From assembly GCA_027485675.1 (NCBI GenBank), contig JAIXQP010000030.1, positions 1-64,000 on the forward strand: 64,000 bases of DNA, in the 5' to 3' direction. Every line of letters begins with the position of its first letter. The first letter of the stretch is position 1. Below, in pieces: positions 1 to 64,000 of the stretch. This stretch comes from Terriglobales bacterium (GTDB lineage: Bacteria > Acidobacteriota > Terriglobia > Bryobacterales > Bryobacteraceae). The notes under the pieces were generated by a model that was given only the letters and a program-made list of their open reading frames with translations, ran no database searches and was not told where the DNA came from. Position numbers and translations under genes: made by a program.

Positions 1-1
1 C

Positions 2-655
2 GCCATCGTCATCAACCTCAGCCATGCGCCCGGCATCGCCCTGCTCACCGACGACGACACCGCCGAGTATCAAGCCATGGTCGCCGAATACCAGCGCACC
101 CTGGCCCCTAGAAACCGCCTCGAAGCCGGCATCATCCAGCGCATCATCGACGCCCAATGGCGCCTGCTCCGCAACTCCCGCCTGCAAAGCCTCGAAATGG
201 AAACCGCCCTCGAAGAAGCCCGCGACAACGAACATCCCGGATTGCCGCCCGCTGCCGTTGCCGAAATGCAGGCCGTGGCCGCCAACCGCACCTGCATCGA
301 CGCCAAGTATATCCGCCACCTGCAGCGCGAGGAAGCCTCGCTCATGCGCCTCATCACCGCGAGCCACCGCGAACTACAGAGCGTCCGCAAACTGAACCCG
401 TCGCCGGCGCCGCCCGTCCGGCCACGCCTCGAATACACCGGCGAAAAGCAGTGCATCCTCGATCGCGCCATGGCCGAACCTGAAATTTCTACCAACCCGC
501 AACCTGTTGCAAACACAAAGGAATCCGCCTCGGTAGCCAACGACCGAAGCCAACCGGAACCCGGCTGGAACTACACCCTGCAGCCAGTCGCCAAGCCCAA
601 AACCTTCGGTGCCGGCGCCGCCGGCCGCTATCCCGTCGATCTCGATCCCGTCTGA
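2..655 (+). CDS. Conserved hypothetical protein, 3' part (5' end outside window)
   Basis: The frame is open from base 2, so the start lies to the left of the window; 217 codons are visible. An internal ATG at 77 is in frame but unlikely to be the start, because the residues before it (INLSHAPGIALLTDDDTAEY) read as the same domain. The visible part is helical and charged, with regularly spaced Leu/Arg/Glu, followed by a Pro/Ser-rich tail after about residue 140. From memory it resembles a common uncharacterised acidobacterial family whose N-terminus usually contains an NALKHGL-type motif, but that part is missing here. No signal peptide, membrane segment or catalytic motif is visible. Function unknown. 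Confidence 0.6.
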   Translation, partial: AIVINLSHAPGIALLTDDDTAEYQAMVAEYQRTLAPRNRLEAGIIQRIIDAQWRLLRNSRLQSLEMETALEEARDNEHPGLPPAAVAEMQAVAANRTCIDAKYIRHLQREEASLMRLITASHRELQSVRKLNPSPAPPVRPRLEYTGEKQCILDRAMAEPEISTNPQPVANTKESASVANDRSQPEPGWNYTLQPVAKPKTFGAGAAGRYPVDLDPV

Positions 656-672
656 ACCCACGCGGCAACCCT

Positions 673-681
673 CTTTCCACA
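673..681 (+). promoter_or_regulatory. DnaA-box-like sequence, left copy
   Basis: CTTTCCACA differs at two positions from the TTATCCACA DnaA box. It lies 13 bases left of an 18-bp inverted repeat, and a closer DnaA-box match (718-726) lies to the right, so the pair frames the palindrome. The 10-mer CACAGCTTTT is also directly repeated on both sides (678-687 and 712-721). This is suggestive, not proven; a 9-mer with two mismatches is weak alone. Confidence 0.25.
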
Positions 682-693
682 GCTTTTGCACGA

Positions 694-711
694 ATGTTCC
701 ACATGGAACAT
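694..711. promoter_or_regulatory. parS-like 18-bp inverted repeat upstream of rnj
   Basis: Arms ATGTTCCA and TGGAACAT are perfect reverse complements around a central CA. The inner 16-mer TGTTCCACATGGAACA follows the layout of the ParB site parS (TGTTTCACGTGAAACA): three differences from that form, two of which are a symmetric C/G swap that keeps the arms paired. Against the C/G arm variant the only difference is CA for CG at the centre. It sits 83 bases before the RNase J ATG, in the 138-base gap 656-793, so it could instead be an operator for rnj. Confidence 0.4.
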
Positions 712-717
712 CACAGC

Positions 718-726
718 TTTTCCACA
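718..726 (+). promoter_or_regulatory. DnaA-box-like sequence, right copy
   Basis: TTTTCCACA has one mismatch to TTATCCACA. It lies six bases right of the parS-like palindrome. With the weaker copy at 673-681 it forms a symmetric arrangement in the rnj upstream gap. No dnaA, dnaN, gyrB or parAB genes are in the window, so an origin here is not supported by gene context. Confidence 0.3.
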
Positions 727-793
727 GGCAATCCCGCCGCCGCAAACGCTCCCTCCACCCAGGGTGCTACTCTATTGCAAGCTATCTCTATCT

Positions 794-2455
794 ATGTCTG
801 AACGTAAATTGCAAGTCATCCCCCTCGGCGGCCTCGGCGAGTTCGGCATGAACTCCATGGCCATCCGGTATGGCGATGACATCATCGTGGTCGACGCGGG
901 AATGATGTTCCCCGATGCCGAACTCCTCGGCGTCGATATCGTCACCCCCGACTTCTCCTACCTCAAGGAGAACAAAAAACACGTCCGCGGCCTCGTCCTC
1001 ACCCACGGCCACGAAGACCATATTGGCGGCATCCCGTTCCTGCTCTCGGAACTCAACGTCCCCATCTACGGCACCAACCTCACCCTCGCCTTCGTCGAGC
1101 GCCGCCTCGAAGAACACAAAATCGACGCTGACCTCCATACCGTCGCCGCCGGGGACATCATCAAACTCGGCCCCTTCGAAATCGAGTTCATCCACGTCAC
1201 CCACTCCATCTCGGCCTGCTGCGCCCTCGCCATCACCACCCCCGTCGGTATCATCATGCATACCGGCGACTTCAAAATCGACCTCTCCCCCCTCGATAAC
1301 AAGCCCTTCGACCTCCATAAGTTCGCCGAATACGGCAAACGCGGCGTCCTCCTCCTCATGTCGGACTCCACCAACGTCGACCGCGCCGGCTTCACCCCCT
1401 CCGAACGCAGCGTCCGCCCCGGCCTCGAAGAGCTCGTTCGCGGCGCGGACCGCCGCGTCGTCGTCTCCTGCTTCTCCTCCTCCACCCATCGCCTCCAGAT
1501 GGTCCTCGACATCGCCGCCGCCACCGGCCGCAAAGTCGGCCTCCTCGGCCGCAGCATGTTATCGACCACCGAAATCGCCCACTCCCTCGGCCTCCTGAAC
1601 ATCCCCGATAGCATCCTGCTCCGCCCGCAGGACATCATGCTCAACCAGCCGGACAAAACCCTCGTGCTCATCTCCGGCACCCAGGGCGAGCCCATGTCCG
1701 CCCTCTCCCGCGCCTCCTGCGACGGGCACAAGAGCCTCAAAATCGAGAAGAACGACACCGTCATCCTCTCCTCCCGCATCATCCCGGGCAACGAAAAGCC
1801 CATCATGCGGGTCATTAACCATCTCGCCCGCCGCGGCGCCAACGTCTTCTTCGGCAGCCGCACCCCCCATATCCACGTCTCCGGCCACGGCGCCTCCGAG
1901 GAGCTTAAGGTCATCCTGAACCTCGTCCGCCCCAAGTACTTCGTCCCCCTCCACGGCGAATACTGGCAGCTCCGCAAGCACATCGAACTCGCCTCCGGCC
2001 TCAAGGACCAGGGCCTCGAACAGTCCTTCCTCCTCGAAACCGGCGAAACCCTCGTCTTCGATTCGAAGGGTGGCCGCAAAGGCGACCGCGTCAACGTCGG
2101 CCGCGTCTGTATTGACTCCGGCTCGCTCGATGACGTCGTCGAAGACCTCGTCATCCGGGACCGCCGCCATCTCGCCGAAGACGGCTTCGTCCTCCCCATC
2201 ATCGCCATCGACAAGCTCACCGGCAAGCTCGAAGGCCGCGCCGAGATCATCTCCCGCGGCTTCATCGCCGAGGACAATAAAGAGGTCATCGCCGGCGCCC
2301 GCAAGATCCTCTCGAAGACCCTCGAAACCTCCAGCGCCGAAGAGCGCTCCGACGTCGGCGTCATGCAGGAGAAGATCCGCGCCGACCTCAAGCGCTACCT
2401 CGCCAAGGAAACCCAACGCCGGCCCCTCATCATGCCGGTCATTCTCGAGGTCTGA
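794..2455 (+). CDS. rnj: Ribonuclease J
   Basis: 553 aa, the usual length for bacterial RNase J, the metallo-beta-lactamase/beta-CASP ribonuclease that matures and degrades RNA (5' exo- and endonuclease) in the cytoplasm. The zinc motif HGHEDH is at residues 71-76, followed by IGG; a HTGDF metal-ligand segment, the SDSTN beta-CASP motif, and a C-terminal domain including GHGA and PLHGEY follow. The ATG at 794 (MSERKLQV) was chosen because the family begins just before the PLGGLGEFG segment; the frame is open further upstream to 686, but that stretch crosses the parS-like palindrome and does not look like RNase J. No clear Shine-Dalgarno sequence precedes the ATG. Confidence 0.95.
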   Translation: MSERKLQVIPLGGLGEFGMNSMAIRYGDDIIVVDAGMMFPDAELLGVDIVTPDFSYLKENKKHVRGLVLTHGHEDHIGGIPFLLSELNVPIYGTNLTLAFVERRLEEHKIDADLHTVAAGDIIKLGPFEIEFIHVTHSISACCALAITTPVGIIMHTGDFKIDLSPLDNKPFDLHKFAEYGKRGVLLLMSDSTNVDRAGFTPSERSVRPGLEELVRGADRRVVVSCFSSSTHRLQMVLDIAAATGRKVGLLGRSMLSTTEIAHSLGLLNIPDSILLRPQDIMLNQPDKTLVLISGTQGEPMSALSRASCDGHKSLKIEKNDTVILSSRIIPGNEKPIMRVINHLARRGANVFFGSRTPHIHVSGHGASEELKVILNLVRPKYFVPLHGEYWQLRKHIELASGLKDQGLEQSFLLETGETLVFDSKGGRKGDRVNVGRVCIDSGSLDDVVEDLVIRDRRHLAEDGFVLPIIAIDKLTGKLEGRAEIISRGFIAEDNKEVIAGARKILSKTLETSSAEERSDVGVMQEKIRADLKRYLAKETQRRPLIMPVILEV

Positions 2456-2462
2456 TTCCCCG

Positions 2463-2621
2463 ATGGCGCTGCCGCAAGTTGAAGAGACCCCAGTCCCGCT
2501 CATCCAGCGGGACTTTCGGCATCGGGCAGCCCATCTTTCGGTAACCTACAAAGGGGAGCAGCCCCGGCAGTTCGCTGTTTTCCACCTCGCGCGGCAGCGG
2601 AGCCAGGAGAGAGCCATTTAA
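2463..2621 (+). CDS. Small hypothetical protein (52 aa)
   Basis: A short ORF fills the gap between rnj and the next gene: its ATG is 7 bases after the rnj stop, and its TAA ends 2 bases before the following ATG. The product begins MALPQVEETPVPL and is charged, without Cys, membrane segment or signal peptide. The purine-rich AGGAGAGAG near its 3' end probably serves as ribosome binding site for the next gene. Position and fit favour a real, translationally coupled small gene, but a chance ORF in GC-rich DNA cannot be excluded. I do not recognise the protein. Confidence 0.35.
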   Translation: MALPQVEETPVPLIQRDFRHRAAHLSVTYKGEQPRQFAVFHLARQRSQERAI

Positions 2622-2623
2622 CC

Positions 2624-3952
2624 ATGTCCACCCTTCTCGAAGACGCCTCCGGCTACAAGGGCGAAGCGGCCCAGGTCTTTACCCCGTCCTCAGAAGCCGA
2701 ACTCGTCGCCTTCCTCCGGGCCAACCAACAACCGGTCACCGTCGTCGGCGCCCTCTCCGGCGTCACCGGCGGCGCCGTCCCCACCTCCGGCGTCGCCCTC
2801 AGCCTCGCTAAATTCACCCGCTGCGACATCGCCCCCGGCTCCGCCCGCGTCGGCGCCGGCCTCCTCCTCGCCGATCTCCAGGCCGCCGCCAAAGCCTCCA
2901 AACAGTTCTACGCCCCCGACCCTACCTACAACGGCGCCTCCCTCGGCGGCACCTTCGCCAACAACGCCTCCGGCTCCCGCTCCTTCCGCTTCGGCTCCAC
3001 CCGCCGCCACGTCCTCGCCCTCCGCGCCGTCTTCCTCGACGGCACCGTCCGCGAGTTCCACCGCGGCGAGCCCATCGACTTCGCCGTCCCCGCCGTCACC
3101 ATCCCCGCCACCACCAAACACCAGGCCGGCTACCCCCTCGCCCCCGGCATGGATTGGATCGACCTCCTCATCGGCTCCGAAGGCACGCTCGCCATCCTGA
3201 CGGAAGCCACCGTCCAGCTCCTCCCTGCCCCGGCCGAACTCCTCTCCGGCGTGCTCTTCTTCCCCTCGGAAGCCGAAGCCCTGAAAGCCGTCGACGCTTG
3301 GCGCACCCTCCCCCAGCTCCGCATGCTCGAGTACTTCGACGCCGAGTCCCTCAACCTCCTCCGCGAAGTCCATCCCGAATCCCCCCGCTGCGAAGCCGCC
3401 CTGCTGATCGAACAGGAAGGCGACGACACCGGCTACCTCGACGACGCCCCCATCGACGAAGCGTCCTGGTTCGGCACCACCGACGCCGACCGCGAACGCT
3501 TCCGCAAGTTCCGCCACGCCCTCCCCGAACGCGTCAACGATACCGTCCGCCGCAACGGCTACATGAAGATGGGCACCGACTACGCCGTGCCCGCCGCCCG
3601 CAACGCCGAAATGATCGCCCGCTACCGCGAACTGCTCGATCCCACCGGCATCCGCTACGTCATCTACGGCCACATCGGCGACGCCCACGTCCACGTCAAC
3701 ATGCTCCCGGCCACCGCGGAGCAAGCGCGCCAGTCCCAGCAGTTCCTCCACGATTTCGCCCACGAGGCAGTCCTCCGCGGCGGCACCGTCGGCGCCGAAC
3801 ACGGCCTCGGCAAACGCAAACGCGACCTGCTGCACCTCCTCTATTCCGGCCCCGAAATCGAAGCCATGAAAGCCGTCAAACGCCGCCTGGACCCCCGTTG
3901 GCTCCTCGGCCAAGGAAACCTCTTCCCATGCGAGTCAGCCTCCTCTTCCTGA
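2624..3952 (+). CDS. FAD-binding oxidoreductase (D-lactate/glycolate dehydrogenase type)
   Basis: 442 aa. The N-terminal half has the PCMH-type FAD fold: SGVTGGAVP pyrophosphate loop around residue 45, then NGASLGGTFANNASGSRSF near 107-125 and IGSEGTLAIL near 187. The C-terminal half fits FAD-oxidase_C, with YGHIGDAHVHVN and GTVGAEHGLGKRK, the His-rich segments that contact the 2-hydroxy acid in this family. It probably oxidises a D-2-hydroxy acid such as D-lactate or glycolate; the substrate is not evident from sequence. Its last 25 bases overlap the start of the peptidase gene, so the two are likely cotranslated. Confidence 0.85.
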   Translation: MSTLLEDASGYKGEAAQVFTPSSEAELVAFLRANQQPVTVVGALSGVTGGAVPTSGVALSLAKFTRCDIAPGSARVGAGLLLADLQAAAKASKQFYAPDPTYNGASLGGTFANNASGSRSFRFGSTRRHVLALRAVFLDGTVREFHRGEPIDFAVPAVTIPATTKHQAGYPLAPGMDWIDLLIGSEGTLAILTEATVQLLPAPAELLSGVLFFPSEAEALKAVDAWRTLPQLRMLEYFDAESLNLLREVHPESPRCEAALLIEQEGDDTGYLDDAPIDEASWFGTTDADRERFRKFRHALPERVNDTVRRNGYMKMGTDYAVPAARNAEMIARYRELLDPTGIRYVIYGHIGDAHVHVNMLPATAEQARQSQQFLHDFAHEAVLRGGTVGAEHGLGKRKRDLLHLLYSGPEIEAMKAVKRRLDPRWLLGQGNLFPCESASSS

Positions 3953-5145
3953 TCTCTTCCGCCCTGTTCGGCCAGTCGCTCCCCGATCAGGTCCTCCGCA
4001 TCATCCAAGCCAACCAGGCCTGGACCCTCGAGCAGCAACGCACCATCTGCGAAATCCCCGCCCCGCCCTTCAAGGAGAAGGTCCGCGGCATCGAGTACGC
4101 CAAGCGCCTCAAAGCCCTCGGCCTCGTCGATATCCGCACCGATTCCGAAGGCAACATCATCTCCCGCTGGCCCGGCTCCACGTCCCCGAAACCCGTCACC
4201 GTCTTCAGCGCCCACCTCGATACCGTCTTCCCCGAAGGCGTCGACGTCAAGGTCAAGACCGCCGGCACCCGCCTCACCGGGCCCGGCATCGGCGACGACT
4301 GCCGCGGCCTCGCCTCCGTCCTCACCGTCGCCAAGGCCTTTCAGGAAGCCAAGGTCAAAGTCGAAGGCACCATCCTCTTCGTCGCCACCGTGGGCGAGGA
4401 GGGCCAAGGCGACCTCCGCGGCGTCCGCCATCTCTTCACCAAGGAGATGAAGGGCCAGATCGATAACTTCATCTCCGTCGATGGCACCGCCTACGGCGTC
4501 ACCGCCCGCGGCGTCGGCTCCAACCGCTACAAGGTCACCTACTTCGGCCGCGGCGGCCACTCCTATGGCGCCTTCGGCATGCCGAATCCCGCCCACGCCA
4601 TGGGCCGCGCCATCGCCCGCATCAGCGATATCCAGGTCCCCAAGCAGCCCAAGACCACCTTCAACATCGGCACCGTCGAAGGCGGCACCAGCGTCAACTC
4701 CATCCCGATCTCGGTCTCGATGGAGGTCGACCTCCGCAGCGAATCCGCCTCCGAACTGGCCACGCTTGACGAGCGCTTCCGCGCCGCGCTGCAGTCCGCC
4801 CTCGAAGCAGAAAAAGCCCGCTGGCCGGATTCCACCGCGGCCCTCGAATTGAAGGTCGAGACCATGGGCCTCCGCCCCGCCGCGGAGCCGGCGGACTCCA
4901 CGCCCATCATCCAGAAGACCCTCGCCGCGGCCAAGCAGCTCGGCATCCCGGTCTTTGCGACCCGCAGCGGCAGCACGGACTCGAACATTCCCATGAGCCT
5001 CGGCATCCAGGCCGTCACCATCGGTGGCGGCGGCCAGGCCACCGGCGCCCACTCCGCCGACGAGTTCTACGAGGAGACCCCGGACTCCTATAAGGGACCG
5101 CAGATGGCCGCCCTCTTACTCTTCGGTCTCCATCCGCCCAAATGA
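3928..5145 (+). CDS. Exported M20 family metallopeptidase
   Basis: 405 aa. The N-terminus MRVSLLFLISSALFGQ is a signal peptide, so the enzyme is exported. M20 zinc ligands are recognisable: His96 and Asp98 in SAHLDTVF, Asp123 in GIGDDCRG, the catalytic Glu pair at 157-158 in GEEGQGDLRG, and a late His in TGAHSADEFY. The middle part is the dimerisation domain (FGRGGHSYG, VEGGTSVNSIP). Family members cleave small peptides or amide-linked amino acids; the exact substrate is unknown. The start overlaps the upstream oxidase by 25 bases and its TGA overlaps the next ATG (ATGA), so it belongs to the same translationally coupled operon. Confidence 0.9.
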   Translation: MRVSLLFLISSALFGQSLPDQVLRIIQANQAWTLEQQRTICEIPAPPFKEKVRGIEYAKRLKALGLVDIRTDSEGNIISRWPGSTSPKPVTVFSAHLDTVFPEGVDVKVKTAGTRLTGPGIGDDCRGLASVLTVAKAFQEAKVKVEGTILFVATVGEEGQGDLRGVRHLFTKEMKGQIDNFISVDGTAYGVTARGVGSNRYKVTYFGRGGHSYGAFGMPNPAHAMGRAIARISDIQVPKQPKTTFNIGTVEGGTSVNSIPISVSMEVDLRSESASELATLDERFRAALQSALEAEKARWPDSTAALELKVETMGLRPAAEPADSTPIIQKTLAAAKQLGIPVFATRSGSTDSNIPMSLGIQAVTIGGGGQATGAHSADEFYEETPDSYKGPQMAALLLFGLHPPK

Positions 5146-5495
5146 TCTCGGCCATCCACCGCCGTATCGTCTCAACCAAGGCCGAATGGCGCGCCGACCC
5201 GGCCCGCCGCGTCATTCCACCGCTGCCGGACCCGATTCCCTGGCCGGCGCCCATCCCCATCCCGGTCAGCCACGGCCGCATCCGCGTATCGGCCAACGCG
5301 CGAGTCTACCGGTTCCGTCAGATCGCCCAGCTACGACCGTGGTGCCCGGTCCGGATCCTCTGTAACGAGCGCCGGGCTCTCGAAGACGGCCTCTGGCACG
5401 CTATCGAAGACCTTTACCTTCTGCTCCAAACGGGCCCCGCTCCCGCGGAGTTGCCGCCCCTTCGCCTCATCGACCTTCGCCACCCCCGGTTATGA
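5142..5495 (+). CDS. Uncharacterised small protein, tandem paralogue 1 of 3
   Basis: 117 aa, with its ATG overlapping the peptidase stop as ATGA. It shares a pattern with the next two genes: MI-A--HR-I-S at the N-terminus, a Pro/Trp-rich segment (PDPIPWPAPIPIP), ANARV near residue 51, a LRPW-PVRIL block near 64-73, and a C-terminal ED-Y-LLL-TGP-P-ELPP-RLIDL block. It has no signal peptide, membrane span or metal motif. It is the longest copy, with an insert (ERRALEDGLWHA) before the ED block. I do not recognise the family; tandem triplication inside an ATGA-coupled operon argues it is real. Confidence 0.8.
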   Translation: MISAIHRRIVSTKAEWRADPARRVIPPLPDPIPWPAPIPIPVSHGRIRVSANARVYRFRQIAQLRPWCPVRILCNERRALEDGLWHAIEDLYLLLQTGPAPAELPPLRLIDLRHPRL

Positions 5496-5833
5496 TCGCC
5501 CTCTTGCATCGCAAGATCCTCTCGACCAAAGCGCAATGGCGCACGGAGCCTGCGCGCCGCTCCCTGCCCCCGCTGTCCCCCGTACCCTGGCCAGAACCCC
5601 GGCCGCTGCCCTATCGGGGCACCGCTCTCGAAATCCGCGCCAACGCCTCGGTGTGGGTGGCCCGCCGCCAGGTCGCGCAACTGCACCCTTGGCAACCCGT
5701 CCGCATCCTCCGCAATCAGCGTCAGGCGCACCATTACACCCTCGAGGACTATCATCTGCTCCTCACCGGCCCCCACCCGCCGGCCGAACTGCCCCCCATC
5801 CGCCTCATCGATCTCCAGTTGGACCGCTCATGA
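5492..5833 (+). CDS. Uncharacterised small protein, tandem paralogue 2 of 3
   Basis: 113 aa, starting inside the stop of copy 1 (ATGA). It is clearly homologous to copy 1: STKA-WR--PARR--PPL near the start, PVPWPEPRPLP, RANASV, QVAQLHPWQPVRIL, then LEDYHLLLTGP, PPAELPP and IRLIDL. Copy 1 and copy 2 are the closest pair; they share the RR-PPL segment that copy 3 lacks. Cytoplasmic by appearance. Function unknown; the conserved PW-P-RIL and ED-Y-LL-GP blocks are the best seeds for a profile search. Confidence 0.8.
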   Translation: MIALLHRKILSTKAQWRTEPARRSLPPLSPVPWPEPRPLPYRGTALEIRANASVWVARRQVAQLHPWQPVRILRNQRQAHHYTLEDYHLLLTGPHPPAELPPIRLIDLQLDRS

Positions 5834-6126
5834 TCGCCGTCCTGCACCGCCAAATCTCCTCCGGCTCCCTGCCTGCCATGCCGGAGCCCGTTCCCTTCCC
5901 CGATCCCTGGCCCCTGCCGTTTGCGCGCGCCTATCTCACCATCGACGCCGAAGGCGGCATCACCGTCCATCATCGCGGGCCCCGCTATCTCGGCCGCCTC
6001 ACCCCCTGGCAACCCACTCGCATTCTCTGCCCGCTGCGCGGCGGCCTCGAAGACTACTACGTCCTCCTGCACCGCGGCCCCCGGCCGGACAAACTCCTCC
6101 CCACGCTCACCAAGGACCTGACATGA
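5830..6126 (+). CDS. Uncharacterised small protein, tandem paralogue 3 of 3
   Basis: 98 aa, again coupled by ATGA to copy 2, and its TGA overlaps the acetyltransferase ATG in the same way. It keeps MIAVLHRQISS, the Pro-rich part (PFPDPWPLPF), LTPWQPTRIL and LEDYYVLL-RGP-P, but it has lost the KA-WR-PARR stretch and ends in [10 protein letters not shown] instead of ELPP-RLIDL. It is therefore the most diverged copy. Function unknown. Confidence 0.75.
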   Translation: MIAVLHRQISSGSLPAMPEPVPFPDPWPLPFARAYLTIDAEGGITVHHRGPRYLGRLTPWQPTRILCPLRGGLEDYYVLLHRGPRPDKLLPTLTKDLT

Positions 6127-6611
6127 TTCGACCCGCCACCACCGCCGATGTACCCGTAATCCTCGACTTCATTCAGCAACTCGCCGATTACGAGAAGCTG
6201 CGCGACGCCTGCCACGCCACCGAAGAAGCCCTCAGCGCCACGCTGTTCGGCCCCCGGCCTTATGCCGAGGCTCTCATCGCCGAGGACGCGTCGGGACCAG
6301 TCGGCTTCGCCCTGTTCTTCCACAACTACTCGACCTTCCTCGCCAAGCCCGGCATCTACCTCGAGGACCTCTTCGTCATCCCTGCCGCCCGCGGCGCCGG
6401 ACACGGTAAGGCCTTGCTCCGGGCCCTCGCCCGCTTGGCCGTCGAACGCGGCTGTGGCCGCCTCGATTGGTCCGTCCTCGATTGGAACGCCCCGTCCATC
6501 GCGTTCTACAAGTCTCTCGGCGCCGAACCTCAGGACGATTGGACCATCTTCCGCCTCGCGGGCGACGCGCTGCTTCAGTGCTCGGCCGGTTCGTCCCACT
6601 CAAACGTATAG
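6123..6611 (+). CDS. GNAT N-acetyltransferase, diamine/SSAT-like
   Basis: 162 aa. The whole chain is one GNAT fold: [13 protein letters not shown] at beta-1, [11 protein letters not shown] at beta-3/4, [21 protein letters not shown] carrying the acetyl-CoA pyrophosphate loop (R/Q-x-x-G-x-G/A form), and [19 protein letters not shown] near the C-terminus. The FFHNYSTF and YLEDLFV segments are typical of the spermidine/spermine acetyltransferase-like subgroup, so an amine or thialysine-type substrate is likely. It is the last gene of the coupled operon; its final 37 bases overlap the end of the convergent carbonic anhydrase gene. Confidence 0.88.
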
Positions 6612-7222
6612 ATATCATCGATCTTGGCGCCCGGCTGCATCCGCGCCAACTCTTTCAGGTAGCCGGTCCGCATGTCGTACACCCAGCCATGAATCTCCGG
6701 CCGCTGATCCAGGTGCCACGCCTGCTGCACAATCGAGGTCTCGGCCAGATTCTGCACCTGCTCAATAACGTTCAACTCCACCAACCGGTCAAACCGCGCC
6801 TCCGTGTTCGGAATCGCCTCCAGCTCCCGGCTGTAAAGCCGGTAGGTGTCTTTAATATGCCGCAGCCACTTGTTGATCAGGCCCAGATCCTTCCGGGTCA
6901 TCGCATTCTTCACGCCGCCGCAGCCAAAGTGGCCGCAAACGATCACGTGCTTCACCTTCAGCACCTCCACGGCGTACTGCAGCACACTCAACATGTTGAA
7001 GTCGGTGTGGATCACCAGATTGGCCACGTTCCGGTGCACGAACAGCTCGCCCGGCTGCGTCCCGGTTACCTCCTCCGCCGGCACCCGGGAATCCGAACAT
7101 CCAATCCATAGGAACTCCGGCTTCTGGTCCAGGGCCGAGTTCTTGAAATAGTTGGGGTCCACCCCAACTTTGTCCTGGACAAAGGCCATATTGGCCAGCA
7201 ACAGCTTCCGGTAGGATTCCAT
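6575..7222 (-). CDS. Beta-class carbonic anhydrase
   Basis: 215 aa, full length. It interconverts CO2 and bicarbonate. Zinc ligands are visible as Cys42 in CSDSR, His98 and Cys101 in HFGCGG; the Asp44/Arg46 dyad of the CSDSR motif is intact. No signal peptide, so cytoplasmic. The ATG lies 5 bases after the stop of the SulP transporter gene, so the two are almost certainly one transcription unit: the transporter would bring in an anion, probably bicarbonate, and the enzyme would equilibrate it. Its 3' end overlaps the GNAT gene by 37 bases tail to tail. Confidence 0.95.
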
Positions 7223-7227
7223 CTAGA

Positions 7228-8793
7228 CTATCTCCAGCGGTCATCAATCCGCTTCACTTCGACTGTGATGTTCTTGTAAGGAGCCGATCGCTGGAAGTCC
7301 TCAACGACTTCAAAGATATCCCGGTCGATATAGACCGACTTGGTTCCATCGATCACGAGTGTCGTGTTCTCCGGCACCGCGTTCAACTTGGTCCGCAGTT
7401 CGCTCTTGTTCACGAACGTCATGTCCTTGTTGAACCGCAACAGAAACCAATCCCCTTGGTTAACCACCGAGATCGCCGATCGGTGATTCGCCCGCAGCAC
7501 GAACAGAACGCCGACGACGAGCCCGATTACCACCCCTTTTAACAGGTCGGTGAACACGATGGCCAGCACCGTCACGACGAACGGCAGAAACTGCTCCCAA
7601 CCCAGCTTCAGCATCGCCACATAGATCTTCGGCTTAGTCAGCTTGTAACCAACCATGATCAACACCGCCGCCAGACTCGCCAGCGGCGTCCAGTTCAGAT
7701 ACTGCGGAATGGCGAGGACGGCCACCAGCAGCAGGACACCATGGAAGATCGTCGAGGACTTCGTGCGCCCCCCCGACGAGACGTTCGCCGAGGTCCGGAC
7801 GATTACCGAAGTCAGGGGAAGCCCGCCAATCATCCCCGAAACAATGTTGCCCGCGCCCTGCGCCATCAACTCGCGCCGCGACGACGTGATGCGGCGGAAC
7901 GGATCAATCCGGTCGCCCGCCTCAATGCTCAACAGCGTCTCAATACTGGCCACCAGAGCAATCGTCACCGCCACGGTCCAAATAGCCGGTTCGGTGAACT
8001 TCGTGAAGTCCGGGAAGACAAACTCGAGGGCGTTGGCCATCGGCAACTGCACCATGTGCACCGGATCCGTCAGCTTCATCCACGGCGCGAAGATCCCGAA
8101 AGCGTTGTTCAGCGTGATTCCCAGAACCACCACCACCAGCGGACCCGGCACCATCAACGCAAACCGGGAGCCCTTCGCCGACCAGTAGTCCCAAAAGATC
8201 AAAACCCCGAGGCTCAATACCGAAATCACCACCGCGCCTTCACTCGGATTCAGAATGCTGCTGAGCACATCCGTGAAGGTATTGGCGCCGCTCGCTTCAA
8301 AAAAGCTGAAATCACCCTCGTAATCCTTATCTCGGCCCAAGGCATGCGGGATCTGCTTCAGGATAATGACGACGCCAATGGCGGCCAGCATTCCCTTGAT
8401 CACCGAGTTCGGTACATAGTCGCCAATCGCCCCGGCACCCACGGCGCCCAGCACAATCTGCATCCCCCCGGCGAGTACCACCGAGGCCAGAAACGCCTTG
8501 AAGGAGCCGGTCGTCTGGATCGCCGTCAGGACGATGACCGTTAAACCCGCCGCCGGTCCGCTGACGCTGACCGCCGAACTCGAAAGGCCGCCCACCACAA
8601 TCCCGCCTACGATCCCGGCGATAATCCCGGCAAACAGTGGAGCTCCGGAGGCAAGGGCGATGCCGAGGCACAACGGCATCGCCACCAAAAACACCACCAA
8701 TCCCGCCGGAGCGTCGTACCTGAGGAAATTCTCCCAGGAAGGGTCTAGCTTCCTGCTATAGGTAGAAACTGATTTCGTCGTCTTCTCCGGCAC
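7228..8793 (-). CDS. SulP family anion (probably bicarbonate) transporter
   Basis: 521 aa with a GTG start. About ten to twelve hydrophobic segments span residues 30-440, beginning with DAPAGLVVFLVAMPLCLGIALASGAP (read in two parts), the SulP signature region, and including SVSGPAAGLTV. The C-terminal about 70 residues form a short STAS-like domain (FVNKSELRTKL, LVIDGTKSVYID). Direct linkage to a beta-carbonic anhydrase favours bicarbonate over sulfate, as in other SulP/CA pairs; this is inference from context. The start overlaps the end of the aldo/keto reductase gene by 38 bases, so all three minus-strand genes may be cotranscribed. Confidence 0.9.
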   Translation of the reverse strand: MPEKTTKSVSTYSRKLDPSWENFLRYDAPAGLVVFLVAMPLCLGIALASGAPLFAGIIAGIVGGIVVGGLSSSAVSVSGPAAGLTVIVLTAIQTTGSFKAFLASVVLAGGMQIVLGAVGAGAIGDYVPNSVIKGMLAAIGVVIILKQIPHALGRDKDYEGDFSFFEASGANTFTDVLSSILNPSEGAVVISVLSLGVLIFWDYWSAKGSRFALMVPGPLVVVVLGITLNNAFGIFAPWMKLTDPVHMVQLPMANALEFVFPDFTKFTEPAIWTVAVTIALVASIETLLSIEAGDRIDPFRRITSSRRELMAQGAGNIVSGMIGGLPLTSVIVRTSANVSSGGRTKSSTIFHGVLLLVAVLAIPQYLNWTPLASLAAVLIMVGYKLTKPKIYVAMLKLGWEQFLPFVVTVLAIVFTDLLKGVVIGLVVGVLFVLRANHRSAISVVNQGDWFLLRFNKDMTFVNKSELRTKLNAVPENTTLVIDGTKSVYIDRDIFEVVEDFQRSAPYKNITVEVKRIDDRWR

Positions 8794-9700
8794 TTAACCG
8801 AAACTCCATCGCCTGAATCACGCCATTTAATTGCGCCGGCGACCGAAGCCCCACAATGGCTCCCGTCACTTCCGCGCGGCGTAGCACCCATGCTAGCGCG
8901 ACTTCGCCCGGAGCGACACCGTACCGTTCCCCAATCTCCCGGAGTTTCTCTACCAGTTCCAGATTCTTCGTTAACGCCGGCTCCTGAAACTGCACCCACC
9001 GTTTCCGATGATCATCTTCCGGCATCGCCGCAATGCGCTCCCGCGTCATGGCGCCCGTCAGCAACCCGCGGCCCATCGGCGAGTACACCATCACCCCCAT
9101 ACCCGTCGCCGCCGCATGGGGCAGAATTTCCGGCTCCACTTCCCGGGTCAGCAGCGAGTACGGCGGCTGCAGCGAAGTAATCGGCGCAATCTTCTGCGCC
9201 CGCTCCATCTGCGCCTTCGAAAAGTTCGAAACGCCAATCCAACGCACCTTCCCCTCGGCCTGCAGCTCCGCCATCGCCGTCCAACCCTCCTCGACGTCCT
9301 CGTCCGGCTCGGGCCAATGCATCTGGTAGAGGTCAATCACGTCCACCTGCAACCGGCGCAAACTCGCCTCACACTCCGCGCGCACCGAATCGCGCTTCAA
9401 CCGCTTGCCGATCACCCGGTTCTCATCCCACACCCGGCCGCACTTGGTGAACACATACGGCTTGTTCTCCATTCCCGCCAGCGCCTTGGCCACCACCTCT
9501 TCGGAATGCCCCAGTCCGTACACCGCCGCGGTGTCCACCCAGTTCATCCCCGCTTCTACCGCGGCGCGGATGGCGTCGACGGAATCCTGATCATCCTGCG
9601 GCCCCCAGCCGAAGGCCCAACCGCCACCACCAATCGCCCAAGCACCCACGCCAAGCGGGGTGATCATTAAGTCACTGTTGCCAAGTTGCCGTTTTTGCAT
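8756..9700 (-). CDS. Aldo/keto reductase
   Basis: 314 aa NADPH-dependent oxidoreductase of the (beta/alpha)8 AKR superfamily. The catalytic tetrad is present: Asp56, Tyr61 (DTAAVYGLG), Lys86 (FTKCG) and His128 (LYQMHWP). The GVSNFS segment and the C-terminal AIVGLRSPAQL cofactor region are standard. The N-terminal QKRQLGNSDL and the length fit the AKR11/12-like subgroup; the substrate cannot be told. It is divergent from the antiporter gene across only 21 bases, so any promoters must lie partly inside the coding regions. It overlaps the SulP gene downstream. Confidence 0.92.
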   Translation of the reverse strand: MQKRQLGNSDLMITPLGVGAWAIGGGGWAFGWGPQDDQDSVDAIRAAVEAGMNWVDTAAVYGLGHSEEVVAKALAGMENKPYVFTKCGRVWDENRVIGKRLKRDSVRAECEASLRRLQVDVIDLYQMHWPEPDEDVEEGWTAMAELQAEGKVRWIGVSNFSKAQMERAQKIAPITSLQPPYSLLTREVEPEILPHAAATGMGVMVYSPMGRGLLTGAMTRERIAAMPEDDHRKRWVQFQEPALTKNLELVEKLREIGERYGVAPGEVALAWVLRRAEVTGAIVGLRSPAQLNGVIQAMEFRLSAGEDDEISFYL

Positions 9701-9721
9701 CGATACTCAGCATAACCGACC

Positions 9722-11251
9722 TTGATCTTCGCAATTCTTCTCGCGTCACTCCTCATCGCTCTGGCCGCCAAGCGCCTCGGGCAACCCTACCCCATTGCGT
9801 TGGTCATCGGCGGTCTCTGCCTCGCGGCGATTCCCGGCGCGCCGGATATCTCGCTGAACCCGGACGTCGTCTTCTACGTCCTGCTGCCGCCCGTGTTGTT
9901 CGAAGCCGCCTATTTCACTTCCTGGCGCGATCTGATGGCGCAGCGCCGGCCGGTGCTCATGCTCGCCTTCGGCCTCGTCGCCGCCAGTAGCGCCGCCGTC
10001 GGCGCCGTCTGCGTTTGGCTGATCCCCGGCATGAACTGGGCCACCGGCATCACACTCGGCGCTATTGTTTCTCCGCCGGACGCCGCCGCCGCTACGGCCA
10101 TCACCCGCGGCTTGCGGCTGCCCCGCCGCATCGTGCAGATCATCGAAGGAGAGAGCCTGGTCAATGACGCCTCCGCGCTTACCATCTATCGCTTCGCCGT
10201 CGCGGCCATCGTCACCGGATCGTTTCTCTGGTCGCAAGCAGCCATCGCCTTTGTCTGGATCGCCTTAGGCGGCACCGCGATCGGCGTCGCCATCGGTTAC
10301 GCCTACGTCTGGATCTTCACGAAGATTAAGGACGTTGAGGTGGAAATCTTATCCACCTTCGCCCTCGCCTACGGCTCCTACATCGCCGCCGAACAGGTGC
10401 ACGCCTCGGGCGTTCTGGCCTGCGTCGCCTCCGGTCTGATCCTTGGCCGCTCCAGCCCCAACCTGTTTACCGCCACCGGGCGGATCCGCGGCGCGGCGGT
10501 CTGGTCCACCGCCATTTTCTTGTGCAATGTCATCATCTTCGCGCTCATCGGATCGCCACTCCGCGCCGTGCTCGCCGATTTGAGCGGCTATCCGCCCATG
10601 ATGCTGCTCGGCTGGTGCGCCGCCATCTCCGCCACCGTCATCCTCGTCCGGATCATCTGGGTCTACGTCGTCTCCCCCTGCCGCACCGGGCTCTTCATCG
10701 TGGCGTGGACCGGCCTGCGCGGGGTCGTCTCCCTGGCCGCGGCGCTGGCGCTGCCGGCGGAAACCGTCTCCGGCCTCCCGTTCCCCTACCGAAGCCTGGT
10801 CCTCCTTCTCACCTTCGCCGTCATTCTGGTCACGCTGCTCCTCCAAGGCCTGACCCTGCGGCCCGTCATCCGCTTCCTCCGCCTGCCGGAGGACCGGACC
10901 AGCGAAGAGGAGCAACTGGCGGCCCGGCTGCGAGCCGCCGAGGCAGCCCTCGAGCGCTTGGCGGCGCTCGAAGACACCGCGCCCCGCCACGTCGTCGACC
11001 GGGTGAAGGGGTTCTTTGAAGACCGTCTGGCCGACGTCCGCGCCCAGCAGGAGTTCGAAAGCGGCGCCGGATCAGTCGACCGCCCCGAGGAGTTCCAAAC
11101 CCTCGCCGAGCAGCGGCTGTGGTACGAGATGCTCCGGGCCGAACGAAACGCCATCATCGAACTGCGGCAGCAGAAAGTCATCGGCGACGAAGCCCTCCAC
11201 AAAATCGAACACGAAATCGACCTCCTCGAAGCAAGACTCACGCCGCGATAA
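9722..11251 (+). CDS. CPA1 family Na+(K+)/H+ antiporter
   Basis: 509 aa with a TTG start; an in-frame TAA at 9713 leaves TTG at 9722 as the only early start. Residues 1-385 are about twelve membrane helices. The ion-site motif GESLVNDASA contains Asn148-Asp149, the ND pair of electroneutral CPA1 exchangers, and PPDAAAATAI precedes it. Residues about 390-509 form a charged helical cytoplasmic tail, probably regulatory. It exchanges a monovalent cation for protons across the inner membrane. The next gene starts 10 bases downstream on the same strand. Confidence 0.9.
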   Translation: MIFAILLASLLIALAAKRLGQPYPIALVIGGLCLAAIPGAPDISLNPDVVFYVLLPPVLFEAAYFTSWRDLMAQRRPVLMLAFGLVAASSAAVGAVCVWLIPGMNWATGITLGAIVSPPDAAAATAITRGLRLPRRIVQIIEGESLVNDASALTIYRFAVAAIVTGSFLWSQAAIAFVWIALGGTAIGVAIGYAYVWIFTKIKDVEVEILSTFALAYGSYIAAEQVHASGVLACVASGLILGRSSPNLFTATGRIRGAAVWSTAIFLCNVIIFALIGSPLRAVLADLSGYPPMMLLGWCAAISATVILVRIIWVYVVSPCRTGLFIVAWTGLRGVVSLAAALALPAETVSGLPFPYRSLVLLLTFAVILVTLLLQGLTLRPVIRFLRLPEDRTSEEEQLAARLRAAEAALERLAALEDTAPRHVVDRVKGFFEDRLADVRAQQEFESGAGSVDRPEEFQTLAEQRLWYEMLRAERNAIIELRQQKVIGDEALHKIEHEIDLLEARLTPR

Positions 11252-11261
11252 GCTAGAGGCC

Positions 11262-12992
11262 ATGCGCCGTCTTGTCTTCCTGCTCCTCGCAGGCTCGTTA
11301 AGTGCCCAGCAGATCATGTTCCCGCCCGTCCGGGGCACCAAGGAGATGGTCGCCGCGGCGAACAATTTTGAGGTGGAGGCCGGCTTCCGGCTCCTCACCG
11401 CCGGCGGCAACGCGGTGGACGCGGGCGTGGCAGGCACATTGGCCGCGGCCGTCACGGAGCAGGCGCGCTTCGGCTTGGGCGGCGAGATGCCGCTCATCAT
11501 CACCATGAAGGGCAAACCGCCCATCGTCATCTCCGGCGTCGGCACGGCCCCGAAACTGGCGACGGTGGAATACTACACGAAGCGCAAGGCCGAACCGTGG
11601 GAGGAGGACGAACGGAAGGTTCCGATCCCCGGCGAAGGCATCCGCGCCGCCATCCTGCCGGGCGTGATGGACGGCCTGCTGCTCGCGCTGCAAAGGTACG
11701 GCACTAAGTCGTTCGCCGAAGTCGTCCAACCGGCAATTGAATACGCCGAAGGCTTCCCCATCGGCGAAGAGTTCTCAGCCTTCATCCGCAACGGCGAACG
11801 GATTCTCGAAACTTGGCCGACCTCGAAGAAGTTCTTCCTGCCGAACGGCGAGATCCCGCAGGCGGGCACCATGATGCGGATGCCGGACTTGGCCAAGACC
11901 CTCCGCGAAATGGCGGCCGCGGAGAAGAAGGCGAAGGGAAACCGCGCCAAGAAGATTCAGGCTGTGCGCGATTACTTCTACCGCGGACCCATCGCCCAGA
12001 AGATCGCCAAGTTCTCGGAAGAGAACGGCGGACTGATCCGTCTCGAAGACCTGAAGGGTTTCTCGGCCGTCGAAGACACGCCGCGGACGACGACCTATCG
12101 CGGCTACACGATTGTGAAGCCGGGCTTCTGGACGCAGGGTCCCGTGATGCTTCAGGCTTTGAATATTCTCGAAGGCTACGACCTCAAGGCAATGGGACAC
12201 AACTCCGCGGCCCTGCTCCATACTGAAGTCGAGGCCGTAAAGCTTGCCTTCGCGGACCGCGACGCCCACTACGGCGACCCGGCGTTCTCGAAGATCAACG
12301 AAAAACTTCTGCTCTCGAAAGAGTACGCCGCCGAACGCCGCAAACTCATCAACCCGGACAAGGCGGACATGGGATCCCGGCCGGGGCCGGTGGCCACTGA
12401 GCACAACAGCGTGCAGGATACGACCTGCGTCAACGTTGTCGACCGCTTTGGCAACGCCTTCAACGCAACCCCCTCCGGCGCGTGGCTGCCGAGCGTGATC
12501 GCCGGCGATACAGGTATTCCGCTGTCGGGCCGGCTGCAAAGCTTCGTCCTCACCAAAGGCCATGCGAATGAGTTAGCGCCCGGCAAACGGCCCCGTGTCA
12601 CTCTCAGCCCCACCACGGTTCTCAAACCGGATGGCAGCCTGCACTTCGTGATGTCCACCCCGGGCGGCGATAACCAGGACCAGGCGATGCTGCAGGTGCT
12701 CATCAACATGATCGACTTCGGCATGGGTCCCCAACAGGCCGTCGAAGCGCCCCGCTTCCAAACCGAGCACTTCTATTCGAGCTTTGCCCACCATGAGTTC
12801 GTGCCGGGACGGCTCCGCGTCGAAGGACGCGTTAGCCGGTCCATCATCGAGGCTCTGCGGGCGAAGGGCCACATGGTGACGCCCTCCGGCGACTGGTCCA
12901 ACGGCAGCGCGCCGACGGTGATTCTCGTCAAAGACGGGATCCTGGACGGTGGGGCGGACCCGCGCCGCCTGCGGTTCATTTTTGGCCGATAG
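11262..12992 (+). CDS. ggt: Gamma-glutamyltransferase
   Basis: 576 aa. A short signal peptide (MRRLVFLLLAGSLSAQQ) sends it to the periplasm or outside. The proenzyme would cleave itself before the nucleophile Thr387, seen in SVQDTTCVNVVDRFGNA, to give large and small subunits. Other family landmarks: AGGNAVDAGVAGTLA near residue 50, GLGGEMPL, LAFADRDAHYGDP, and the small-subunit STPGGDNQDQAMLQVL segment. It hydrolyses or transfers gamma-glutamyl groups, for example in glutathione salvage. The assigned ATG directly precedes the signal peptide. Its 3' end overlaps the convergent regulator gene by 17 bases. Confidence 0.92.
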   Translation: MRRLVFLLLAGSLSAQQIMFPPVRGTKEMVAAANNFEVEAGFRLLTAGGNAVDAGVAGTLAAAVTEQARFGLGGEMPLIITMKGKPPIVISGVGTAPKLATVEYYTKRKAEPWEEDERKVPIPGEGIRAAILPGVMDGLLLALQRYGTKSFAEVVQPAIEYAEGFPIGEEFSAFIRNGERILETWPTSKKFFLPNGEIPQAGTMMRMPDLAKTLREMAAAEKKAKGNRAKKIQAVRDYFYRGPIAQKIAKFSEENGGLIRLEDLKGFSAVEDTPRTTTYRGYTIVKPGFWTQGPVMLQALNILEGYDLKAMGHNSAALLHTEVEAVKLAFADRDAHYGDPAFSKINEKLLLSKEYAAERRKLINPDKADMGSRPGPVATEHNSVQDTTCVNVVDRFGNAFNATPSGAWLPSVIAGDTGIPLSGRLQSFVLTKGHANELAPGKRPRVTLSPTTVLKPDGSLHFVMSTPGGDNQDQAMLQVLINMIDFGMGPQQAVEAPRFQTEHFYSSFAHHEFVPGRLRVEGRVSRSIIEALRAKGHMVTPSGDWSNGSAPTVILVKDGILDGGADPRRLRFIFGR

Positions 12993-13890
12993 CCAGAATG
13001 GTTTCAAAGTGGGGCGCTTCCGCTTCCCGGTGCACGACACTGAGTTCGGGCTGGCGGAAGCGCGCCTGCTGCAAGAAGCCCAAGAGTTCGACCTCGCTGA
13101 AGCCGAGCCACACGTCGGCGTAGAGCTCGCGCGCCTCCTCAAAGGCGTGCCGCTGGAGATCGAGGATCACCACGCGGCCGCCGGGCTTCAAGATCCTCCA
13201 GGCCTCCTTCACCGCGGCCTGCGGATGCAGCGCGTGGTGCAGGCTCTGGCTGAAGAGCGCCAGGTCGATCGAGGCATCGTCGAGCGGCATCTCCTCTAAG
13301 TCGCCCACGCGGTATTCGATGTTCGAGACGCCAGCCTTCCGCGCCGCCTCGCGACCGTAAGCCACCATCTTCTCCGAGTTGTCGACGGCGATCACCCGTT
13401 CGGCGCGCTGGGCCAGCAGGAGGGAGAGCGTGCCTTCGCCGGCGCCGATGTCGGCAATCACCATCGGCGGCAACAGCTTCAGCAGCATCTCCGCCACGCC
13501 CTTCCAACTCCGGCCCGGGACGTAGTGCCGTCCGAACCGGCCGGCGAGTTCGTCGAAGTAGGCGCGCATCTTGTCCTTGCGCTTGTTCAGGATCAGACGC
13601 AGGGCCTCATCATCGATGGCCGATTCGGGAAGCTCGCGGGAGCTCTGGCGCAGAATCTCCACTACTGTCTCGTCCCCGGTAAAGCGGTAGAGGCTCTTCT
13701 GACCCAGCTTGCGCGGTTCAACCAGTCCAGCCTGCTTCAAGTGCGAAAGGGCCATGGAGATGCGGCTCTGTCCCATGCCGAGGATCTCCTGCAACTCGGC
13801 GACGCTGAGTTCCTCCCGGTTGAGGAGACGCAGCATACGGAGGCGGGACTCATCGCCGAGCAGGCGCAGGGACCGCAGGAGGTTTGCCAT
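12976..13890 (-). CDS. ArsR-family regulator fused to SAM-dependent methyltransferase (SahR-like)
   Basis: 304 aa. Residues 1-85 are a winged HTH of ArsR type (LSVAELQEILGMGQSRISMA recognition region, then LKQAGLVEPRKLGQ wing). Residues about 105-304 are a class I methyltransferase domain with motif I VIADIGAGEGTL at 143-154, IAVDNS at motif II and LDLALFSQSLHH near motif IV. It stands head to head with ahcY across 56 bases holding a 26-bp palindrome. ArsR-type regulators that sense S-adenosylhomocysteine and control ahcY (SahR) are known in Desulfovibrio and relatives, so the methyltransferase domain may act as a SAH/SAM sensor. That assignment is inference from fusion plus neighbour. Confidence 0.85.
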   Translation of the reverse strand: MANLLRSLRLLGDESRLRMLRLLNREELSVAELQEILGMGQSRISMALSHLKQAGLVEPRKLGQKSLYRFTGDETVVEILRQSSRELPESAIDDEALRLILNKRKDKMRAYFDELAGRFGRHYVPGRSWKGVAEMLLKLLPPMVIADIGAGEGTLSLLLAQRAERVIAVDNSEKMVAYGREAARKAGVSNIEYRVGDLEEMPLDDASIDLALFSQSLHHALHPQAAVKEAWRILKPGGRVVILDLQRHAFEEARELYADVWLGFSEVELLGFLQQARFRQPELSVVHREAEAPHFETILAIGQK

Positions 13891-13903
13891 AAGTTTTACA
13901 TTC

Positions 13904-13929
13904 TATCAACGAATCATGATTCCTTGATA
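13904..13929. promoter_or_regulatory. 26-bp near-perfect palindrome between regulator and ahcY
   Basis: Outer arms TATCAA (13904-13909) and TTGATA (13924-13929) flank an inner perfect palindrome GAATCATGATTC (13911-13922). Only the pair 13910/13923 breaks the symmetry of the whole 26 bases. It occupies the middle of the 56-base gap between the two divergent start codons. It is the natural candidate operator for the ArsR-type regulator, letting one site control both genes. The length would suit two dimers or one dimer with extended contacts. Confidence 0.7.
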
Positions 13930-13946
13930 TGTGCTATCCTCAGACC

Positions 13947-15365
<1,419 letters not shown>

Positions 15366-15385
15366 GCCATTCAGGCTTGGGCAAG

Positions 15386-15415
15386 GGCCGGATCCTTCGG
15401 GATCCGGCCTTTTTT
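15386..15415 (+). terminator. Intrinsic terminator after ahcY
   Basis: A perfect 10-bp stem, GGCCGGATCC paired with GGATCCGGCC, closes on a TTCG tetraloop and is followed at once by six T residues. This is a textbook Rho-independent terminator, and it separates ahcY from the hydrolase gene that begins at 15435. Confidence 0.93.
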
Positions 15416-15434
15416 CGTTTTAGTAACATGAGTC

Positions 15435-17306
15435 ATGCGCCTTGCCGCCTGCCTTCTCCTCGCCCTGCCGTTGCTCGCCGCTCCGCCAAAACCGCGGCCC
15501 GTTTCCGAGCAGTACACGAAGTTCGAATACCGGATTCCGATGCGCGACGGGGTGAAGCTGTTCACCGCCGTCTATGTGCCGAAGGACGCGGGGCCGGACA
15601 AGAGGTACCCGATTCTGTTCCTGCGGACGCCCTACGCCGTGCGGCCCTACGGCGCCGACCAGTATCGCGAAACCTTGGGACCTTCCGAATGGACCCAAGA
15701 CAAGGGCTACATCTTCGTCTACCAGGATGTGCGCGGCCGGTTTATGTCCGAAGGCGAGTTCGAACAGGTGCGGCCGCACAACCCGGCCAAGACCGGCAAG
15801 CAGATTGATGAGTCCTCCGATACCTACGACTCGATCGAATGGCTGCTCAAAAATATCGGCCACCATAACGGCAATGTGGGCATGTGGGGCATCTCCTATC
15901 CCGGCTTCTACACGACGATGGGCATGGTGGACGCGCATCCGGCGTTGAAGGCCGTCTCGCCGCAGGCTCCCGTGGGCGACTGGTTCATCGGCGACGACTG
16001 GCGACACAACGGCGCCTTCTACCTGGCCCACGCCGCGCGCTGGATGTACATGAATTCGCGCGAAGGCGCCAATGATCCGAAGGTTCCGCGGACGAATCCG
16101 GAGTACGAGTCGCCGGATGGCTACAACCTGTTTCTGGGGATGGGCACGCTCGAGGAGATCAACGAGCGGCTGTTGAAGAACAAGGTGCCGTATTGGAAGG
16201 ACCTGATGGAGCACTCGAACTACGACGCCTTCTGGCAGGCGCGCGACGTGCGCCCGCATTTGAAGAACGTCCGGCCGGCGGTGTTGACGGTGGGCGGATG
16301 GTTCGACGCCGAAGATCTGTTCGGCACCCTAGAGACCTACAAGCGGAACGAGAAGCAGAGCCCGAACGGAGTGAACCTGCTGGTGATGGGGCCGTGGTCG
16401 CACGGGCAGTGGGCTTCCGGCAAAGGCGACCGGCTGGGAGACGTTCCGTTCCATCAGCCGACCGGCGAGCATTACCGGGAGAAGATCGAGTTGCCGTTCT
16501 TCGAGAAGTATCTACGGGGCGAGAGCAAGGCGCAGTTGGCCGAAGCGCATGTGTTTGAGACCGGCACGAACCAATGGCGAACCTTCGACGCCTGGCCGCC
16601 GAAGCAGACGGTGGAGAAGTCGTTTCACTTTTCGCACGATGGACGGCTGGCGGGGAACCCGCCTTCTCGCGGCGGATACGAGGAGTATCTCTCCGACCCG
16701 GCGCGCCCGGTGCCGTTCGTCGGCTACATTGCGAACACGATGACGGTGGAGCACATGCTGGACGATCAACGCTTCGCTTCGACGCGCCCCGATGTGCTCG
16801 TGTTTCAGACCGATCCGCTTGAAGAGGACCTGACGCTGGCGGGGCCGCTCGAAGCCACGCTGCACATCTCGTCAACCGGGACGGATGCCGATTTCGTGGT
16901 GAAGCTGATCGACGTCTATCCCAACGATTTCCCGAATCCGGAGCCGAATCCGAAGGGGTTGAAGATGGGCGGCTTTCAGCAGCTGGTGCGGGGCGAACCG
17001 TTCCGGGCGAAGTTCCGCAAGAGCTTCGAGAAGCCGGAACCGTTGACGCCCGGACAGGTGGACAAGATTGTCTACACGCTGCCGGACGTGTTCCACACCT
17101 TCCGGCGCGGGCACCGGGTGATGGTGCAGGTGCAGAGCAGCTGGTTTCCGCTGGTGGACCGCAATCCGCAAAAATTCATGGACATCGCCAAGGCCAAGCG
17201 TGGCGATTTCGTGAAGGCGACGCAGCGGGTTTACGTGGGCCCAGTGGCCGGGAGTTCGTTAAAGGTCCGAGTGCTTTCGGCGCGGCCGGAGGCCATGCTG
17301 CGGTAG
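15435..17306 (+). CDS. Exported CocE/NonD family (S15-type) hydrolase
   Basis: 623 aa. The N-terminus MRLAACLLLALPLLAA is a signal peptide. The alpha/beta hydrolase part covers about residues 25-340, with the nucleophile Ser154 in GISYPGF, the typical G-x-S-Y-x-G of X-Pro dipeptidyl-peptidase/cocaine-esterase enzymes, and RGRFMSEGEF before it. A jelly-roll PepX_C domain follows at about residues 385-605 (GPLEATLHISSTGTDADFVV, GHRVMVQVQSSWFP). It hydrolyses an ester or peptide outside the cytoplasm; the substrate is unknown. Its last 76 bases overlap the end of the convergent oxidoreductase gene. Confidence 0.88.
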   Translation: MRLAACLLLALPLLAAPPKPRPVSEQYTKFEYRIPMRDGVKLFTAVYVPKDAGPDKRYPILFLRTPYAVRPYGADQYRETLGPSEWTQDKGYIFVYQDVRGRFMSEGEFEQVRPHNPAKTGKQIDESSDTYDSIEWLLKNIGHHNGNVGMWGISYPGFYTTMGMVDAHPALKAVSPQAPVGDWFIGDDWRHNGAFYLAHAARWMYMNSREGANDPKVPRTNPEYESPDGYNLFLGMGTLEEINERLLKNKVPYWKDLMEHSNYDAFWQARDVRPHLKNVRPAVLTVGGWFDAEDLFGTLETYKRNEKQSPNGVNLLVMGPWSHGQWASGKGDRLGDVPFHQPTGEHYREKIELPFFEKYLRGESKAQLAEAHVFETGTNQWRTFDAWPPKQTVEKSFHFSHDGRLAGNPPSRGGYEEYLSDPARPVPFVGYIANTMTVEHMLDDQRFASTRPDVLVFQTDPLEEDLTLAGPLEATLHISSTGTDADFVVKLIDVYPNDFPNPEPNPKGLKMGGFQQLVRGEPFRAKFRKSFEKPEPLTPGQVDKIVYTLPDVFHTFRRGHRVMVQVQSSWFPLVDRNPQKFMDIAKAKRGDFVKATQRVYVGPVAGSSLKVRVLSARPEAMLR

Positions 17307-18235
17307 CCGGCTTCGACACAGGCGATGGTGCGGAGATACTCGCGGCCGGTGGATTCCCATTGGCGCTGGCCGCGGAGCTGGTCTACAAAGTGCCGGCAGA
17401 CGGCGCGTACGCTATCGCCGCGGTAGCCCTGGCCGACGGTATTCTGCCAGACGGACTTGCGTTCGCGGCCGTTCCAGAGCCAGACGTCTCCGGCGGCGTC
17501 CACCTGCAGCGAAGCGCCGATACCATCGACGGTGAAGTCGCCGAGCGGGGGCGAGTCCGGACGGAGATCGAGGAAGCGGTGGCCATCGAGAACCCCGTTC
17601 AGGCCGGTGGCGTGGCCGGTGAGCAGGAGCAACTGATCTTCGCCTTGGATCAGCGGATTGACGCGCCGGGAGCGGGCATAGACCTCTTCGATTTCGCCGA
17701 ACAGGAACCGGGCGGTATCGAGATGGTGAACGAGCGTTTCAAACAGCAGCAGCCGCGGGTAGGTGCGGAAATAGGGCTGGGTGGGATAGGCGTCGGGGCC
17801 ATCGCCGTCCAGCTTGCGGGTGCGGAAGGTGTAGGTAACAGGCGGGCCGATGAGCCCCTTCTGCAACTCGGCTTGCACGACGCGATACCAGGGTTGCCAG
17901 CGCCAGTTCTCATGGATGACGAGGGGTACATCGGCCGCTTCGGCGAGTTCTACCATCTCGACGGCTTCGCGCCAGTGCGGCGCCACGGGCTTCTGGCAGA
18001 TCACCGGAATGCCGCGCTCGACGGCCGTCCGGACCATGGCGAGGTGCTGTTCGGGGCGGGTGGCGATGTCGAGGAAGTCCGGTTGGAGTTCGTCGAGCAT
18101 CTGGTCGAGCCGCTCGTAGGTCGCCTTGGTGGGGTCCGCGTCGCAGGTGCCGACGATGGCGACATCCTCCATCCGCCGCCAAGCTTCCAAATGAATCTGC
18201 CCAAAGAAACCACAACCGACCAAGCATCCGCGCAT
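17231..18235 (-). CDS. Gfo/Idh/MocA family oxidoreductase
   Basis: 334 aa. The N-terminal Rossmann domain opens with CLVGCGFFGQIHL (GxGxxG form) and continues with ATRPEQH and the family's K-P element, here QKPVAPH where EKP is more common. The C-terminal half is the alpha/beta dimerisation domain (HHLDTARFLFGEIEEV). It probably oxidises a sugar or cyclitol with NAD(P). No signal sequence. It is the last gene of a compact minus-strand operon (Dps, thioesterase, this gene; gaps of 3 and 5 bases), and its 3' end overlaps the S15 hydrolase gene by 76 bases. Confidence 0.85.
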   Translation of the reverse strand: MRGCLVGCGFFGQIHLEAWRRMEDVAIVGTCDADPTKATYERLDQMLDELQPDFLDIATRPEQHLAMVRTAVERGIPVICQKPVAPHWREAVEMVELAEAADVPLVIHENWRWQPWYRVVQAELQKGLIGPPVTYTFRTRKLDGDGPDAYPTQPYFRTYPRLLLFETLVHHLDTARFLFGEIEEVYARSRRVNPLIQGEDQLLLLTGHATGLNGVLDGHRFLDLRPDSPPLGDFTVDGIGASLQVDAAGDVWLWNGRERKSVWQNTVGQGYRGDSVRAVCRHFVDQLRGQRQWESTGREYLRTIACVEAGYRSMASGRAESTRTFNELPATGPT

Positions 18236-18240
18236 GGGCG

Positions 18241-18633
18241 TTAGGTTATCCCAAATACGGCGTGATATTCAGCAGGCAGGCGGGCGGGGCGGAGATCCTT
18301 GCTCAGAAACAGATGGCGCGTGGAGCCTTCGCCCAGCTTCTTGTCTCCGCGCCAGAAGGTGTAGCCGAACTCGACGCCACGCGGGGTGGCTTTGTCGACG
18401 CGCGTTTCGATCTCAACCTCGTCGTCGTAGAGCGCGGGCGCGAGATAGCGGCAGTTGGCTTCAATCACCGCCATGAAGAAACCGGCCGATTCGAGCTCCT
18501 TGTACGGGAGGCCGGCCGCGCGAGCGAACTCGACGCGGCCGACCTCCATCCAGACCACATAGTTGGCGTGATAGACAACGCCCATCTGATCCGTTTCCGC
18601 GTAGCGGACGCGGATCTTCGCGCGGTGAGTCAT
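18241..18633 (-). CDS. YbgC-like hotdog acyl-CoA thioesterase
   Basis: 130 aa, a single hotdog fold. The signature RYAETDQMGVVYHANYVVWMEVGR (read as two blocks) near residues 9-32 includes the catalytic Asp of the 4-hydroxybenzoyl-CoA thioesterase/YbgC group. It hydrolyses short acyl-CoA thioesters in the cytoplasm. It starts 3 bases after the Dps stop and ends 5 bases before the oxidoreductase ATG, so it is cotranscribed with both. Confidence 0.9.
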   Translation of the reverse strand: MTHRAKIRVRYAETDQMGVVYHANYVVWMEVGRVEFARAAGLPYKELESAGFFMAVIEANCRYLAPALYDDEVEIETRVDKATPRGVEFGYTFWRGDKKLGEGSTRHLFLSKDLRPARLPAEYHAVFGIT

Positions 18634-18636
18634 AGG

Positions 18637-19143
18637 TTAGCCGAGGTGCGCTTCGAGGAACCAGAGGTCCTTGTCGACGGCGCGCGAGATGCCGGTGAAC
18701 AGATCGGAGGTGCCGGCGTCGCCCGCTTGGGCGGTAATCTCAATGGCCGCGCGGACGAGGGCGCCGTAGGCCGCCACGCGAACGACGAGAGCTTTGAGAT
18801 GATCCTTGCCGTCCTGGATATCGGCGGGATATTCGGCAATCTGCGAGGCGGCCGCGGCGCTGCGAATGGTGCCGGGGGCGATGCCGCCGAGTTGGACAGC
18901 GCGTTCGGCGAGGTCGTCGGCTTGCTCGTCAAGGTGGTCGACGATCTCATCAAAGAGTTGGTGGAGCGCGATGAAGTTGGGGCCCTTCACGTTCCAGTGG
19001 GCGTGCTTGACCTGGCTGCGGAGGTCGGTAGCGTCGGCGAGACGTTCGTTCAGGATCGCGATGACCTCTTCGCGGGTGGATTTCGGGAGGTCATTTGCCG
19101 TGGGCAGGAGCGCCAAGCCTTTGGACTTTTCTTTTTTTGCCAT
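18637..19143 (-). CDS. dps: Dps family DNA-binding ferritin-like protein
   Basis: 168 aa, the usual Dps size. The ferroxidase ligands of the intersubunit site are all present: His49 (KHAHWNVKG), His61, Asp65 (HQLFDEI), Asp76 and Glu80 (DDLAERA). The lysine-rich N-terminus MAKKEKSKG could contact DNA. Dps dodecamers oxidise Fe(II) with peroxide and shield DNA in stress. The ATG at 19143 was chosen because upstream in-frame codons do not resemble the family. A short palindrome ATCCTTAGGAT (19144-19154) immediately precedes the start. It heads the operon with the thioesterase and oxidoreductase. Confidence 0.93.
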   Translation of the reverse strand: MAKKEKSKGLALLPTANDLPKSTREEVIAILNERLADATDLRSQVKHAHWNVKGPNFIALHQLFDEIVDHLDEQADDLAERAVQLGGIAPGTIRSAAAASQIAEYPADIQDGKDHLKALVVRVAAYGALVRAAIEITAQAGDAGTSDLFTGISRAVDKDLWFLEAHLG

Positions 19144-19200
19144 ATCCTTAGGATGCGCTGGAACCCAGGAAAGATACAACCCGTCTGTTACCATGACATC

Positions 19201-19917
19201 GTGCGCGTCCAAGTCTTATTTTTCGGCCTTTTGCGAGATATCGCGGGGCAATCGCAGACCTCGCTGGAGTTGCCGGCGGGAGCCACGGCGGAAGCCGTGT
19301 TTGAGCATTTCGCGGCCAAATATCCGGCGCTGCGGGAGATGAAACGGAGCGTGATGGTGGCGCGGAACCAGGAGTTCGCGGCGGCGGGGACGCTGCTGGC
19401 CGACGGGGACGAGATCGCGCTGTTGCCGCCGGTGAGCGGGGGCAGCGGACCGTGGATCCATCAGATCGTCACCGAGCCGCTGGGCAATTTCTACGGCTTG
19501 ACGCGGGAGCCGATTGACGCGGCGGCGCTGGCGCGGCAACTGCTGCAGCCGCGCGATGGGGCGTTTGTGAACTTCGAAGGCGTTGTGCGGGACAACACAA
19601 AGGGACGCGCGACGAAGTACCTCGACTATGAGTGCTACGAAGCCATGGCCATTAAGCTGATGGCGCAGATTGGCGATGAGATTACGGCGGCGCATCCGAT
19701 TTCGCGGATTGCGCTGGTTCACCGGTTGGGGCGGATGGAGATCGGGGAGACGAGCGTGGCCGTCATCGCGTTTTCGCCACACCGGAAGCCGGCCTTCGAG
19801 GCCGCGCTTGAAGGCATCAACAAGTTGAAGAAGATGGTTCCCATTTGGAAGAAGGAGTACTTCGTCGATGGGGAGGTTTGGGTGGAAGGCGAATGGGACG
19901 AGTCGTTAACGCGCTGA
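19201..19917 (+). CDS. Fused MoaD-MoaE molybdopterin synthase (MoaX-like)
   Basis: 238 aa with a GTG start. Residues 1-81 are MoaD, a ubiquitin-like sulfur carrier (VRVQVLFFGLLRDIAG at the start, DEIALLPPVSGG at the end). Residues 85-238 are MoaE, the large subunit, with FEGVVRDNTKG, HRLGRMEIGE and the active-site Lys region KKMVPIWKKEYF. Together they convert precursor Z to molybdopterin. The MoaD Gly-Gly at 80-81, which must be a free C-terminus to be adenylated and thiocarboxylated, is internal here, so cleavage after Gly81 is expected. No other moa gene is in the window. It is divergent from dps. Confidence 0.9.
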   Translation: MRVQVLFFGLLRDIAGQSQTSLELPAGATAEAVFEHFAAKYPALREMKRSVMVARNQEFAAAGTLLADGDEIALLPPVSGGSGPWIHQIVTEPLGNFYGLTREPIDAAALARQLLQPRDGAFVNFEGVVRDNTKGRATKYLDYECYEAMAIKLMAQIGDEITAAHPISRIALVHRLGRMEIGETSVAVIAFSPHRKPAFEAALEGINKLKKMVPIWKKEYFVDGEVWVEGEWDESLTR

Positions 19918-20801
19918 GCCGGAGAACGCTGCTGACGCTGCCGCTGGCCGCGGCGGCGCAAGAGGTGGTCTTCAAGGCCGACGTGAATCTGGTTCGTCTG
20001 CTGGTGACGGTGAAGAACCCCGCCGGCGAGTTGGTGGGGGGCTTAGAGCAGAGGGACTTCGCGGTGACCGATAACGGGGCGCCGCAGACGATTTCCCTCT
20101 TTGAACGGCGCACGGCGCAGCCGCTTTCGGTGACGCTGGCGCTCGACATCAGCGGATCGACGGCCACCAGTATCAAGTACCAAAGCGACTCCCTTCTGCG
20201 CTTCGCCAAGGCGCTGTTCGCCGATGGAAACCCGGAGGATGCCGCTTCGCTGATCACCTTCAATTGGGAGGTGGTGCGGCGGAGCGATTTCACGCGGCGC
20301 CTGGGGCGCCTGGAAGGCGCGATGCGGGGCATCAAGAGCGAAGCGGGGACGTCGCTGTACGACGCTATTCTGCTTTCAACGGATGAGTTGAAGCGGCGGG
20401 AGGGGCGGCGGGTGCTCCTATTAATCACCGACGGCGGCGATACGACGAGTTCGACCGACTTCCACAAGGCGCTTCAAGCCGCGCACCAGGCCGACGCAGT
20501 GATCTATAGCATTCTGATCGTGCCGATCAAGAACGACGCCGGGCGGAACGTCGGCGGCGAGAACGCCCTGACGCAGTTTGCCACCGGCACGGGGGGACGC
20601 GTGTTTCTGCCGACGTTGGGGCCGGAACTCGACAAGGCCTTCGCGACGATTTTGCGGGACCTGCGGACGCAATACCTGCTGGGCTACTACCCGAAAGCGG
20701 TTCCTCTGTCGAAGAACCGCTTCCATACGGTGAAGGTGAAGCTGAACGACTCGTCGCTGACCGCACAGACCCGCAGCGGTTACTACGGCGCCGCGCTTTA
20801 G
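19893..20801 (+). CDS. Exported VWA-domain protein, acidobacterial VWFA-related type
   Basis: 302 aa. The start at 19893 overlaps the MoaD-MoaE end by 25 bases and gives an N-terminus with an Arg pair and hydrophobic stretch (SRRTLLTLPLAAAA), a Tat- or Sec-type signal. The pattern FKADVNLVRLLVTVKN, LEQRDFAVTDNGAPQTI, then a VWA domain with the MIDAS motif DISGS, and the ending YLLGYYP, matches the family known as the VWFA-related acidobacterial domain (TIGR03436). These are thought to be surface metal-dependent adhesion or binding proteins, role unproven. A second member lies at 48956-49915. It shares a 4-base TTAG with the convergent oxidoreductase gene. Confidence 0.85.
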   Translation: MGRVVNALSRRTLLTLPLAAAAQEVVFKADVNLVRLLVTVKNPAGELVGGLEQRDFAVTDNGAPQTISLFERRTAQPLSVTLALDISGSTATSIKYQSDSLLRFAKALFADGNPEDAASLITFNWEVVRRSDFTRRLGRLEGAMRGIKSEAGTSLYDAILLSTDELKRREGRRVLLLITDGGDTTSSTDFHKALQAAHQADAVIYSILIVPIKNDAGRNVGGENALTQFATGTGGRVFLPTLGPELDKAFATILRDLRTQYLLGYYPKAVPLSKNRFHTVKVKLNDSSLTAQTRSGYYGAAL

Positions 20802-22129
20802 ACCTCGAGCTTCCAGGGGGCGCGGTACTTGGGTTTGAGGTGCGGTACGACCTCTTTCTGCTTCACGGTCCAGTTCTTCTCGTCCCAGTCGATGCGCGTC
20901 TTGAAGCGCATGGAGAGGTTGGCCAGAATACAGGTGGTGGAGGAGCGGACGCAGGTTTCGATCTCGCTGCGGGGAGCTTCGCGAGAGCGGATGCAGGCAA
21001 GCCAGTTCTCCCAGTGCGGGACGTTGGTGGGCGCCATATCGGGGTGGGACTGGCGGTCCCAGGTCTCGGCCTTCACCTTCTCGGACTTAGGATTGTTCGG
21101 GATGAGCCAGCAGCCGCTGCGGTTGACGAGCAGCGAAGCCTCCGAGCCGTGAATCAGCGTGCCGGCACCCTGGTTGAGGCCGAAGGCAGGCAGCGGATTG
21201 GCGGTGCGGGATTCGTAGCTCGACAGGAACTTGGGGTACTGGAAGGTGGCGAGCATCGTGTCCGGCGTGTCGCGCGTGTCGGTGACGTAGAACTTCTCGC
21301 CGAGGGCCACGATGGAGGTGGGCATGATCTCGTCGAAGCACTGGTGCAGGGGGTCGATGAGATGGACGCCCCAATCGGTCATGGCGCCGCCGGCGTAGTC
21401 CCAGAAGTAGCGGAAGGTGGGGAAGCTGGTGACCTTAACGCCCCATTTGACGGGGTCGAATTCGGCCTTGGGCGCGGGGCCGAGCCACATATCCCAATTG
21501 AGGTCGGTGGGCTGTTTGCCGGTGTCATCCGGCTTGGGAACGAAGCCTTTCTTGTCGGTCATGCCGGACTGAAAGGTGTGGACGAAGGTGACTTCGCCGA
21601 GTACGCCGGATTGGACGATCTCCTTCGCCTTTAGGAAGAAACCACCCGAACGCTGCATGGTGCCGGCCTGGACGATGCGCTTGTACTTGCGCGCGGCCTG
21701 GACCATCTTCTGGCCCTCTTCGACATAGACGCTGGCCGGTTTTTCGACATAGACGTCTTTGCCCGCCTTGCAGGCTTCGATGGTCATGTAGGCGTGCCAG
21801 TGGTCGGGCGTGGAGATACAGATGGCGTCCAGGCTCTTGTCGGCGAGGAGTTCGCGGAAGTCGCGCTTGCCTTCGATGGTGTAGCCACCGGTTTTGGCGG
21901 CGGCGACGGCGCGTTCGAGATGGGGCTCATAGACGTCACACAAAGCAGCAGGCTGGAAGCCGGGGACGCGCATGGCGTAGTTAAGATTGCCCGAGCCCAT
22001 GGCGCCCAGGCCGATGAACCCGACGGCAACCTTATCGTTGGCGCCTTTGACGTTGCCGGTGAAGAGATTGGTGGTGAACAGAGTCGTAGCTGCCGCGGTG
22101 ACCTGGCGGCGAGTGGGAGGTTTCTGCAT
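20798..22129 (-). CDS. Exported Gfo/Idh/MocA family oxidoreductase
   Basis: 443 aa. The N-terminus MQKPPTRRQVTAAATTLFTTN has an Arg-Arg followed by a weakly hydrophobic stretch, a likely Tat signal, common in acidobacterial and planctomycete Gfo/Idh proteins. The Rossmann domain shows VGFIGLGAMGSGNL, STPDHWHA and the family VEKPAS. The C-terminal part has FWDYAGGAMTDWGVHLID, which carries the typical G-x-x-x-D-x-x-x-H catalytic region. It likely acts on a sugar in the periplasm; the substrate is unknown. The ATG at 22129 was chosen because upstream in-frame codons show no family resemblance. Confidence 0.87.
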   Translation of the reverse strand: MQKPPTRRQVTAAATTLFTTNLFTGNVKGANDKVAVGFIGLGAMGSGNLNYAMRVPGFQPAALCDVYEPHLERAVAAAKTGGYTIEGKRDFRELLADKSLDAICISTPDHWHAYMTIEACKAGKDVYVEKPASVYVEEGQKMVQAARKYKRIVQAGTMQRSGGFFLKAKEIVQSGVLGEVTFVHTFQSGMTDKKGFVPKPDDTGKQPTDLNWDMWLGPAPKAEFDPVKWGVKVTSFPTFRYFWDYAGGAMTDWGVHLIDPLHQCFDEIMPTSIVALGEKFYVTDTRDTPDTMLATFQYPKFLSSYESRTANPLPAFGLNQGAGTLIHGSEASLLVNRSGCWLIPNNPKSEKVKAETWDRQSHPDMAPTNVPHWENWLACIRSREAPRSEIETCVRSSTTCILANLSMRFKTRIDWDEKNWTVKQKEVVPHLKPKYRAPWKLEV

Positions 22130-22174
22130 AGCGATTGCCTGTATTGTACGCCAGCGGGTACCATGGAGAGGCCT

Positions 22175-22405
22175 ATGGCGAAAGCGAAAACGAAAGCTCC
22201 GGATACAACCTTCGAGGAGGCCGCCTATCTGCGGGACCTGATTGCGCGGCGGCAACCGGTGCGGGTCACGCTCGAGGACCAGACCGAGCACGAAGGCGAA
22301 GTGGAATACTTCGACCAGGGCTTCATCCGGCTCACGACGCCGGCCGGCCCGAACCTGTTTATCTATAAGCACGAGATCAAGTATCTTGCGGAAGTAAGTC
22401 AATAA
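22175..22405 (+). CDS. hfq: Hfq-like Sm-fold RNA chaperone
   Basis: 76 aa. After a Lys-rich lead (MAKAKTKAP) come helix 1 (FEEAAYLRDLIARRQ) and an Sm fold: VRVTLEDQTEHEGEVEYFDQGFI aligns with Hfq Sm1, including the conserved FDQ, and LFIYKHEIKYL aligns with Sm2, where YKH is kept but the usual Ala (YKHA) is Glu. It probably forms a ring that binds small RNAs and mRNAs. A GGAGAG ribosome site 4 bases before the ATG at 22175 decides against the in-frame ATG at 22163. The next gene starts 2 bases after the stop, so it leads an operon. Confidence 0.75.
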   Translation: MAKAKTKAPDTTFEEAAYLRDLIARRQPVRVTLEDQTEHEGEVEYFDQGFIRLTTPAGPNLFIYKHEIKYLAEVSQ

Positions 22406-22407
22406 GT

Positions 22408-23226
22408 ATGGCCGCCTATCTCGAAGCCGCCTTGGAGATTGCCCGCGAGGCGGGCGCGCTGGTGAGTAACTTCGCCGAGCGGAAGATTCCCTTTGAGCTG
22501 AAGGGAGAGTTTGACTTAGTGACGGAAGCGGACCGGGCGAGCGAGGCGCTGATTGTCGAGCGCCTGCAGACGCGCTTTCCGACGCACGCCATTCTGGGCG
22601 AGGAGGGCGGCGACCGGGAAGCCGCGTCCGAATACCGCTGGTATGTCGACCCGGTGGACGGGACGACGAACTTTGCCCATGGCTTTCCGGTTTATAACGT
22701 GACTCTGGGCCTCGAACGCGCGGGCGAGTTGATTGCCGGGGTGATTTTTGATCCGACGCGGAACGAGATGTTCGCGGCCGAGAAGGGCGGTGGCGCGTAT
22801 CTGAATGGACACCGGATTCAGGTGTCGAAGGCGCCCACGGCCGATGCGGCGCTGGTGGCGACGGGCTTTCCGAGCAAGCGGCGGCACGAGAACGTCAACA
22901 TCCATTTCTACTATCAGATGGCGATGGTGACGCACGGGGTGCGGCGAGCGGGAGCGGCGGCGATTGACCTGGCCTATGTCGCCTGCGGCCGTCTGGACGG
23001 TTTCTGGGAGTTCGGTCTGAGCCCTTGGGATATGGCGGCCGGGGTGTTGCTGGTGGAAGAGGCCGGCGGCCGGATCAGCGACATGAAGGGCGGCGCTCAC
23101 ACGCTGCGGAGCCCGCATATTCTGGCCGATAACGGCCGGATTCACGACGAAGTGTTGCACCTTTTCGGCGAGGTATTCGCCGGGCGCGCCAAATATCCGT
23201 TGCCGGAGATCCATCGACTGCCATGA
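22408..23226 (+). CDS. Inositol monophosphatase family protein
   Basis: 272 aa, full length for the lithium-sensitive phosphatase family (SuhB/IMPase). Metal-binding motifs are intact: LGEEGG near residue 66, DPVDGTTNFAHGFP near 84-97 and SPWDMAAG near 209-216. The bound metals activate water to hydrolyse inositol-1-phosphate or a similar phosphomonoester. It sits between the Hfq-like gene (2-base gap) and the crotonase (ATGA overlap), so the three genes are cotranslated. Whether it acts in metabolism or, like SuhB, in RNA-related processes is open; the Hfq neighbour makes the second option worth noting. Confidence 0.92.
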   Translation: MAAYLEAALEIAREAGALVSNFAERKIPFELKGEFDLVTEADRASEALIVERLQTRFPTHAILGEEGGDREAASEYRWYVDPVDGTTNFAHGFPVYNVTLGLERAGELIAGVIFDPTRNEMFAAEKGGGAYLNGHRIQVSKAPTADAALVATGFPSKRRHENVNIHFYYQMAMVTHGVRRAGAAAIDLAYVACGRLDGFWEFGLSPWDMAAGVLLVEEAGGRISDMKGGAHTLRSPHILADNGRIHDEVLHLFGEVFAGRAKYPLPEIHRLP

Positions 23227-23996
23227 GTGACGCCCCGGTTCTCTACGACGTCGACCAACGCGTCGCCACCATTACGCTGCACCGCCCGGAGAAGTTGAAC
23301 GCCTGGACGGTGGCGATGGACGAGGCCTTCCGCGAGAAGGTGGCGCTGGCGGAGGCGGACCCGGAGGTGCGGGTGATCGTGGTGACCGGAGCGGGACGCG
23401 GCTTCTGCGCCGGGGCGGATATGAGTTTGCTCGAGTCGCTGGCGGCTTCGGGCGCCCCGGAGGAGTTGCCGCAACGGTTTGCATTTTTGCAGGCGATTGG
23501 AAAGCCCGTGATTGCGGCGGTGAACGGGCCGGCGGTGGGATTGGGATTGATCCTGACGCTGCATTGCGACCTGCGGTTTGCTTCGCAGGAGGCGCGTTTC
23601 GGGACCGCTTTTGCCAAGCGCGGGTTGATTGCCGAGTACGGGATGGCGTGGCTGTTGCCGCGGTTGATCGGCCCGGCGGGCGCGCTGGATCTCCTGCTAT
23701 CGGCCCGGATTCTCGATGCGGGCGAGGCCCAGCGGATGGGACTGGTGAACCAGGTGTTCCCCGCCCCGACGTTCCTGTTCGATGTGCAGGCCTACGCCCG
23801 GCAGTTGGCCACGGAGGTATCGCCGCGATCGATGGCCGTGATGAAGCGGCAGGTGTATCAGGCGCTCAGCCAGAGCTATGAGGAGGCCGTGGCGGTGGCG
23901 GAGCAGGAGATGGTGCTGAGTTTGCAGTCCGAAGACTTCCGCGAGGGAGTGGCGCACTTTCTTGAAAAGCGTTCGCCGGCCTTCACGGGGCGTTAG
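23223..23996 (+). CDS. Enoyl-CoA hydratase/isomerase (crotonase) family protein
   Basis: 257 aa. The oxyanion-hole segment AGRGFCAGADM near residue 60 and NGPAVGLGLIL near 101 are typical of crotonases. The Glu in RGLIAEYGM occupies the position of the second catalytic Glu, while the first hydratase Glu (normally in a position before F-G) is not obvious, so isomerase or another crotonase reaction is possible. It acts on acyl-CoA. The ATG lies inside the phosphatase stop (ATGA), and its stop shares the tetranucleotide TTAG with the convergent arsA-like gene. Confidence 0.87.
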   Translation: MSDAPVLYDVDQRVATITLHRPEKLNAWTVAMDEAFREKVALAEADPEVRVIVVTGAGRGFCAGADMSLLESLAASGAPEELPQRFAFLQAIGKPVIAAVNGPAVGLGLILTLHCDLRFASQEARFGTAFAKRGLIAEYGMAWLLPRLIGPAGALDLLLSARILDAGEAQRMGLVNQVFPAPTFLFDVQAYARQLATEVSPRSMAVMKRQVYQALSQSYEEAVAVAEQEMVLSLQSEDFREGVAHFLEKRSPAFTGR

Positions 23997-25663
23997 CGGC
24001 GCTGTTCCTGCCAGCCGATGAGGGCGACGCGTCGGGCGTGGCGGCTGCGGACCGCATCGACATAGACCTCTTCCCGGAGGGCCTTGCCCTTCAGCATCGG
24101 ATCCGTGGTCCCGGTGAGGCCCAGGCATTGGTTGACCACCCAGGCCCAGGGCTCAATGCCGGCGCGGCGGAGGTCGGTTTGCAGCCGGACGGCCTCGTGG
24201 ACGGGCGTCGCTTCGGGGAGGGTAACCAGGATGACCTGCGTCAGGGCGGGATCGCGGAGACGGGGCAGCAGTTGGCGCATCGCCTCTGGCGCGTCGCCGG
24301 GGGCGTTAGCGAGTTCGCGATGGTAGGCCTCGGCGGCGTCGAGCAGGAGCAGGGTGTGGCCGGTGGGAGCGGTATCGAGGATCAGGAAGCTCGTCAAGCC
24401 CTGGGCCACGGTTTCGGCGAAGGCCCGGAAGACGGCGATCTCCTCGGTGCAGGGGGCGCGGAGGTCTTCGGCGAGACGTTCGCGGCCGGGCTGGTCGAGG
24501 CCGGAGCCAACCTTTTCCATGACCTCGGCGGTGTACCGTTTGGTTTCGATGGCCGGGTCGATGCGTCCCACCGTGAGGCCGCGGATGGAGCTGCGGACGG
24601 CATCGTCGACGTGGGCGGCGGGGTCGGTGGTGCTGAGGTGGACCTGATGACCGCGGACGGCCAGTTCGACGGCGAGGGCGGCGGCGATGGTGGTTTTGCC
24701 GACGCCTCCTTTGCCCATGGTCATGACGACGCCGCGGCCGCGTCCGGCGAGTTCGGCGACGAGATTCGAAAGGGTCTCTCCGGGGGTCCAGATGCGCCGG
24801 AGGCTGGAGATTCCGATGAGCGAGAAGGGTTGGAGGGGCACTTCCCAACGGGGCAGGGCCGCGAGCGCCGGCGGGAGGGCGGCCAGTGCGGCGGCCATGC
24901 GGCTTTCGATGGCCAGGGCCGTGCGGTCTGAGCGGTCCGAGGCGCGGAACAGACCGTTGATGGCGAGTTCCACGCGCGTCATTCCGGATTCGGCGAGTTC
25001 GGCGCGGGAGCGTTCCGCTTCGCGGATGGAGGCGCGCTCGGGGCGGGTGACCAGGATGACGGTGGTGACGGCGGGGTCGGTCAGGGCCTCGACGCTCGCG
25101 CGATAGAGCGCCTGCTGGGTTTGGATGTCCGCCTGCGGCCCCAGGCAAGTCACTTCGGTGACGTTGGACTCGAGATATTCGGTCCAGGCGGCGGGCAGCT
25201 TCAGCAGGCGGAGGGTGTAGCCGGTGGGGGCGGTATCGAAGATGACGTGATCGAATTCGGCGGTGGCGGCGGAGTCGGCGAGCAGCTTGGTGAACTCGTC
25301 AAAGGCGGCGAGTTCGCCGCTGCAGGCGCCGAGGATCTGCGCTTCGACCTGGCGGACGGCGGCCGGCGGCAGGACGCCAAGGTAGGAGTTGAGCAGGCGC
25401 TGCCGGTAGGTTTCAGCAGCGGCCTGGGAGTCGAGATTCACGGCCGAGAGCCGGGAGATCACGGGGCGGCGTTCGGTGCCAAGCGGGACTTCGAGAACCT
25501 CGTCGAGGTTCGAGGCCGGGTCGGCGCTGACGAGGAGAACCCGCTTGCCCTGGTCGGCCAGCGCGACGGCCACGCTACAGGCCAGCGACGTCTTGCCGAC
25601 GCCTCCTTTGCCGGCGAAGAACAAGATGCGGGTGAGGGATTGCCACGCGGGCATGGACAGCAA
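23993..25663 (-). CDS. arsA: ArsA-type arsenite-transporting ATPase, two-domain
   Basis: 556 aa with two fused ATPase halves. P-loops are FFAGKGGVGKTS (residues 15-26) and MTMGKGGVGKTT (about 315-326); each half has a DTAPTG-H/Y switch II element. The three cysteines that bind As(III) in E. coli ArsA have equivalents: Cys114 (GACSGELAAFDEF), Cys173 (VTCLGPQA) and Cys405 (RAPCTEEIAVF). It would power arsenite efflux through an ArsB-type pore, but no arsB, arsD or acr3 is nearby. A TTG at 25663 is preceded by AGGAG at good spacing; an ATG at 25654 is the alternative start. The 167-base gap upstream shows no other gene. Confidence 0.85.
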   Translation of the reverse strand: MLSMPAWQSLTRILFFAGKGGVGKTSLACSVAVALADQGKRVLLVSADPASNLDEVLEVPLGTERRPVISRLSAVNLDSQAAAETYRQRLLNSYLGVLPPAAVRQVEAQILGACSGELAAFDEFTKLLADSAATAEFDHVIFDTAPTGYTLRLLKLPAAWTEYLESNVTEVTCLGPQADIQTQQALYRASVEALTDPAVTTVILVTRPERASIREAERSRAELAESGMTRVELAINGLFRASDRSDRTALAIESRMAAALAALPPALAALPRWEVPLQPFSLIGISSLRRIWTPGETLSNLVAELAGRGRGVVMTMGKGGVGKTTIAAALAVELAVRGHQVHLSTTDPAAHVDDAVRSSIRGLTVGRIDPAIETKRYTAEVMEKVGSGLDQPGRERLAEDLRAPCTEEIAVFRAFAETVAQGLTSFLILDTAPTGHTLLLLDAAEAYHRELANAPGDAPEAMRQLLPRLRDPALTQVILVTLPEATPVHEAVRLQTDLRRAGIEPWAWVVNQCLGLTGTTDPMLKGKALREEVYVDAVRSRHARRVALIGWQEQRR

Positions 25664-25830
25664 TCTATAAGCTCCTACCCGGCCGGATCAACGGGGATTG
25701 GCATCCGCACATAAGGGGCACTGGGAATGTGCGTTCAGCAGCAACACGCAGACCTCGATTATCGCAGAGTCGAGCCCGGCTGGCTTGCGTTGACTGGCAT
25801 GGCGGCGCGGGGCATGCTAGAGTTCTTCGA

Positions 25831-26295
25831 ATGCAAAGTAAAGCGGCAACGGTCGAGGAGTATCTGGCTTCCCTTCCCGAGGATCGGCGAGTGGCGATGC
25901 AGGCCGTCCGTCAGGTGATCCTCGATAACCTCGATAAGGACTATGCCGAGGGGATGTCCTACGGCATGATCGGCTACTTCGTACCGCACGCGGTGTTTCC
26001 GGCCGGCTACCATTGCAATCCGAAGGATCCGCTGCCGTTTGCCGGCCTGGCGTCCCAGAAGAACCACATGTCCCTGTATCTGATGTCGCTCTATATGGGC
26101 GCGGACGCGGGAGAGGATGAGTGGTTCGAGGCAGAATGGGCCAAATGCGGCAAGAAACTGGACAAAGGCAAAGCCTGCATCCGGTTCAAGAAGCTAGCCG
26201 ACCTGGACCTGCCGACGCTCGGCGAAGCCATCCGGCGCATGCCGGCGCAGCGCTATATCGGCCTATACCAAAGCCTGCGCAAAGGGAAAAAGTAA
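25831..26295 (+). CDS. DUF1801 family protein
   Basis: 154 aa. The layout TVEEYLASLPEDRR, VILDNLDKDYAEGMSYGMIGYF, then SQKNHMSLYLM and GKACIRFKKLADLDLPTLGEAI matches DUF1801 proteins (YdhG-like, sometimes called iron-chaperone-like on structural grounds). Role unknown. The start is a clear ATG at 25831. A possible -35 TTGACT lies at 25790-25795, with only a poor -10 downstream. The SGNH hydrolase gene begins one base after its stop, so they may be cotranslated. Confidence 0.82.
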   Translation: MQSKAATVEEYLASLPEDRRVAMQAVRQVILDNLDKDYAEGMSYGMIGYFVPHAVFPAGYHCNPKDPLPFAGLASQKNHMSLYLMSLYMGADAGEDEWFEAEWAKCGKKLDKGKACIRFKKLADLDLPTLGEAIRRMPAQRYIGLYQSLRKGKK

Positions 26296-26296
26296 C

Positions 26297-28291
26297 GTGC
26301 TTGGCCTGCTGGCCGCTCTGGTCTGGATGACGCCGGACGACCCCCGGCTGACCGTCAACGGATTGCCGTGGCTGGTAGAGAATCAATACGAGTTAATCCG
26401 CCTGCCGAAGCGGCTTGAAAGCCAGTTACCGAAGGCGGTTTGGAACCTGGGCCGGTCGCCGGCGGGCGGGCGCATCCGTTTTCGCACGGATTCCCCGTCG
26501 CTGACGGTACGCCTTGAGTATCCGTCGCCGCCGGATATGACGAATATGAGCGACTTCGGGCAGACGGGAGTGGACCTGTATCTGGACGGGGTGTACTGGC
26601 GCTCGGCGGTGGCCCGGAAGGACGCCGCGCCGGGCAAGTTGGTCGAGACGGAACTGTTCAAGGACCTGCCGGCGAAGGAGCGGGAGATCACGCTCTATCT
26701 TCCGCTGTACAAGCCGGTGGCCGTGCGCGGCATTGGCGTCGCCGAGGGAGCTAAGCTGGCGGCGCCCACGCGATTCGCGGTCCCTAAACCAGTGGTCTAC
26801 TACGGCACCTCCATTACGCAGGGCGGCTGCGCGAGCCGGCCCGGCATGAGCTACCAGGCGATCCTCGGCCGCGCCCTCAACCTGGACCATGTGAACCTCG
26901 GCTTCTCCGGTAGCGGGCGAGGCGAACCGGTGGTGGCCGAGATGGTCGCCGAGTTGGACGCCTCTCTGTTCGTCATGGACTTTTCGCAGAACCATCCGAC
27001 GTTGGAGTCACTCGCCGCGGTGTACGAACCCTTCCTTCAGACCCTGCGTTCCAAGCACCCCCACACGCCGATTCTGGCCATCACCGCCATTGCCGCCGCC
27101 GGCAGTCCGCCCCGGCTCGCCGCCATGCGGGAGCATATCCGGCAGGTCGTCTCAGCCCGGATCGCGGCGGGGGATAAGAATCTGACGCTGGTGGACGGGT
27201 TAACGCTGATGAGTCAGGCCGAAGTAGACGGGACCGTCGATGGGGTACATCCCAACGATTTGGGGTTCCAACGCATGGCGGACCGGCTGGCGCCCACCGT
27301 CGCGGCGATTCTGAAACGGCCGCCGGCCGCGCTGGTGGATGACCGGGAGATCGTGGTGACCTCGGCCGCGGCCGTGGAGCGGAAGCGGGCGGAGCTGATC
27401 GAGTTCATCTGGGGACGGGCCGGGTTTCCCAAGACGCGCCCGGCCAAGATCGAGAAGGCCGTCGCCAGCCCGATCGCCGGATTGACGGGACTGCGGAGCG
27501 TCGAACGGTTCATGATCCGGATGGCAGCCGGGCAGGAGAATACGACCCATCATCTGGTTCCGGCCCAGGGCAACGGACGGCTGGTGGTGCTGCACCATGG
27601 GCACGCCTGCAGCTTTGACGACGCGGGAGAAGCGCGCGGCGGCGGGATGGCCAACACCGCCGCCCAGTTGCTGAAAGCCGGTTACGCCGTGCTGCTGGTG
27701 CACATGCCGCACTTCCGCCCGGGCGATTGCGCGGGGCCACCGCACGCCGATCTGTTCGCGCTGCCCCTCGGCGAAGGTTCGGCGCTGCAACTCTTCCTCG
27801 AGCCCACGGCGCAGAGCCTGAACGCCTTGCGGGGACGCTACAAGCGGGTGGACATGGTGGGCCTTTCGGGTGGCGGTTGGACGACCACCGTCTATGCCGC
27901 GCTCGACCCGGCGATCCGGGCCAGCTTTCCGGTGGCGGGCGCCGTGCCGCTGTATCTGCGTTCGGCGGGTTCGGTGGGAGACCTGGAACAGTTCCTGCCC
28001 GCGTTCTACAAACGGGCGGGATACCCGGATCTGTTTGTGATGGGATCGATGGGGCGGCTGCAGATGCACATCTTCAACCGCCGGGATAACTGCTGCTTCG
28101 GAGAAGCGCAGCACGATGCCTTGAAACTGGGCGCCGCGCCCTATGCCGACGCCTACCGCGGCTTTGGCGAGACGGTGCAAAAGACGCTGGGGAGTAACGG
28201 CCGGTTCCGCGTGGCGATTGACGAGCAGGCGACGCACCACATGATCTCTCCCTGGGCAATCGAGCAAATTCTGCAGGTGCTTGGGCAGTAG
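26297..28291 (+). CDS. Two-domain hydrolase: SGNH esterase fused to alpha/beta hydrolase
   Basis: 664 aa with a GTG start directly after the DUF1801 stop. Residues about 15-165 form a beta-rich N-terminal domain. An SGNH/GDSL esterase follows to about 345: block I YYGTSITQGGCASRPG with the nucleophile Ser, GFSGSGRGE (block II Gly), and GVHPNDLGFQ with catalytic Asp/His. A separate alpha/beta hydrolase follows at about 400-664: nucleophile elbow GLSGGGWTT, oxyanion strand VLHHGHACSF and a late His pair ATHHMISP. Two independent esterase sites in one chain suggest removal of two kinds of ester from one polymer. The first few residues are weakly hydrophobic (MLGLLAALVW), so export is possible. 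The next gene is a sulfatase. Confidence 0.85.
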   Translation: MLGLLAALVWMTPDDPRLTVNGLPWLVENQYELIRLPKRLESQLPKAVWNLGRSPAGGRIRFRTDSPSLTVRLEYPSPPDMTNMSDFGQTGVDLYLDGVYWRSAVARKDAAPGKLVETELFKDLPAKEREITLYLPLYKPVAVRGIGVAEGAKLAAPTRFAVPKPVVYYGTSITQGGCASRPGMSYQAILGRALNLDHVNLGFSGSGRGEPVVAEMVAELDASLFVMDFSQNHPTLESLAAVYEPFLQTLRSKHPHTPILAITAIAAAGSPPRLAAMREHIRQVVSARIAAGDKNLTLVDGLTLMSQAEVDGTVDGVHPNDLGFQRMADRLAPTVAAILKRPPAALVDDREIVVTSAAAVERKRAELIEFIWGRAGFPKTRPAKIEKAVASPIAGLTGLRSVERFMIRMAAGQENTTHHLVPAQGNGRLVVLHHGHACSFDDAGEARGGGMANTAAQLLKAGYAVLLVHMPHFRPGDCAGPPHADLFALPLGEGSALQLFLEPTAQSLNALRGRYKRVDMVGLSGGGWTTTVYAALDPAIRASFPVAGAVPLYLRSAGSVGDLEQFLPAFYKRAGYPDLFVMGSMGRLQMHIFNRRDNCCFGEAQHDALKLGAAPYADAYRGFGETVQKTLGSNGRFRVAIDEQATHHMISPWAIEQILQVLGQ

Positions 28292-28306
28292 ACTATCGGG
28301 TATCTG

Positions 28307-29644
28307 ATGCTGACTCGCCGACAACTGCTTGCTGCGCTGGCTGCCTCGCCGCGGCCTAATGTGATCGTGATCCTGACCGACGACCAGGGCTACGGCGACC
28401 TGGGTTGCTACGGGGCCGCGGACGCCCGGACGCCGCATCTGGACCGCTGGGCGGCGGAGGGGATCCGGTTCACGGACTGGCATGCGAACTCGCCCGTCTG
28501 TTCGCCTTCGCGCGCTTCGGTGCTGACCGGGAAATACCCCCAGCGCACCGGCATTCCGCAGGTGCTGAACTCGCAGCCTACCTTCGCGGTGGCGGGTCTG
28601 CGAGCGGGAGAAGTGAGCCTGGCGAGGGAGTTGCAGAAGGCGGGATATAAGACGGCGGCCGTGGGGAAATGGCACTTAGGCTCGGCCGCCGCCAGCCGGC
28701 CCAAGGCGCAGGGGTTCGATGAGTTTTACGGCTTCTACTCGGGCTGGGTTGACTACTACTCCCACCGCTATTACACGCTCGGCGGCAATCCCGGCGCCTC
28801 CGGGCCGCCGCCGCAGAACATTTTCCATGACTTCTGGGACGGAGAGCAGGAGATCTTTCCCGAACCGCAGCACCAGACGGCGCTGCTGGGGCAACGGGCG
28901 GTCGAGTTCGTCCGCCGGCAACGCGCCGGGCAACCATTTTTCCTCTATCTCGCCTTTGGCGCTCCGCACTACCCCATGATGGCCCCGGCCGACTGTATGG
29001 CGCGGTTCCCCAAGACGATGGACCAGGACCGGCGGCTGCATCTGGCGATGATTGCCGGTATCGACGACCAGATTGGCGCGCTGCGGGCCGAGTTGAAGAA
29101 GAGGGGGCTCGCCAACAACACGATTCTGTATTTCCAGTCCGACAACGGCGCTACCGAGGAGACGCGGGCGGACCACGCCGGCCGGCCGTATCGCGGCGGC
29201 AGCAACGGGACGTTGCGGGGTTACAAGGGAACGCTGTTTGAGGGCGGACACCGGGTGCCCGCGCTTCTGGCGTGGCCGGGAACGCTCAAGCCGCGGGTGG
29301 AGAGCGGAGCCGGGATGGGCATGGACGTCTTGCCGACGCTGCTGGGTCTGGCCGGGTTAGCCAAGCCCGCCGGCATTGACGGCGCGGACCTGAGCGGGGC
29401 GTTGCAGGGAGCGGCCAAGTGGCCCGAGCGAACCCTGCATTGGGAGTACGACCGACAGCGTGCGGTGCGCCACGGCGATTGGAAGTTGACGGTGAACCCG
29501 CGGCCCTCACTGATGGGGCCGAACGAGAACATCACCTGGCTTGCGAATCTGAAAGACGATCCGGGCGAGACGCGGAACCTGGCGACGGAACGGCCGGAGA
29601 TTTTGGCGGAGTTGCAGCGGCAGATGCAGGGCTGGCAGTGGTGA
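28307..29644 (+). CDS. Exported sulfatase (type I, formylglycine)
   Basis: 445 aa. Residues 1-14 (MLTRRQLLAALAAS) look like a short Tat/Sec signal. The metal-binding ILTDDQGYGDLGCYG (about residues 22-36) and the CSPSR motif with Cys65, the residue converted to formylglycine, define a type I sulfatase; GKYPQRTG and the VGKWHLG motif follow. The Cys form needs an FGE-type maturation enzyme encoded elsewhere. It cleaves sulfate esters, probably from polysaccharides. It lies 15 bases after the dual hydrolase gene, forming a small polymer de-esterification unit. Confidence 0.93.
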   Translation: MLTRRQLLAALAASPRPNVIVILTDDQGYGDLGCYGAADARTPHLDRWAAEGIRFTDWHANSPVCSPSRASVLTGKYPQRTGIPQVLNSQPTFAVAGLRAGEVSLARELQKAGYKTAAVGKWHLGSAAASRPKAQGFDEFYGFYSGWVDYYSHRYYTLGGNPGASGPPPQNIFHDFWDGEQEIFPEPQHQTALLGQRAVEFVRRQRAGQPFFLYLAFGAPHYPMMAPADCMARFPKTMDQDRRLHLAMIAGIDDQIGALRAELKKRGLANNTILYFQSDNGATEETRADHAGRPYRGGSNGTLRGYKGTLFEGGHRVPALLAWPGTLKPRVESGAGMGMDVLPTLLGLAGLAKPAGIDGADLSGALQGAAKWPERTLHWEYDRQRAVRHGDWKLTVNPRPSLMGPNENITWLANLKDDPGETRNLATERPEILAELQRQMQGWQW

Positions 29645-29666
29645 AAGGGCGTAAGCTGGAAGGAGA

Positions 29667-30404
29667 GTGATCGTTCGTCCCTGGTGGCTTTGGCCCAATC
29701 TCCTCAGCCTGGACGCCGTGGTGATCGCGGTGCTGTGGCAGGTGTTTCTCGCGCGGACCGTGGCGCCGGTGGCCTTGGCGTCGACGGTGGTGCTGGGTCT
29801 CTCGGTTTGGCTTGTCTATACGGCCGACCGGCTGCGGGACACATGGGGGCCGCCGCGGGGAGACGAGTCGCCGCGCCATTCCTTCGCGCGGCAATACCGC
29901 GGGCCGCTGTTGGCCGCGATGGCGGCGGTGGGGGCGGCGGACGTCGCGGTGGCCCTCGGCGGGTTGCCCGAGCGGGAGCTGTGGGCGGGGCTGGCGATGC
30001 TACCCGTGGTGGCGGCGCGGGTGTTCGCCGTGCGGCGGCATCCGGGGCTGAAGAACTTGCTCACCGGCCTGTTGTTCGCGGCCGGCATCTGGATGCCGAT
30101 TCTGCTCGTGGACCCGTGGCGGCCGGGCTTCGGTTTGTTCGTCCTGCTGTGCACCTGGAACTGCGCGGCGATCGACGCCTGGGAACACGCATCGGCGCGC
30201 CCGCTGGCGCCGGCGGCCGCGGTGTTGATGCTGGCGGCGTTCGGGGTGTTCAGCGTCACGCACCTGGGGGTCGCCCTGGCGGAGACGATCTCGGCGACGC
30301 TGTGTTGCGGACTCGCGCTGGTGGCGCCCCGGCTCTCGGCCAACCACCGGCGGTTAGCCGTGGATGCTTGTTTGTTGACGCCCCTGCTGCTGCATGCCGG
30401 CTAA
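29667..30404 (+). CDS. Integral membrane protein, possibly UbiA prenyltransferase-like
   Basis: 245 aa with a GTG start overlapping a purine-rich AAGGAGAG. About seven hydrophobic segments are visible. Between the second and third helix is VYTADRLRD (Asp54 and Asp58, a D-x-x-x-D spacing), and a second acidic cluster NCAAIDAWEH lies near residue 165. This resembles the two Asp-rich motifs of UbiA prenyltransferases, though the usual Asn before the first motif is missing. If correct it would prenylate or modify a lipid or quinone headgroup in the membrane. The next gene, a methyltransferase, overlaps by 11 bases. Confidence 0.55.
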   Translation: MIVRPWWLWPNLLSLDAVVIAVLWQVFLARTVAPVALASTVVLGLSVWLVYTADRLRDTWGPPRGDESPRHSFARQYRGPLLAAMAAVGAADVAVALGGLPERELWAGLAMLPVVAARVFAVRRHPGLKNLLTGLLFAAGIWMPILLVDPWRPGFGLFVLLCTWNCAAIDAWEHASARPLAPAAAVLMLAAFGVFSVTHLGVALAETISATLCCGLALVAPRLSANHRRLAVDACLLTPLLLHAG

Positions 30405-31008
30405 CTTTGACCCGGTGGCCGCGTGGTACCGCTATCTGGAGCGGCTGGGCTTTGGCGGCGCCTTGTGGCGGCGGCGCGTTGCGTATCTGCCGGAGCTCCG
30501 GGGCGCCCGCCGCGTGCTGATGGCCGGAGAAGGCGACGGCCGGTTTCTCCGGGCGTTCCTCGATAGCAATCCGTACGCCGCGGTGACGTATGTGGACGCG
30601 AGCGCACGGATGCTGGCGCTGGCGCGGCGCCGGGCGGGCGGCGAACGGGTCCAATATCTGCAGCGGGACTTGAGCGTGGGCGAACCGTTGGGCGGAGAAT
30701 TTGATGCGATCGTGACGCACTTCCTGCTCGATTGCTTTGGGCAGGACGAAGTGACTGAGGTGGTGCGCCGCTTGGGGCGGGCGCCCGTGTGGGTGGTGTC
30801 GGAGTTTCAGGCTCCCCACTGGGCCGCGCGGGCGGTTGTGAGCGCGCTGTACGCCTTCTTCGGCTGGACGACGGGCTTGCGAGTAACCCGGCTGCCGGAC
30901 TACGCCCCGGCGCTTCGCGCGGCCGGTTACGTCCTGGCCGAGAGGCAGGAGGCGTGGGGCCGGCTGTTGGTTTCCGAACTTTGGCGCCGCCGGGATAAGG
31001 TGGAGTAA
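30394..31008 (+). CDS. Class I SAM-dependent methyltransferase
   Basis: 204 aa. Motif I appears as VLMAGEGDGRFLRAF (residues about 41-55), with YVDASARML at motif II, and FDAIVTHFLLDCF at motif IV. The N-terminal FDPVAAWYRYLERLGFGG and the shape recall small-molecule or quinone methyltransferases; the target is unknown. The start overlaps the UbiA-like gene, and its TAA overlaps the cytochrome ATG (TAATG), so all three genes are translationally coupled. A pairing of UbiA-like and methyltransferase steps would suit modification of an isoprenoid quinone or lipid; that is inference. Confidence 0.78.
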   Translation: MPANFDPVAAWYRYLERLGFGGALWRRRVAYLPELRGARRVLMAGEGDGRFLRAFLDSNPYAAVTYVDASARMLALARRRAGGERVQYLQRDLSVGEPLGGEFDAIVTHFLLDCFGQDEVTEVVRRLGRAPVWVVSEFQAPHWAARAVVSALYAFFGWTTGLRVTRLPDYAPALRAAGYVLAERQEAWGRLLVSELWRRRDKVE

Positions 31009-32420
31009 TGTGGATTGCCCTGCTGGCCGCCGCGACCTGCCTGCCTTGCCATGAAGAGTTCGTTCGGTCGTACGCCAAGACCGGCATGGGCCGGTCCATC
31101 ACCAAACCGACGGCCGAACTGCAACTGCGGCAGGAAGGGGCGCACGGATCGGCGCGGTGGGTGGCGTGGTGGACGGGTAAGCAGTTGGCGCACGCCGTGA
31201 ACGAAGAGGCACGGACGATGGATTGGGCGGTGGGATCGGGCCGGGAGGGCAAGAGCTTCTTGTTCCGGCTGGGTGACGCGCTGTTTCAATCGCCCCTTTC
31301 CTGGTACGCGCGCCGGCGCGCCTGGGACCTTTCCCCCGGCTTTCACCGCGACCGCCGGCTGAGCTTCTTGCGGCCGGTGACGGCGGACTGCCTGCATTGC
31401 CACGCCGGCGAGTCAGCGCCCCTGGCCGGGACCCAGAACCGCTATGCGGAGAACCCGCTGCCGGCGCCGGCCATCACCTGCGAGCGCTGCCACGGCGACG
31501 CCTCCGCGCATGTCAAGGATCCGTTGCGGGCGAACATTGTGAACCCGCGGCGGCTGGCGGCGGTGGAGCGGGATAGCGTCTGCGAGCAGTGCCATCTGGG
31601 CGGCTCGGCGCGGGTGCTGAATCCGGGCAAGACTTGGGCGGATTTCCGGCCCGGCCTGGCGCTCGAAGCCGTGTTTTCCGTCTACGTGCCGAAGGCGCCG
31701 TCGGATCCGAACCGCATCAAGGTGGTTTCGCACTCCGAACAGTTGGCGCTGTCCAAGTGCAAGGCCGGATCGGGCGACCGGCTGTGGTGCGCGACCTGCC
31801 ACGATCCGCACCGGGAGCCGGAAGACTCCTTCGCCGAGCAGCAGGCCAAGTGCGTCAGTTGCCACCAAGGTACGAAGCCCCATGGTGACGCCTGCACGAC
31901 GTGCCATATGCCGCGCACCGAGACTTCCGACGGCGGGCATACCGCGTTTACCGATCACCGGATCCGCCGCCCCGGGGTGCCGAAGGTGCTGCTCGAACGT
32001 TCGGAGGAGCTGCGCGCCTGGCGCCCGTTGCCGGACGCCGGAGCGCGGGCGCGGGGCCTGGGACTGGCCTACGCAGGCGCGGGCCGCCTGGAGCAGGCCT
32101 ATGATTTGCTGCGGACCGTGGAGCGGCCCGATGCCGCCGTGCAGGATGCCCTGGGGCTGATCTATCTGCGGGCCGAACGCCCGGCGTTGGCCGTGGCCGC
32201 GCTGGCCGCCGCGGTGAAGGAAGACCCGAAAAACTCGGTGCGGCGGTTGAACCTGGCGGCGGCGTACCTGGCGGCCGGAGACCGGGAGAAAGCCCGCGCG
32301 GAGGCTATGGCCGCGATCGCCCTGGAACCCCTGCTGGAAGACGCCTATGCGTTACTCGCGGAGATCGAACCCCGGCGTGCCGAATACTGGCGCGCCGAGT
32401 TCACCAAGCGGCTTCGGTAG
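31008..32420 (+). CDS. Seven-heme c-type cytochrome with C-terminal TPR-like repeats
   Basis: 470 aa. Seven CxxCH heme sites are visible: CLPCH (residues 11-15), CLHCH, CERCH, CEQCH, CATCH, CVSCH and CTTCH. The arrangement is that of cytochrome c554/decaheme-like electron carriers. Residues about 350-470 are Ala/Leu-rich TPR-like helices (LGLAYAGAGRLEQAYDLL). The export signal is unusually short and uncharged (MWIALLAAAT), placing the first heme almost at the cleavage site. It acts in the periplasm in electron transfer. The gene ends in TAG at 32418, but the same frame continues into 147-bp copies of its own 3' end. Confidence 0.85.
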   Translation: MWIALLAAATCLPCHEEFVRSYAKTGMGRSITKPTAELQLRQEGAHGSARWVAWWTGKQLAHAVNEEARTMDWAVGSGREGKSFLFRLGDALFQSPLSWYARRRAWDLSPGFHRDRRLSFLRPVTADCLHCHAGESAPLAGTQNRYAENPLPAPAITCERCHGDASAHVKDPLRANIVNPRRLAAVERDSVCEQCHLGGSARVLNPGKTWADFRPGLALEAVFSVYVPKAPSDPNRIKVVSHSEQLALSKCKAGSGDRLWCATCHDPHREPEDSFAEQQAKCVSCHQGTKPHGDACTTCHMPRTETSDGGHTAFTDHRIRRPGVPKVLLERSEELRAWRPLPDAGARARGLGLAYAGAGRLEQAYDLLRTVERPDAAVQDALGLIYLRAERPALAVAALAAAVKEDPKNSVRRLNLAAAYLAAGDREKARAEAMAAIALEPLLEDAYALLAEIEPRRAEYWRAEFTKRLR

Positions 32421-32862
32421 TTCGAAGCCGATGCCGCCGTGCAGGATGCCCTGGGGCTGATCTACCTGCGGGCCGAACGTCCGGCGCTGGCCGTGGCCGC
32501 GCTGGCGGAGATCGAACCCCGGCGCGCCGAATCCTGGCGCGCCGAGTTCACCAAGCGGCTTCGGTGGTTAAAGGCCGATGCCGCCGGGCAGGATGCCCTG
32601 GGGCTGATCTCCCTGCGGGCCGAACGTCCGGCGCTGGCCGTCGCCGCGCTGGCGGAGATCGAACCCCGGCGCGCCGAATACTGGCGCGCCGAGTTCACCA
32701 AGCGGCTTCGGTAGTTCGAAGCCGATGCCGCCGTGCAGGATGCCCTGGGGTTGATCTCCCTGCGGGGCCGAGCGTCCGGCGCTGGCCATGGCCGCGCTGG
32801 CGGAGATCGAACCCCGGCGCGCCGTATCCTGGCGCGCCGAGTTTACCAAGCGGCTCCGGCAG
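32419..32862 (+). repeat. Three tandem 147-bp copies of the cytochrome gene 3' end
   Basis: Equivalent points recur at 32431, 32578 and 32725 (steps of exactly 147 bases, 49 codons); the matching point inside the cytochrome gene is 32131, 300 bases before the first copy. Each copy joins the segment encoding QDALGLIYLRAERPALAVAA to the segment encoding EIEPRRAEYWRAEFTKRLR, so all three share the same 51-codon in-frame deletion relative to the gene. Copies 1 and 2 are frame-intact; copy 3 has an extra G in its CTGCGGGG run. This is the only stretch over 300 bases without an assigned intact gene. The TonB receptor's stop codon lies at the very end of copy 3. Confidence 0.93.
32421..32714 (+). 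pseudogene. Detached in-frame extension of the cytochrome/TPR gene
   Basis: Immediately after the cytochrome TAG the frame stays open for 97 codons (copies 1 and 2) to a second TAG. The junction sequence is CGG TAG TTC after the gene and after copy 2, but CGG TGG TTA between copies 1 and 2, so a single G-to-A change separates a stop from a readable Trp. A GTG inside (32439) could start a 91-aa product, but no ribosome site is apparent. I read this as a repeat extension cut off by a stop, or duplications that arose after the stop. Confidence 0.55.
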
Positions 32863-35800
32863 TTAGAAGCGCAGGTACGCGCCGAACTGCACCACGCGCC
32901 GGCCCGACTGCGTGCCGACGATGCGGCCGAAGTTCACACTGTCGATGTTCTGATCGCCCATGAAGAAGCTGGGCGTGTTGGTCGAGTTCAACGCTTCCAT
33001 GCGGAGCGTCAAGCTGAGGCGTTCGGTGATCTTCGTTTGCTTCTCGCCCGAGAAATCGAGGTTGATGAAGCGAGGACCATAGAGCAGCCGCCGTTGCAGA
33101 GAACCGAGCGTCCCTTCGGCCGGGTGGAAGAAGACCTGGCCGCTGAAGGGCGCCCGGCCATCCGCCGCCGAGCCGCGGCCATCAGGGCCGAGGACGCCAG
33201 CGTTGAGGAAGAATACACCGTTGCCGGTCTTGCGGACTCCGGTGAGGTCGACCAGTTGCTCGTAGTTCAACGTCGTATTCACCGTGTTGATGCCCGAGCG
33301 CGCTGTCCGGTTCAGCGTACCGCGGCTCGAATAGATGCCAAAGGGCGAACCGGAGGTCAGGGTAAAGATCCCGCTGAGGTTCCAACCGCCAAAGATCTGG
33401 TTCAGCACCGGATTCCGGAGGTCCCAATGCCGGCCGCGGCCAAAGGGCAGTTCATAGACGCCATTGGCTTTCAGCGCATGGCGCTGGTCAAACGGCGACG
33501 GCGCCTTCTCGATGCTCGGGTTGTTGAGATCGAGGAACGGCTCAAAGCGCGCCTGCGCATCCCCCAGCGTGTCGCTAAGGCTCTTCGAGAAGACGTAGTT
33601 CACCTGGAACTCAAAGCCCTTCGAATACCGGCGGCGATAGTCCAACTGCAGCGAATGGTAGGTGGCATTCGAGTAGTTGGTCATCATGTTCGTGCCCAGG
33701 GCGTTGGGGTTGCGATAGAAGTTCACGTTGCCGTTCAGCCGGTTGACCTGATAGGTGTTGGCGAGTTCGCCCACCTGGCCGGAGTCGATCAAACCGCGAA
33801 TCGTCGTGTTGGTCAGCAGGCCACCGCTCGGGAGCGAGTTGAAGAACGGCGTCGGCTGGCTGCCGGCAATGTTGGGGTTGTAAGCCGGGTTGAAGGTGCC
33901 GGTGGCGTTCCGGGCCAGGTTGCCATTGTTGCGGGCGCGCTGGAAGTCTTCGAGAAGCCCGTTGTTGATGATCACCTGATTGAAGTCGAAGGCGCGGAAC
34001 TGCTTGGTGGCCTTGTTGCCGATGTAGGATACCTGCAGGACACCCTTCGAGATTTCCCGCTGCACGCTGAAGTTCCACTGCTGCACATACGGCGTCACCA
34101 GATCCGGATTCGGCATGCCGAAGGCGGTCTGCGTGTTGACCGCGTAGTTCTGGGCGAAGGTGCGCGGAGCCGTGAAGGTCGGGGTGGTGAGGGCGGGCAG
34201 AGTGGAGCTGATGGTCTGCGTCAGGTTGATGCGGTTCGCCCCGGTGGAAAGCCCTTCGCTGGTCGAGACGTTGTTGTCGATCGACCGGATGAACTCGTCG
34301 TTCGGGAAGTTCACACTGTAGCCGGCGCGGATCACCGTCTTGTCGCCAAACGGACGCCACGCAATGCCGAGGTTGGGACCGAAGTTGTTCAGGTCGCGCT
34401 TGTAGTAGGGGCGGCCGACGGACGTCCCGGCAAAGTCCAGCGTGCCGTTCGGATTGAGCAGCGTCTGCTCGGCGTTGTTGTTCTGCAGCACCGGCACGAA
34501 GGTCAAGCCGTTGAGCTCCGTCACGGGCGTGAAGTACTCCCAGCGGGTGCCGATGTGGATGGTGAACCGTTCGTTGACGCGCCAGTTGTCATTGAAGTAG
34601 AAGGCGTGGTTATCCAGGCGCCAATTGCGAATGTTCGGTGCGCCCGGGACGAAGCCGCTCGAGCGATCGAGTACGTTGAACGTCTGCGCGACGGAAGCGA
34701 GGATGCCGGCGTGCAGCGTCAACAGGCTGGCTCCGGTGCCGAGGTCGGTGACGCGAACGCCCGGGATCAGCGCGTTCACGTCCAGTTGGTTGGCGGCGCT
34801 GAGACCGATGCCATACGTGGGCAGGTTGCCTGCTTCGTTGAACGACTTCACGTTGATCCGCTGCCCTTGGTAGCCGAACTGGAAGGTGTGGCGATTCTTC
34901 ACCCAGGTGGCGTTGTCCTGCCAGTTAAAGGTGTCGGTGTAGCGGCCCTGCGACCGGAAGGTGTTCACGGGATTGGAGACCAGAGGGAGCGCGAAGATCT
35001 GATTGCCGAAGCTCTCACCCGAGGTGAAGACGGCCGGGGCGATGTTCATGCCGCCGCGCGCTTCGTTGGTGAAGGTCGGCGAGGCCGTCCAGCGCCAGGT
35101 GGTGGAGAGCAGCGGCGTCGAGTTGTCGTTCTGCACCTTGGGAGCCGTGGAGTAATCGTTCGACAGGTCCGGACGATCGACTATGTCCCGGTTCCAGATG
35201 TAGCTCGCGCTGAAGCCGTGCTTGGAGTTCAGCACGTAGTCCAGCTTGAAGGTCGCGTTGTCGCGGGTGCGGTTATTGCGGACATTGAACTGATAGCCAC
35301 CGATATTCAGGTGACGGCCCGCCGCCGCGTTGAAGTCGCCGACGTCCTGGCGGTTGATATTACTCGCGCCGGGGACCTGACCGATGAGGGCGCGGGTGGT
35401 GGGATTAGCCGGGAGTCCGGAAGCGCGCAGCATATCCACTTGCCGCAGATTGCCGGCTGTATCGAGATAGGTGAAGATTCCCTGCCGGGCGGACTCGGTG
35501 AGAATCACGCGCGTGCCCGCCGTCTGCTGGCGCAGCCGGAAGGCTTCGTAGTTGGCATAGAAGAACAGCTTGTCCTTCTTGATGGGGCCGCCGAGGCTGC
35601 CGCCAATCTGGTTCTGATTCAGAAACGGGCGCGGGGTGCGGTTGGCGTTCGAGAACCAGGGGTTGGCCGCAAACTCGTTGTTCCGGTTAAACCAGAACAA
35701 CCCACCTTTGTACTTGTTGGTGCCGGAGGGAGTCGTGAACGTCACCTGGGCGGCGCCATTGCCCAACGACGGGTTGGCGTTCGAGGTGCTCAGGGTGACT

Positions 35801-36429
35801 TCGGCCACCTGGTCGAGCAGGAGAAGATTGGGGAGGAAGTCGAGGCCGTTCGAGCGGATGAAGTTGTCCTGGATGTTGATGCCGTCCAGGGTGACGTTGG
35901 CGTAGGAGACGCGCAAGCCATTGATGGTGGTGTTCGCGCGGCCGTTCGAGCCGAAGCCGGCTTGCGTGGAGAGCAGCGCCAGCGGGCTCCGGTTGGCGGT
36001 AGGCAGGCGCGAAAGCTGGTTCGAGGTGATCACCGAGGTGATCTCGGCATTGGACGTCTGCAGCACCACGGACTCGGCCTGGACTTCAACGACGGACGAC
36101 ACGCTCGCTACTTCGAGCTTGATCTCCTGCACGGGGGTTTCAAGGCCCGCTCCCACGCGGACGTTGCGCAGGATCGCCTTGCTGAAGCCGGGTGCTTCCA
36201 CCGAAAGATCGTACTCCCCAGCGCGCAGGCCGGCGAAGACGTAGGTACCGGCATCGGTGGTCTTGGTTCCATATTGCGCGTTCGCCGATCCCGGCAAACT
36301 AAGCGAGACAGCGGCTCCGGACACGGGCGCCCCGGCCGGATCATTCACAGTCCCGGAAATGCGGCCCAAATTCTGGGCCTGCAGACACACGGCGGCTAAG
36401 GACGCCAAAAGAGCGAGTTTCAAATTCAT
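32863..36429 (-). CDS. Large TonB-dependent receptor, Oar-like, with carboxypeptidase-regulatory domain
   Basis: 1188 aa. After a signal peptide (MNLKLALLASLAAVCLQAQ) comes a carboxypeptidase-regulatory/CNA-B-like domain (GRISGTVNDPAGAPVSGAAV, residues about 22-105), then a plug domain (TTINGLRVSYANVTLDGINI, about 150-250), then an outer-membrane beta-barrel to the end (repeated aromatic strand endings, final GAYLRF). This architecture is characteristic of the many Oar-like receptors of Solibacter-type acidobacteria, which import large or scarce substrates; the ligand is unknown. The ATG at 36429 fits the signal peptide. The long antisense frame is a shadow. The stop lies in the last bases of the 147-bp repeat array. 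Confidence 0.93.
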   Translation of the reverse strand: MNLKLALLASLAAVCLQAQNLGRISGTVNDPAGAPVSGAAVSLSLPGSANAQYGTKTTDAGTYVFAGLRAGEYDLSVEAPGFSKAILRNVRVGAGLETPVQEIKLEVASVSSVVEVQAESVVLQTSNAEITSVITSNQLSRLPTANRSPLALLSTQAGFGSNGRANTTINGLRVSYANVTLDGINIQDNFIRSNGLDFLPNLLLLDQVAEVTLSTSNANPSLGNGAAQVTFTTPSGTNKYKGGLFWFNRNNEFAANPWFSNANRTPRPFLNQNQIGGSLGGPIKKDKLFFYANYEAFRLRQQTAGTRVILTESARQGIFTYLDTAGNLRQVDMLRASGLPANPTTRALIGQVPGASNINRQDVGDFNAAAGRHLNIGGYQFNVRNNRTRDNATFKLDYVLNSKHGFSASYIWNRDIVDRPDLSNDYSTAPKVQNDNSTPLLSTTWRWTASPTFTNEARGGMNIAPAVFTSGESFGNQIFALPLVSNPVNTFRSQGRYTDTFNWQDNATWVKNRHTFQFGYQGQRINVKSFNEAGNLPTYGIGLSAANQLDVNALIPGVRVTDLGTGASLLTLHAGILASVAQTFNVLDRSSGFVPGAPNIRNWRLDNHAFYFNDNWRVNERFTIHIGTRWEYFTPVTELNGLTFVPVLQNNNAEQTLLNPNGTLDFAGTSVGRPYYKRDLNNFGPNLGIAWRPFGDKTVIRAGYSVNFPNDEFIRSIDNNVSTSEGLSTGANRINLTQTISSTLPALTTPTFTAPRTFAQNYAVNTQTAFGMPNPDLVTPYVQQWNFSVQREISKGVLQVSYIGNKATKQFRAFDFNQVIINNGLLEDFQRARNNGNLARNATGTFNPAYNPNIAGSQPTPFFNSLPSGGLLTNTTIRGLIDSGQVGELANTYQVNRLNGNVNFYRNPNALGTNMMTNYSNATYHSLQLDYRRRYSKGFEFQVNYVFSKSLSDTLGDAQARFEPFLDLNNPSIEKAPSPFDQRHALKANGVYELPFGRGRHWDLRNPVLNQIFGGWNLSGIFTLTSGSPFGIYSSRGTLNRTARSGINTVNTTLNYEQLVDLTGVRKTGNGVFFLNAGVLGPDGRGSAADGRAPFSGQVFFHPAEGTLGSLQRRLLYGPRFINLDFSGEKQTKITERLSLTLRMEALNSTNTPSFFMGDQNIDSVNFGRIVGTQSGRRVVQFGAYLRF

Positions 36430-36469
36430 ACTTTCCCCAACTGACAGCGTTAGGGGCAGTTTACTGAAG

Positions 36470-38788
36470 TCACCGGCTCCAGCGCCAGTCTCGAATTTCC
36501 GGCATGTCTTCGCCATGGGTGGCGACGTAGGAGCGGTGCTGGCGCAGTTTGTCTTCAAGGCGCAGAATCGCGGGGTGGTTTCCGTGGCCGGTCCGCTTCA
36601 ACGCATCGCAGGCCAGTTGGAAACGGTCGAGGTTGTTGAGCACCGTCATGTCGAACGGCGTGGTGGTGGTTCCCTCTTCCTTGTACCCGCGGACGTGCAA
36701 ATGATCGTGATTGTGCCGCCGGTAGGTGAGCCGGTGGATCAGCCACGGATAACCGTGGAAGGCAAAGATGACCGGGGTTTCACTCGGGAAGATGGCGTCA
36801 TAGCTCGAGTCGTCCCAACCATGCGAATGCTCGTTACGGGGCTGCAACGCCATCAGATTCACGATGTTGATCACGCGGATCTTCAGCTCCGGCGCCATAT
36901 CCCGCAGATAGGTCACGGCGGCGAGCGTTTCGAGGGTCGGGACATCACCGCAGCACGCCATCACCACATCGGGAGTTCCTTCATCGCAGGCCCAGTGCCA
37001 GATGCTCATCCCGGTGCGGCAGTGCTCCTCGGCCTCCGTGATGTTCAGCCACTGGGGCTGCGGCTGTTTGCCGGCCACGATCACGTTGACGTAATGTTTC
37101 GAGCGCAGGCAGTGCTCGGTTACCGTGAGCAGGGTGTTGGCGTCCGGCGGCAGATAGACGCGGATCACCTCCGCCTTCTTATTCACGACATGGTCGATAA
37201 AGCCGGGGTCCTGATGCGAAAATCCGTTGTGGTCCTGGCGCCAGACGTGGGACGTCAGCAGGTAGTTCAGCGACGAAACCGGCGGACGCCACTTCATCTC
37301 CCGCGTGGTCTTCAACCATTTGGCGTGCTGGTTGAACATGGAACCGACGATGTGGATGAAGGCCTCGTAGCAGGAGAAGAGGCCATGACGCCCCGTGAGC
37401 AGGTAGCCTTCGAGCCAACCCTGGCACAGGTGCTCGCTGAGCACTTCCATCACCCGGCCCTGCGGTCCCAGCCGCTCATCCACCGGTAGGATTTCGGCCG
37501 CCCAAGCCTTTTCGGTGACCTCCAGCACGGCGCCGAGACGGTTCGACTGAGTCTCGTCGGGGCCGAAGACGCGGAAGTTCTGCTGGGTTTCGTTGGTGGA
37601 CATCACATCCCGCAGGTAACCGCCCAGGATGCGGGTGGACTCGGCGTCGTGGGCGCCCGGCGCGGCGACGGGTACGGCATGTTTCCGGAAGTCCGGCAGG
37701 TGGAGATCTTTCCGCAGCAGCCCGCCGTTGGCGTGTGGATTGGCGCCCATGCGGCGGTGGCCGTGGGGAGCCAGATCGAGGATGGCCTGCACCGGTCGGC
37801 CGCTGGGCTCAAAGAGCTCCTCGGGCCGGTAGCTCTTCATCCACTCTTCGAGCAGCGTGACGTGCCCCGGCTTGGTGGCCATTTCGGCGAAGGGCACCTG
37901 ATGGGAGCGCCAGGTGTTCTCCGTGGGTTTGCCATCGACGAACTTCGGCCCCGTCCACCCCTTCGGACTGCGCAGGATGATCATCGGCCAGTGGGGCCGC
38001 TCCGTCTCGGACGAGGCCTTGATGCGCGCGATCTCATCGAGGCACTGGTCCATGGCCGCGGCCATCTTGCCGTGCATCTCCTGCGGGTCGGAGCCCTCCA
38101 CCAGAATCGGCGCATAGCCATAACCGCGAAAGAGCTCGAGCAGTTCCGGCCTGGGAATGCGATCGAGCAGCGTGGGGTTGGCAATCTTGTAGCCGTTCAA
38201 ATGCAGCACCGGCAGCACGGCGCCATCCCGGTGGCGGTCGAGGAATTTATTCGAATGCCAGCTCGCCGCGCAAGCGCCCGTCTCCGCTTCGCCATCGCCG
38301 ACGACGCACATCACCACCAGATCCGGGTTGTCGAACGCCGCGCCATAGGCGTGCAACAGGGCATAGCCCAGTTCCCCGCCCTCATGAATGGAGCCTGGCG
38401 TTTCAGGCGCAACATGGCTCGGAATCCCGTACGGCCAGGAGAACTGCCGGAACAGTAGCCGCAGGCCTTCGAGGTCCCAGCCGATGTGCGGATAGATCTC
38501 CCGGTAGGAGCCTTCGAGATAGGTGGACGCCACCAGGCCGGGCCCCCCGTGACCGGGCCCGATGATGTACATCATGTTCAGGTCGCGCTCGACAATCACT
38601 CGATTGCAGTGCGCGTAGATGAAGTTCAAACCCGGCGTGGTGCCCCAATGGCCGAGGAGCCGGGGCTTCACGTGGTCGAGCGTTAAGGGCTCCCGCAGCA
38701 GCGGATTGTCCTTGAGATAGATCTGGCCGACCGACAGATAGTTGGCCGCCCTCCACCAGGCATCGAGCGCAGCGAAGTCCTTGGTCAT
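36470..38788 (-). CDS. xfp: Phosphoketolase (Xfp family)
   Basis: 772 aa, slightly shorter than the usual 790-830. It cleaves xylulose-5-phosphate and/or fructose-6-phosphate with phosphate to acetyl phosphate plus an aldose phosphate, using thiamine diphosphate. The TPP/Mg motif begins GDGEAETG at residues 164-171; the N-terminus [21 protein letters not shown] and the IGPGHGGPG and [10 protein letters not shown] segments are typical. A Shine-Dalgarno AGGA lies 7 bases before the ATG. With the PEP carboxykinase gene nearby, it points to flexible central carbon flux. Confidence 0.95.
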
Positions 38789-38878
38789 GGCTCTATCCTA
38801 TGCGATATGGATCACGGCTTCATGACAGGACTTCCGGAATCGACCCGGCGCCGCCTGCCGCCGACGGTCCCCAGACGA

Positions 38879-39613
38879 TCAGGCCGTGTAACCGGCGTCC
38901 GCCGCCAGGTCCGTTCCGGTGATCATTGCGGCATCGCTGCTGCACAAAAAGACCACCGTCCGCGCGACCTCTTCGGCGAATACCAGCCGTTCCAGCGGCG
39001 ACTTGGCCGGGTCCACCCCGCCCAGCGTCTCCCAGGCCGCCTCCTCCGAGCCCAGCTTCTGCACGGCTTCCTGGAAGAAGGGCATCGACCGCCACATGGG
39101 CGTCGCCACGCCCGCCGGAGAGACGGAGTTCACGCGGATCCCTTTCGGTTTGCCTTCGAGCGCCGCCACGCGCGTCAACATGCGCAGGGCCGCCTTGCTC
39201 GCACAATAGGCGCCGGCGCCGGCCACCGCCTTTTTGCCCGAAGCCGAACCGATGAGAACAATGGAGCCGCCGCGCGCCATCTTCCGCAGCGCCATGCGTA
39301 CTCCTAGAAACGCGCCATCCAGATTCACGGCCTGCACGCGACGCCAATCTTCGAGCGCCGTCTCGGTGAGCGACCCCGCATGGGAGATCCCCGCGCTCAA
39401 GACCAGTAGGTCGAGCCGGGGCAGTTCCTCGGCGATGCGGTCCCAATCCTGCTCCAGGGTCACATCCAGATGCAGTTCGACGCCGGGAGCAACGTCCGCG
39501 CCATAAACCTCTAAATCCATCGACCGCAAAGCCGCCACCACCGCCTGCCCAATTCCAGACGCGGCTCCGGTGACCAAGGCCACTCGCCTCTCGTTTGTCC
39601 GCCGTTTGGCCAT
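38879..39613 (-). CDS. Short-chain dehydrogenase/reductase
   Basis: 244 aa classical SDR. The cofactor motif TGAASGIG is at about residues 15-22, NAG is present as LSAGIS, catalytic Ser is in IGSASG and the YxxxK pair is in AYCASKAAL. The Pro-Ala-Gly-Val-Ala-Thr-Pro segment after the active site is standard. It likely reduces or oxidises a hydroxyl with NAD(P). Two ATGs are close (39619 and 39613); the second is better spaced from GGATGG and gives the usual short lead MAKRRTNERRVALVTG. The substrate cannot be inferred. Confidence 0.9.
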   Translation of the reverse strand: MAKRRTNERRVALVTGAASGIGQAVVAALRSMDLEVYGADVAPGVELHLDVTLEQDWDRIAEELPRLDLLVLSAGISHAGSLTETALEDWRRVQAVNLDGAFLGVRMALRKMARGGSIVLIGSASGKKAVAGAGAYCASKAALRMLTRVAALEGKPKGIRVNSVSPAGVATPMWRSMPFFQEAVQKLGSEEAAWETLGGVDPAKSPLERLVFAEEVARTVVFLCSSDAAMITGTDLAADAGYTA

Positions 39614-39626
39614 ATCCATCCCGTCG

Positions 39627-39872
39627 CTAGTATTCGTACCAGTCCCCGTGGGCCGACCAGCCGTGGCAAGCCAGGCATTCGGTGGACTTCCATTCGTGGA
39701 TGCACGCCGGGCAGACGCCGCCCGTATCGAACGTGTGCCAGTGATGACCGCAGGTACACGTCCACTCATCGGAAGGCTGGGGTTGCCACTCGCACAGCGG
39801 ACAGCGAATGCGCGGACCGGTGACGCCCAAATACTGCCCATTCTCGGTTTCCGTAAGGACTTGCTTGCCCAT
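39627..39872 (-). CDS. Small zinc-ribbon protein
   Basis: 81 aa with eight Cys: CPLC near residue 24, CTC near 39, CPAC near 54 and CLAC near 66, plus His in GHHWHTFDT. The pattern C-x2-C-x13-C-x-C, then HTFDTGGVCPAC and TECLACHGWSAHGDWY, matches from memory a widespread uncharacterised zinc-ribbon family in Bacteroidota and Acidobacteriota. It should bind two zinc ions and is cytoplasmic. It lies 13 bases before the SDR gene and may be cotranscribed with it. Function unknown. Confidence 0.8.
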   Translation of the reverse strand: MGKQVLTETENGQYLGVTGPRIRCPLCEWQPQPSDEWTCTCGHHWHTFDTGGVCPACIHEWKSTECLACHGWSAHGDWYEY

Positions 39873-39903
39873 AACTTATCAGATGCTGCGTACCCCGTCC
39901 AGG

Positions 39904-40680
39904 TTACAGAAGCGCGAGGGGACGCAGGGGTGCCCCCGTGGCTCCCTCCAATTTTAACGGGGCGCCGACAAACAAAAACTCCTTCGCGCCGGCCGCCGCC
40001 AGTTCTTCGAGGTTCAAGGCCTCGATCAAATGGATCCCGCAGGTGAAGAGCAGATGCACGTGCACCGGCATGTCCGGCGCCGGCACCTTCTCAAACGCCA
40101 CCGTGTCCGACCCCACTGCCAACGGCTTCCGCTCGCTCAGCCACTGGGCCCCGGCCAACCCCGGCCCCGGCCCCTTCGGCGAACCGCCCCTGGCGTTGAT
40201 GTAGCGCGCGGCGTCCCGCCAGTACTGCGCCCACCCGGTCCGCAGCAGCACCACGTCGCCTTCCCGCACCGGGACACCGCAGCCTTCGAGCATCGCCGGG
40301 GTGATCTCGGCGTCCTCGGCCAGCGGACCGTTTTGCGCGAAATCGAGCAGCACCCCGCGGCGGACCATCGGCGCGATTCCATCCGCCGTGTGCACGCTCA
40401 GTCCCGTGGCGTAGCTCTGCCGCTCGCTCGCGGCGACCCCGCCGTGCAACATCCCGCCGCAGGAAAAGTGCCCGAAGCCATCAATGTGCGTGCCCACGTG
40501 CGAACCCATGGCGATGGCATCGGCCGCTGAACTGTTCCCGGCGGGGGTGAGCATGTCGCCGTGTTTCTTGGTCAGGCCGAACAGGTAGGGCGGATGGGAC
40601 GGATGGTGCGGCATGCCGACGTAGTAGGGTTGCGCCAGGTCGAAGACCCGCGCGTTTCGGGCTGCTTCCCACCAGTTCAA
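39904..40680 (-). CDS. Cyclase family protein (kynurenine-formamidase-like metal hydrolase)
   Basis: 258 aa. The metal motif H-x-G-T-H-x-D is present as [13 protein letters not shown] near residue 63, which defines the cyclase/arylformamidase family (KynB-like). Family members hydrolyse amide or lactone bonds with Zn or Mn. The preferred start is a TTG at 40680 that overlaps the TGA of the upstream antiporter gene, giving [20 protein letters not shown]; a later ATG would remove conserved sequence. There is no signal peptide. Without kynU or kynA nearby, a kynurenine role is not supported. Confidence 0.85.
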
Positions 40681-41774
40681 TGCTTCGCCCCCGCTAACTC
40701 CGGCAGGAAATAGAAAACGGCGCCCATGATCAGGTACACCGCGAGCAGTTGAACGCCCTCCATCCAGTTGCATTCGCCGTCGTTGGCGATCTGCGCCGTG
40801 ATGAAGACGCTCGCCGTCACCGCCAGCACCTCGGCGGGCGTGAACACCAGGTTCATCGGTTGCGGCCCCACCCAGTAGCTGGCAATCACCAGCACGGGCG
40901 CGACGAACAGCGCCACCTGGATGCTTGAACCCACGGCGATGCCCACCGAGAGATCCATCCGGTTCTTCATCGCCACCAGAATGGCCGTCGAGTGCTCGGC
41001 CGCGTTGCCGATAATCGCCACCACGATCACACCGACAAAGACGCTCGTCATGCCAAAGGCGTGCGCCGCCGCTTCGACCGATCCGACGAGAATCTCCGAA
41101 ACCCAGGCAATCATCGCCGTCGAGGCGAACAGCACCGCGATCGACTTGCCCTTCGGCCAAGCCACCTCTTCTCCGCCATGGGCGTGCCCGCCTTCGCCGC
41201 CGAACAGCGCCTTGTGCGTGATCAAGGCGAAGACCAGACTCAAGATATAGACGACGAGCAGGACGATGGAAATCTCCAGGCTCAGCGCGCCTTCGGCCAC
41301 CGGCGTGGCCGGAGTCGCCAGATGATGGAACGCCGCCGGCATGATCAGCGAGATGGCCGCCAGCAGCAACATCGTCGCCTGATTATTCGCCGCCGTCCGG
41401 TTGAAATGCTGCGTCTTGAATTTCGCGCCGCCGGCCACCATGGACAGGCCAAGCACCAGCAGCACGTTGCCGATAATCGATCCCGTCAGCGACGCCTTCA
41501 CGACATCGTGCAGCCCCTTCTGCAGGGCGACCATGGCGATGATCAACTCGGCCGCGTTGCCGAAGGTGGCGTTCAGCAGCGCCCCGACGCCCTCGCCGGT
41601 ATGGGTCGCCAGGTTTTCGGTCGCCTTGCCCATCCATCCCGCTAACGGCAGGATGGACAAGCAGGCGGTCACAAAGATTAACGTCGAACTCTCGGGCGAG
41701 GCGAATCGCAGATAGACGGCGACCGGCACAAACACCAGGAGCCAGTTCAAGGAAGGCTTAAGTAAGGAGCTCAC
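40677..41774 (-). CDS. Ca2+/H+ antiporter (CaX/ChaA-VCX1 family)
   Basis: 365 aa with a GTG start. About eleven membrane helices; the two inverted alpha-repeats carry the paired signature motifs [10 protein letters not shown] (about residue 72) and [10 protein letters not shown] (about 256), which form the cation site. The central loop is His/Gly/Glu-rich ([12 protein letters not shown]). It exports Ca2+ in exchange for protons across the inner membrane. Its stop overlaps the TTG start of the cyclase gene. The PEPCK gene lies 31 bases upstream on the same strand. Confidence 0.93.
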
Positions 41775-41805
41775 CTGTTTGATGATGCCATAGCCCGGGC
41801 GGGGT

Positions 41806-43629
41806 TTAGTCGAAGCGTAACCGGCAAATCAGCAGTTCGCGTTCATAGATCATCTCGGGCGGCAGATGGTCATGTAACTGGATGAACAGCTCTTCGTGGC
41901 CGATCACTTCCGAGATCCAGTCCGATCCCTTAAAGCTCTGCAACTGTTCGAAGGTCTCCTTCGCGAACGGCAACCCGGTCCAGTCGATGTCCTCATAGCG
42001 CGGCATCCAGCCGATCGGCGTCTCGCGCGCCAGCGCCCGTACGCGGCTGCGGTCGACGATCCACTTCAAGATCCGCATGTTTTCGCTGAAGCCGGGCCAG
42101 AGGAACTTGCCCTGCGCGTCTTTGCGGAACCAGTTGACGTGGAAGATGCGCGGGGTTTCCGAAAGGTTCCGCTGCATCTTCAGCCAATGCCGGAAGTAGT
42201 CGCCCATGTGATAGCCGCAGAACGGCAGCATCGCCATGGGATCGCGCCGGACCTTGCCCTGCACCCCGCCGGCGGCGGCGGTGGTCTCCGAGCCCATGGT
42301 CGCGCCGATATAGACGCCGGAACTCCAGTTGAAGGCCTGATAAACCAGCGGGATCGTCTCCGCCCGCCGGCCGCCGAAGACGATGGCGCTGAGTGGGACG
42401 CCGTTGGGGTCTTCCCAGGCGGGGTCGATGGTGGGGCACTGCGAGGCCGGGGCCGTGAAGCGCGCATTCGGATGCGCCGCCTTGGTGCCCGAAGCCGGGG
42501 TCCATTCGTTGCCCTGCCAGTCGATGCAGCGCTCGGGCGGGGTTTCGGTCATCCCTTCCCACCAGACGCCTCCGTCCGGGGTCAGCGCGACGTTCGTGAA
42601 GATCGTGTTCCGCCGCAGGGTCGCCATGGCGTTGGGGTTGGTATGGTCTCCCGTACCCGGCGCGACGCCGAAGAAGCCGGCCTCCGGGTTGATCGCCCGG
42701 AGCTTCCCTTTCTCGTCGGGCTTGATCCAGGCGATGTCGTCGCCCACGGTCCAAACCTTCCAGCCGGGAAAGGATTCCGGCGGAATGAGCATTGCCAGAT
42801 TGGTCTTGCCGCAGGCGCTCGGAAAGGCAGCCGCGACGTAGGTCTTCTCGCCCTGCGGATTCTCAACGCCGAGGATGAGCATATGCTCGGCCATCCAGCC
42901 CTCGTCGCGAGCCATATTGGACGCGATGCGCAGGGCAAAGCACTTCTTGCCGAGCAACGCATTGCCGCCGTAGCCGGATCCGTAGGACCAGATCTCGCGG
43001 CTTTCGGGAAAGTGCACGATGTACTTTTCGTTGTTGCACGGCCAGGCGACGTCCTTCTGCCCCGGCGCGAGCGGCGCGCCCACGCTATGCAGGCAGGGCA
43101 CCACGCGCTTCACGTTCTTATCGATCAGCTTGAACACCGGCAGGCCGATCCGCGCCATGATCCGCGTGTTCACGACCACGTAGGGCGAGTCGGTCAACTG
43201 CACCCCGATCTGCGACATCGGCGACCCGATCGGACCCATGCTGAACGGCAACACGTACATCGTGCGGCCCTGCATGCAGCCGCTAAAGAGCGCTTTGAGC
43301 TTCTTGCGCATCTTGAACGGGTCTTCCCAATTGTTCATCGGGCCGGCGTTGTCCTTCGACAGGGAGCAGATAAACGTCCGGTCCTCGACGCGCGCCACGT
43401 CGCTCGCGTGCGAGCGGGCGTAGTAACAGCCGGGCCACGTTTCCTGATTCAGGCGGATCAGCGTGCCCGCATCCACCATCTGCTGGCAGAGCGCGGCGTG
43501 TTCCTCTTCGGAACCGTCCACCCAGTGGATCGCCGCCGGTTTCGTCAGATGGGCCATCTTTTCGACCCACTTTAAAAGATGCTGATTCTCGCTCAGCGGG
43601 CGCGCAGGGTCACGAGGAGTGATCGACAT
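41806..43629 (-). CDS. pckG: Phosphoenolpyruvate carboxykinase (GTP)
   Basis: 607 aa, the length of GTP-dependent PEPCK. It converts oxaloacetate and GTP to PEP, CO2 and GDP. The kinase-1a loop with the reactive Cys is [12 protein letters not shown]; the Mn/PEP segments ([20 protein letters not shown] read in parts, [13 protein letters not shown]) and the [12 protein letters not shown] and NWFRKD motifs are intact. It would allow gluconeogenesis from C4 acids. The ATG at 43629 fits the family N-terminus. Confidence 0.96.
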
Positions 43630-43669
43630 GGTGAGAAAGAAGTAGAGCTATGAAAAACGAATCCCCTGA

Positions 43670-45229
43670 TTATCGCCCAGCGGCTTTCTTCTTGGCAGGA
43701 GAGCGTTTGCCCTTGCCGGGCACAATCGGCGCACTCCCGGCGCCCCACCGGCCCAGACGGTACCGGCGCACGTATCCGGAGCTAAGGTTGGCGATCTCCA
43801 CCTCCAGTTCTCCGCTCGTCCCGCAGCGATAGGTTTCGGCGATCTCCTGGCCCAGATAGACGTGCTCCACCGGAACGCCCTGTAACTCCTCGACGCCCTG
43901 CAGGGCCGGGTCCAACGGGAAGCGGATCTCATCCCAAACGGTGATGCTCCCGTCCGGCTGGCCCCAATCGTCGATGTGGGAGCACTCGAGATAACGGAAA
44001 TGGCCGATGTTGTGCACCGCGGTGTAGGTCCGCGTCTGCTCGAGCGGCGGCTCGCCCGCGTTCGGCAACTCGGTGCCCTTGGCAAACAAGGGGTCGAACC
44101 GCATCACCCGTCCGCCGTCGGCCTCCCGCCAGACGCCGAAGTAGCGCGTGAACCGCTCGCGCAACTGGTAGCCGGAGGACTTGTCCGCTTGGATCGCCAG
44201 GCCAATGGCGGTGGCCGCTCGGGTATAGGGGCTGCGTTTCACTTTACGGCCGTAGGTTTCCCGCAGCAGCCGGGCTACCAGGGGCAACTCGCTGCCGCCG
44301 CCGGTGACGTAGATCGCCTCCAGGCTCTGGGTTCGCGAGGTGAGATCGGTCACCGCGTGGACGGTCTCTTCGACGAGCGCCTCGCAGCGGTCATAGAAGT
44401 CGCTGACCGGAATTGTCACGGGCGACATGCCGGCCCGCACGACGTCGAGATCCACCACCACTTTCCGGGAATTCGGGTTCAATCCCTCCTTCCGCAGGCG
44501 GCACTCTTCGTAGAGCCGGAAGATCTCTCGCTGGGTGAGGTCGTCCTGTTCGGGCAGCGCCAGTTCCGCCAGGATCCCATCAAAATCATCGCCGCCGAGC
44601 GTGGGAATCCCTTCACTGGCCACCACGGCGTGGGACCGGTCGTCCAACTCGACGAGCGAGGCGTCAAAAGTGCCGCCGCCCAGGTCGTAGACGAGAATGT
44701 GCTCCTTGGTGGTCGTCGATTCCCGGTGGCTATGCCCGTACTCAATCGACGCCGCTGACGGTTCATTGAGCAGGCCCATCACAGAAAAGCCGGCGGCGCC
44801 AAAGGCATCCACCGTGAGAAAGCGCTGGTTGGAGTTCGCACTGGCCGGCACGCCCAACAGAACTTCGAGCGGCTCACCGGCTTTCACTTGCAGGTTCGAC
44901 GCGTTCAGTAAGGCCGCTTGGAGCGCGGCGGCCAACTCGGCTAACAATGTGGAAAGAGGCGTTTGCAGGCCCCCGATCTCCACCGGCGTCTGCGGGCCGG
45001 CGTCGCTGAGAAAGCGCTTGAGCGAGCGCACCACGGTAGCCTGAGGATCTTCCTGCAAATCCCAAGCCTGCCAGCCGTAGCGGCGCTGGCCATCCTTGAC
45101 GGCCACGAGAGGAGGAAACCAGTCGTGCGCTCCGCCATCGGGCCCTTCAAAAGTAACTACCGGGTAGTTGCCGCGGTCACACGCAGCCACCACAATGCGG
45201 GTGGTGCCAAAATCAATGCCCAGCCTCAT
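43670..45229 (-). CDS. Hsp70-family protein (ATPase domain, atypical C-terminus)
   Basis: 519 aa. An actin-type ATPase domain is clear: MRLGIDFGTTRIVVA (phosphate 1), LVYDLGGGTFDASLVE (phosphate 2) and IYVTGGGSELPLV (adenosine motif). Beyond about residue 400 the chain does not look like the DnaK substrate-binding beta-sandwich, and the usual helical lid is absent; it ends in a Lys-rich tail. It may be a specialised chaperone. ATG 45229 gives the family N-terminus; an in-frame ATG at 45247 is possible. It is divergent from the LysR gene across 84 bases. Confidence 0.85.
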   Translation of the reverse strand: MRLGIDFGTTRIVVAACDRGNYPVVTFEGPDGGAHDWFPPLVAVKDGQRRYGWQAWDLQEDPQATVVRSLKRFLSDAGPQTPVEIGGLQTPLSTLLAELAAALQAALLNASNLQVKAGEPLEVLLGVPASANSNQRFLTVDAFGAAGFSVMGLLNEPSAASIEYGHSHRESTTTKEHILVYDLGGGTFDASLVELDDRSHAVVASEGIPTLGGDDFDGILAELALPEQDDLTQREIFRLYEECRLRKEGLNPNSRKVVVDLDVVRAGMSPVTIPVSDFYDRCEALVEETVHAVTDLTSRTQSLEAIYVTGGGSELPLVARLLRETYGRKVKRSPYTRAATAIGLAIQADKSSGYQLRERFTRYFGVWREADGGRVMRFDPLFAKGTELPNAGEPPLEQTRTYTAVHNIGHFRYLECSHIDDWGQPDGSITVWDEIRFPLDPALQGVEELQGVPVEHVYLGQEIAETYRCGTSGELEVEIANLSSGYVRRYRLGRWGAGSAPIVPGKGKRSPAKKKAAGR

Positions 45230-45275
45230 CCGATCAGGATACCCCATTCCCCCGTCCGATCCGTCCGCCGACTGC

Positions 45276-45300
45276 GGTACAATTTCGGCAACACCGTACC
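45276..45300. promoter_or_regulatory. Inverted repeat with -10-like box before the LysR gene
   Basis: GGTAC (45276-45280) and GTACC (45296-45300) form a 5-bp inverted repeat with a 15-base spacer in the 84-base gap between the divergent Hsp70-like and LysR genes. A TACAAT -10-like hexamer (45278-45283) overlaps the left arm. LysR proteins commonly autoregulate from such sites. No good -35 is visible for either direction, so this is tentative. Confidence 0.3.
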
Positions 45301-45313
45301 CTCTTCTTATACG

Positions 45314-46222
45314 ATGGATTTAGATCAGCTACATACTTTCCTGGAGATTGTCCGGCTCAAAAGCTTCTCGAAAGCAGCCCTGACCTGCTTTCGTACGCAG
45401 CCGGCCATCAGCGCCCAGGTTCGCCAACTCGAACAGGAGCTCAACACCACCCTGTTTGAGCGCTTGGGTACGCGCATCTCCCTCACCATTGCCGGCAAGA
45501 TATTTGCTGAGTACGCCGAACAGATCCTGGATCTTCGGCGGCAGGCGCAGGACTCTATCAACGAACTCGAAAAGGTGCCGCGCGGCGAACTGATCATCGC
45601 CGCCAACGAGGCCACCTGTCTCTATGTCCTTCCGGACGTCTTCAGCGAATTCAAGAAGTTATTTCCCAACGTCCAACTGCACGTGGACCGCTCCTACGGC
45701 TCCCGCGTCGTCGAAGCCGTGCTCGACAATCTCGCCGACTTCGGCATCTGCCAGCTTCCCATCCAGGAAAAGAAGCTGCAGGTGGTTCTCATCCATACCG
45801 ACGAGATCAAGCTGATCTGCGCCCCCAACCATCCGCTCGCCAAAGCGAAAACGATTGTGCCCGAAGATCTTCTGGGCCATCCGCTGCTGCTGCCCAAGGC
45901 CGGCACCACCCGGAGCCGCCTGAACATCTGGATGGAGAACATCGAAGACAACACGCAGATCTCGATGGAGCTCGATTCCACGGAAATGATGAAGCGGTTT
46001 GTGATGGCCGGCCTCGGAATCTCCTTCTTGTCCACGTCCAGTTGTGCCGAAGAGGTAGCTGAAGGAAAACTCATCGCGATTGGACTCACTCCGGAGCCGA
46101 TGCTCCGCCGTCTGGGGCTGATTTACCGGAAAGATAAGGCGCTTTCAAAGGCTGCACTGGGACTGATTCAGGTTATCCTGGAACAAGCCGCAACCACTGC
46201 CGGAACCGCCACGACGGGTTGA
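45314..46222 (+). CDS. LysR family transcriptional regulator
   Basis: 302 aa. The N-terminal winged HTH is textbook: MDLDQLHTFLEIVRLKSFSKAA, TQPAISAQVRQLEQELNTTLF (read as two parts) and GTRISLTIAGK. Residues about 90-295 are the periplasmic-binding-like effector domain (GELIIAANEATCLYVLP, MAGLGISFLSTSSC). The overall shape is near the CysB/CbbR group, but the effector is not evident. It probably controls the divergent Hsp70-like gene and/or itself. The start is a clear ATG at 45314. Confidence 0.92.
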   Translation: MDLDQLHTFLEIVRLKSFSKAALTCFRTQPAISAQVRQLEQELNTTLFERLGTRISLTIAGKIFAEYAEQILDLRRQAQDSINELEKVPRGELIIAANEATCLYVLPDVFSEFKKLFPNVQLHVDRSYGSRVVEAVLDNLADFGICQLPIQEKKLQVVLIHTDEIKLICAPNHPLAKAKTIVPEDLLGHPLLLPKAGTTRSRLNIWMENIEDNTQISMELDSTEMMKRFVMAGLGISFLSTSSCAEEVAEGKLIAIGLTPEPMLRRLGLIYRKDKALSKAALGLIQVILEQAATTAGTATTG

Positions 46223-46238
46223 GTTCCTTTTCTCCATC

Positions 46239-46616
46239 ATGGGCCGCACGACTATCAAGACATCGACGATTCTGGTCTCGGACAAAAAGGGCCTGCGCGT
46301 TTATCCGTCGAGGGCGGAGATGCCGGCCCGAGACCGGGAGAGGCTGGAAAAATCGTTGACCGGCGGCATGGCCGCCACCGTCCTGATTGCCGATCCCCGG
46401 GGCCGCGACGAGATCCTCAAGACCCTCCGCGGCGAGGCATCCGCGCTCAATGACGGCATCCCCGGCCTGGTCCGGCGCGGCGCGCGGGAACCCGAAACGG
46501 CGCTGGTCAGCGGTCCGGTCTGGCTACAGTCCCGTGCCGTCCGCCTGCTGCTCGCCTTCGGCGTTCCGCTGCTGTTTGGCGCGGGCTTCTGGGCGCTCCT
46601 GGCCTTTCATAAATAG
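46239..46616 (+). CDS. Hypothetical membrane-anchored protein
   Basis: 125 aa. Residues 1-95 are soluble and charged (ILVSDKKGLRVYPSRAEMP, ATVLIADPRGRDEILKTL), and residues about 104-122 are a single hydrophobic helix (LLLAFGVPLLFGAGFWALLAF), so the protein is probably tail-anchored with its N-terminal part in the cytoplasm. It lies 16 bases after the LysR gene and before a GGDEF-like gene. I do not recognise a family. Confidence 0.65.
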   Translation: MGRTTIKTSTILVSDKKGLRVYPSRAEMPARDRERLEKSLTGGMAATVLIADPRGRDEILKTLRGEASALNDGIPGLVRRGAREPETALVSGPVWLQSRAVRLLLAFGVPLLFGAGFWALLAFHK

Positions 46617-46674
46617 CTCAAAAGGCAATCGGGAAAGTCGATAAGTTCACTGACAGTTGGAGTCTGTCGGTGCG

Positions 46675-47667
46675 ATGTTTCTCTCTTTGAAAAAGAGCCT
46701 CGACCCCCATCACAGCCACCGGCAAACGGAGGCTTTCGTCAGAACGCTTCACATGCTTTTGGGCGCGCTTCGGGTCCACATGGTGGAGGCCGATGTCGAC
46801 TCCCGGGAGCGCTTCAAGACCGAGATTCATGGCTTTTCCGAGAGCTTGACGACCGAGGCGACGCCCGAAGATATCCTGGTCACGGCCGGGTCGCTCGTGC
46901 AGGTGATCGAGGACTATTCGGCCGATGCGCGGAAGCGGATCCGCGCGCAGCAACACGACTGGCAACAGATGGTTGCCTTGCTGGCGGAAACGATCTCGCT
47001 GGCCTCGTTGTCCGGCCACACGGCCATTGAGGAGTTGAAGACGCTGACGGCGAAACTCGAACAGGCCACCCCGTCTTCCGACATCGCGGCGCTGCGGGAG
47101 CAGCTCCACGATTGTGTCGTCAACCTCCGGCACGAGACGGAGGCCGAAGCCGCGCACGCGGCCCATACGGCGTCCGTGCCATCCCACCCCGTCAAACTCG
47201 AGACGGTGACCAACGCGCTCGAACTGCTCCCCCGCCTGTCGGTAGAAGGCGCCCTCGAAGAGGCCCGGCAGACTCCCGGCAGCTTCATCGCCATCCTGCC
47301 GATTGACCGGTTCGTCGTGTTCCAAACCCGCTTCGGCCCGGAAATCGCCGAAGAAATCTTTCAGTTCTTCCTCATGCAGTTGCGCGGGCGCCTCCTGCCC
47401 ACCGACCAGATCTTCCTCTGGGCGGACGGCGTCATCCTGGCGATCGTGCAGCGACCCTTCAACCTGGACTCGGTCCGCGCCGAATTCGCCCGGTTCGCGA
47501 CCCACAAGCTCGAACATACCGTCTCGCTGGGCGGGGGCCGATCCATCCTATTGGGCATTACGAGCAATCTGGCGGTCTTCGGCGCCGATGAAGGCCGCAA
47601 TACCCTGCAACTGATCCGGAAGATCGATACGTTCCTTTTGGCCCAAGCGCACAACAACCAAAATTAA
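46675..47667 (+). CDS. Degenerate GGDEF-like domain protein
   Basis: 330 aa. The N-terminal two thirds are helical and probably form a dimerising or sensory region (LHMLLGALRVHMVEAD; AETISLASLSGHTAIEEL). Residues about 205-325 follow the diguanylate-cyclase fold: IAILPIDRFVVFQTRFGPEIAEEIF aligns with the D-x-F...N...G-H...GD region, but the position of the signature loop reads WADGVILAIV instead of R-x-GGDEF. The catalytic residues are therefore absent, and it cannot make c-di-GMP; it may bind nucleotides or partners. ATG 46675 is preferred over a TTG at 46657. A PilZ gene follows 35 bases downstream. Confidence 0.6.
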   Translation: MFLSLKKSLDPHHSHRQTEAFVRTLHMLLGALRVHMVEADVDSRERFKTEIHGFSESLTTEATPEDILVTAGSLVQVIEDYSADARKRIRAQQHDWQQMVALLAETISLASLSGHTAIEELKTLTAKLEQATPSSDIAALREQLHDCVVNLRHETEAEAAHAAHTASVPSHPVKLETVTNALELLPRLSVEGALEEARQTPGSFIAILPIDRFVVFQTRFGPEIAEEIFQFFLMQLRGRLLPTDQIFLWADGVILAIVQRPFNLDSVRAEFARFATHKLEHTVSLGGGRSILLGITSNLAVFGADEGRNTLQLIRKIDTFLLAQAHNNQN

Positions 47668-47702
47668 TTAAAACCCCGCTCGGGGCCGCCGAAAAGACAG
47701 AT

Positions 47703-48077
47703 GTGGAACGCCGCAAACAACCCCGAATCAAACTCGAAACGAACCTGACGATCGAAATCCTCGGCGACCATCCCGCCACCTATGAGGGTTCGAACAAAAT
47801 CCCTGGTTTGATGGTCGACGTCTCGACCGACGGCATGCGATTCCTGAGTCCGGTGGACATCGCGCCGGGCACCGCGATCCGCATCGACCGGGACACCGGC
47901 ATGATCCTCGGCGAGGTCTGTTACACCGAATCCCACGGCGAAGAGTTCCACCTCGGCATCCTCTTCCGCCAGGTCCTTGCCAATCTCCGCGACCTCGAAC
48001 CCCTGCTCCGCACGCTCCAGTCCTACGAAGAGGACGCTCGGAACCGCAATTCCCAGCCCAAACCGACCCGCTCCTAG
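47703..48077 (+). CDS. PilZ domain protein (putative c-di-GMP receptor)
   Basis: 124 aa with a GTG start. The two c-di-GMP-binding motifs of PilZ are intact: RxxxR as RKQPR at residues 4-8, and D-x-S-x-x-G as DVSTDG near residue 40. The beta-barrel continues through GTAIRIDRDTGMILGEV and EFHLGILFRQV, followed by a C-terminal helix. It would bind c-di-GMP in the cytoplasm and pass the signal to a partner. The neighbouring degenerate GGDEF gene suggests a joint regulatory role. A short gap separates it from the RmlD-like gene. Confidence 0.87.
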   Translation: MERRKQPRIKLETNLTIEILGDHPATYEGSNKIPGLMVDVSTDGMRFLSPVDIAPGTAIRIDRDTGMILGEVCYTESHGEEFHLGILFRQVLANLRDLEPLLRTLQSYEEDARNRNSQPKPTRS

Positions 48078-48098
48078 CCCCGTGCTATCCTGCTTTTC

Positions 48099-48959
48099 GT
48101 GTCCAAACGAGTCATTGTCTTCGGCGCCGCCGGCCAATTGGGCGTCGAACTCGTGCGGGTTTTCACCGCACGAGGCTACGCCGTAACGGCATTCAATCGG
48201 GCCTCCGTCGATATCTCCGATCTCTCGGTGCTCGAAAGCAAACTCGCCGAAATCGATCCCGCCATCGTCCTCAACGCCGCCGCCTACAATATGGTGGACG
48301 TGGCCGAACGGGAGCCGCAGGTGGCCTATCAGGCCAACGCCCTCGGCGTCCGCAATCTCGCCATCGCCTGCCGCCAGGTGGATGCCACCCTCGTCCATTT
48401 CTCCACCGACTACGTCTTCGACGGCACCCTCGGCCGGCCCTACGTCGAAACCGATCTCCCCTGCCCCCTAGGCGCCTACGCCGTCTCCAAACTCGCCGGC
48501 GAGTACTTCGCCCGCGCCTATCACGAAGAGTCGCTCGTGCTCCGCACCTCCGGCGTCTTCGGGCCCGGCGGCCGCCACACCGCCCGCGGCAACTTCGTCG
48601 AAACCATGCTCCGCCTCGCCCAGTCTGGCAAGCCCATCCAGGTCGTGCACGAATACCTCGCCTCGCCGACCTACTCCCCCGCGCTCGCCGAAACGACGGC
48701 CAATCTCGTCGAAACCGGCGAGACCGGCCTCTTCCACGCCGGCGGAGGCGTCGCCATCAGTTGGAACGACTTCGCGGCGAAGATCTTCGCCGCTGCCGGC
48801 CTCGAGCCCACGCTCACGGTCGCCCGCCCGGAGACCTACCGCACGGAAGCCCGCCGCCCCCGCTTCTCGGCCCTGGCCAACGCCCGCCTCGAAGCCTTAG
48901 GCGTGCCGCCCATGCCGTCGCTGGACGCCGCCCTCGCCGAGTACATGCAGCGCCGTTAG
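48099..48959 (+). CDS. RmlD-like dTDP-4-dehydrorhamnose reductase family protein
   Basis: 286 aa with a GTG start. It is an extended SDR: FGAAGQLGVELVR binds NAD(P), NAAAYNMVDVAE and HFSTDYVFDGT are RmlD hallmarks, and the active-site YAVSK is near residue 128. It would reduce dTDP-4-keto-rhamnose to dTDP-rhamnose for surface glycans, though no rmlA, rmlB or rmlC is in the window, so another sugar is possible. Its TAG shares TTAG with the convergent VWA gene. Confidence 0.87.
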   Translation: MSKRVIVFGAAGQLGVELVRVFTARGYAVTAFNRASVDISDLSVLESKLAEIDPAIVLNAAAYNMVDVAEREPQVAYQANALGVRNLAIACRQVDATLVHFSTDYVFDGTLGRPYVETDLPCPLGAYAVSKLAGEYFARAYHEESLVLRTSGVFGPGGRHTARGNFVETMLRLAQSGKPIQVVHEYLASPTYSPALAETTANLVETGETGLFHAGGGVAISWNDFAAKIFAAAGLEPTLTVARPETYRTEARRPRFSALANARLEALGVPPMPSLDAALAEYMQRR

Positions 48960-49915
48960 CGCTTGCCCGCGTAGTAGCCTTTCCGCGCCTGCACCTTTAA
49001 GTTCTTGTCCGCCGTCCGGATCTCCAGCTTCCGGAACGCCCCGTCTCGCGCTTCATTGCTCGACGAATACCCGATCACGTACTGGCTCCGCATCTCCTCC
49101 TGAATCTGCCGGAAGATGTCGCTGAGCGCCTGGTTGCGGCCCACGCTGAAAAAGCGCCCGCCCGTCTCTTCGGCCATCCGCTTCAGATCGCCGTCCCCGC
49201 CTCCGCCAAAGCCGCGGAAGTCGGCGAAGTAAATGCTATAGATCATTACGTCGGCCCGGTGCGCCGCTTCAATCGCCTGCTGCCGCGTGTAGGTGGAACC
49301 CATGTCCACCCCGTCGGTAATCAACACGATCGCCTTCCGGCCCACCTCCTGCTTCAACTTCTCCTCCGCCGCCAGCACCACCGAGTCATACAGAATCGTC
49401 CCCTTCTGCTTCGCCGTCGGCACCGGCCCCGGATGCAGGCCGCCCACCCCGGCGTTCAGCCGCAGTTGCGCCAACCCCTCGCGCAGCAGCCGCGGCGAAC
49501 CGGTCAGGTCCTGCAGCAGCTCGGCTTCGGCGCCGAAGCTGATCAGAAACGCCATGTCCTTTTTCCGCAGCACCTGCTCGAAGAACTGCCCCGCCGCCGA
49601 GCGCTCCTCGGGGATCAGCCGCTCCTGACTGCCGCTGACGTCCACCAGCAGACCGATCGTCAACGGCAGATCGGTCTCCCGCGCGAAGAACTTGACCTCC
49701 TGCTGCTTGCCGTCTTCAAACACCGTGAAGTCTTCCTTCTTACCGGTACCGATCAAGGCGTTCTTTTTATCGCGGAGCGAGAACAGGATGTTCACCAGTT
49801 CGACGTCCACCTTGATCACCGGCAGGTCTTCCTCCTGCGGCGCGGGCGGCTTCTGCTGTTGCGCGCCCAACCACGGCGTCAAGCCAACGAGAGAGAGTAA
49901 AATTCGACGAGTCAC
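48956..49915 (-). CDS. Exported VWA-domain protein, acidobacterial VWFA-related type (second copy)
   Basis: 319 aa with a GTG start at 49915. The signal peptide follows an Arg pair (TRRILLSLVGLTPWLGA). A proline-rich linker precedes the family pattern: VDVELVNILFSLRDK, KEDFTVFEDGKQQEV, and a VWA domain with MIDAS LLVDVSGSQ and LITDGVDMG. The ending EMRSQYVIGYSSSN and KVQARKGYYAG parallels the protein at 19893-20801. It is probably an exported metal-dependent binding protein of unknown partner. The upstream gene (AlkA) is divergent across 37 bases, and a 4-base TTAG is shared with the RmlD-like gene. Confidence 0.85.
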   Translation of the reverse strand: MTRRILLSLVGLTPWLGAQQQKPPAPQEEDLPVIKVDVELVNILFSLRDKKNALIGTGKKEDFTVFEDGKQQEVKFFARETDLPLTIGLLVDVSGSQERLIPEERSAAGQFFEQVLRKKDMAFLISFGAEAELLQDLTGSPRLLREGLAQLRLNAGVGGLHPGPVPTAKQKGTILYDSVVLAAEEKLKQEVGRKAIVLITDGVDMGSTYTRQQAIEAAHRADVMIYSIYFADFRGFGGGGDGDLKRMAEETGGRFFSVGRNQALSDIFRQIQEEMRSQYVIGYSSSNEARDGAFRKLEIRTADKNLKVQARKGYYAGKR

Positions 49916-49952
49916 TGCCCTATTGGATTCGCCTCGCCGTCCTTCCGTTCCC

Positions 49953-50552
49953 ATGAAAAAAGCCCTCCTCCATCTCCACTCCGCCGACCCCACCCTCGGC
50001 GCGATCATCCGCCAGGTAGGCCCCTACCGCATAACCTACCACGACCCGGATTTCACGACCCTCGCCCGGTCCATTGCTTCGCAGCAGTTGAGCGGGAAAG
50101 CCGCCAGCACCATCTTCGGCCGCGTCCTCGAACAGGCCGCCGCCCGCAACGGCCGCCTCTCCCCCACCCGGGTCCTGGCCCTGGGCGTGGCGGGCCTCCG
50201 CCCCCTCGGCCTCTCCCAGCAGAAGGCCACCTACTTGCTTAACCTCGCCGCCCATCGCATCCCCTACGCCCGCCTCGCCGATCTCCCCGACGACGAGGTG
50301 ATCACCACCCTCACCGCCGTCAAGGGCGTCGGCGTCTGGACCGCCCACATGTTCCTCATCTTTGCGCTCGGCCGGCCCGACATCCTCCCCACGGGCGACC
50401 TCGGCATCCGCAACGCCATCCACCGCGCCTACCAGCTCCCCGCCCCGCCCAGCCCCGCCGAAATCGAGTCCATCGCCCAGCCTTGGCGCCCCTATGCTTC
50501 GGTCGCGTCCTGGTATCTGTGGCGCTCTCTCGACGGCCCCGCCCAACTCTGA
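49953..50552 (+). CDS. DNA-3-methyladenine glycosylase II (AlkA-like, HhH-GPD)
   Basis: 199 aa, the core HhH-GPD fold without the N-terminal AlkA domain. The helix-hairpin-helix is LTAVKGVGVWTAHM (residues 120-133), and the catalytic Asp149 follows in PTGDLGI. SIASQQLSGKAA near residue 40 is a typical early motif. It removes alkylated bases (for example 3-methyladenine) to start base-excision repair. The ATG at 49953 is followed by KKALLHL. The LysM gene starts 12 bases downstream. Confidence 0.92.
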   Translation: MKKALLHLHSADPTLGAIIRQVGPYRITYHDPDFTTLARSIASQQLSGKAASTIFGRVLEQAAARNGRLSPTRVLALGVAGLRPLGLSQQKATYLLNLAAHRIPYARLADLPDDEVITTLTAVKGVGVWTAHMFLIFALGRPDILPTGDLGIRNAIHRAYQLPAPPSPAEIESIAQPWRPYASVASWYLWRSLDGPAQL

Positions 50553-50564
50553 TACTGTCATCAG

Positions 50565-51416
50565 ATGCTTGAGTACATCGTCCAGTCTGGCAACACCCTC
50601 TCTGTCATTGCCCGCAAGTTCGGTATTCCGCTCTCGGCTCTGATCGCCGCCAATCAGATCACCGACCCCAACCAGCTCAAGGTTGGCCAGAAACTCCTCA
50701 TCCCCAGCGCCGACACCGACCAGTCCACCCTTCCTCCGGCTCCCGAGCCGCTGCCGGCCGTGGCCGCCCCCATCGCCATCGACCGCAAGAAATTCGCCCT
50801 CGCTCCCGGCCAGTACTTCGCTGAAACGTTCCCGAAGGACCTCATCGTGCTGCACTTCACCGCCGGCAGCTCCGCCCGCAGCGCGTATGACTCCTGGCGC
50901 AACACCCCGCTCCAGGTGGCGACGGCCTATCTCGTCGATACCGACGGCAGCATCTATGAGTGTTTCCCGCCCGCCTACTGGGCCTATCACCTCGGCGTGA
51001 CCGGCGCGGCCTCCGCCAACTGGAAGCACGACAAGCGCTCCATCGGCATCGAGATCGCCAACGTCGGCCCCCTGCGCCTCGATCCCACCAAGCCGCAGCA
51101 GTTGAACTGGTGGCCGAACGACTTCAAAACCAAACACTGCACCCTGGCGGAAACCTCGAAGTACGTCGCCGCGCCCTATCGCGGTTTCACTCACTACGCC
51201 AGCTTCCCCACCGTCCAATCGGATGCGGTGGTCTCCCTGGTCGCCCACCTCTGCAGCGCCTTCTCCATTCCCCGCGTCCTCCCGCCGGAAGCGCAGCGGA
51301 CAGCCTTCGATATGGAGTTCTTCAAGTCGTTCACCGGCATCGCCACGCATCAGAACTTCCGGAAGGACAAGACAGACATCGGCCCGGCCTTCCCGCTCGG
51401 GAGTGTGATCGCCTAA
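50565..51416 (+). CDS. LysM-domain N-acetylmuramoyl-L-alanine amidase
   Basis: 283 aa. Residues 3-47 are a LysM peptidoglycan-binding domain (YIVQSGNTLSVIARKFGIP, LKVGQKLLIP). A proline-rich linker leads to an amidase_2-type domain (about residues 75-283) with the zinc His in VLHFTAGSS and a late His-Lys pair in ATHQNFRKDKTDIGP; GIEIAN is also typical. It would cut the amide between N-acetylmuramate and L-Ala in cell wall fragments. No signal peptide is apparent, so it may be cytoplasmic or use another route. Confidence 0.87.
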   Translation: MLEYIVQSGNTLSVIARKFGIPLSALIAANQITDPNQLKVGQKLLIPSADTDQSTLPPAPEPLPAVAAPIAIDRKKFALAPGQYFAETFPKDLIVLHFTAGSSARSAYDSWRNTPLQVATAYLVDTDGSIYECFPPAYWAYHLGVTGAASANWKHDKRSIGIEIANVGPLRLDPTKPQQLNWWPNDFKTKHCTLAETSKYVAAPYRGFTHYASFPTVQSDAVVSLVAHLCSAFSIPRVLPPEAQRTAFDMEFFKSFTGIATHQNFRKDKTDIGPAFPLGSVIA

Positions 51417-51437
51417 GCCTCTGCTTCAATAGAAAGG

Positions 51438-51998
51438 ATGCTCCCCGAAGCGCTTACCCACACCTGGCCCTGGTACATCGCCGGTCCCCTAATTGGCCTG
51501 TTCGTTCCCCTGCTCCAACTGGTTGGTGACAAACAGCTGGGTATCTCCGGGAATCTGCGCCATCTCTGCTCCGCCCTGTTGCCCCGGCGCAACGACTTCC
51601 TGCGGTATGACTGGCGGGGCGCCGGCGCCTGGAATCTGCTGTTCGCCCTGGGTACGCTGGCCGGAGGCTGGATCGGCGTCTCCCTGCTCGGCACCCGGGA
51701 GATTGCCATCTCTCCGGAAACGCAAGCCGCCCTGCGCGGTCTGGGCCTGCAGGACCTCTCCGGCCTTGCTCCCCGCGAGGTCATCAGTTGGTCCGGCCTA
51801 CTCTCTCTCCGTGGCTTCGTTTCGGTGGTGGTGGGTGGATTCCTGGTGGGCTTCGGCACCGCCTACGCCGGCGGCTGCACCTCCGGCCACGCCATTAACG
51901 GACTCTCCGGCTTCCAGGTTCGCTCGCTCTGGGCCGTGCTCGGGTTCTTCGCCGGCGGTCTCCTCGCCACGCATCTCCTTCTGCCGCTGCTCTACTAA
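51438..51998 (+). CDS. YeeE/YedE family membrane protein, part 1
   Basis: 186 aa with about five hydrophobic segments. The key motif YAGGCTSGHAINGL (about residues 142-155) contains the conserved Cys of YeeE/YedE transporters, which take up thiosulfate or related sulfur compounds. It is half-size; the partner half follows 5 bases downstream, an arrangement known as paired YeeE-like proteins. The ATG is preceded by AGAAAGG. Confidence 0.85.
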   Translation: MLPEALTHTWPWYIAGPLIGLFVPLLQLVGDKQLGISGNLRHLCSALLPRRNDFLRYDWRGAGAWNLLFALGTLAGGWIGVSLLGTREIAISPETQAALRGLGLQDLSGLAPREVISWSGLLSLRGFVSVVVGGFLVGFGTAYAGGCTSGHAINGLSGFQVRSLWAVLGFFAGGLLATHLLLPLLY

Positions 51999-52003
51999 CC
52001 CCC

Positions 52004-52432
52004 ATGACGAACCGCTTCCCCCTGTGGGGCTACCTTCTGCTCGGCACCCTGTTCGGCATCATCCTGACCAAGGCCGAGGTCGTCTCCTGGTTCCGCATTC
52101 AGGAGATGTTCCATTTCCAGGCGTTCCACATGTTCGGCATCATCGGCTCGGCGATTGCCGTCGCCGCTGTGACGCGCCGGCTGCTCAAGGGCCCGCCCGC
52201 GCCCACCCTTTGCGGCGAGCCGGCCCCGCTCGCCGATGAAGAGACCGGCCGCGGCTACCGCTTCTGGATCGGCGGAACGATCTTCGGCCTCGGCTGGGCG
52301 CTCACCGGCGCCTGCCCGGGTCCGCTGTTCATCCTCCTCGGCGGCGGCGTCTCCGTGATGATCGTCGCCGTCCTCAGCGCTCTGGCCGGCACCTGGACCT
52401 ACGGCTATCTCCGCTCCCGTTTGCCCCATTAG
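52004..52432 (+). CDS. YeeE/YedE-type membrane protein, part 2 (DUF6691-like)
   Basis: 142 aa with four hydrophobic segments. The conserved TGACPGPLFILLGGG (about residues 99-113) holds the second key Cys of the split transporter. The short middle loop includes LCGEPAPLADE. It pairs with the preceding gene to form one sulfur-compound permease. No rhodanese, sulfurtransferase or MBL-fold sulfur dioxygenase, often seen beside such pairs, is in the window. Confidence 0.85.
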   Translation: MTNRFPLWGYLLLGTLFGIILTKAEVVSWFRIQEMFHFQAFHMFGIIGSAIAVAAVTRRLLKGPPAPTLCGEPAPLADEETGRGYRFWIGGTIFGLGWALTGACPGPLFILLGGGVSVMIVAVLSALAGTWTYGYLRSRLPH

Positions 52433-52473
52433 GCGCCAACCCGCGCCTTTCTCGGCGATACTGGAAGAAAGCT

Positions 52474-53922
52474 TTGCCATCCGATCCTGTTGACCCCTCC
52501 CTGCTCACGCAACTCCATTCCACGCTTGAGTTGCTCGAACACCTCGACGCCGACCGCAACCTGCTCGAACGCCTCCCCGCCCCGGAACGGGAGCGGCTGC
52601 ACCGCGTGGTGGCCCAACTGTTCAATCCCGATCCCGTCGCCCGCCGCGCCCGCTTAAAGGCCGCCGAACGCGAACGCAGCGCCGCGGAGATGCAGCGCAC
52701 TTCCGCCGTCCTGGACGAAACCGGCATCCGCGCCCTGCGCCGCAAACCCGTCTTCACCACCCCGAACTACTTTCCACCCCCGGAAGCGGAACCGAAGACG
52801 CGCGAAACCCCTGAACTGTTGCACTGCTACGTCTGCAAGCAGAAGTACACCCAGGTGCACCACTTCTACGACCAGATGTGCCCCCGCTGCGCCGAACTCA
52901 ACTTCTTCAAGCGCACCGAACTCGCCGACCTCTCCGGCCGCGTGGCCCTCCTCACCGGCGGCCGCGTCAAAATCGGCTACCAGACCGGCCTCAAGCTCCT
53001 CCGCGCCGGCGCCCATCTCATCGTCACCACCCGCTTCCCCCGCGACTCGGCCAAGCGCTACTCCGAGGAGCCGGATTTCGAGCAGTGGGCCCATCGCCTC
53101 GAAATCTTCGGCCTCGATCTCCGCCATACCCCCAGCGTCGAAGCCTTCTGCCAGGAGATGGTCCAAACGCGCTCCCGCCTGGACTTCATCGTCAACAACG
53201 CCTGCCAGACCGTCCGCCGCCCCCCGGAGTTCTACTCCCACATGATGGAGGGCGAACGCGCCGCGCTCATCGGCATGCCCAGCGAAGTGAAGAACCTGCT
53301 TCCCGCCGGGCCCGTAGCCGCTCCTTCGGCCGAACTCTCCCAGCTCCCCCTGCTTCCCGAAGAGCTGCTCAGCCAGAAACACCTCTTTCCGGAGGGCCGC
53401 CTGGACCAGGACCTGCAACAGGTGGATCTCCGCGGCCGGAACTCCTGGCGGCTGCTCCTCGCCGAGGTCTCCACCGTCGAACTCCTCGAGGTCCAGCTCG
53501 TCAACGCCGTCGCCCCGTTTGTGCTCAACGCCCGGTTGAAGCAGCTCATGTTGCGCACCCCGGAGCGGGACAAACACATCGTCAACGTCTCCGCCGTCGA
53601 GGGCCAGTTCTACCGCAAGTGGAAGACCACCCGCCATCCGCACACCAACATGGCTAAAGCGGCTCTGAACATGATGACCCGCACCGCCGCCGCCGACTAC
53701 CAGCAGGACGGCATCCACATGAACAGCGTCGACACTGGCTGGGTCACCGACGAAGATCCCATTGAAATCGCCGCCCGCAAAACGGCCGAACAGCGCTTTC
53801 ATCCCCCCCTCGACATCGTCGATGGCGCCGCCCGCATTCTCGACCCCATCATTACCGGCTTCAACACCGGCGTCCACGCCTGGGGCCAATTCTATAAGGA
53901 TTACCAACCCACCGACTGGTAG
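52474..53922 (+). CDS. Atypical SDR protein with N-terminal zinc finger
   Basis: 482 aa with a TTG start after GGAAGAAAGC. Residues 1-110 are mostly helical. A zinc finger follows with Cys118, Cys121, Cys136 and Cys139 (CYVC and CPRC around QVHHFYDQM). The SDR domain begins at about 150 with TGGRVKIGYQTG; NNA is at the usual place, catalytic Ser is Ser373 (NVSAVEG), and Lys395 is in TNMAK, but the position of the YxxxK Tyr is Thr391. A long insert (about residues 250-320) lies between NNA and the active site. The missing Tyr suggests altered chemistry or a non-enzymatic role. It overlaps the protease gene end by 22 bases. Confidence 0.75.
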   Translation: MPSDPVDPSLLTQLHSTLELLEHLDADRNLLERLPAPERERLHRVVAQLFNPDPVARRARLKAAERERSAAEMQRTSAVLDETGIRALRRKPVFTTPNYFPPPEAEPKTRETPELLHCYVCKQKYTQVHHFYDQMCPRCAELNFFKRTELADLSGRVALLTGGRVKIGYQTGLKLLRAGAHLIVTTRFPRDSAKRYSEEPDFEQWAHRLEIFGLDLRHTPSVEAFCQEMVQTRSRLDFIVNNACQTVRRPPEFYSHMMEGERAALIGMPSEVKNLLPAGPVAAPSAELSQLPLLPEELLSQKHLFPEGRLDQDLQQVDLRGRNSWRLLLAEVSTVELLEVQLVNAVAPFVLNARLKQLMLRTPERDKHIVNVSAVEGQFYRKWKTTRHPHTNMAKAALNMMTRTAAADYQQDGIHMNSVDTGWVTDEDPIEIAARKTAEQRFHPPLDIVDGAARILDPIITGFNTGVHAWGQFYKDYQPTDW

Positions 53923-56900
53923 CCGCTGAACGTGCCGCCGGTGTAGACCCCGCTCCAACTCAGCACGCTGCCCGTCGCGTTCGCCGGCAGACGCAGCACC
54001 ACCACCCGCATCTCGCCTTTGCCCATGTGGCCCAGGTTCTGATTCAGGTTGATCACCGTGGCCCCCATGGCAATGGTCTGCAGCACCGTACTCTCCGCCC
54101 GCCCGGCGCCGAAGTTCGTCACGACGAGATTCACCAGCAGTTCGTTGGTCGCCGCATCCCGCCGGAAACCCGAAAGGTGCCCGAGCAGCCGCGGCGCCAG
54201 GCTGGCCAACTCAAAGGCGGGCGGCGCAACCAGTTGACCAAACGCCGCCTGCACGCTGGCCGGCCCCGTTAACTGCAACGTCTGCGGATTCGCCGTACCC
54301 GTCAAGGCCCCGCTGAATCCGGAGAACGTGAAGCCCAGGCTCGGCGAAGCCGTCACCTGCACCGGCCCGGCGGCGTAATATCCGGTGGCCGGGTTCACGG
54401 TGCCGCCCGTGCCTGCCGTCACCGTCAGCAGGTAGCTTGTCGTGTAAGTGGCAATGTAAGTAGCCGGACCGGAGCCGACGGTAATCGTCTGCGCCTGGGC
54501 GCCGCCGTGGGTCCAACTGGCGAACTGCTGCCGCGTGCCATTCGCCGGGGCCGGATTCAGCGCCGCCATCGGATAGCTACCCGGCAGCAGACTCAGCGAC
54601 GTCCCGCCCACAATCGCCAAGCCGTTCACCTCGAGCGGCATCCCCGGCGGCTGCGTCTGGAAGGTGATCGTCTGCGCCGGTGCGGAGACGGTAAACGACT
54701 GGTTCACCGCCGGCGCCTCCAGATAGTTGCCGTTCCCCGGCTGGGTCGCTTGAATCGTGCACTGGCCCGGGTTGCCGAACGTTACCCGATTCGCCGCCAC
54801 GCCGCAGCTTCCGGGCGTCAGGGAAGCGAACGAAACCGGCAGCCCCGAACTGGCCGTCGCCGTCAGCGTCCACGGCGGCTGCAGCCGCGCGAACGTGATG
54901 GTCTGCGGCAGCTTGCCGATGGTGAAGCTCTGGCTGGCCACCGCCGCAGTGTAGTTGGCATCGCCCGGCTGCCGCGCCTCCACCGTGCAGAGGCCGGCGG
55001 TCAGCAGCTGCAACAGTTGGCCGGAGACCGCGCAGACCGCCGGCGTCAGGGAGACGAAGGTTACCGGCAAGCCGGAACTCGCCGTCGCCGCCAGGGCCAG
55101 CGGCCCACCGTTCACGAGCAGATTCGGGAGCGGCGCAAAGGAGATCTCCTGCGGCGACTGCAGGATCAGAAAACTCAGTTCGGCCGTCGCCGGCTGGAAG
55201 CTCGAGTTCCCCGCCTGCGTCGCGCGGATCCGGCAGGCGCCCGCCGCCAGAAACAGAATCGTACTCCCATTCATGCGGCAAACGGTCGTGGTCAAAGCCT
55301 CGTAAGTCACCGCCAGGCCCGAACTCGCCGTCGCGTTCGCCGTCGTCGACCCAATCCGGAACGGGGTGCTGGGAATCGCCACGAACAGGATCGTCTGTTC
55401 CGCCGCACTCACCGTAGCGGACTGCGCCACTGGCGTCGCCGCCTGAAAGTTCCCGTCACCGGGCTGCCGCGCGTGCACGGTGCAGGTTCCCCCCGCGAAC
55501 GCCCGCAGCTGCGTCCCTTCGGCGACGGTGCAGACCTCCGGGGTCAGGCTCACAAAGTTCACGGCCAGCCCCGAACTCGCCATGGCGGACAAGGTCGCCG
55601 GGCTCCCGCCCAGGGCCATCGCCGGCAGCGGCGGAAACGATATCGTCTGCGGCGCCTGCAGCACCGTCAGGGAGCGGAGCACGGGCGCGGCCTGGGCGAA
55701 GTTCGCATCGCCGGGCTGGCTGGCTTGCACCACACACGCTCCCCCGCCGGTGAAGGTCAGCACGGCGCCCGCCACCGTGCAAACCCCCGGCGTCGAGCTG
55801 GCGAAACTCACCGGCAGGCCGGAACTCGCCGTAGCGTTGAGCGTTATGGGCGCCGCGCCGAAGGTGACATTGGCGATCGCCGCAAAAGAGATCGTTTGCA
55901 CGCCCAGGCTGATTTCGAACGTTCGCACCACCGCGGCCGCCGCCAGATAGTTGGCGTCGCCCGGTTGCGTCGCCTCCAGGCGGCACACCCCCACGGCCGC
56001 CAGGGTCAGGGTGGTCCCGTTCAGGGAGCAGACGGCCGGGGTCTGCGTCGCCAGGCTCACCGGCAACCCAGACGTGGAGGAGGCCGACAGCGTCAACGTC
56101 CCCGTCGAAAGCGCTTGGTTGGGAATCGCTCCGAACGTGATCGACTGCGTCGCCCGGGTGATTTCAAAACTCTGCGCCACGCTGGCCGCAGCCAGGAAAT
56201 TGCCGTTCCCCGGCTGCGTGGCCCGCACCGGACAGCTCCCGGCCCGGAGGAAAGTGACGTTCGCGCCCTGCACCGTACAAACCTGCGGCGCTTCGCTTGC
56301 AAACTCGACGGTCAGCCCCGAGGTCGCCGAAGCCAGCAGCCGGGTGGAACCCGCGCTCAGCGGAAGCGAGCTAACCGCCGGGAACGAGATCGTCTGCGTC
56401 GCCCGCGCGACCGTGAACGTCCGGACCACTTCGGCCGCCGCGGCGAACACCGCATTCCCCGGCTGATTCGCCGAAACCGTACACTGCCCCGCGCCCAGCA
56501 ACTGCAGGGCGCCGCCGCTCATCGCGCACACCCCGGCCGGCGTGGCGGCCAGCGCCACCGGCAACCCGGAGGTCGCACTGGCCGTCACGCTCACCGGCCC
56601 CGCGCCGAACACCTGATTGGAGATCGCGCCGAGGCTTACCGTTTGCGTCGCCAGCGTGATGGCAAACTCCTGCGTCACTGCCGCCGCCGGCGCGAAAGTC
56701 GAGTTCCCGGCCTGAGTCGCTCGCAGTGTGCAGGTTCCCACCGCCAGTAGCGTCGCCGTGGCCGCCGCCACACTGCACTGCGCCGGGGTCAACGTCGCCA
56801 GGGTCACCGGCAGGCCGGAACTGGCCGTGGCCGTCAGCGGCACCGTGGGGCTTGCTAAGGTCTGGCCCCCGATGGGCGCAAAGGTGATCGTCTGCGCACT

Positions 56901-59900
56901 CTGGAGCAGTTGGAAGCTCCGGATGACGTCCGGCGCGGCCGTAATCGGAGCCGCCCCGGCTTGCGAGGCGCGGATGCTGCACTGGCCGGTCGTCAGAGGC
57001 GTCACCGTCGTTCCGCTCACGCCGCAAACCTGGGGCGTGGCGGTCTGAAACGTGACGGGTAAACCGGAACTGGCCGTGGCCGAAACGGTGAACGAACCGG
57101 TCTCGAGCGCCCGGTCCGGCAGGGGATCAAATTGGATCGTCTGGTTGCCCTGGGTGATAGCGAACTCCTGCGCCACCGGCGCCGCCGCGGCGAAGTTCGC
57201 GTTCCCGGCCTGCGTCGCCGTCACGGTGCAGGTCCCCGTCCCCACGAGCGTGACCAACGTTCCGCTGACGGTGCAGACCCCGGCCGGGGCCGCCGAAAAA
57301 TTCACCGGCAAGCCGGAGGTCGCCGTCGCCGCTACGCTCAGCGAACCCGCGCTCAACAGCTGCCCACTCAACGGCGCAAACTGGATGGTTTGGGCTCCCG
57401 GCGTGTTCGTCAGCGCAAAGCTCGCGGTCCCCGTCATCCCGGTGACGCTCGCCGTCACGACGTATGGGCCCCCCGCCAGGTTGTTCGCCCGAAACGCCTC
57501 CGCGGTCGCCACGCCGTTCGCGCCGGTCGTGGCCGTAGTTGCCGTCGACCCATTCAGAAACGTTCCGCTAGGCCCGGAGGAGGGCGCCGTGAACAGCACC
57601 ACAATCCCGCTCACCCCAGCGCCCGTCGTGTCCCGCACCGTCGCCGCCAGCGGCGCCGCAAACGGTGACTGCGTTGCCGCCGACTGGCCACCGCCCGAGT
57701 TCGCAACGATACTGGCCGGGGCCGGCCGCACCGCCGCCGGGGCCGCGGCCGTTGCGTTCAACGCCACGTTCCCCCCGCTCACCGTCGCCTGATTCGTCAC
57801 CGAAGTCGGGGTCACCAGCGGGACATTCATGGCCACCAGAATCGGCGGATACGACTCGCCGGGGCTGAGCGCATCCTGCCGTGTGCAAGTTACCCCTCCC
57901 GCCGGGCAGGACCAGCCGGTTCCCGACATCGAGGTCACGGTCAGGGTGGCCGGAGGTAACTCCGTTACCGTCGCGAGGCCGGCGGTCGCGGTGCCGCCGA
58001 AGTTACTCACGGTCACCGTGTAGAACGCCGGCTGCCCCTGCGTGAGCGGGCCGTTGGCCGTCTTGGTGATGCCCCAGCGGGCCTCCTGGCTCCGCACGTC
58101 GAAAGCCATATCCATGTAAGTTCCGCACGATGGCGATGTCGTGAAGTTATATACGCCAATCGGCAATCCCCCCACCACCGATAAATCGGCGGCCGTTAAG
58201 GTCACTCGTAATTGGGTCGAACTCAAGTAAGTCGTCGTCCGCACCGAGTTATCCACCATAACCCGGCTGCCGGGAGTAAATCCGCTGCCGTTCACCGTCA
58301 CCACCTGGCTCGCCGTGCCCCGAATCGCCGAGCTCGGCGACAGCCCGAAGACCGCCAGCGGCACGTTGGTCGTGTTGAACCCCGCGGTCACCACAAACTG
58401 ATCCCGGATCAGCAGCGTCGACGGATTCGCCGTCCCGGTCAGATCGCCGGACCATCCCGTGAAGAGCCAGCCGTTGGCGGCCGTCACGGCAAACGGCACC
58501 GTCAATCCGTCCGCGTAGAACCCATCCGCCACCGGCGGCGTCGCCGGGGTGGCTGCGCAGGCCGGCGCCAACTGCGAACTGCCCCGGTAGTGGGGCGTGA
58601 AATCGGCCACCCAGTTCACCGGCGTCGCCGGCAGACTGGAGATCACCGGATTGCCCGTCGTCCAGCCACTAAAGATGTACCGCACGTTCGGCGTCTCCGG
58701 CGACTGCGGCGTGGACGCCGCCAGCGCATGGCTGCTGCCCGGGGTCCACCCGTCCTGCGCGCTGAAGTTCTGCGGCGCCAGATGGGTCACCCCATCCACC
58801 TGCACCGCCAGAGGCGGATTGGCGAGCGACGTCCCGATCTGATACAACGCCGGATCCGTCGTGAAGTCGGCCTGAATCGTCCACGGGTGCGCCCAGATCA
58901 GAATCTCTTTCGGCGTCTGCCCCTGCGGAAACGGCTCCGTCCCGCCCCAGCGCCGGAAGCGGCTACCGCCGCCGGGCAGCGGCGTCGCCGTGACCATCGA
59001 GTTGTGCACCGCGAACGTCTGCCCCTCGATGTTCGTCAGCGCGGGCGCAAACTGTACGGTGCCCGCGCCGTTCACCGTTACGTTCACCCGGCTGTACCGG
59101 ACGTAACTCGCCTGATACACCGTCACGGCCGGCCGGTTCGAGGGCGAAGTCAGCGAGCCGGTTCCCGGCGTCACCGTAATGGTGTGCGTTTGCGGCAACC
59201 CGTCGTTCCAGTTGCCGAACTGGTAGCGCGCGCCATCGTTCTCGGCCCGGGACTGAAAGCCGCTCGGCACCGTCAGCGTATGCTGGCTGCCCAGCGCCCA
59301 AGTGAACGACTGCGGCGACGTGTAGGTTACGCCATCCACCACGAGGGGCAACCCGACCGGATGCGACGTCACGGTCACTTGTTCGGCCGTGAAGCCGTAC
59401 AGCCGGCGGAGCTGATCCGCATCGCCGGCCGAATACTCCACCGCTTCGCCGAACGGAATTCCCGGCGTTACCGAGCTCAGCACCGGCCGCCGGTTCTTCG
59501 ACGAACTCAACGGATGATAGTGCATCAGGGACGCATAGTCGTACAACCCCACCGGCGCGGCGTTGCTCACCGGCGGCGCGAAATTGGCCGCCAGATGGGG
59601 CTTGTCCGCGTTCGCCGCCAGCAGGTTCACCCAGCCTGCCGCGTCCCGGCGCTGATGCTCATGGTGCAAACCCAACACATGCCCCATCTCATGCAGCAAT
59701 CCCGCGGTGCTGCAGGCAATCGAGCCGGTAATCTTCTGCTCACCGCCCGTCCGCCCGACGTTGGCCTGGCAGGCCCGGCTCAGGTCCGCCGGGTCGAGCG
59801 CGAAATCGACATAAGCCGCCTCGGTCGCCCGCGGCACCCATTGGATCTGACCGGTAAACCGCTGGTTGAACGCGGCAATCGCCGCTGCGGCGCCGCCGCC

Positions 59901-60341
59901 GGACGACAAGGTATACGGAATCCGCACCGTGTTGGTCACGCTGTCGCGGGGCCACAAGCTGCCCGCGAACTGAACCGCCACGCCGGCCCGCTCCCGCTCC
60001 GCCTTACCCGCCGCCCGGGCCACCGGCTCGGCGCGATAGTTCGCCATCACCCCGACAAAGACCGAAGCCGCTTCGCCGTCCGACAGAACAATCCCGGTAT
60101 ACCCCGGCGCCACGCCCAGCACCCCGGTCGAAAAGCGGCCGTCCTCTACCGTCACCTCGCCCCGGCCGCCCCGGCTATCACTCCACCAAAGCCGCCGGGC
60201 CGACGTCTCCCCGGCCAAAGTCACCGCCGGACCGTCCACCGTCAGGAGCCCTTCGCGCGGAAGCCCGGCCACGCGAATCTCGGCAGCCGGCAGAACCCAG
60301 ACCGTGGCCAGTAGGAACCAAGTGAAGAGCAGGTGGCGCAA
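53901..60341 (-). CDS. Giant secreted astacin-type metalloprotease with eleven Cys-paired repeats
   Basis: 2146 aa with a TTG start preceded by AGGA. A signal peptide is at residues 1-20. The protease domain (about 120-315) has the zinc motif HEMGHVLGLHHEH, with His217, Glu218, His221 and His227, and a Met-turn SLMHYH near 271, so it is an astacin (M12A). Residues about 325-650 are beta-rich segments with repeated GW-like motifs. A DUF11-like domain (about 750-860) and an Ig-like segment follow. Residues about 980-1884 are eleven units of about 82 aa, then a Gly/Thr-rich part and a C-terminal domain. Secreted or surface-attached; the target is unknown. Confidence 0.85.
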   Translation of the reverse strand: MRHLLFTWFLLATVWVLPAAEIRVAGLPREGLLTVDGPAVTLAGETSARRLWWSDSRGGRGEVTVEDGRFSTGVLGVAPGYTGIVLSDGEAASVFVGVMANYRAEPVARAAGKAERERAGVAVQFAGSLWPRDSVTNTVRIPYTLSSGGGAAAAIAAFNQRFTGQIQWVPRATEAAYVDFALDPADLSRACQANVGRTGGEQKITGSIACSTAGLLHEMGHVLGLHHEHQRRDAAGWVNLLAANADKPHLAANFAPPVSNAAPVGLYDYASLMHYHPLSSSKNRRPVLSSVTPGIPFGEAVEYSAGDADQLRRLYGFTAEQVTVTSHPVGLPLVVDGVTYTSPQSFTWALGSQHTLTVPSGFQSRAENDGARYQFGNWNDGLPQTHTITVTPGTGSLTSPSNRPAVTVYQASYVRYSRVNVTVNGAGTVQFAPALTNIEGQTFAVHNSMVTATPLPGGGSRFRRWGGTEPFPQGQTPKEILIWAHPWTIQADFTTDPALYQIGTSLANPPLAVQVDGVTHLAPQNFSAQDGWTPGSSHALAASTPQSPETPNVRYIFSGWTTGNPVISSLPATPVNWVADFTPHYRGSSQLAPACAATPATPPVADGFYADGLTVPFAVTAANGWLFTGWSGDLTGTANPSTLLIRDQFVVTAGFNTTNVPLAVFGLSPSSAIRGTASQVVTVNGSGFTPGSRVMVDNSVRTTTYLSSTQLRVTLTAADLSVVGGLPIGVYNFTTSPSCGTYMDMAFDVRSQEARWGITKTANGPLTQGQPAFYTVTVSNFGGTATAGLATVTELPPATLTVTSMSGTGWSCPAGGVTCTRQDALSPGESYPPILVAMNVPLVTPTSVTNQATVSGGNVALNATAAAPAAVRPAPASIVANSGGGQSAATQSPFAAPLAATVRDTTGAGVSGIVVLFTAPSSGPSGTFLNGSTATTATTGANGVATAEAFRANNLAGGPYVVTASVTGMTGTASFALTNTPGAQTIQFAPLSGQLLSAGSLSVAATATSGLPVNFSAAPAGVCTVSGTLVTLVGTGTCTVTATQAGNANFAAAAPVAQEFAITQGNQTIQFDPLPDRALETGSFTVSATASSGLPVTFQTATPQVCGVSGTTVTPLTTGQCSIRASQAGAAPITAAPDVIRSFQLLQSAQTITFAPIGGQTLASPTVPLTATASSGLPVTLATLTPAQCSVAAATATLLAVGTCTLRATQAGNSTFAPAAAVTQEFAITLATQTVSLGAISNQVFGAGPVSVTASATSGLPVALAATPAGVCAMSGGALQLLGAGQCTVSANQPGNAVFAAAAEVVRTFTVARATQTISFPAVSSLPLSAGSTRLLASATSGLTVEFASEAPQVCTVQGANVTFLRAGSCPVRATQPGNGNFLAAASVAQSFEITRATQSITFGAIPNQALSTGTLTLSASSTSGLPVSLATQTPAVCSLNGTTLTLAAVGVCRLEATQPGDANYLAAAAVVRTFEISLGVQTISFAAIANVTFGAAPITLNATASSGLPVSFASSTPGVCTVAGAVLTFTGGGACVVQASQPGDANFAQAAPVLRSLTVLQAPQTISFPPLPAMALGGSPATLSAMASSGLAVNFVSLTPEVCTVAEGTQLRAFAGGTCTVHARQPGDGNFQAATPVAQSATVSAAEQTILFVAIPSTPFRIGSTTANATASSGLAVTYEALTTTVCRMNGSTILFLAAGACRIRATQAGNSSFQPATAELSFLILQSPQEISFAPLPNLLVNGGPLALAATASSGLPVTFVSLTPAVCAVSGQLLQLLTAGLCTVEARQPGDANYTAAVASQSFTIGKLPQTITFARLQPPWTLTATASSGLPVSFASLTPGSCGVAANRVTFGNPGQCTIQATQPGNGNYLEAPAVNQSFTVSAPAQTITFQTQPPGMPLEVNGLAIVGGTSLSLLPGSYPMAALNPAPANGTRQQFASWTHGGAQAQTITVGSGPATYIATYTTSYLLTVTAGTGGTVNPATGYYAAGPVQVTASPSLGFTFSGFSGALTGTANPQTLQLTGPASVQAAFGQLVAPPAFELASLAPRLLGHLSGFRRDAATNELLVNLVVTNFGAGRAESTVLQTIAMGATVINLNQNLGHMGKGEMRVVVLRLPANATGSVLSWSGVYTGGTFSGYQSVGW
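54690..57403 (-). repeat. Eleven protein-coding repeats of about 247 bp inside the protease gene
   Basis: Each unit begins QTISF-like, carries SATASSGLPV, a VC element (for example PAVCTV) and a G-x-C element (GTCTV), then ATQPGNANF-AA and ends in an F-x-I/V strand. Units have mostly diverged but keep two Cys in the same places, so an internal disulfide per unit is likely. Ten units are about 82-83 codons long; the last one is shortened near its start by roughly six codons. Coordinates are read by eye to within about ten bases. Confidence 0.85.
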
Positions 60342-60397
60342 TCTAATCCTGTATGTGGATTAGTGCGCTTGCGCCACCAAAACTCTCACCAACCGAA

Positions 60398-61579
60398 CTA
60401 CGCCGTGCGAAGAAACTGCTTTAACTCGCGCATCGCCTGCCGCGTCCGGTGGGCGTTCTCAATAAAGCTGAAGCGCACGTGGCCTTCCCCGAGCGGGCCA
60501 AAGCCAATGCCGGGGCTCACGGCGATCAGCGCCTTCTCCATCAGAAGCTTCGCGAATTCGAGCGAACCCATCGGCCGGAACTTCTCGGGAATCGGCGCCC
60601 ACAGGAACATACTCCCCTGCGGCTTCGCGCACGGCCACCCGGCCGCCGCCATGCCTTCGAGCAACACGTCCCGGCGCTCCTGATACATGTCCCGGATCTC
60701 GGTCGTGTTCTTCTCGCACTCGCGCAGGGCGATGATACTGGCAATCTGAATCGGCTGGAACGTGCCGTAATCGAGATAGCTCTTGATGCGGCTCAACGCG
60801 TAGATCATCCGCTGATTGCCCAGGCAGAAGCCGACGCGCCAGCCGGCCATGTTATAGCTCTTCGACATCGAGAAGATCTCGACGGCCAGATCCTTCGCCC
60901 CCGGAACCTCGAGAATGCTCGGCGGCTTGTAGCCGTCGAAACCTAAGTCGGCATAGGCGAAATCGTGCACGATCAACGAACCGTTCACCTGCGCCATCCG
61001 CACCACTTCCTTCATGAAGTTCAAATCGACACAGGTCGTTGTCGGATTGTGCGGGAAGCTGATCAGAATCACCTTCGGCTTCTTCGGCCCCTTATAGACA
61101 TCCTCTAATCCCTGCAGGAAAGTCGCCGGGTCCGGCATCGGCAGCATGCAGGCCTCGCCCTCGGCCATGATGACGCCATACTGGTGGATCGGGTAAGCAG
61201 GGTTGGGAGACACCACGACATCGCCCGGGGCAATAATCGCGAACAAAAGGTGCGCCAGCGCGTCCTTGGCGCCGATGGTGACGATCGCTTCCTTCTCCGA
61301 ATCGAGCTCCACGCCGTAGTTCCGCTGGTAGCGCTTCACGATCTCCTGCCGGAGGTGCGGAATCCCGCGCGACATCGAATACCGGTGATTTTTGGCCTGC
61401 TGGGCGGCCTCGCAAAGCTTATCGATGACGGCCTGCGGTGTCGCGCCGTCCGGGTTCCCCATACCGAAATCGACCACATCTTTTCCGGCTGCTCGCATCT
61501 TAGCCTTCATCTCGTTGATGACGGCGAAGACATACGGAGGCAACTTCGCGATGCGATAAAACTGATCGGTATCAGACAT
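60398..61579 (-). CDS. alaC: Pyridoxal-phosphate aminotransferase, AlaC-like
   Basis: 393 aa, class I/II aminotransferase. The N-terminus YRIAKLPPYVFAVINEMKAK and the VDFGMGNPDG segment closely resemble E. coli AlaC (glutamate-pyruvate aminotransferase). The PLP Lys lies in SMSKSYNMAGWR, and the phosphate-binding and Asp/Tyr residues (HDFAYADLGFDG) are in place. It likely makes alanine from pyruvate and glutamate. An AAAGGA ribosome site is 9 bases before the ATG. A long pyrimidine-rich stretch on the coding strand lies between it and topA. Confidence 0.88.
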   Translation of the reverse strand: MSDTDQFYRIAKLPPYVFAVINEMKAKMRAAGKDVVDFGMGNPDGATPQAVIDKLCEAAQQAKNHRYSMSRGIPHLRQEIVKRYQRNYGVELDSEKEAIVTIGAKDALAHLLFAIIAPGDVVVSPNPAYPIHQYGVIMAEGEACMLPMPDPATFLQGLEDVYKGPKKPKVILISFPHNPTTTCVDLNFMKEVVRMAQVNGSLIVHDFAYADLGFDGYKPPSILEVPGAKDLAVEIFSMSKSYNMAGWRVGFCLGNQRMIYALSRIKSYLDYGTFQPIQIASIIALRECEKNTTEIRDMYQERRDVLLEGMAAAGWPCAKPQGSMFLWAPIPEKFRPMGSLEFAKLLMEKALIAVSPGIGFGPLGEGHVRFSFIENAHRTRQAMRELKQFLRTA

Positions 61580-61648
61580 AACTATAAATCCTTTGAAAGT
61601 TGGGAGAAAAAAGAAAGAAAGAGAGAACGAGCGAGCGAGGCGCGGGGA

Positions 61649-61679
61649 AGGAAGTAACCGCCTTACGCGGTTACTTCCT
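61649..61679 (-). terminator. Hairpin overlapping the topA stop codon
   Basis: A 13-bp stem pairs 61649-61661 with 61667-61679, closing on a 5-base loop. The topA TAA (61663-61665 on the minus strand) lies in that loop. On the transcript a long C/U-rich tract follows (to about 61600), with runs of U but no uninterrupted U-tail next to the stem. It may terminate topA transcription partly or act on mRNA stability or on readthrough into alaC. Confidence 0.5.
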
Positions 61680-64000
61680 CGGTTGCGAGTGCTTCTTTGT
61701 ATTTGCACTCGGCGTTCGGACATTGGGCGAATGCCCCGGATTTGAGGAACTTCTCAATGAGGTAGGGGTTGTTGCACTCCGGGCACGCCTTGGCGACGGG
61801 TTTGCCCCACGCCACAAAGTCGCACTCGGGATAACGGTTACAGCCATAGAAGGTTTTGCCCTTCTTCGAACGGCGCTCGATAATATCACCCGTCGAACAG
61901 GTGGGGCACTTCACGCCCACCGTCTTCTGCTTGACGTACTTACACGTCGGGTAACTCGAACAGGCCACGAACTCGCCAAAGCGGCCAAACTTCTTCACGA
62001 GGTTCTTGCCGCAGGTCGGGCAGGGCTCGTCGAGCGGGACATCCGCCTGCTTCGCCGCCTGGCCCAACTGCTTGGTGGTCTTGCAATCGGGGTAACCGGA
62101 ACAGGCGTAGAACTGGCCGAAACGGCCCTTCTTGAGCACCATCGGGCGGCCGCAGTTCGGGCAGTACTCCTCCTCGCCCTGCTCGCCCATCTCCTCCGGC
62201 TGCGCCGAAGGAAGCTCGCGCGTGTTCGAACACTCGGGGTAGCCGGTACAGGCGATAAAGCTCCCGTGCCGTCCCCACTTGATCACCATCGGCTTGCTGC
62301 ACTTCTCGCAGATGAAGTCGGTCGGCTTCTCCATCCGCTTGATGTCGGTCATCTGGGTGGCCGCGCGCTCCAGGTCCACGGCGAAGCGCTCATAGAACGA
62401 GCCCATCGCGTGCCGCCAGTCCACCTTGCCGTCTTCGATCTCGTCGAGCTCCTCTTCCATCCGCGCCGTATAGCGAATATCGAAGATGTCGCCGAAGGAC
62501 TCGGTCAACAGATCCGTCACCACCGTACCGAGTTCGGTCGGATAGAACTTGCCGCCTTCCTTCTTGACGTACTCCCGCTCCTGAATCGTCGACAGGATGG
62601 AGGCGTACGTGGACGGCCGGCCCACGCCCTTGGCTTCGAGCTCCTTGACGAGCGTCGCTTCGTTGAACCGGGGCGGCGGCTCCGTGAAATGCTGTTCGGA
62701 GTCGAGCGACTTCAGCTTCAGCTCCTCGCCCTGGGTCACCAGGGGGAGCTTCTGCTTCAACTCGTCGTCGTCTTCGTCCTTAACGTCCTTGCCTTCCTCG
62801 TAAACCGCCAGGAAGCCGTCGAACTTCGGCACCGAGCCCGTCGCCCGGAACAGGTATTCCGTCTTCGACTTGCCCTTGGCCACCACGTCGATCGTCGTCT
62901 GATCGAAGACCGCGCTCGTCATCTGCGAAGCGACAAAACGCATCCAGATCAGCCGATACATCTTTAACTCGTCTTCCTGCAGGAACGGCGCCACGGACTC
63001 CGGCGTCCGCATGGCCGCCGTCGGCCGGATGGCTTCGTGGGCGTCCTGGGCGTCCTTCTTTCCCTTGTACAGGTTCGGCTTCTCCGGCAGATAGGCCGCG
63101 CCGTAGCGGTCGCCGATGAACTGCCGCACTTCGCCCAACGCGTCATCGGACACGCGGACCGAGTCGGTACGCATGTAGGTGATCAGACCGATCGACCCTT
63201 CGGCGCCCAACTCCACGCCTTCGTACAGCCGCTGCGCGATCATCATCGACCGCTTCACGGAAAACCGCAGCTTCCGGGCCGCTTCCTGCTGCAACGTCGA
63301 GGTGATGAACGGCGGCACCGGGTTCCGGCGCTTCTCCTTCGTTCCCACCGACTGCACCAGGTACGGCCGGTCCTGCAGATCCTTCACGATCCCCGAGGCC
63401 CGCTCTTCATTCGGAATGGCCTGATTCTCGCCGTCGATCTTCGCCAGACGCGCCTTCAGCACCGGCGCCTTCTTGGCGTTCAGGGCGACGTCAATCGTCC
63501 AGTACTCTTCCTGTAAGAAGGCCTGGATCTCGCGCTCCCGGTCCACGATCAGCCGCAAAGCCACCGTCTGCACACGCCCGGCCGAAAGGCCCCGGCGCAC
63601 CTTGTCCCAAAGCAATGGCGAAATCTTGTAGCCGACCAGCCTGTCGAGCACGCGGCGCGCCTGCTGGGCGTCCACCAGGTTCGTATTCACCTGCAGCGGA
63701 TTGTCGAACGCCTTTCGAACGGCCGTCGCGGTGATCTCGTTAAACATCACCCGGAAGATCTTCGGCCCTTTGGCGCTATTCTTCGACGCCAGCTCTTCCT
63801 GCAAGTGGTAGCAGATCGCTTCGCCTTCCCGATCCGGGTCGGCCGCGAGATAGATGGATTCGACACCCTTGGCGGCGGCGCGAAGTTCGCCGATCAGCTT
63901 CTTCTTGCCTTCAATGACTTCGTAGGTCGGTTCAAAGCCGCGATCGACGTCGACAGCCAGGTCGCTCTTCGGCAGGTCTTTAATATGACCGAGCGAAGCC
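61663..64000 (-). CDS. topA: DNA topoisomerase I, N-terminus beyond window
   Basis: The frame is open to the right edge; about 779 codons are seen. The Toprim metal motif ADPDREGEAI lies just inside the edge, so only roughly the first 35-60 residues are missing. The active-site Tyr is in ITYMRTDSVRVSD, and QEAARKLRFS and GVGRPSTYASI are family landmarks. It relaxes negatively supercoiled DNA by single-strand breakage. The C-terminus carries five C4 zinc ribbons (CEKC, CPNC, CPTC, CPTC, CPEC starts), more than E. coli's three. The protein ends EEVTA; the stop codon is in the hairpin loop. Confidence 0.96.
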   Translation of the reverse strand, partial: ASLGHIKDLPKSDLAVDVDRGFEPTYEVIEGKKKLIGELRAAAKGVESIYLAADPDREGEAICYHLQEELASKNSAKGPKIFRVMFNEITATAVRKAFDNPLQVNTNLVDAQQARRVLDRLVGYKISPLLWDKVRRGLSAGRVQTVALRLIVDREREIQAFLQEEYWTIDVALNAKKAPVLKARLAKIDGENQAIPNEERASGIVKDLQDRPYLVQSVGTKEKRRNPVPPFITSTLQQEAARKLRFSVKRSMMIAQRLYEGVELGAEGSIGLITYMRTDSVRVSDDALGEVRQFIGDRYGAAYLPEKPNLYKGKKDAQDAHEAIRPTAAMRTPESVAPFLQEDELKMYRLIWMRFVASQMTSAVFDQTTIDVVAKGKSKTEYLFRATGSVPKFDGFLAVYEEGKDVKDEDDDELKQKLPLVTQGEELKLKSLDSEQHFTEPPPRFNEATLVKELEAKGVGRPSTYASILSTIQEREYVKKEGGKFYPTELGTVVTDLLTESFGDIFDIRYTARMEEELDEIEDGKVDWRHAMGSFYERFAVDLERAATQMTDIKRMEKPTDFICEKCSKPMVIKWGRHGSFIACTGYPECSNTRELPSAQPEEMGEQGEEEYCPNCGRPMVLKKGRFGQFYACSGYPDCKTTKQLGQAAKQADVPLDEPCPTCGKNLVKKFGRFGEFVACSSYPTCKYVKQKTVGVKCPTCSTGDIIERRSKKGKTFYGCNRYPECDFVAWGKPVAKACPECNNPYLIEKFLKSGAFAQCPNAECKYKEALATEEVTA

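Follow-up and report, generated by a model that had tools for sequence, protein, structure and literature searches.

Tandem gene-tail copies at a convergent junction in a Terriglobales genome, a probable junction duplication with counterparts at other gene ends

The window, the whole 64,000-nucleotide stretch of Terriglobales DNA analysed here, contains a tandem array between two genes that face each other tail to tail. It is best explained as a junction-duplication array: the point at which the two convergent genes meet would have undergone a short tandem duplication, a reading to which we give a probability of about 0.7. The repeat unit itself looks like a junction duplication in its letters, with last bases that resemble the stop region of the facing gene. 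The genome is called G000 in what follows, its sister G001, and a congener that was also sampled G017. The features of the locus are listed below.

31008–32420, + strand: parent gene, a multihaem cytochrome c with C-terminal TPRs, 470 aa (open reading frame; Pfam)
32127–32204, + strand: first parental block, a 78-bp piece of the gene tail (the deletion boundary fits best at 78; the copies match 32128–32206 in BLAST)
32205–32357, + strand: 153 bp (51 codons) of the gene that copies c1, c2 and c3 all lack
32358–32426, + strand: second parental block, the final 63 bp of the gene with its TAG, plus 6 bp resembling the stop region of the facing gene (Tandem Repeats Finder; by eye against 32863–32868)
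32418–32420, + strand: TAG stop of the parent gene (orthologues end at the corresponding place)
32427–32573, + strand: copy c1, 147 bp, TGG at the stop position
32520–32544, no strand assigned: inverted repeat or RNA hairpin in the unit (c1 coordinates; found in every copy; folding z of −1.6, −2.2 and −3.4 for the copies on the + strand)
32574–32720, + strand: copy c2, 147 bp, TAG at the stop position
32721–32868, + strand: copy c3, 148 bp through one additional G, with CAG where the gene has its TAG; the end of the facing gene forms its final bases
32863–36558, − strand: facing convergent gene, an outer-membrane beta-barrel with a carboxypeptidase-regulatory-like domain (open reading frame; Pfam OMP_b-brl_4, 2.6e-146, and CarboxypepD_reg, 1.8e-17)

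Tandem Repeats Finder places the array at 32358–32870 with a period of 147 bp, 3.5 copies, 92% matches and a score of 891; the remaining five rows of the window score just 50–70, far below the array. The parent gene matches the Pfam families Cytochrome_C7 (2.6e-07) and TPR_19 (4.7e-06), and seven CXXCH motifs were counted by eye in its protein. The frame of the facing gene is also open, and its stop codon (32863–32865) lies inside the last copy, c3. The original prediction, made from the sequence of this locus, described tandem copies of the gene's own 3' end, and these are real: two 147-bp copies and one 148-bp copy follow the TAG. As it stated, c1 and c2 are open in the frame of the gene, and c3 is shifted by a single extra G. 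It also proposed that one duplicate was shortened before it was amplified, an order supported by the single 153-bp (51-codon) deletion common to all three copies. Its account of the junction codon, TAG twice and TGG once, is correct for the gene (TAG), c1 (TGG) and c2 (TAG) but leaves out the CAG of c3. Since a TAG precedes every copy, the repeats would fall outside the translated frame.

The copies differ from the gene at 8–15 of 147 sites (5–10%) and from each other at 8–11 of 147 sites, the extra base of c3 being left out; this copy-to-copy divergence of 5–7.5% includes private changes, accompanied by an indel. The array probably postdates the species split, because the gene and its copies have diverged by only 5–10% and the dS of the gene to six orthologues is 0.8–1.4. 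A DNA search of 19 genomes of the genus, including G000, with a 300-bp query found the tandem unit in G000 alone and there at its own locus alone, which rules out a dispersed repeat family of the REP or MIRU type. With head-to-tail copies outside intact coding sequence, the array qualifies as a bacterial intergenic tandem repeat of the minisatellite or VNTR type. It also has the marks of a junction-duplication array: the unit derives from flanking gene ends, both neighbours are open to their own stops, and orthologous junctions exist without the array, the same facing gene being verified in two relatives (L003 and L005) only. The right, facing gene supplies only about 6 bp of the unit in the window, and has a larger share in other arrays.

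A protein search of 41 genomes, including G000, gave a match in each, and the downstream DNA was read at 12 loci (L001–L012), of which L002–L010 are the closest homologues outside G000. The sister G001 yielded no orthologue of the cytochrome gene in this search. Six of the nine relatives (L002–L007) have TAG at the aligned last codon, and in the other three (L008–L010) the stop lies one residue further. No copy was found directly behind the stop in any of the nine, two of which meet a contig edge after 94 bp (L004) and 21 bp (L007). The comparison of tail lengths among orthologues, put forward as a check on the original prediction, thus speaks against a changing protein tail. L003 (90% identity) and L005 (88% over the last 490 residues) have the facing gene of the window; in L002, L006 and L008–L010 another, distantly similar gene stands there (23–30% identity). 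In L005, the cytochrome gene and the same facing gene overlap by 4 bp, and no copies are present; in L002 and L006, the cytochrome gene overlaps the other, different facing gene, also by 4 bp. Comparison with the same neighbours as in the window is provided by L005 and L003 only, L003 holds another insert, and the overlap taken as ancestral is that of L005. The insert of L003 (2915–3089, which is 4415–4589 of L031 in the same record; genome G009) consists of two copies of a different, 93-bp repeat between the same two genes, and by eye L004 and L007 begin much like this repeat after the stop. In a distant cytochrome relative (L040, 42% identity), the stop is followed at 4302–4580 by a tail copy that has lost internal sequence and is partly in frame; a convergent gene lies beyond it.

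Loci for four further array-bearing junctions were found by searching the genus with a neighbour protein. At all four, Tandem Repeats Finder (period of at least 40) detected an array in G000 alone among 12, 3, 6 and 12 loci, counts that include the G000 locus and several loci that have other neighbours or end early. At the L148 junction (contig C3), both genes are kept in G001 and G017 (left gene 87 and 77% identical) and overlap by 26 bp, and at the L143 junction (C7), both are likewise kept in these two genomes (right gene 75 and 89%) with an overlap of 4 bp. At the L195 junction (C9:156644), five relatives keep both genes (93–95%), which do not overlap there and are separated by gaps of about 30 to 344 bp. 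The widest of these gaps, in G016, contains a worn second copy of the facing-gene tail at 66% identity (L285, about 1217–1366; G016:C1:72974-73123). Relatives therefore show overlap at three of the four junctions with the same neighbours, that of the window (L005) included. Two further neighbour-protein searches gave extra tail-only matches in G000, and across six such searches the one clear tail-only second match outside G000 was that of G016; a split match in G015 resembles a frameshift, and one G006 locus was fragmented. Overlap is the usual state of convergent pairs, and the arrays are not shown to prefer it, because 109 of the 207 convergent pairs sampled in G000 overlap (62 of them by exactly 4 bp). 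An overlap of exactly 4 bp is also seen in 20 of 92 convergent pairs in G017.

Similar structures recur at other junctions of the genome. The survey covered 1,894,847 bp of G000 (about 29%) and 800,000 bp of G017 (two contigs, about 11%). Genes were called by our own ORF script, not by standard gene calls, and the sequences were then analysed with Tandem Repeats Finder and self-BLAST. Tandem Repeats Finder located G000 arrays with a period of at least 100 at six convergent, three codirectional and no divergent junctions, with three more inside genes and one at a contig edge; the three G017 arrays with a period of at least 50 were all intragenic. Self-BLAST was restricted to direct repeats of at least 45 bp with 80% identity and an offset below 1000 bp, and two contig-edge and six intragenic clusters were removed before orientations were counted. 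The G000 clusters that touch gene junctions then number 21 (11 convergent, 8 codirectional and 2 divergent). The same criteria gave no cluster outside genes in 0.8 Mb of G017, where two matches with offsets of 1494 and 1266 bp, above the limit of 1000, were left out. Three sampled contig ends of G000 (C3 end, C10 start and C18 end; L186, L188 and L167) lie inside tandem arrays, and arrays may therefore break the assembly and be undercounted.

Convergent junctions account for 207 of the 1427 junctions in the G000 sample (14.5% expected), and when unit-sized intervals are placed at random, 13.8% of those that touch a junction are convergent. The corresponding excess among duplications has P = 5.1e-5 for the 11 of 21 self-BLAST clusters and P = 5.3e-4 for the six of nine Tandem Repeats Finder arrays. 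Fisher tests of G000 against G017 gave P = 4.7e-4 for all junctions and P = 0.016 for convergent ones. The idea of a convergent bias arose after the first 1.5 Mb and hence on part of the data on which it was tested; in the 0.4 Mb of G000 fetched afterwards, four of seven self-BLAST clusters were convergent. Cutting the G000 sample into 7.4-kb pieces left 10 convergent, 8 codirectional and 2 divergent clusters, and G017 treated in this way gave none. Eighty loci from other Acidobacteria (532,983 bp), centred on relatives of the cytochrome gene and with G017's among them, held two convergent, one codirectional and two intragenic cases. These three junction duplications weaken the idea that such duplications are unique to G000: junction duplication is not confined to this genome, which is not shown to be unusual, the rate elsewhere being uncertain. 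Some assignments reflect the gene caller, which overlooked a small ferredoxin-like gene on the + strand at C9:185817 and therefore counted the array there as codirectional (convergent by eye); it also predicted two short ORFs within arrays. Of the two divergent cases, C6:45335 resembles a pair of duplicated genes.

Parts of both neighbours are present in seven of the 11 convergent cases, and at least four show internal deletions. The arrays that were dissected are as follows.

L148, 12335–13116: array of 143 bp x 5.5, tails of a TPR-like gene and of a facing RibBA-like gene (named by eye), each of the two sides lacking some stretches
L143, 14632–15019: array of 194 bp x 2, a plain duplication across both tails
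L116, 8633–8891: array of 126 bp x 2.1, in which 35 bp from the very end of a tRNA-Leu gene region are joined to facing-gene pieces, with about 120 bp skipped
L195, 16644–17453: array of 137 bp x 5.9, part of the facing gene and sequence just past the left gene
L185, 4786–5311: array with both tails
L199, 2482–3327: array with both tails
L179, 9853–10842 (G000:C6:49853-50842): array with both tails
L197, 5817–6512: array of 230 bp x 3, both tails by eye, counted as codirectional by the gene caller

Both neighbours are open to their own stops at L148 and L143, as in the window. The remaining four of the 11 convergent clusters (C9:156644, C10:39340, C7:169860 and C10:109957) consist of facing-gene and intergenic DNA only, and in two codirectional arrays (C9:46799 and C9:120284) the end of one gene is joined to material at the start of the next. 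The wider region of the tRNA array (L116 8473–8891) repeats the 3' end of the tRNA-Leu gene twice amid facing-gene pieces. In L179, the 175-bp convergent junction forms a direct repeat (95%) around a 640-bp insert with what appear by eye to be toxin-antitoxin remnants, an arrangement resembling an insertion whose target duplication is very long. The motif TTGGCTTCGTTTCGT, perhaps a small dispersed repeat, occurs 22 times in the 1.89 Mb of G000 and seven times in the 0.8 Mb of G017, at some array ends among other places (e.g. L201 19651–20000).

A plausible course of events can be drawn from these comparisons. The two genes of the window would originally have stood tail to tail with their stop codons overlapping by 4 bp, as they do in L005. 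A tandem duplication would then have copied a segment that took in the left gene's end together with a few bases from the end of the right gene, such that the left gene kept the first tail copy, the right gene kept its own end at the last copy, and neither was damaged. One copy would later have lost 153 internal bp, and the shortened unit may have been raised to three copies by slippage or unequal recombination, after which the copies would have drifted, presumably free of selection. The unit would be in frame by chance, and comparable events would have taken place at other G000 junctions, most often convergent ones. Because a tandem duplication over a tail-to-tail junction leaves both genes intact, such duplications can survive, be trimmed and re-amplify; intact neighbours and spare, free copies thus explain the shared internal deletions, the mixed units and the absence of frame. 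The same argument fits any junction, and something more must therefore account for the convergent excess: either insertions are tolerated best at convergent ends, where no promoters or ribosome sites are disturbed, or these ends duplicate more often. Several observations count against the explanation by junction duplication, among them the partly in-frame tail copy of L040, which it must treat as coincidence, the small share of the right gene in the unit of the window, the four convergent clusters that draw on one neighbour only, and the gaps in place of an overlap at C9:156644.

The original prediction saw a protein repeat array, with the tail lengthened or shortened through the TAG/TGG state and 49-codon units added to the TPR region. 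The 49-codon unit, the in-frame joins, the open frame through c1 and c2 and the comparable copy in L040 would all fit such a history. It is left unsupported, however, by the stop position kept in the nine relatives, and 51 codons of the TPR region are absent from the unit. The sites that vary among c1–c3 are spread over codon positions 1, 2 and 3 as 2/4/4, without bias (10 sites only). The gene itself differs from its G017 orthologue at 54/27/194 sites by codon position, with a dN/dS of about 0.07 (0.074/1.01); among the copies, synonymous and nonsynonymous changes are about equally frequent, in numbers too small to exclude weak constraint. Elsewhere in the sampled part of G000, the unit length is not divisible by three in five of the nine junction arrays with a period of at least 100 (143, 194, 137, 230 and 163), and some units hold the 3' end of a tRNA gene or the ends of genes on the opposite strand. 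The conserved stops, the codon positions and the out-of-frame arrays at other junctions together appear to rule out the protein-repeat or readthrough reading, to which we assign a very low probability. An artefact of the draft assembly is less probable still and hardly credible: the three contig ends inside arrays mean that copy numbers may be wrong, but copies that differ by 5–7.5% with private changes and an indel are unlike a falsely repeated contig segment, and arrays with different units recur at other places. A functional role, with the tandem hairpins acting as two-way transcription terminators or the arrays as spacers between converging polymerases, is also improbable, if somewhat less so than readthrough. 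Each unit in the window has a strong hairpin, hairpin-like inserts stand before the different facing gene in L008–L010 (by eye), convergent junctions overall fold better than random stretches (P = 1.7e-4), and arrays do create space. Nevertheless, the best local hairpins of 10 array units did not differ from those of 198 other convergent junctions, a few of which may hold duplications of their own (P = 0.37), no terminator-like site was found within the window array, and the arrays are not common to different species. Terminator hairpins were accordingly rejected as the function, being present yet no stronger than at other convergent junctions.

A further alternative concerns the origin of the excess. 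Convergent junctions may be mutational hot spots at which clashing transcription or opposed nicks produce breaks, with fill-in and joining then duplicating the segment between. In animal cells, nearby opposite-strand nicks lead to breaks and to tandem duplications, a process that is largely Ku80-dependent and prefers 3' overhangs, according to the sections of PMC8355091 drawn on here. The enrichment at convergent junctions (11 of 21 junction duplications), the inclusion of both neighbours in seven of 11 convergent cases, the breakpoint homology of 0 and about 4 bp in the two simplest duplications (by eye) and the 175-bp junction duplication on both sides of the 640-bp insert would all be in keeping with such a process. 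On the other hand, the animal-cell process in those sections largely needs Ku80, and Ku was not found in G000 (97% complete). Ku was not found in G017 either and is present in three of the 19 genomes (G001, G003 and G011); Ku-type end joining is thereby ruled out as a lineage-specific cause. Loss of RNase H is ruled out as well, since G000 has both families (RNase HI and HII), whose absence cannot then explain extra R-loops. One array (C10:39651) has a 20-bp repeat at its ends, and survival bias predicts an identical enrichment. We regard a mutational hot spot as unlikely, although it is the most probable of these alternatives; between a hot spot and better tolerance or survival, the present evidence separates neither.

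If the reading of the window as a junction duplication is extended, tandem duplication at tail-to-tail junctions could be a recurrent bacterial route by which overlapping convergent genes become separated, with spare copies turning into arrays that are trimmed and re-amplified. We offer this broader proposal tentatively, as a possibility with the odds against it. If it is true, each gene gains its own copy of the shared end, and the two tails are free to evolve apart. Compact genomes often contain convergent genes that overlap, and the undoing of overlaps is seldom visible; the overlapping ends of G000, at 109 of 207 convergent pairs, would be plentiful raw material. Apparent intermediates are preserved here at several junctions, with the overlapping state in relatives at three. 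The locus also carries a warning, that in-frame copies of a gene tail behind a stop need not signal switching of protein length.

The class of object, an intergenic tandem repeat, is known. No paper on tandem duplication at bacterial convergent gene ends appeared among the matches listed (titles and abstract openings), which is weak evidence of absence, and on that weak evidence the link to convergent ends and the two-tail units were not found in print. The MIRU of mycobacteria are a dispersed family of one related sequence; they resemble the present arrays in having tandem units that touch gene ends, and differ in that the window unit is found at its own locus only. Tandem repeats of Borgs, which are archaeal elements, are perfect and A-rich, and roughly half of them lie between genes or begin within gene ends (parts of PMC9879509). 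On that partial account, they share with the present arrays a genome-specific, recent and independent origin, whereas the G000 units are diverged and GC-rich, several combining the ends of two genes; an orientation bias of Borg repeats has no mention in 12 of 22 places of the same source. The small tandem duplications at DNA breaks in animal cells, as covered by the sections of PMC8355091 cited above, are alike in that the segment between two breaks is locally duplicated, and differ in being largely Ku-dependent, whereas no Ku was found in G000 and trimming and amplification follow the duplication. The closest likeness in form is to bacterial intergenic tandem repeats, the VNTR-type minisatellites, which are also head-to-tail, intergenic and diverging; in contrast to these, the units described here can be recognised as pieces of the 3' end of a flanking gene, and often of both neighbours; they carry internal deletions, and convergent junctions are over-represented.
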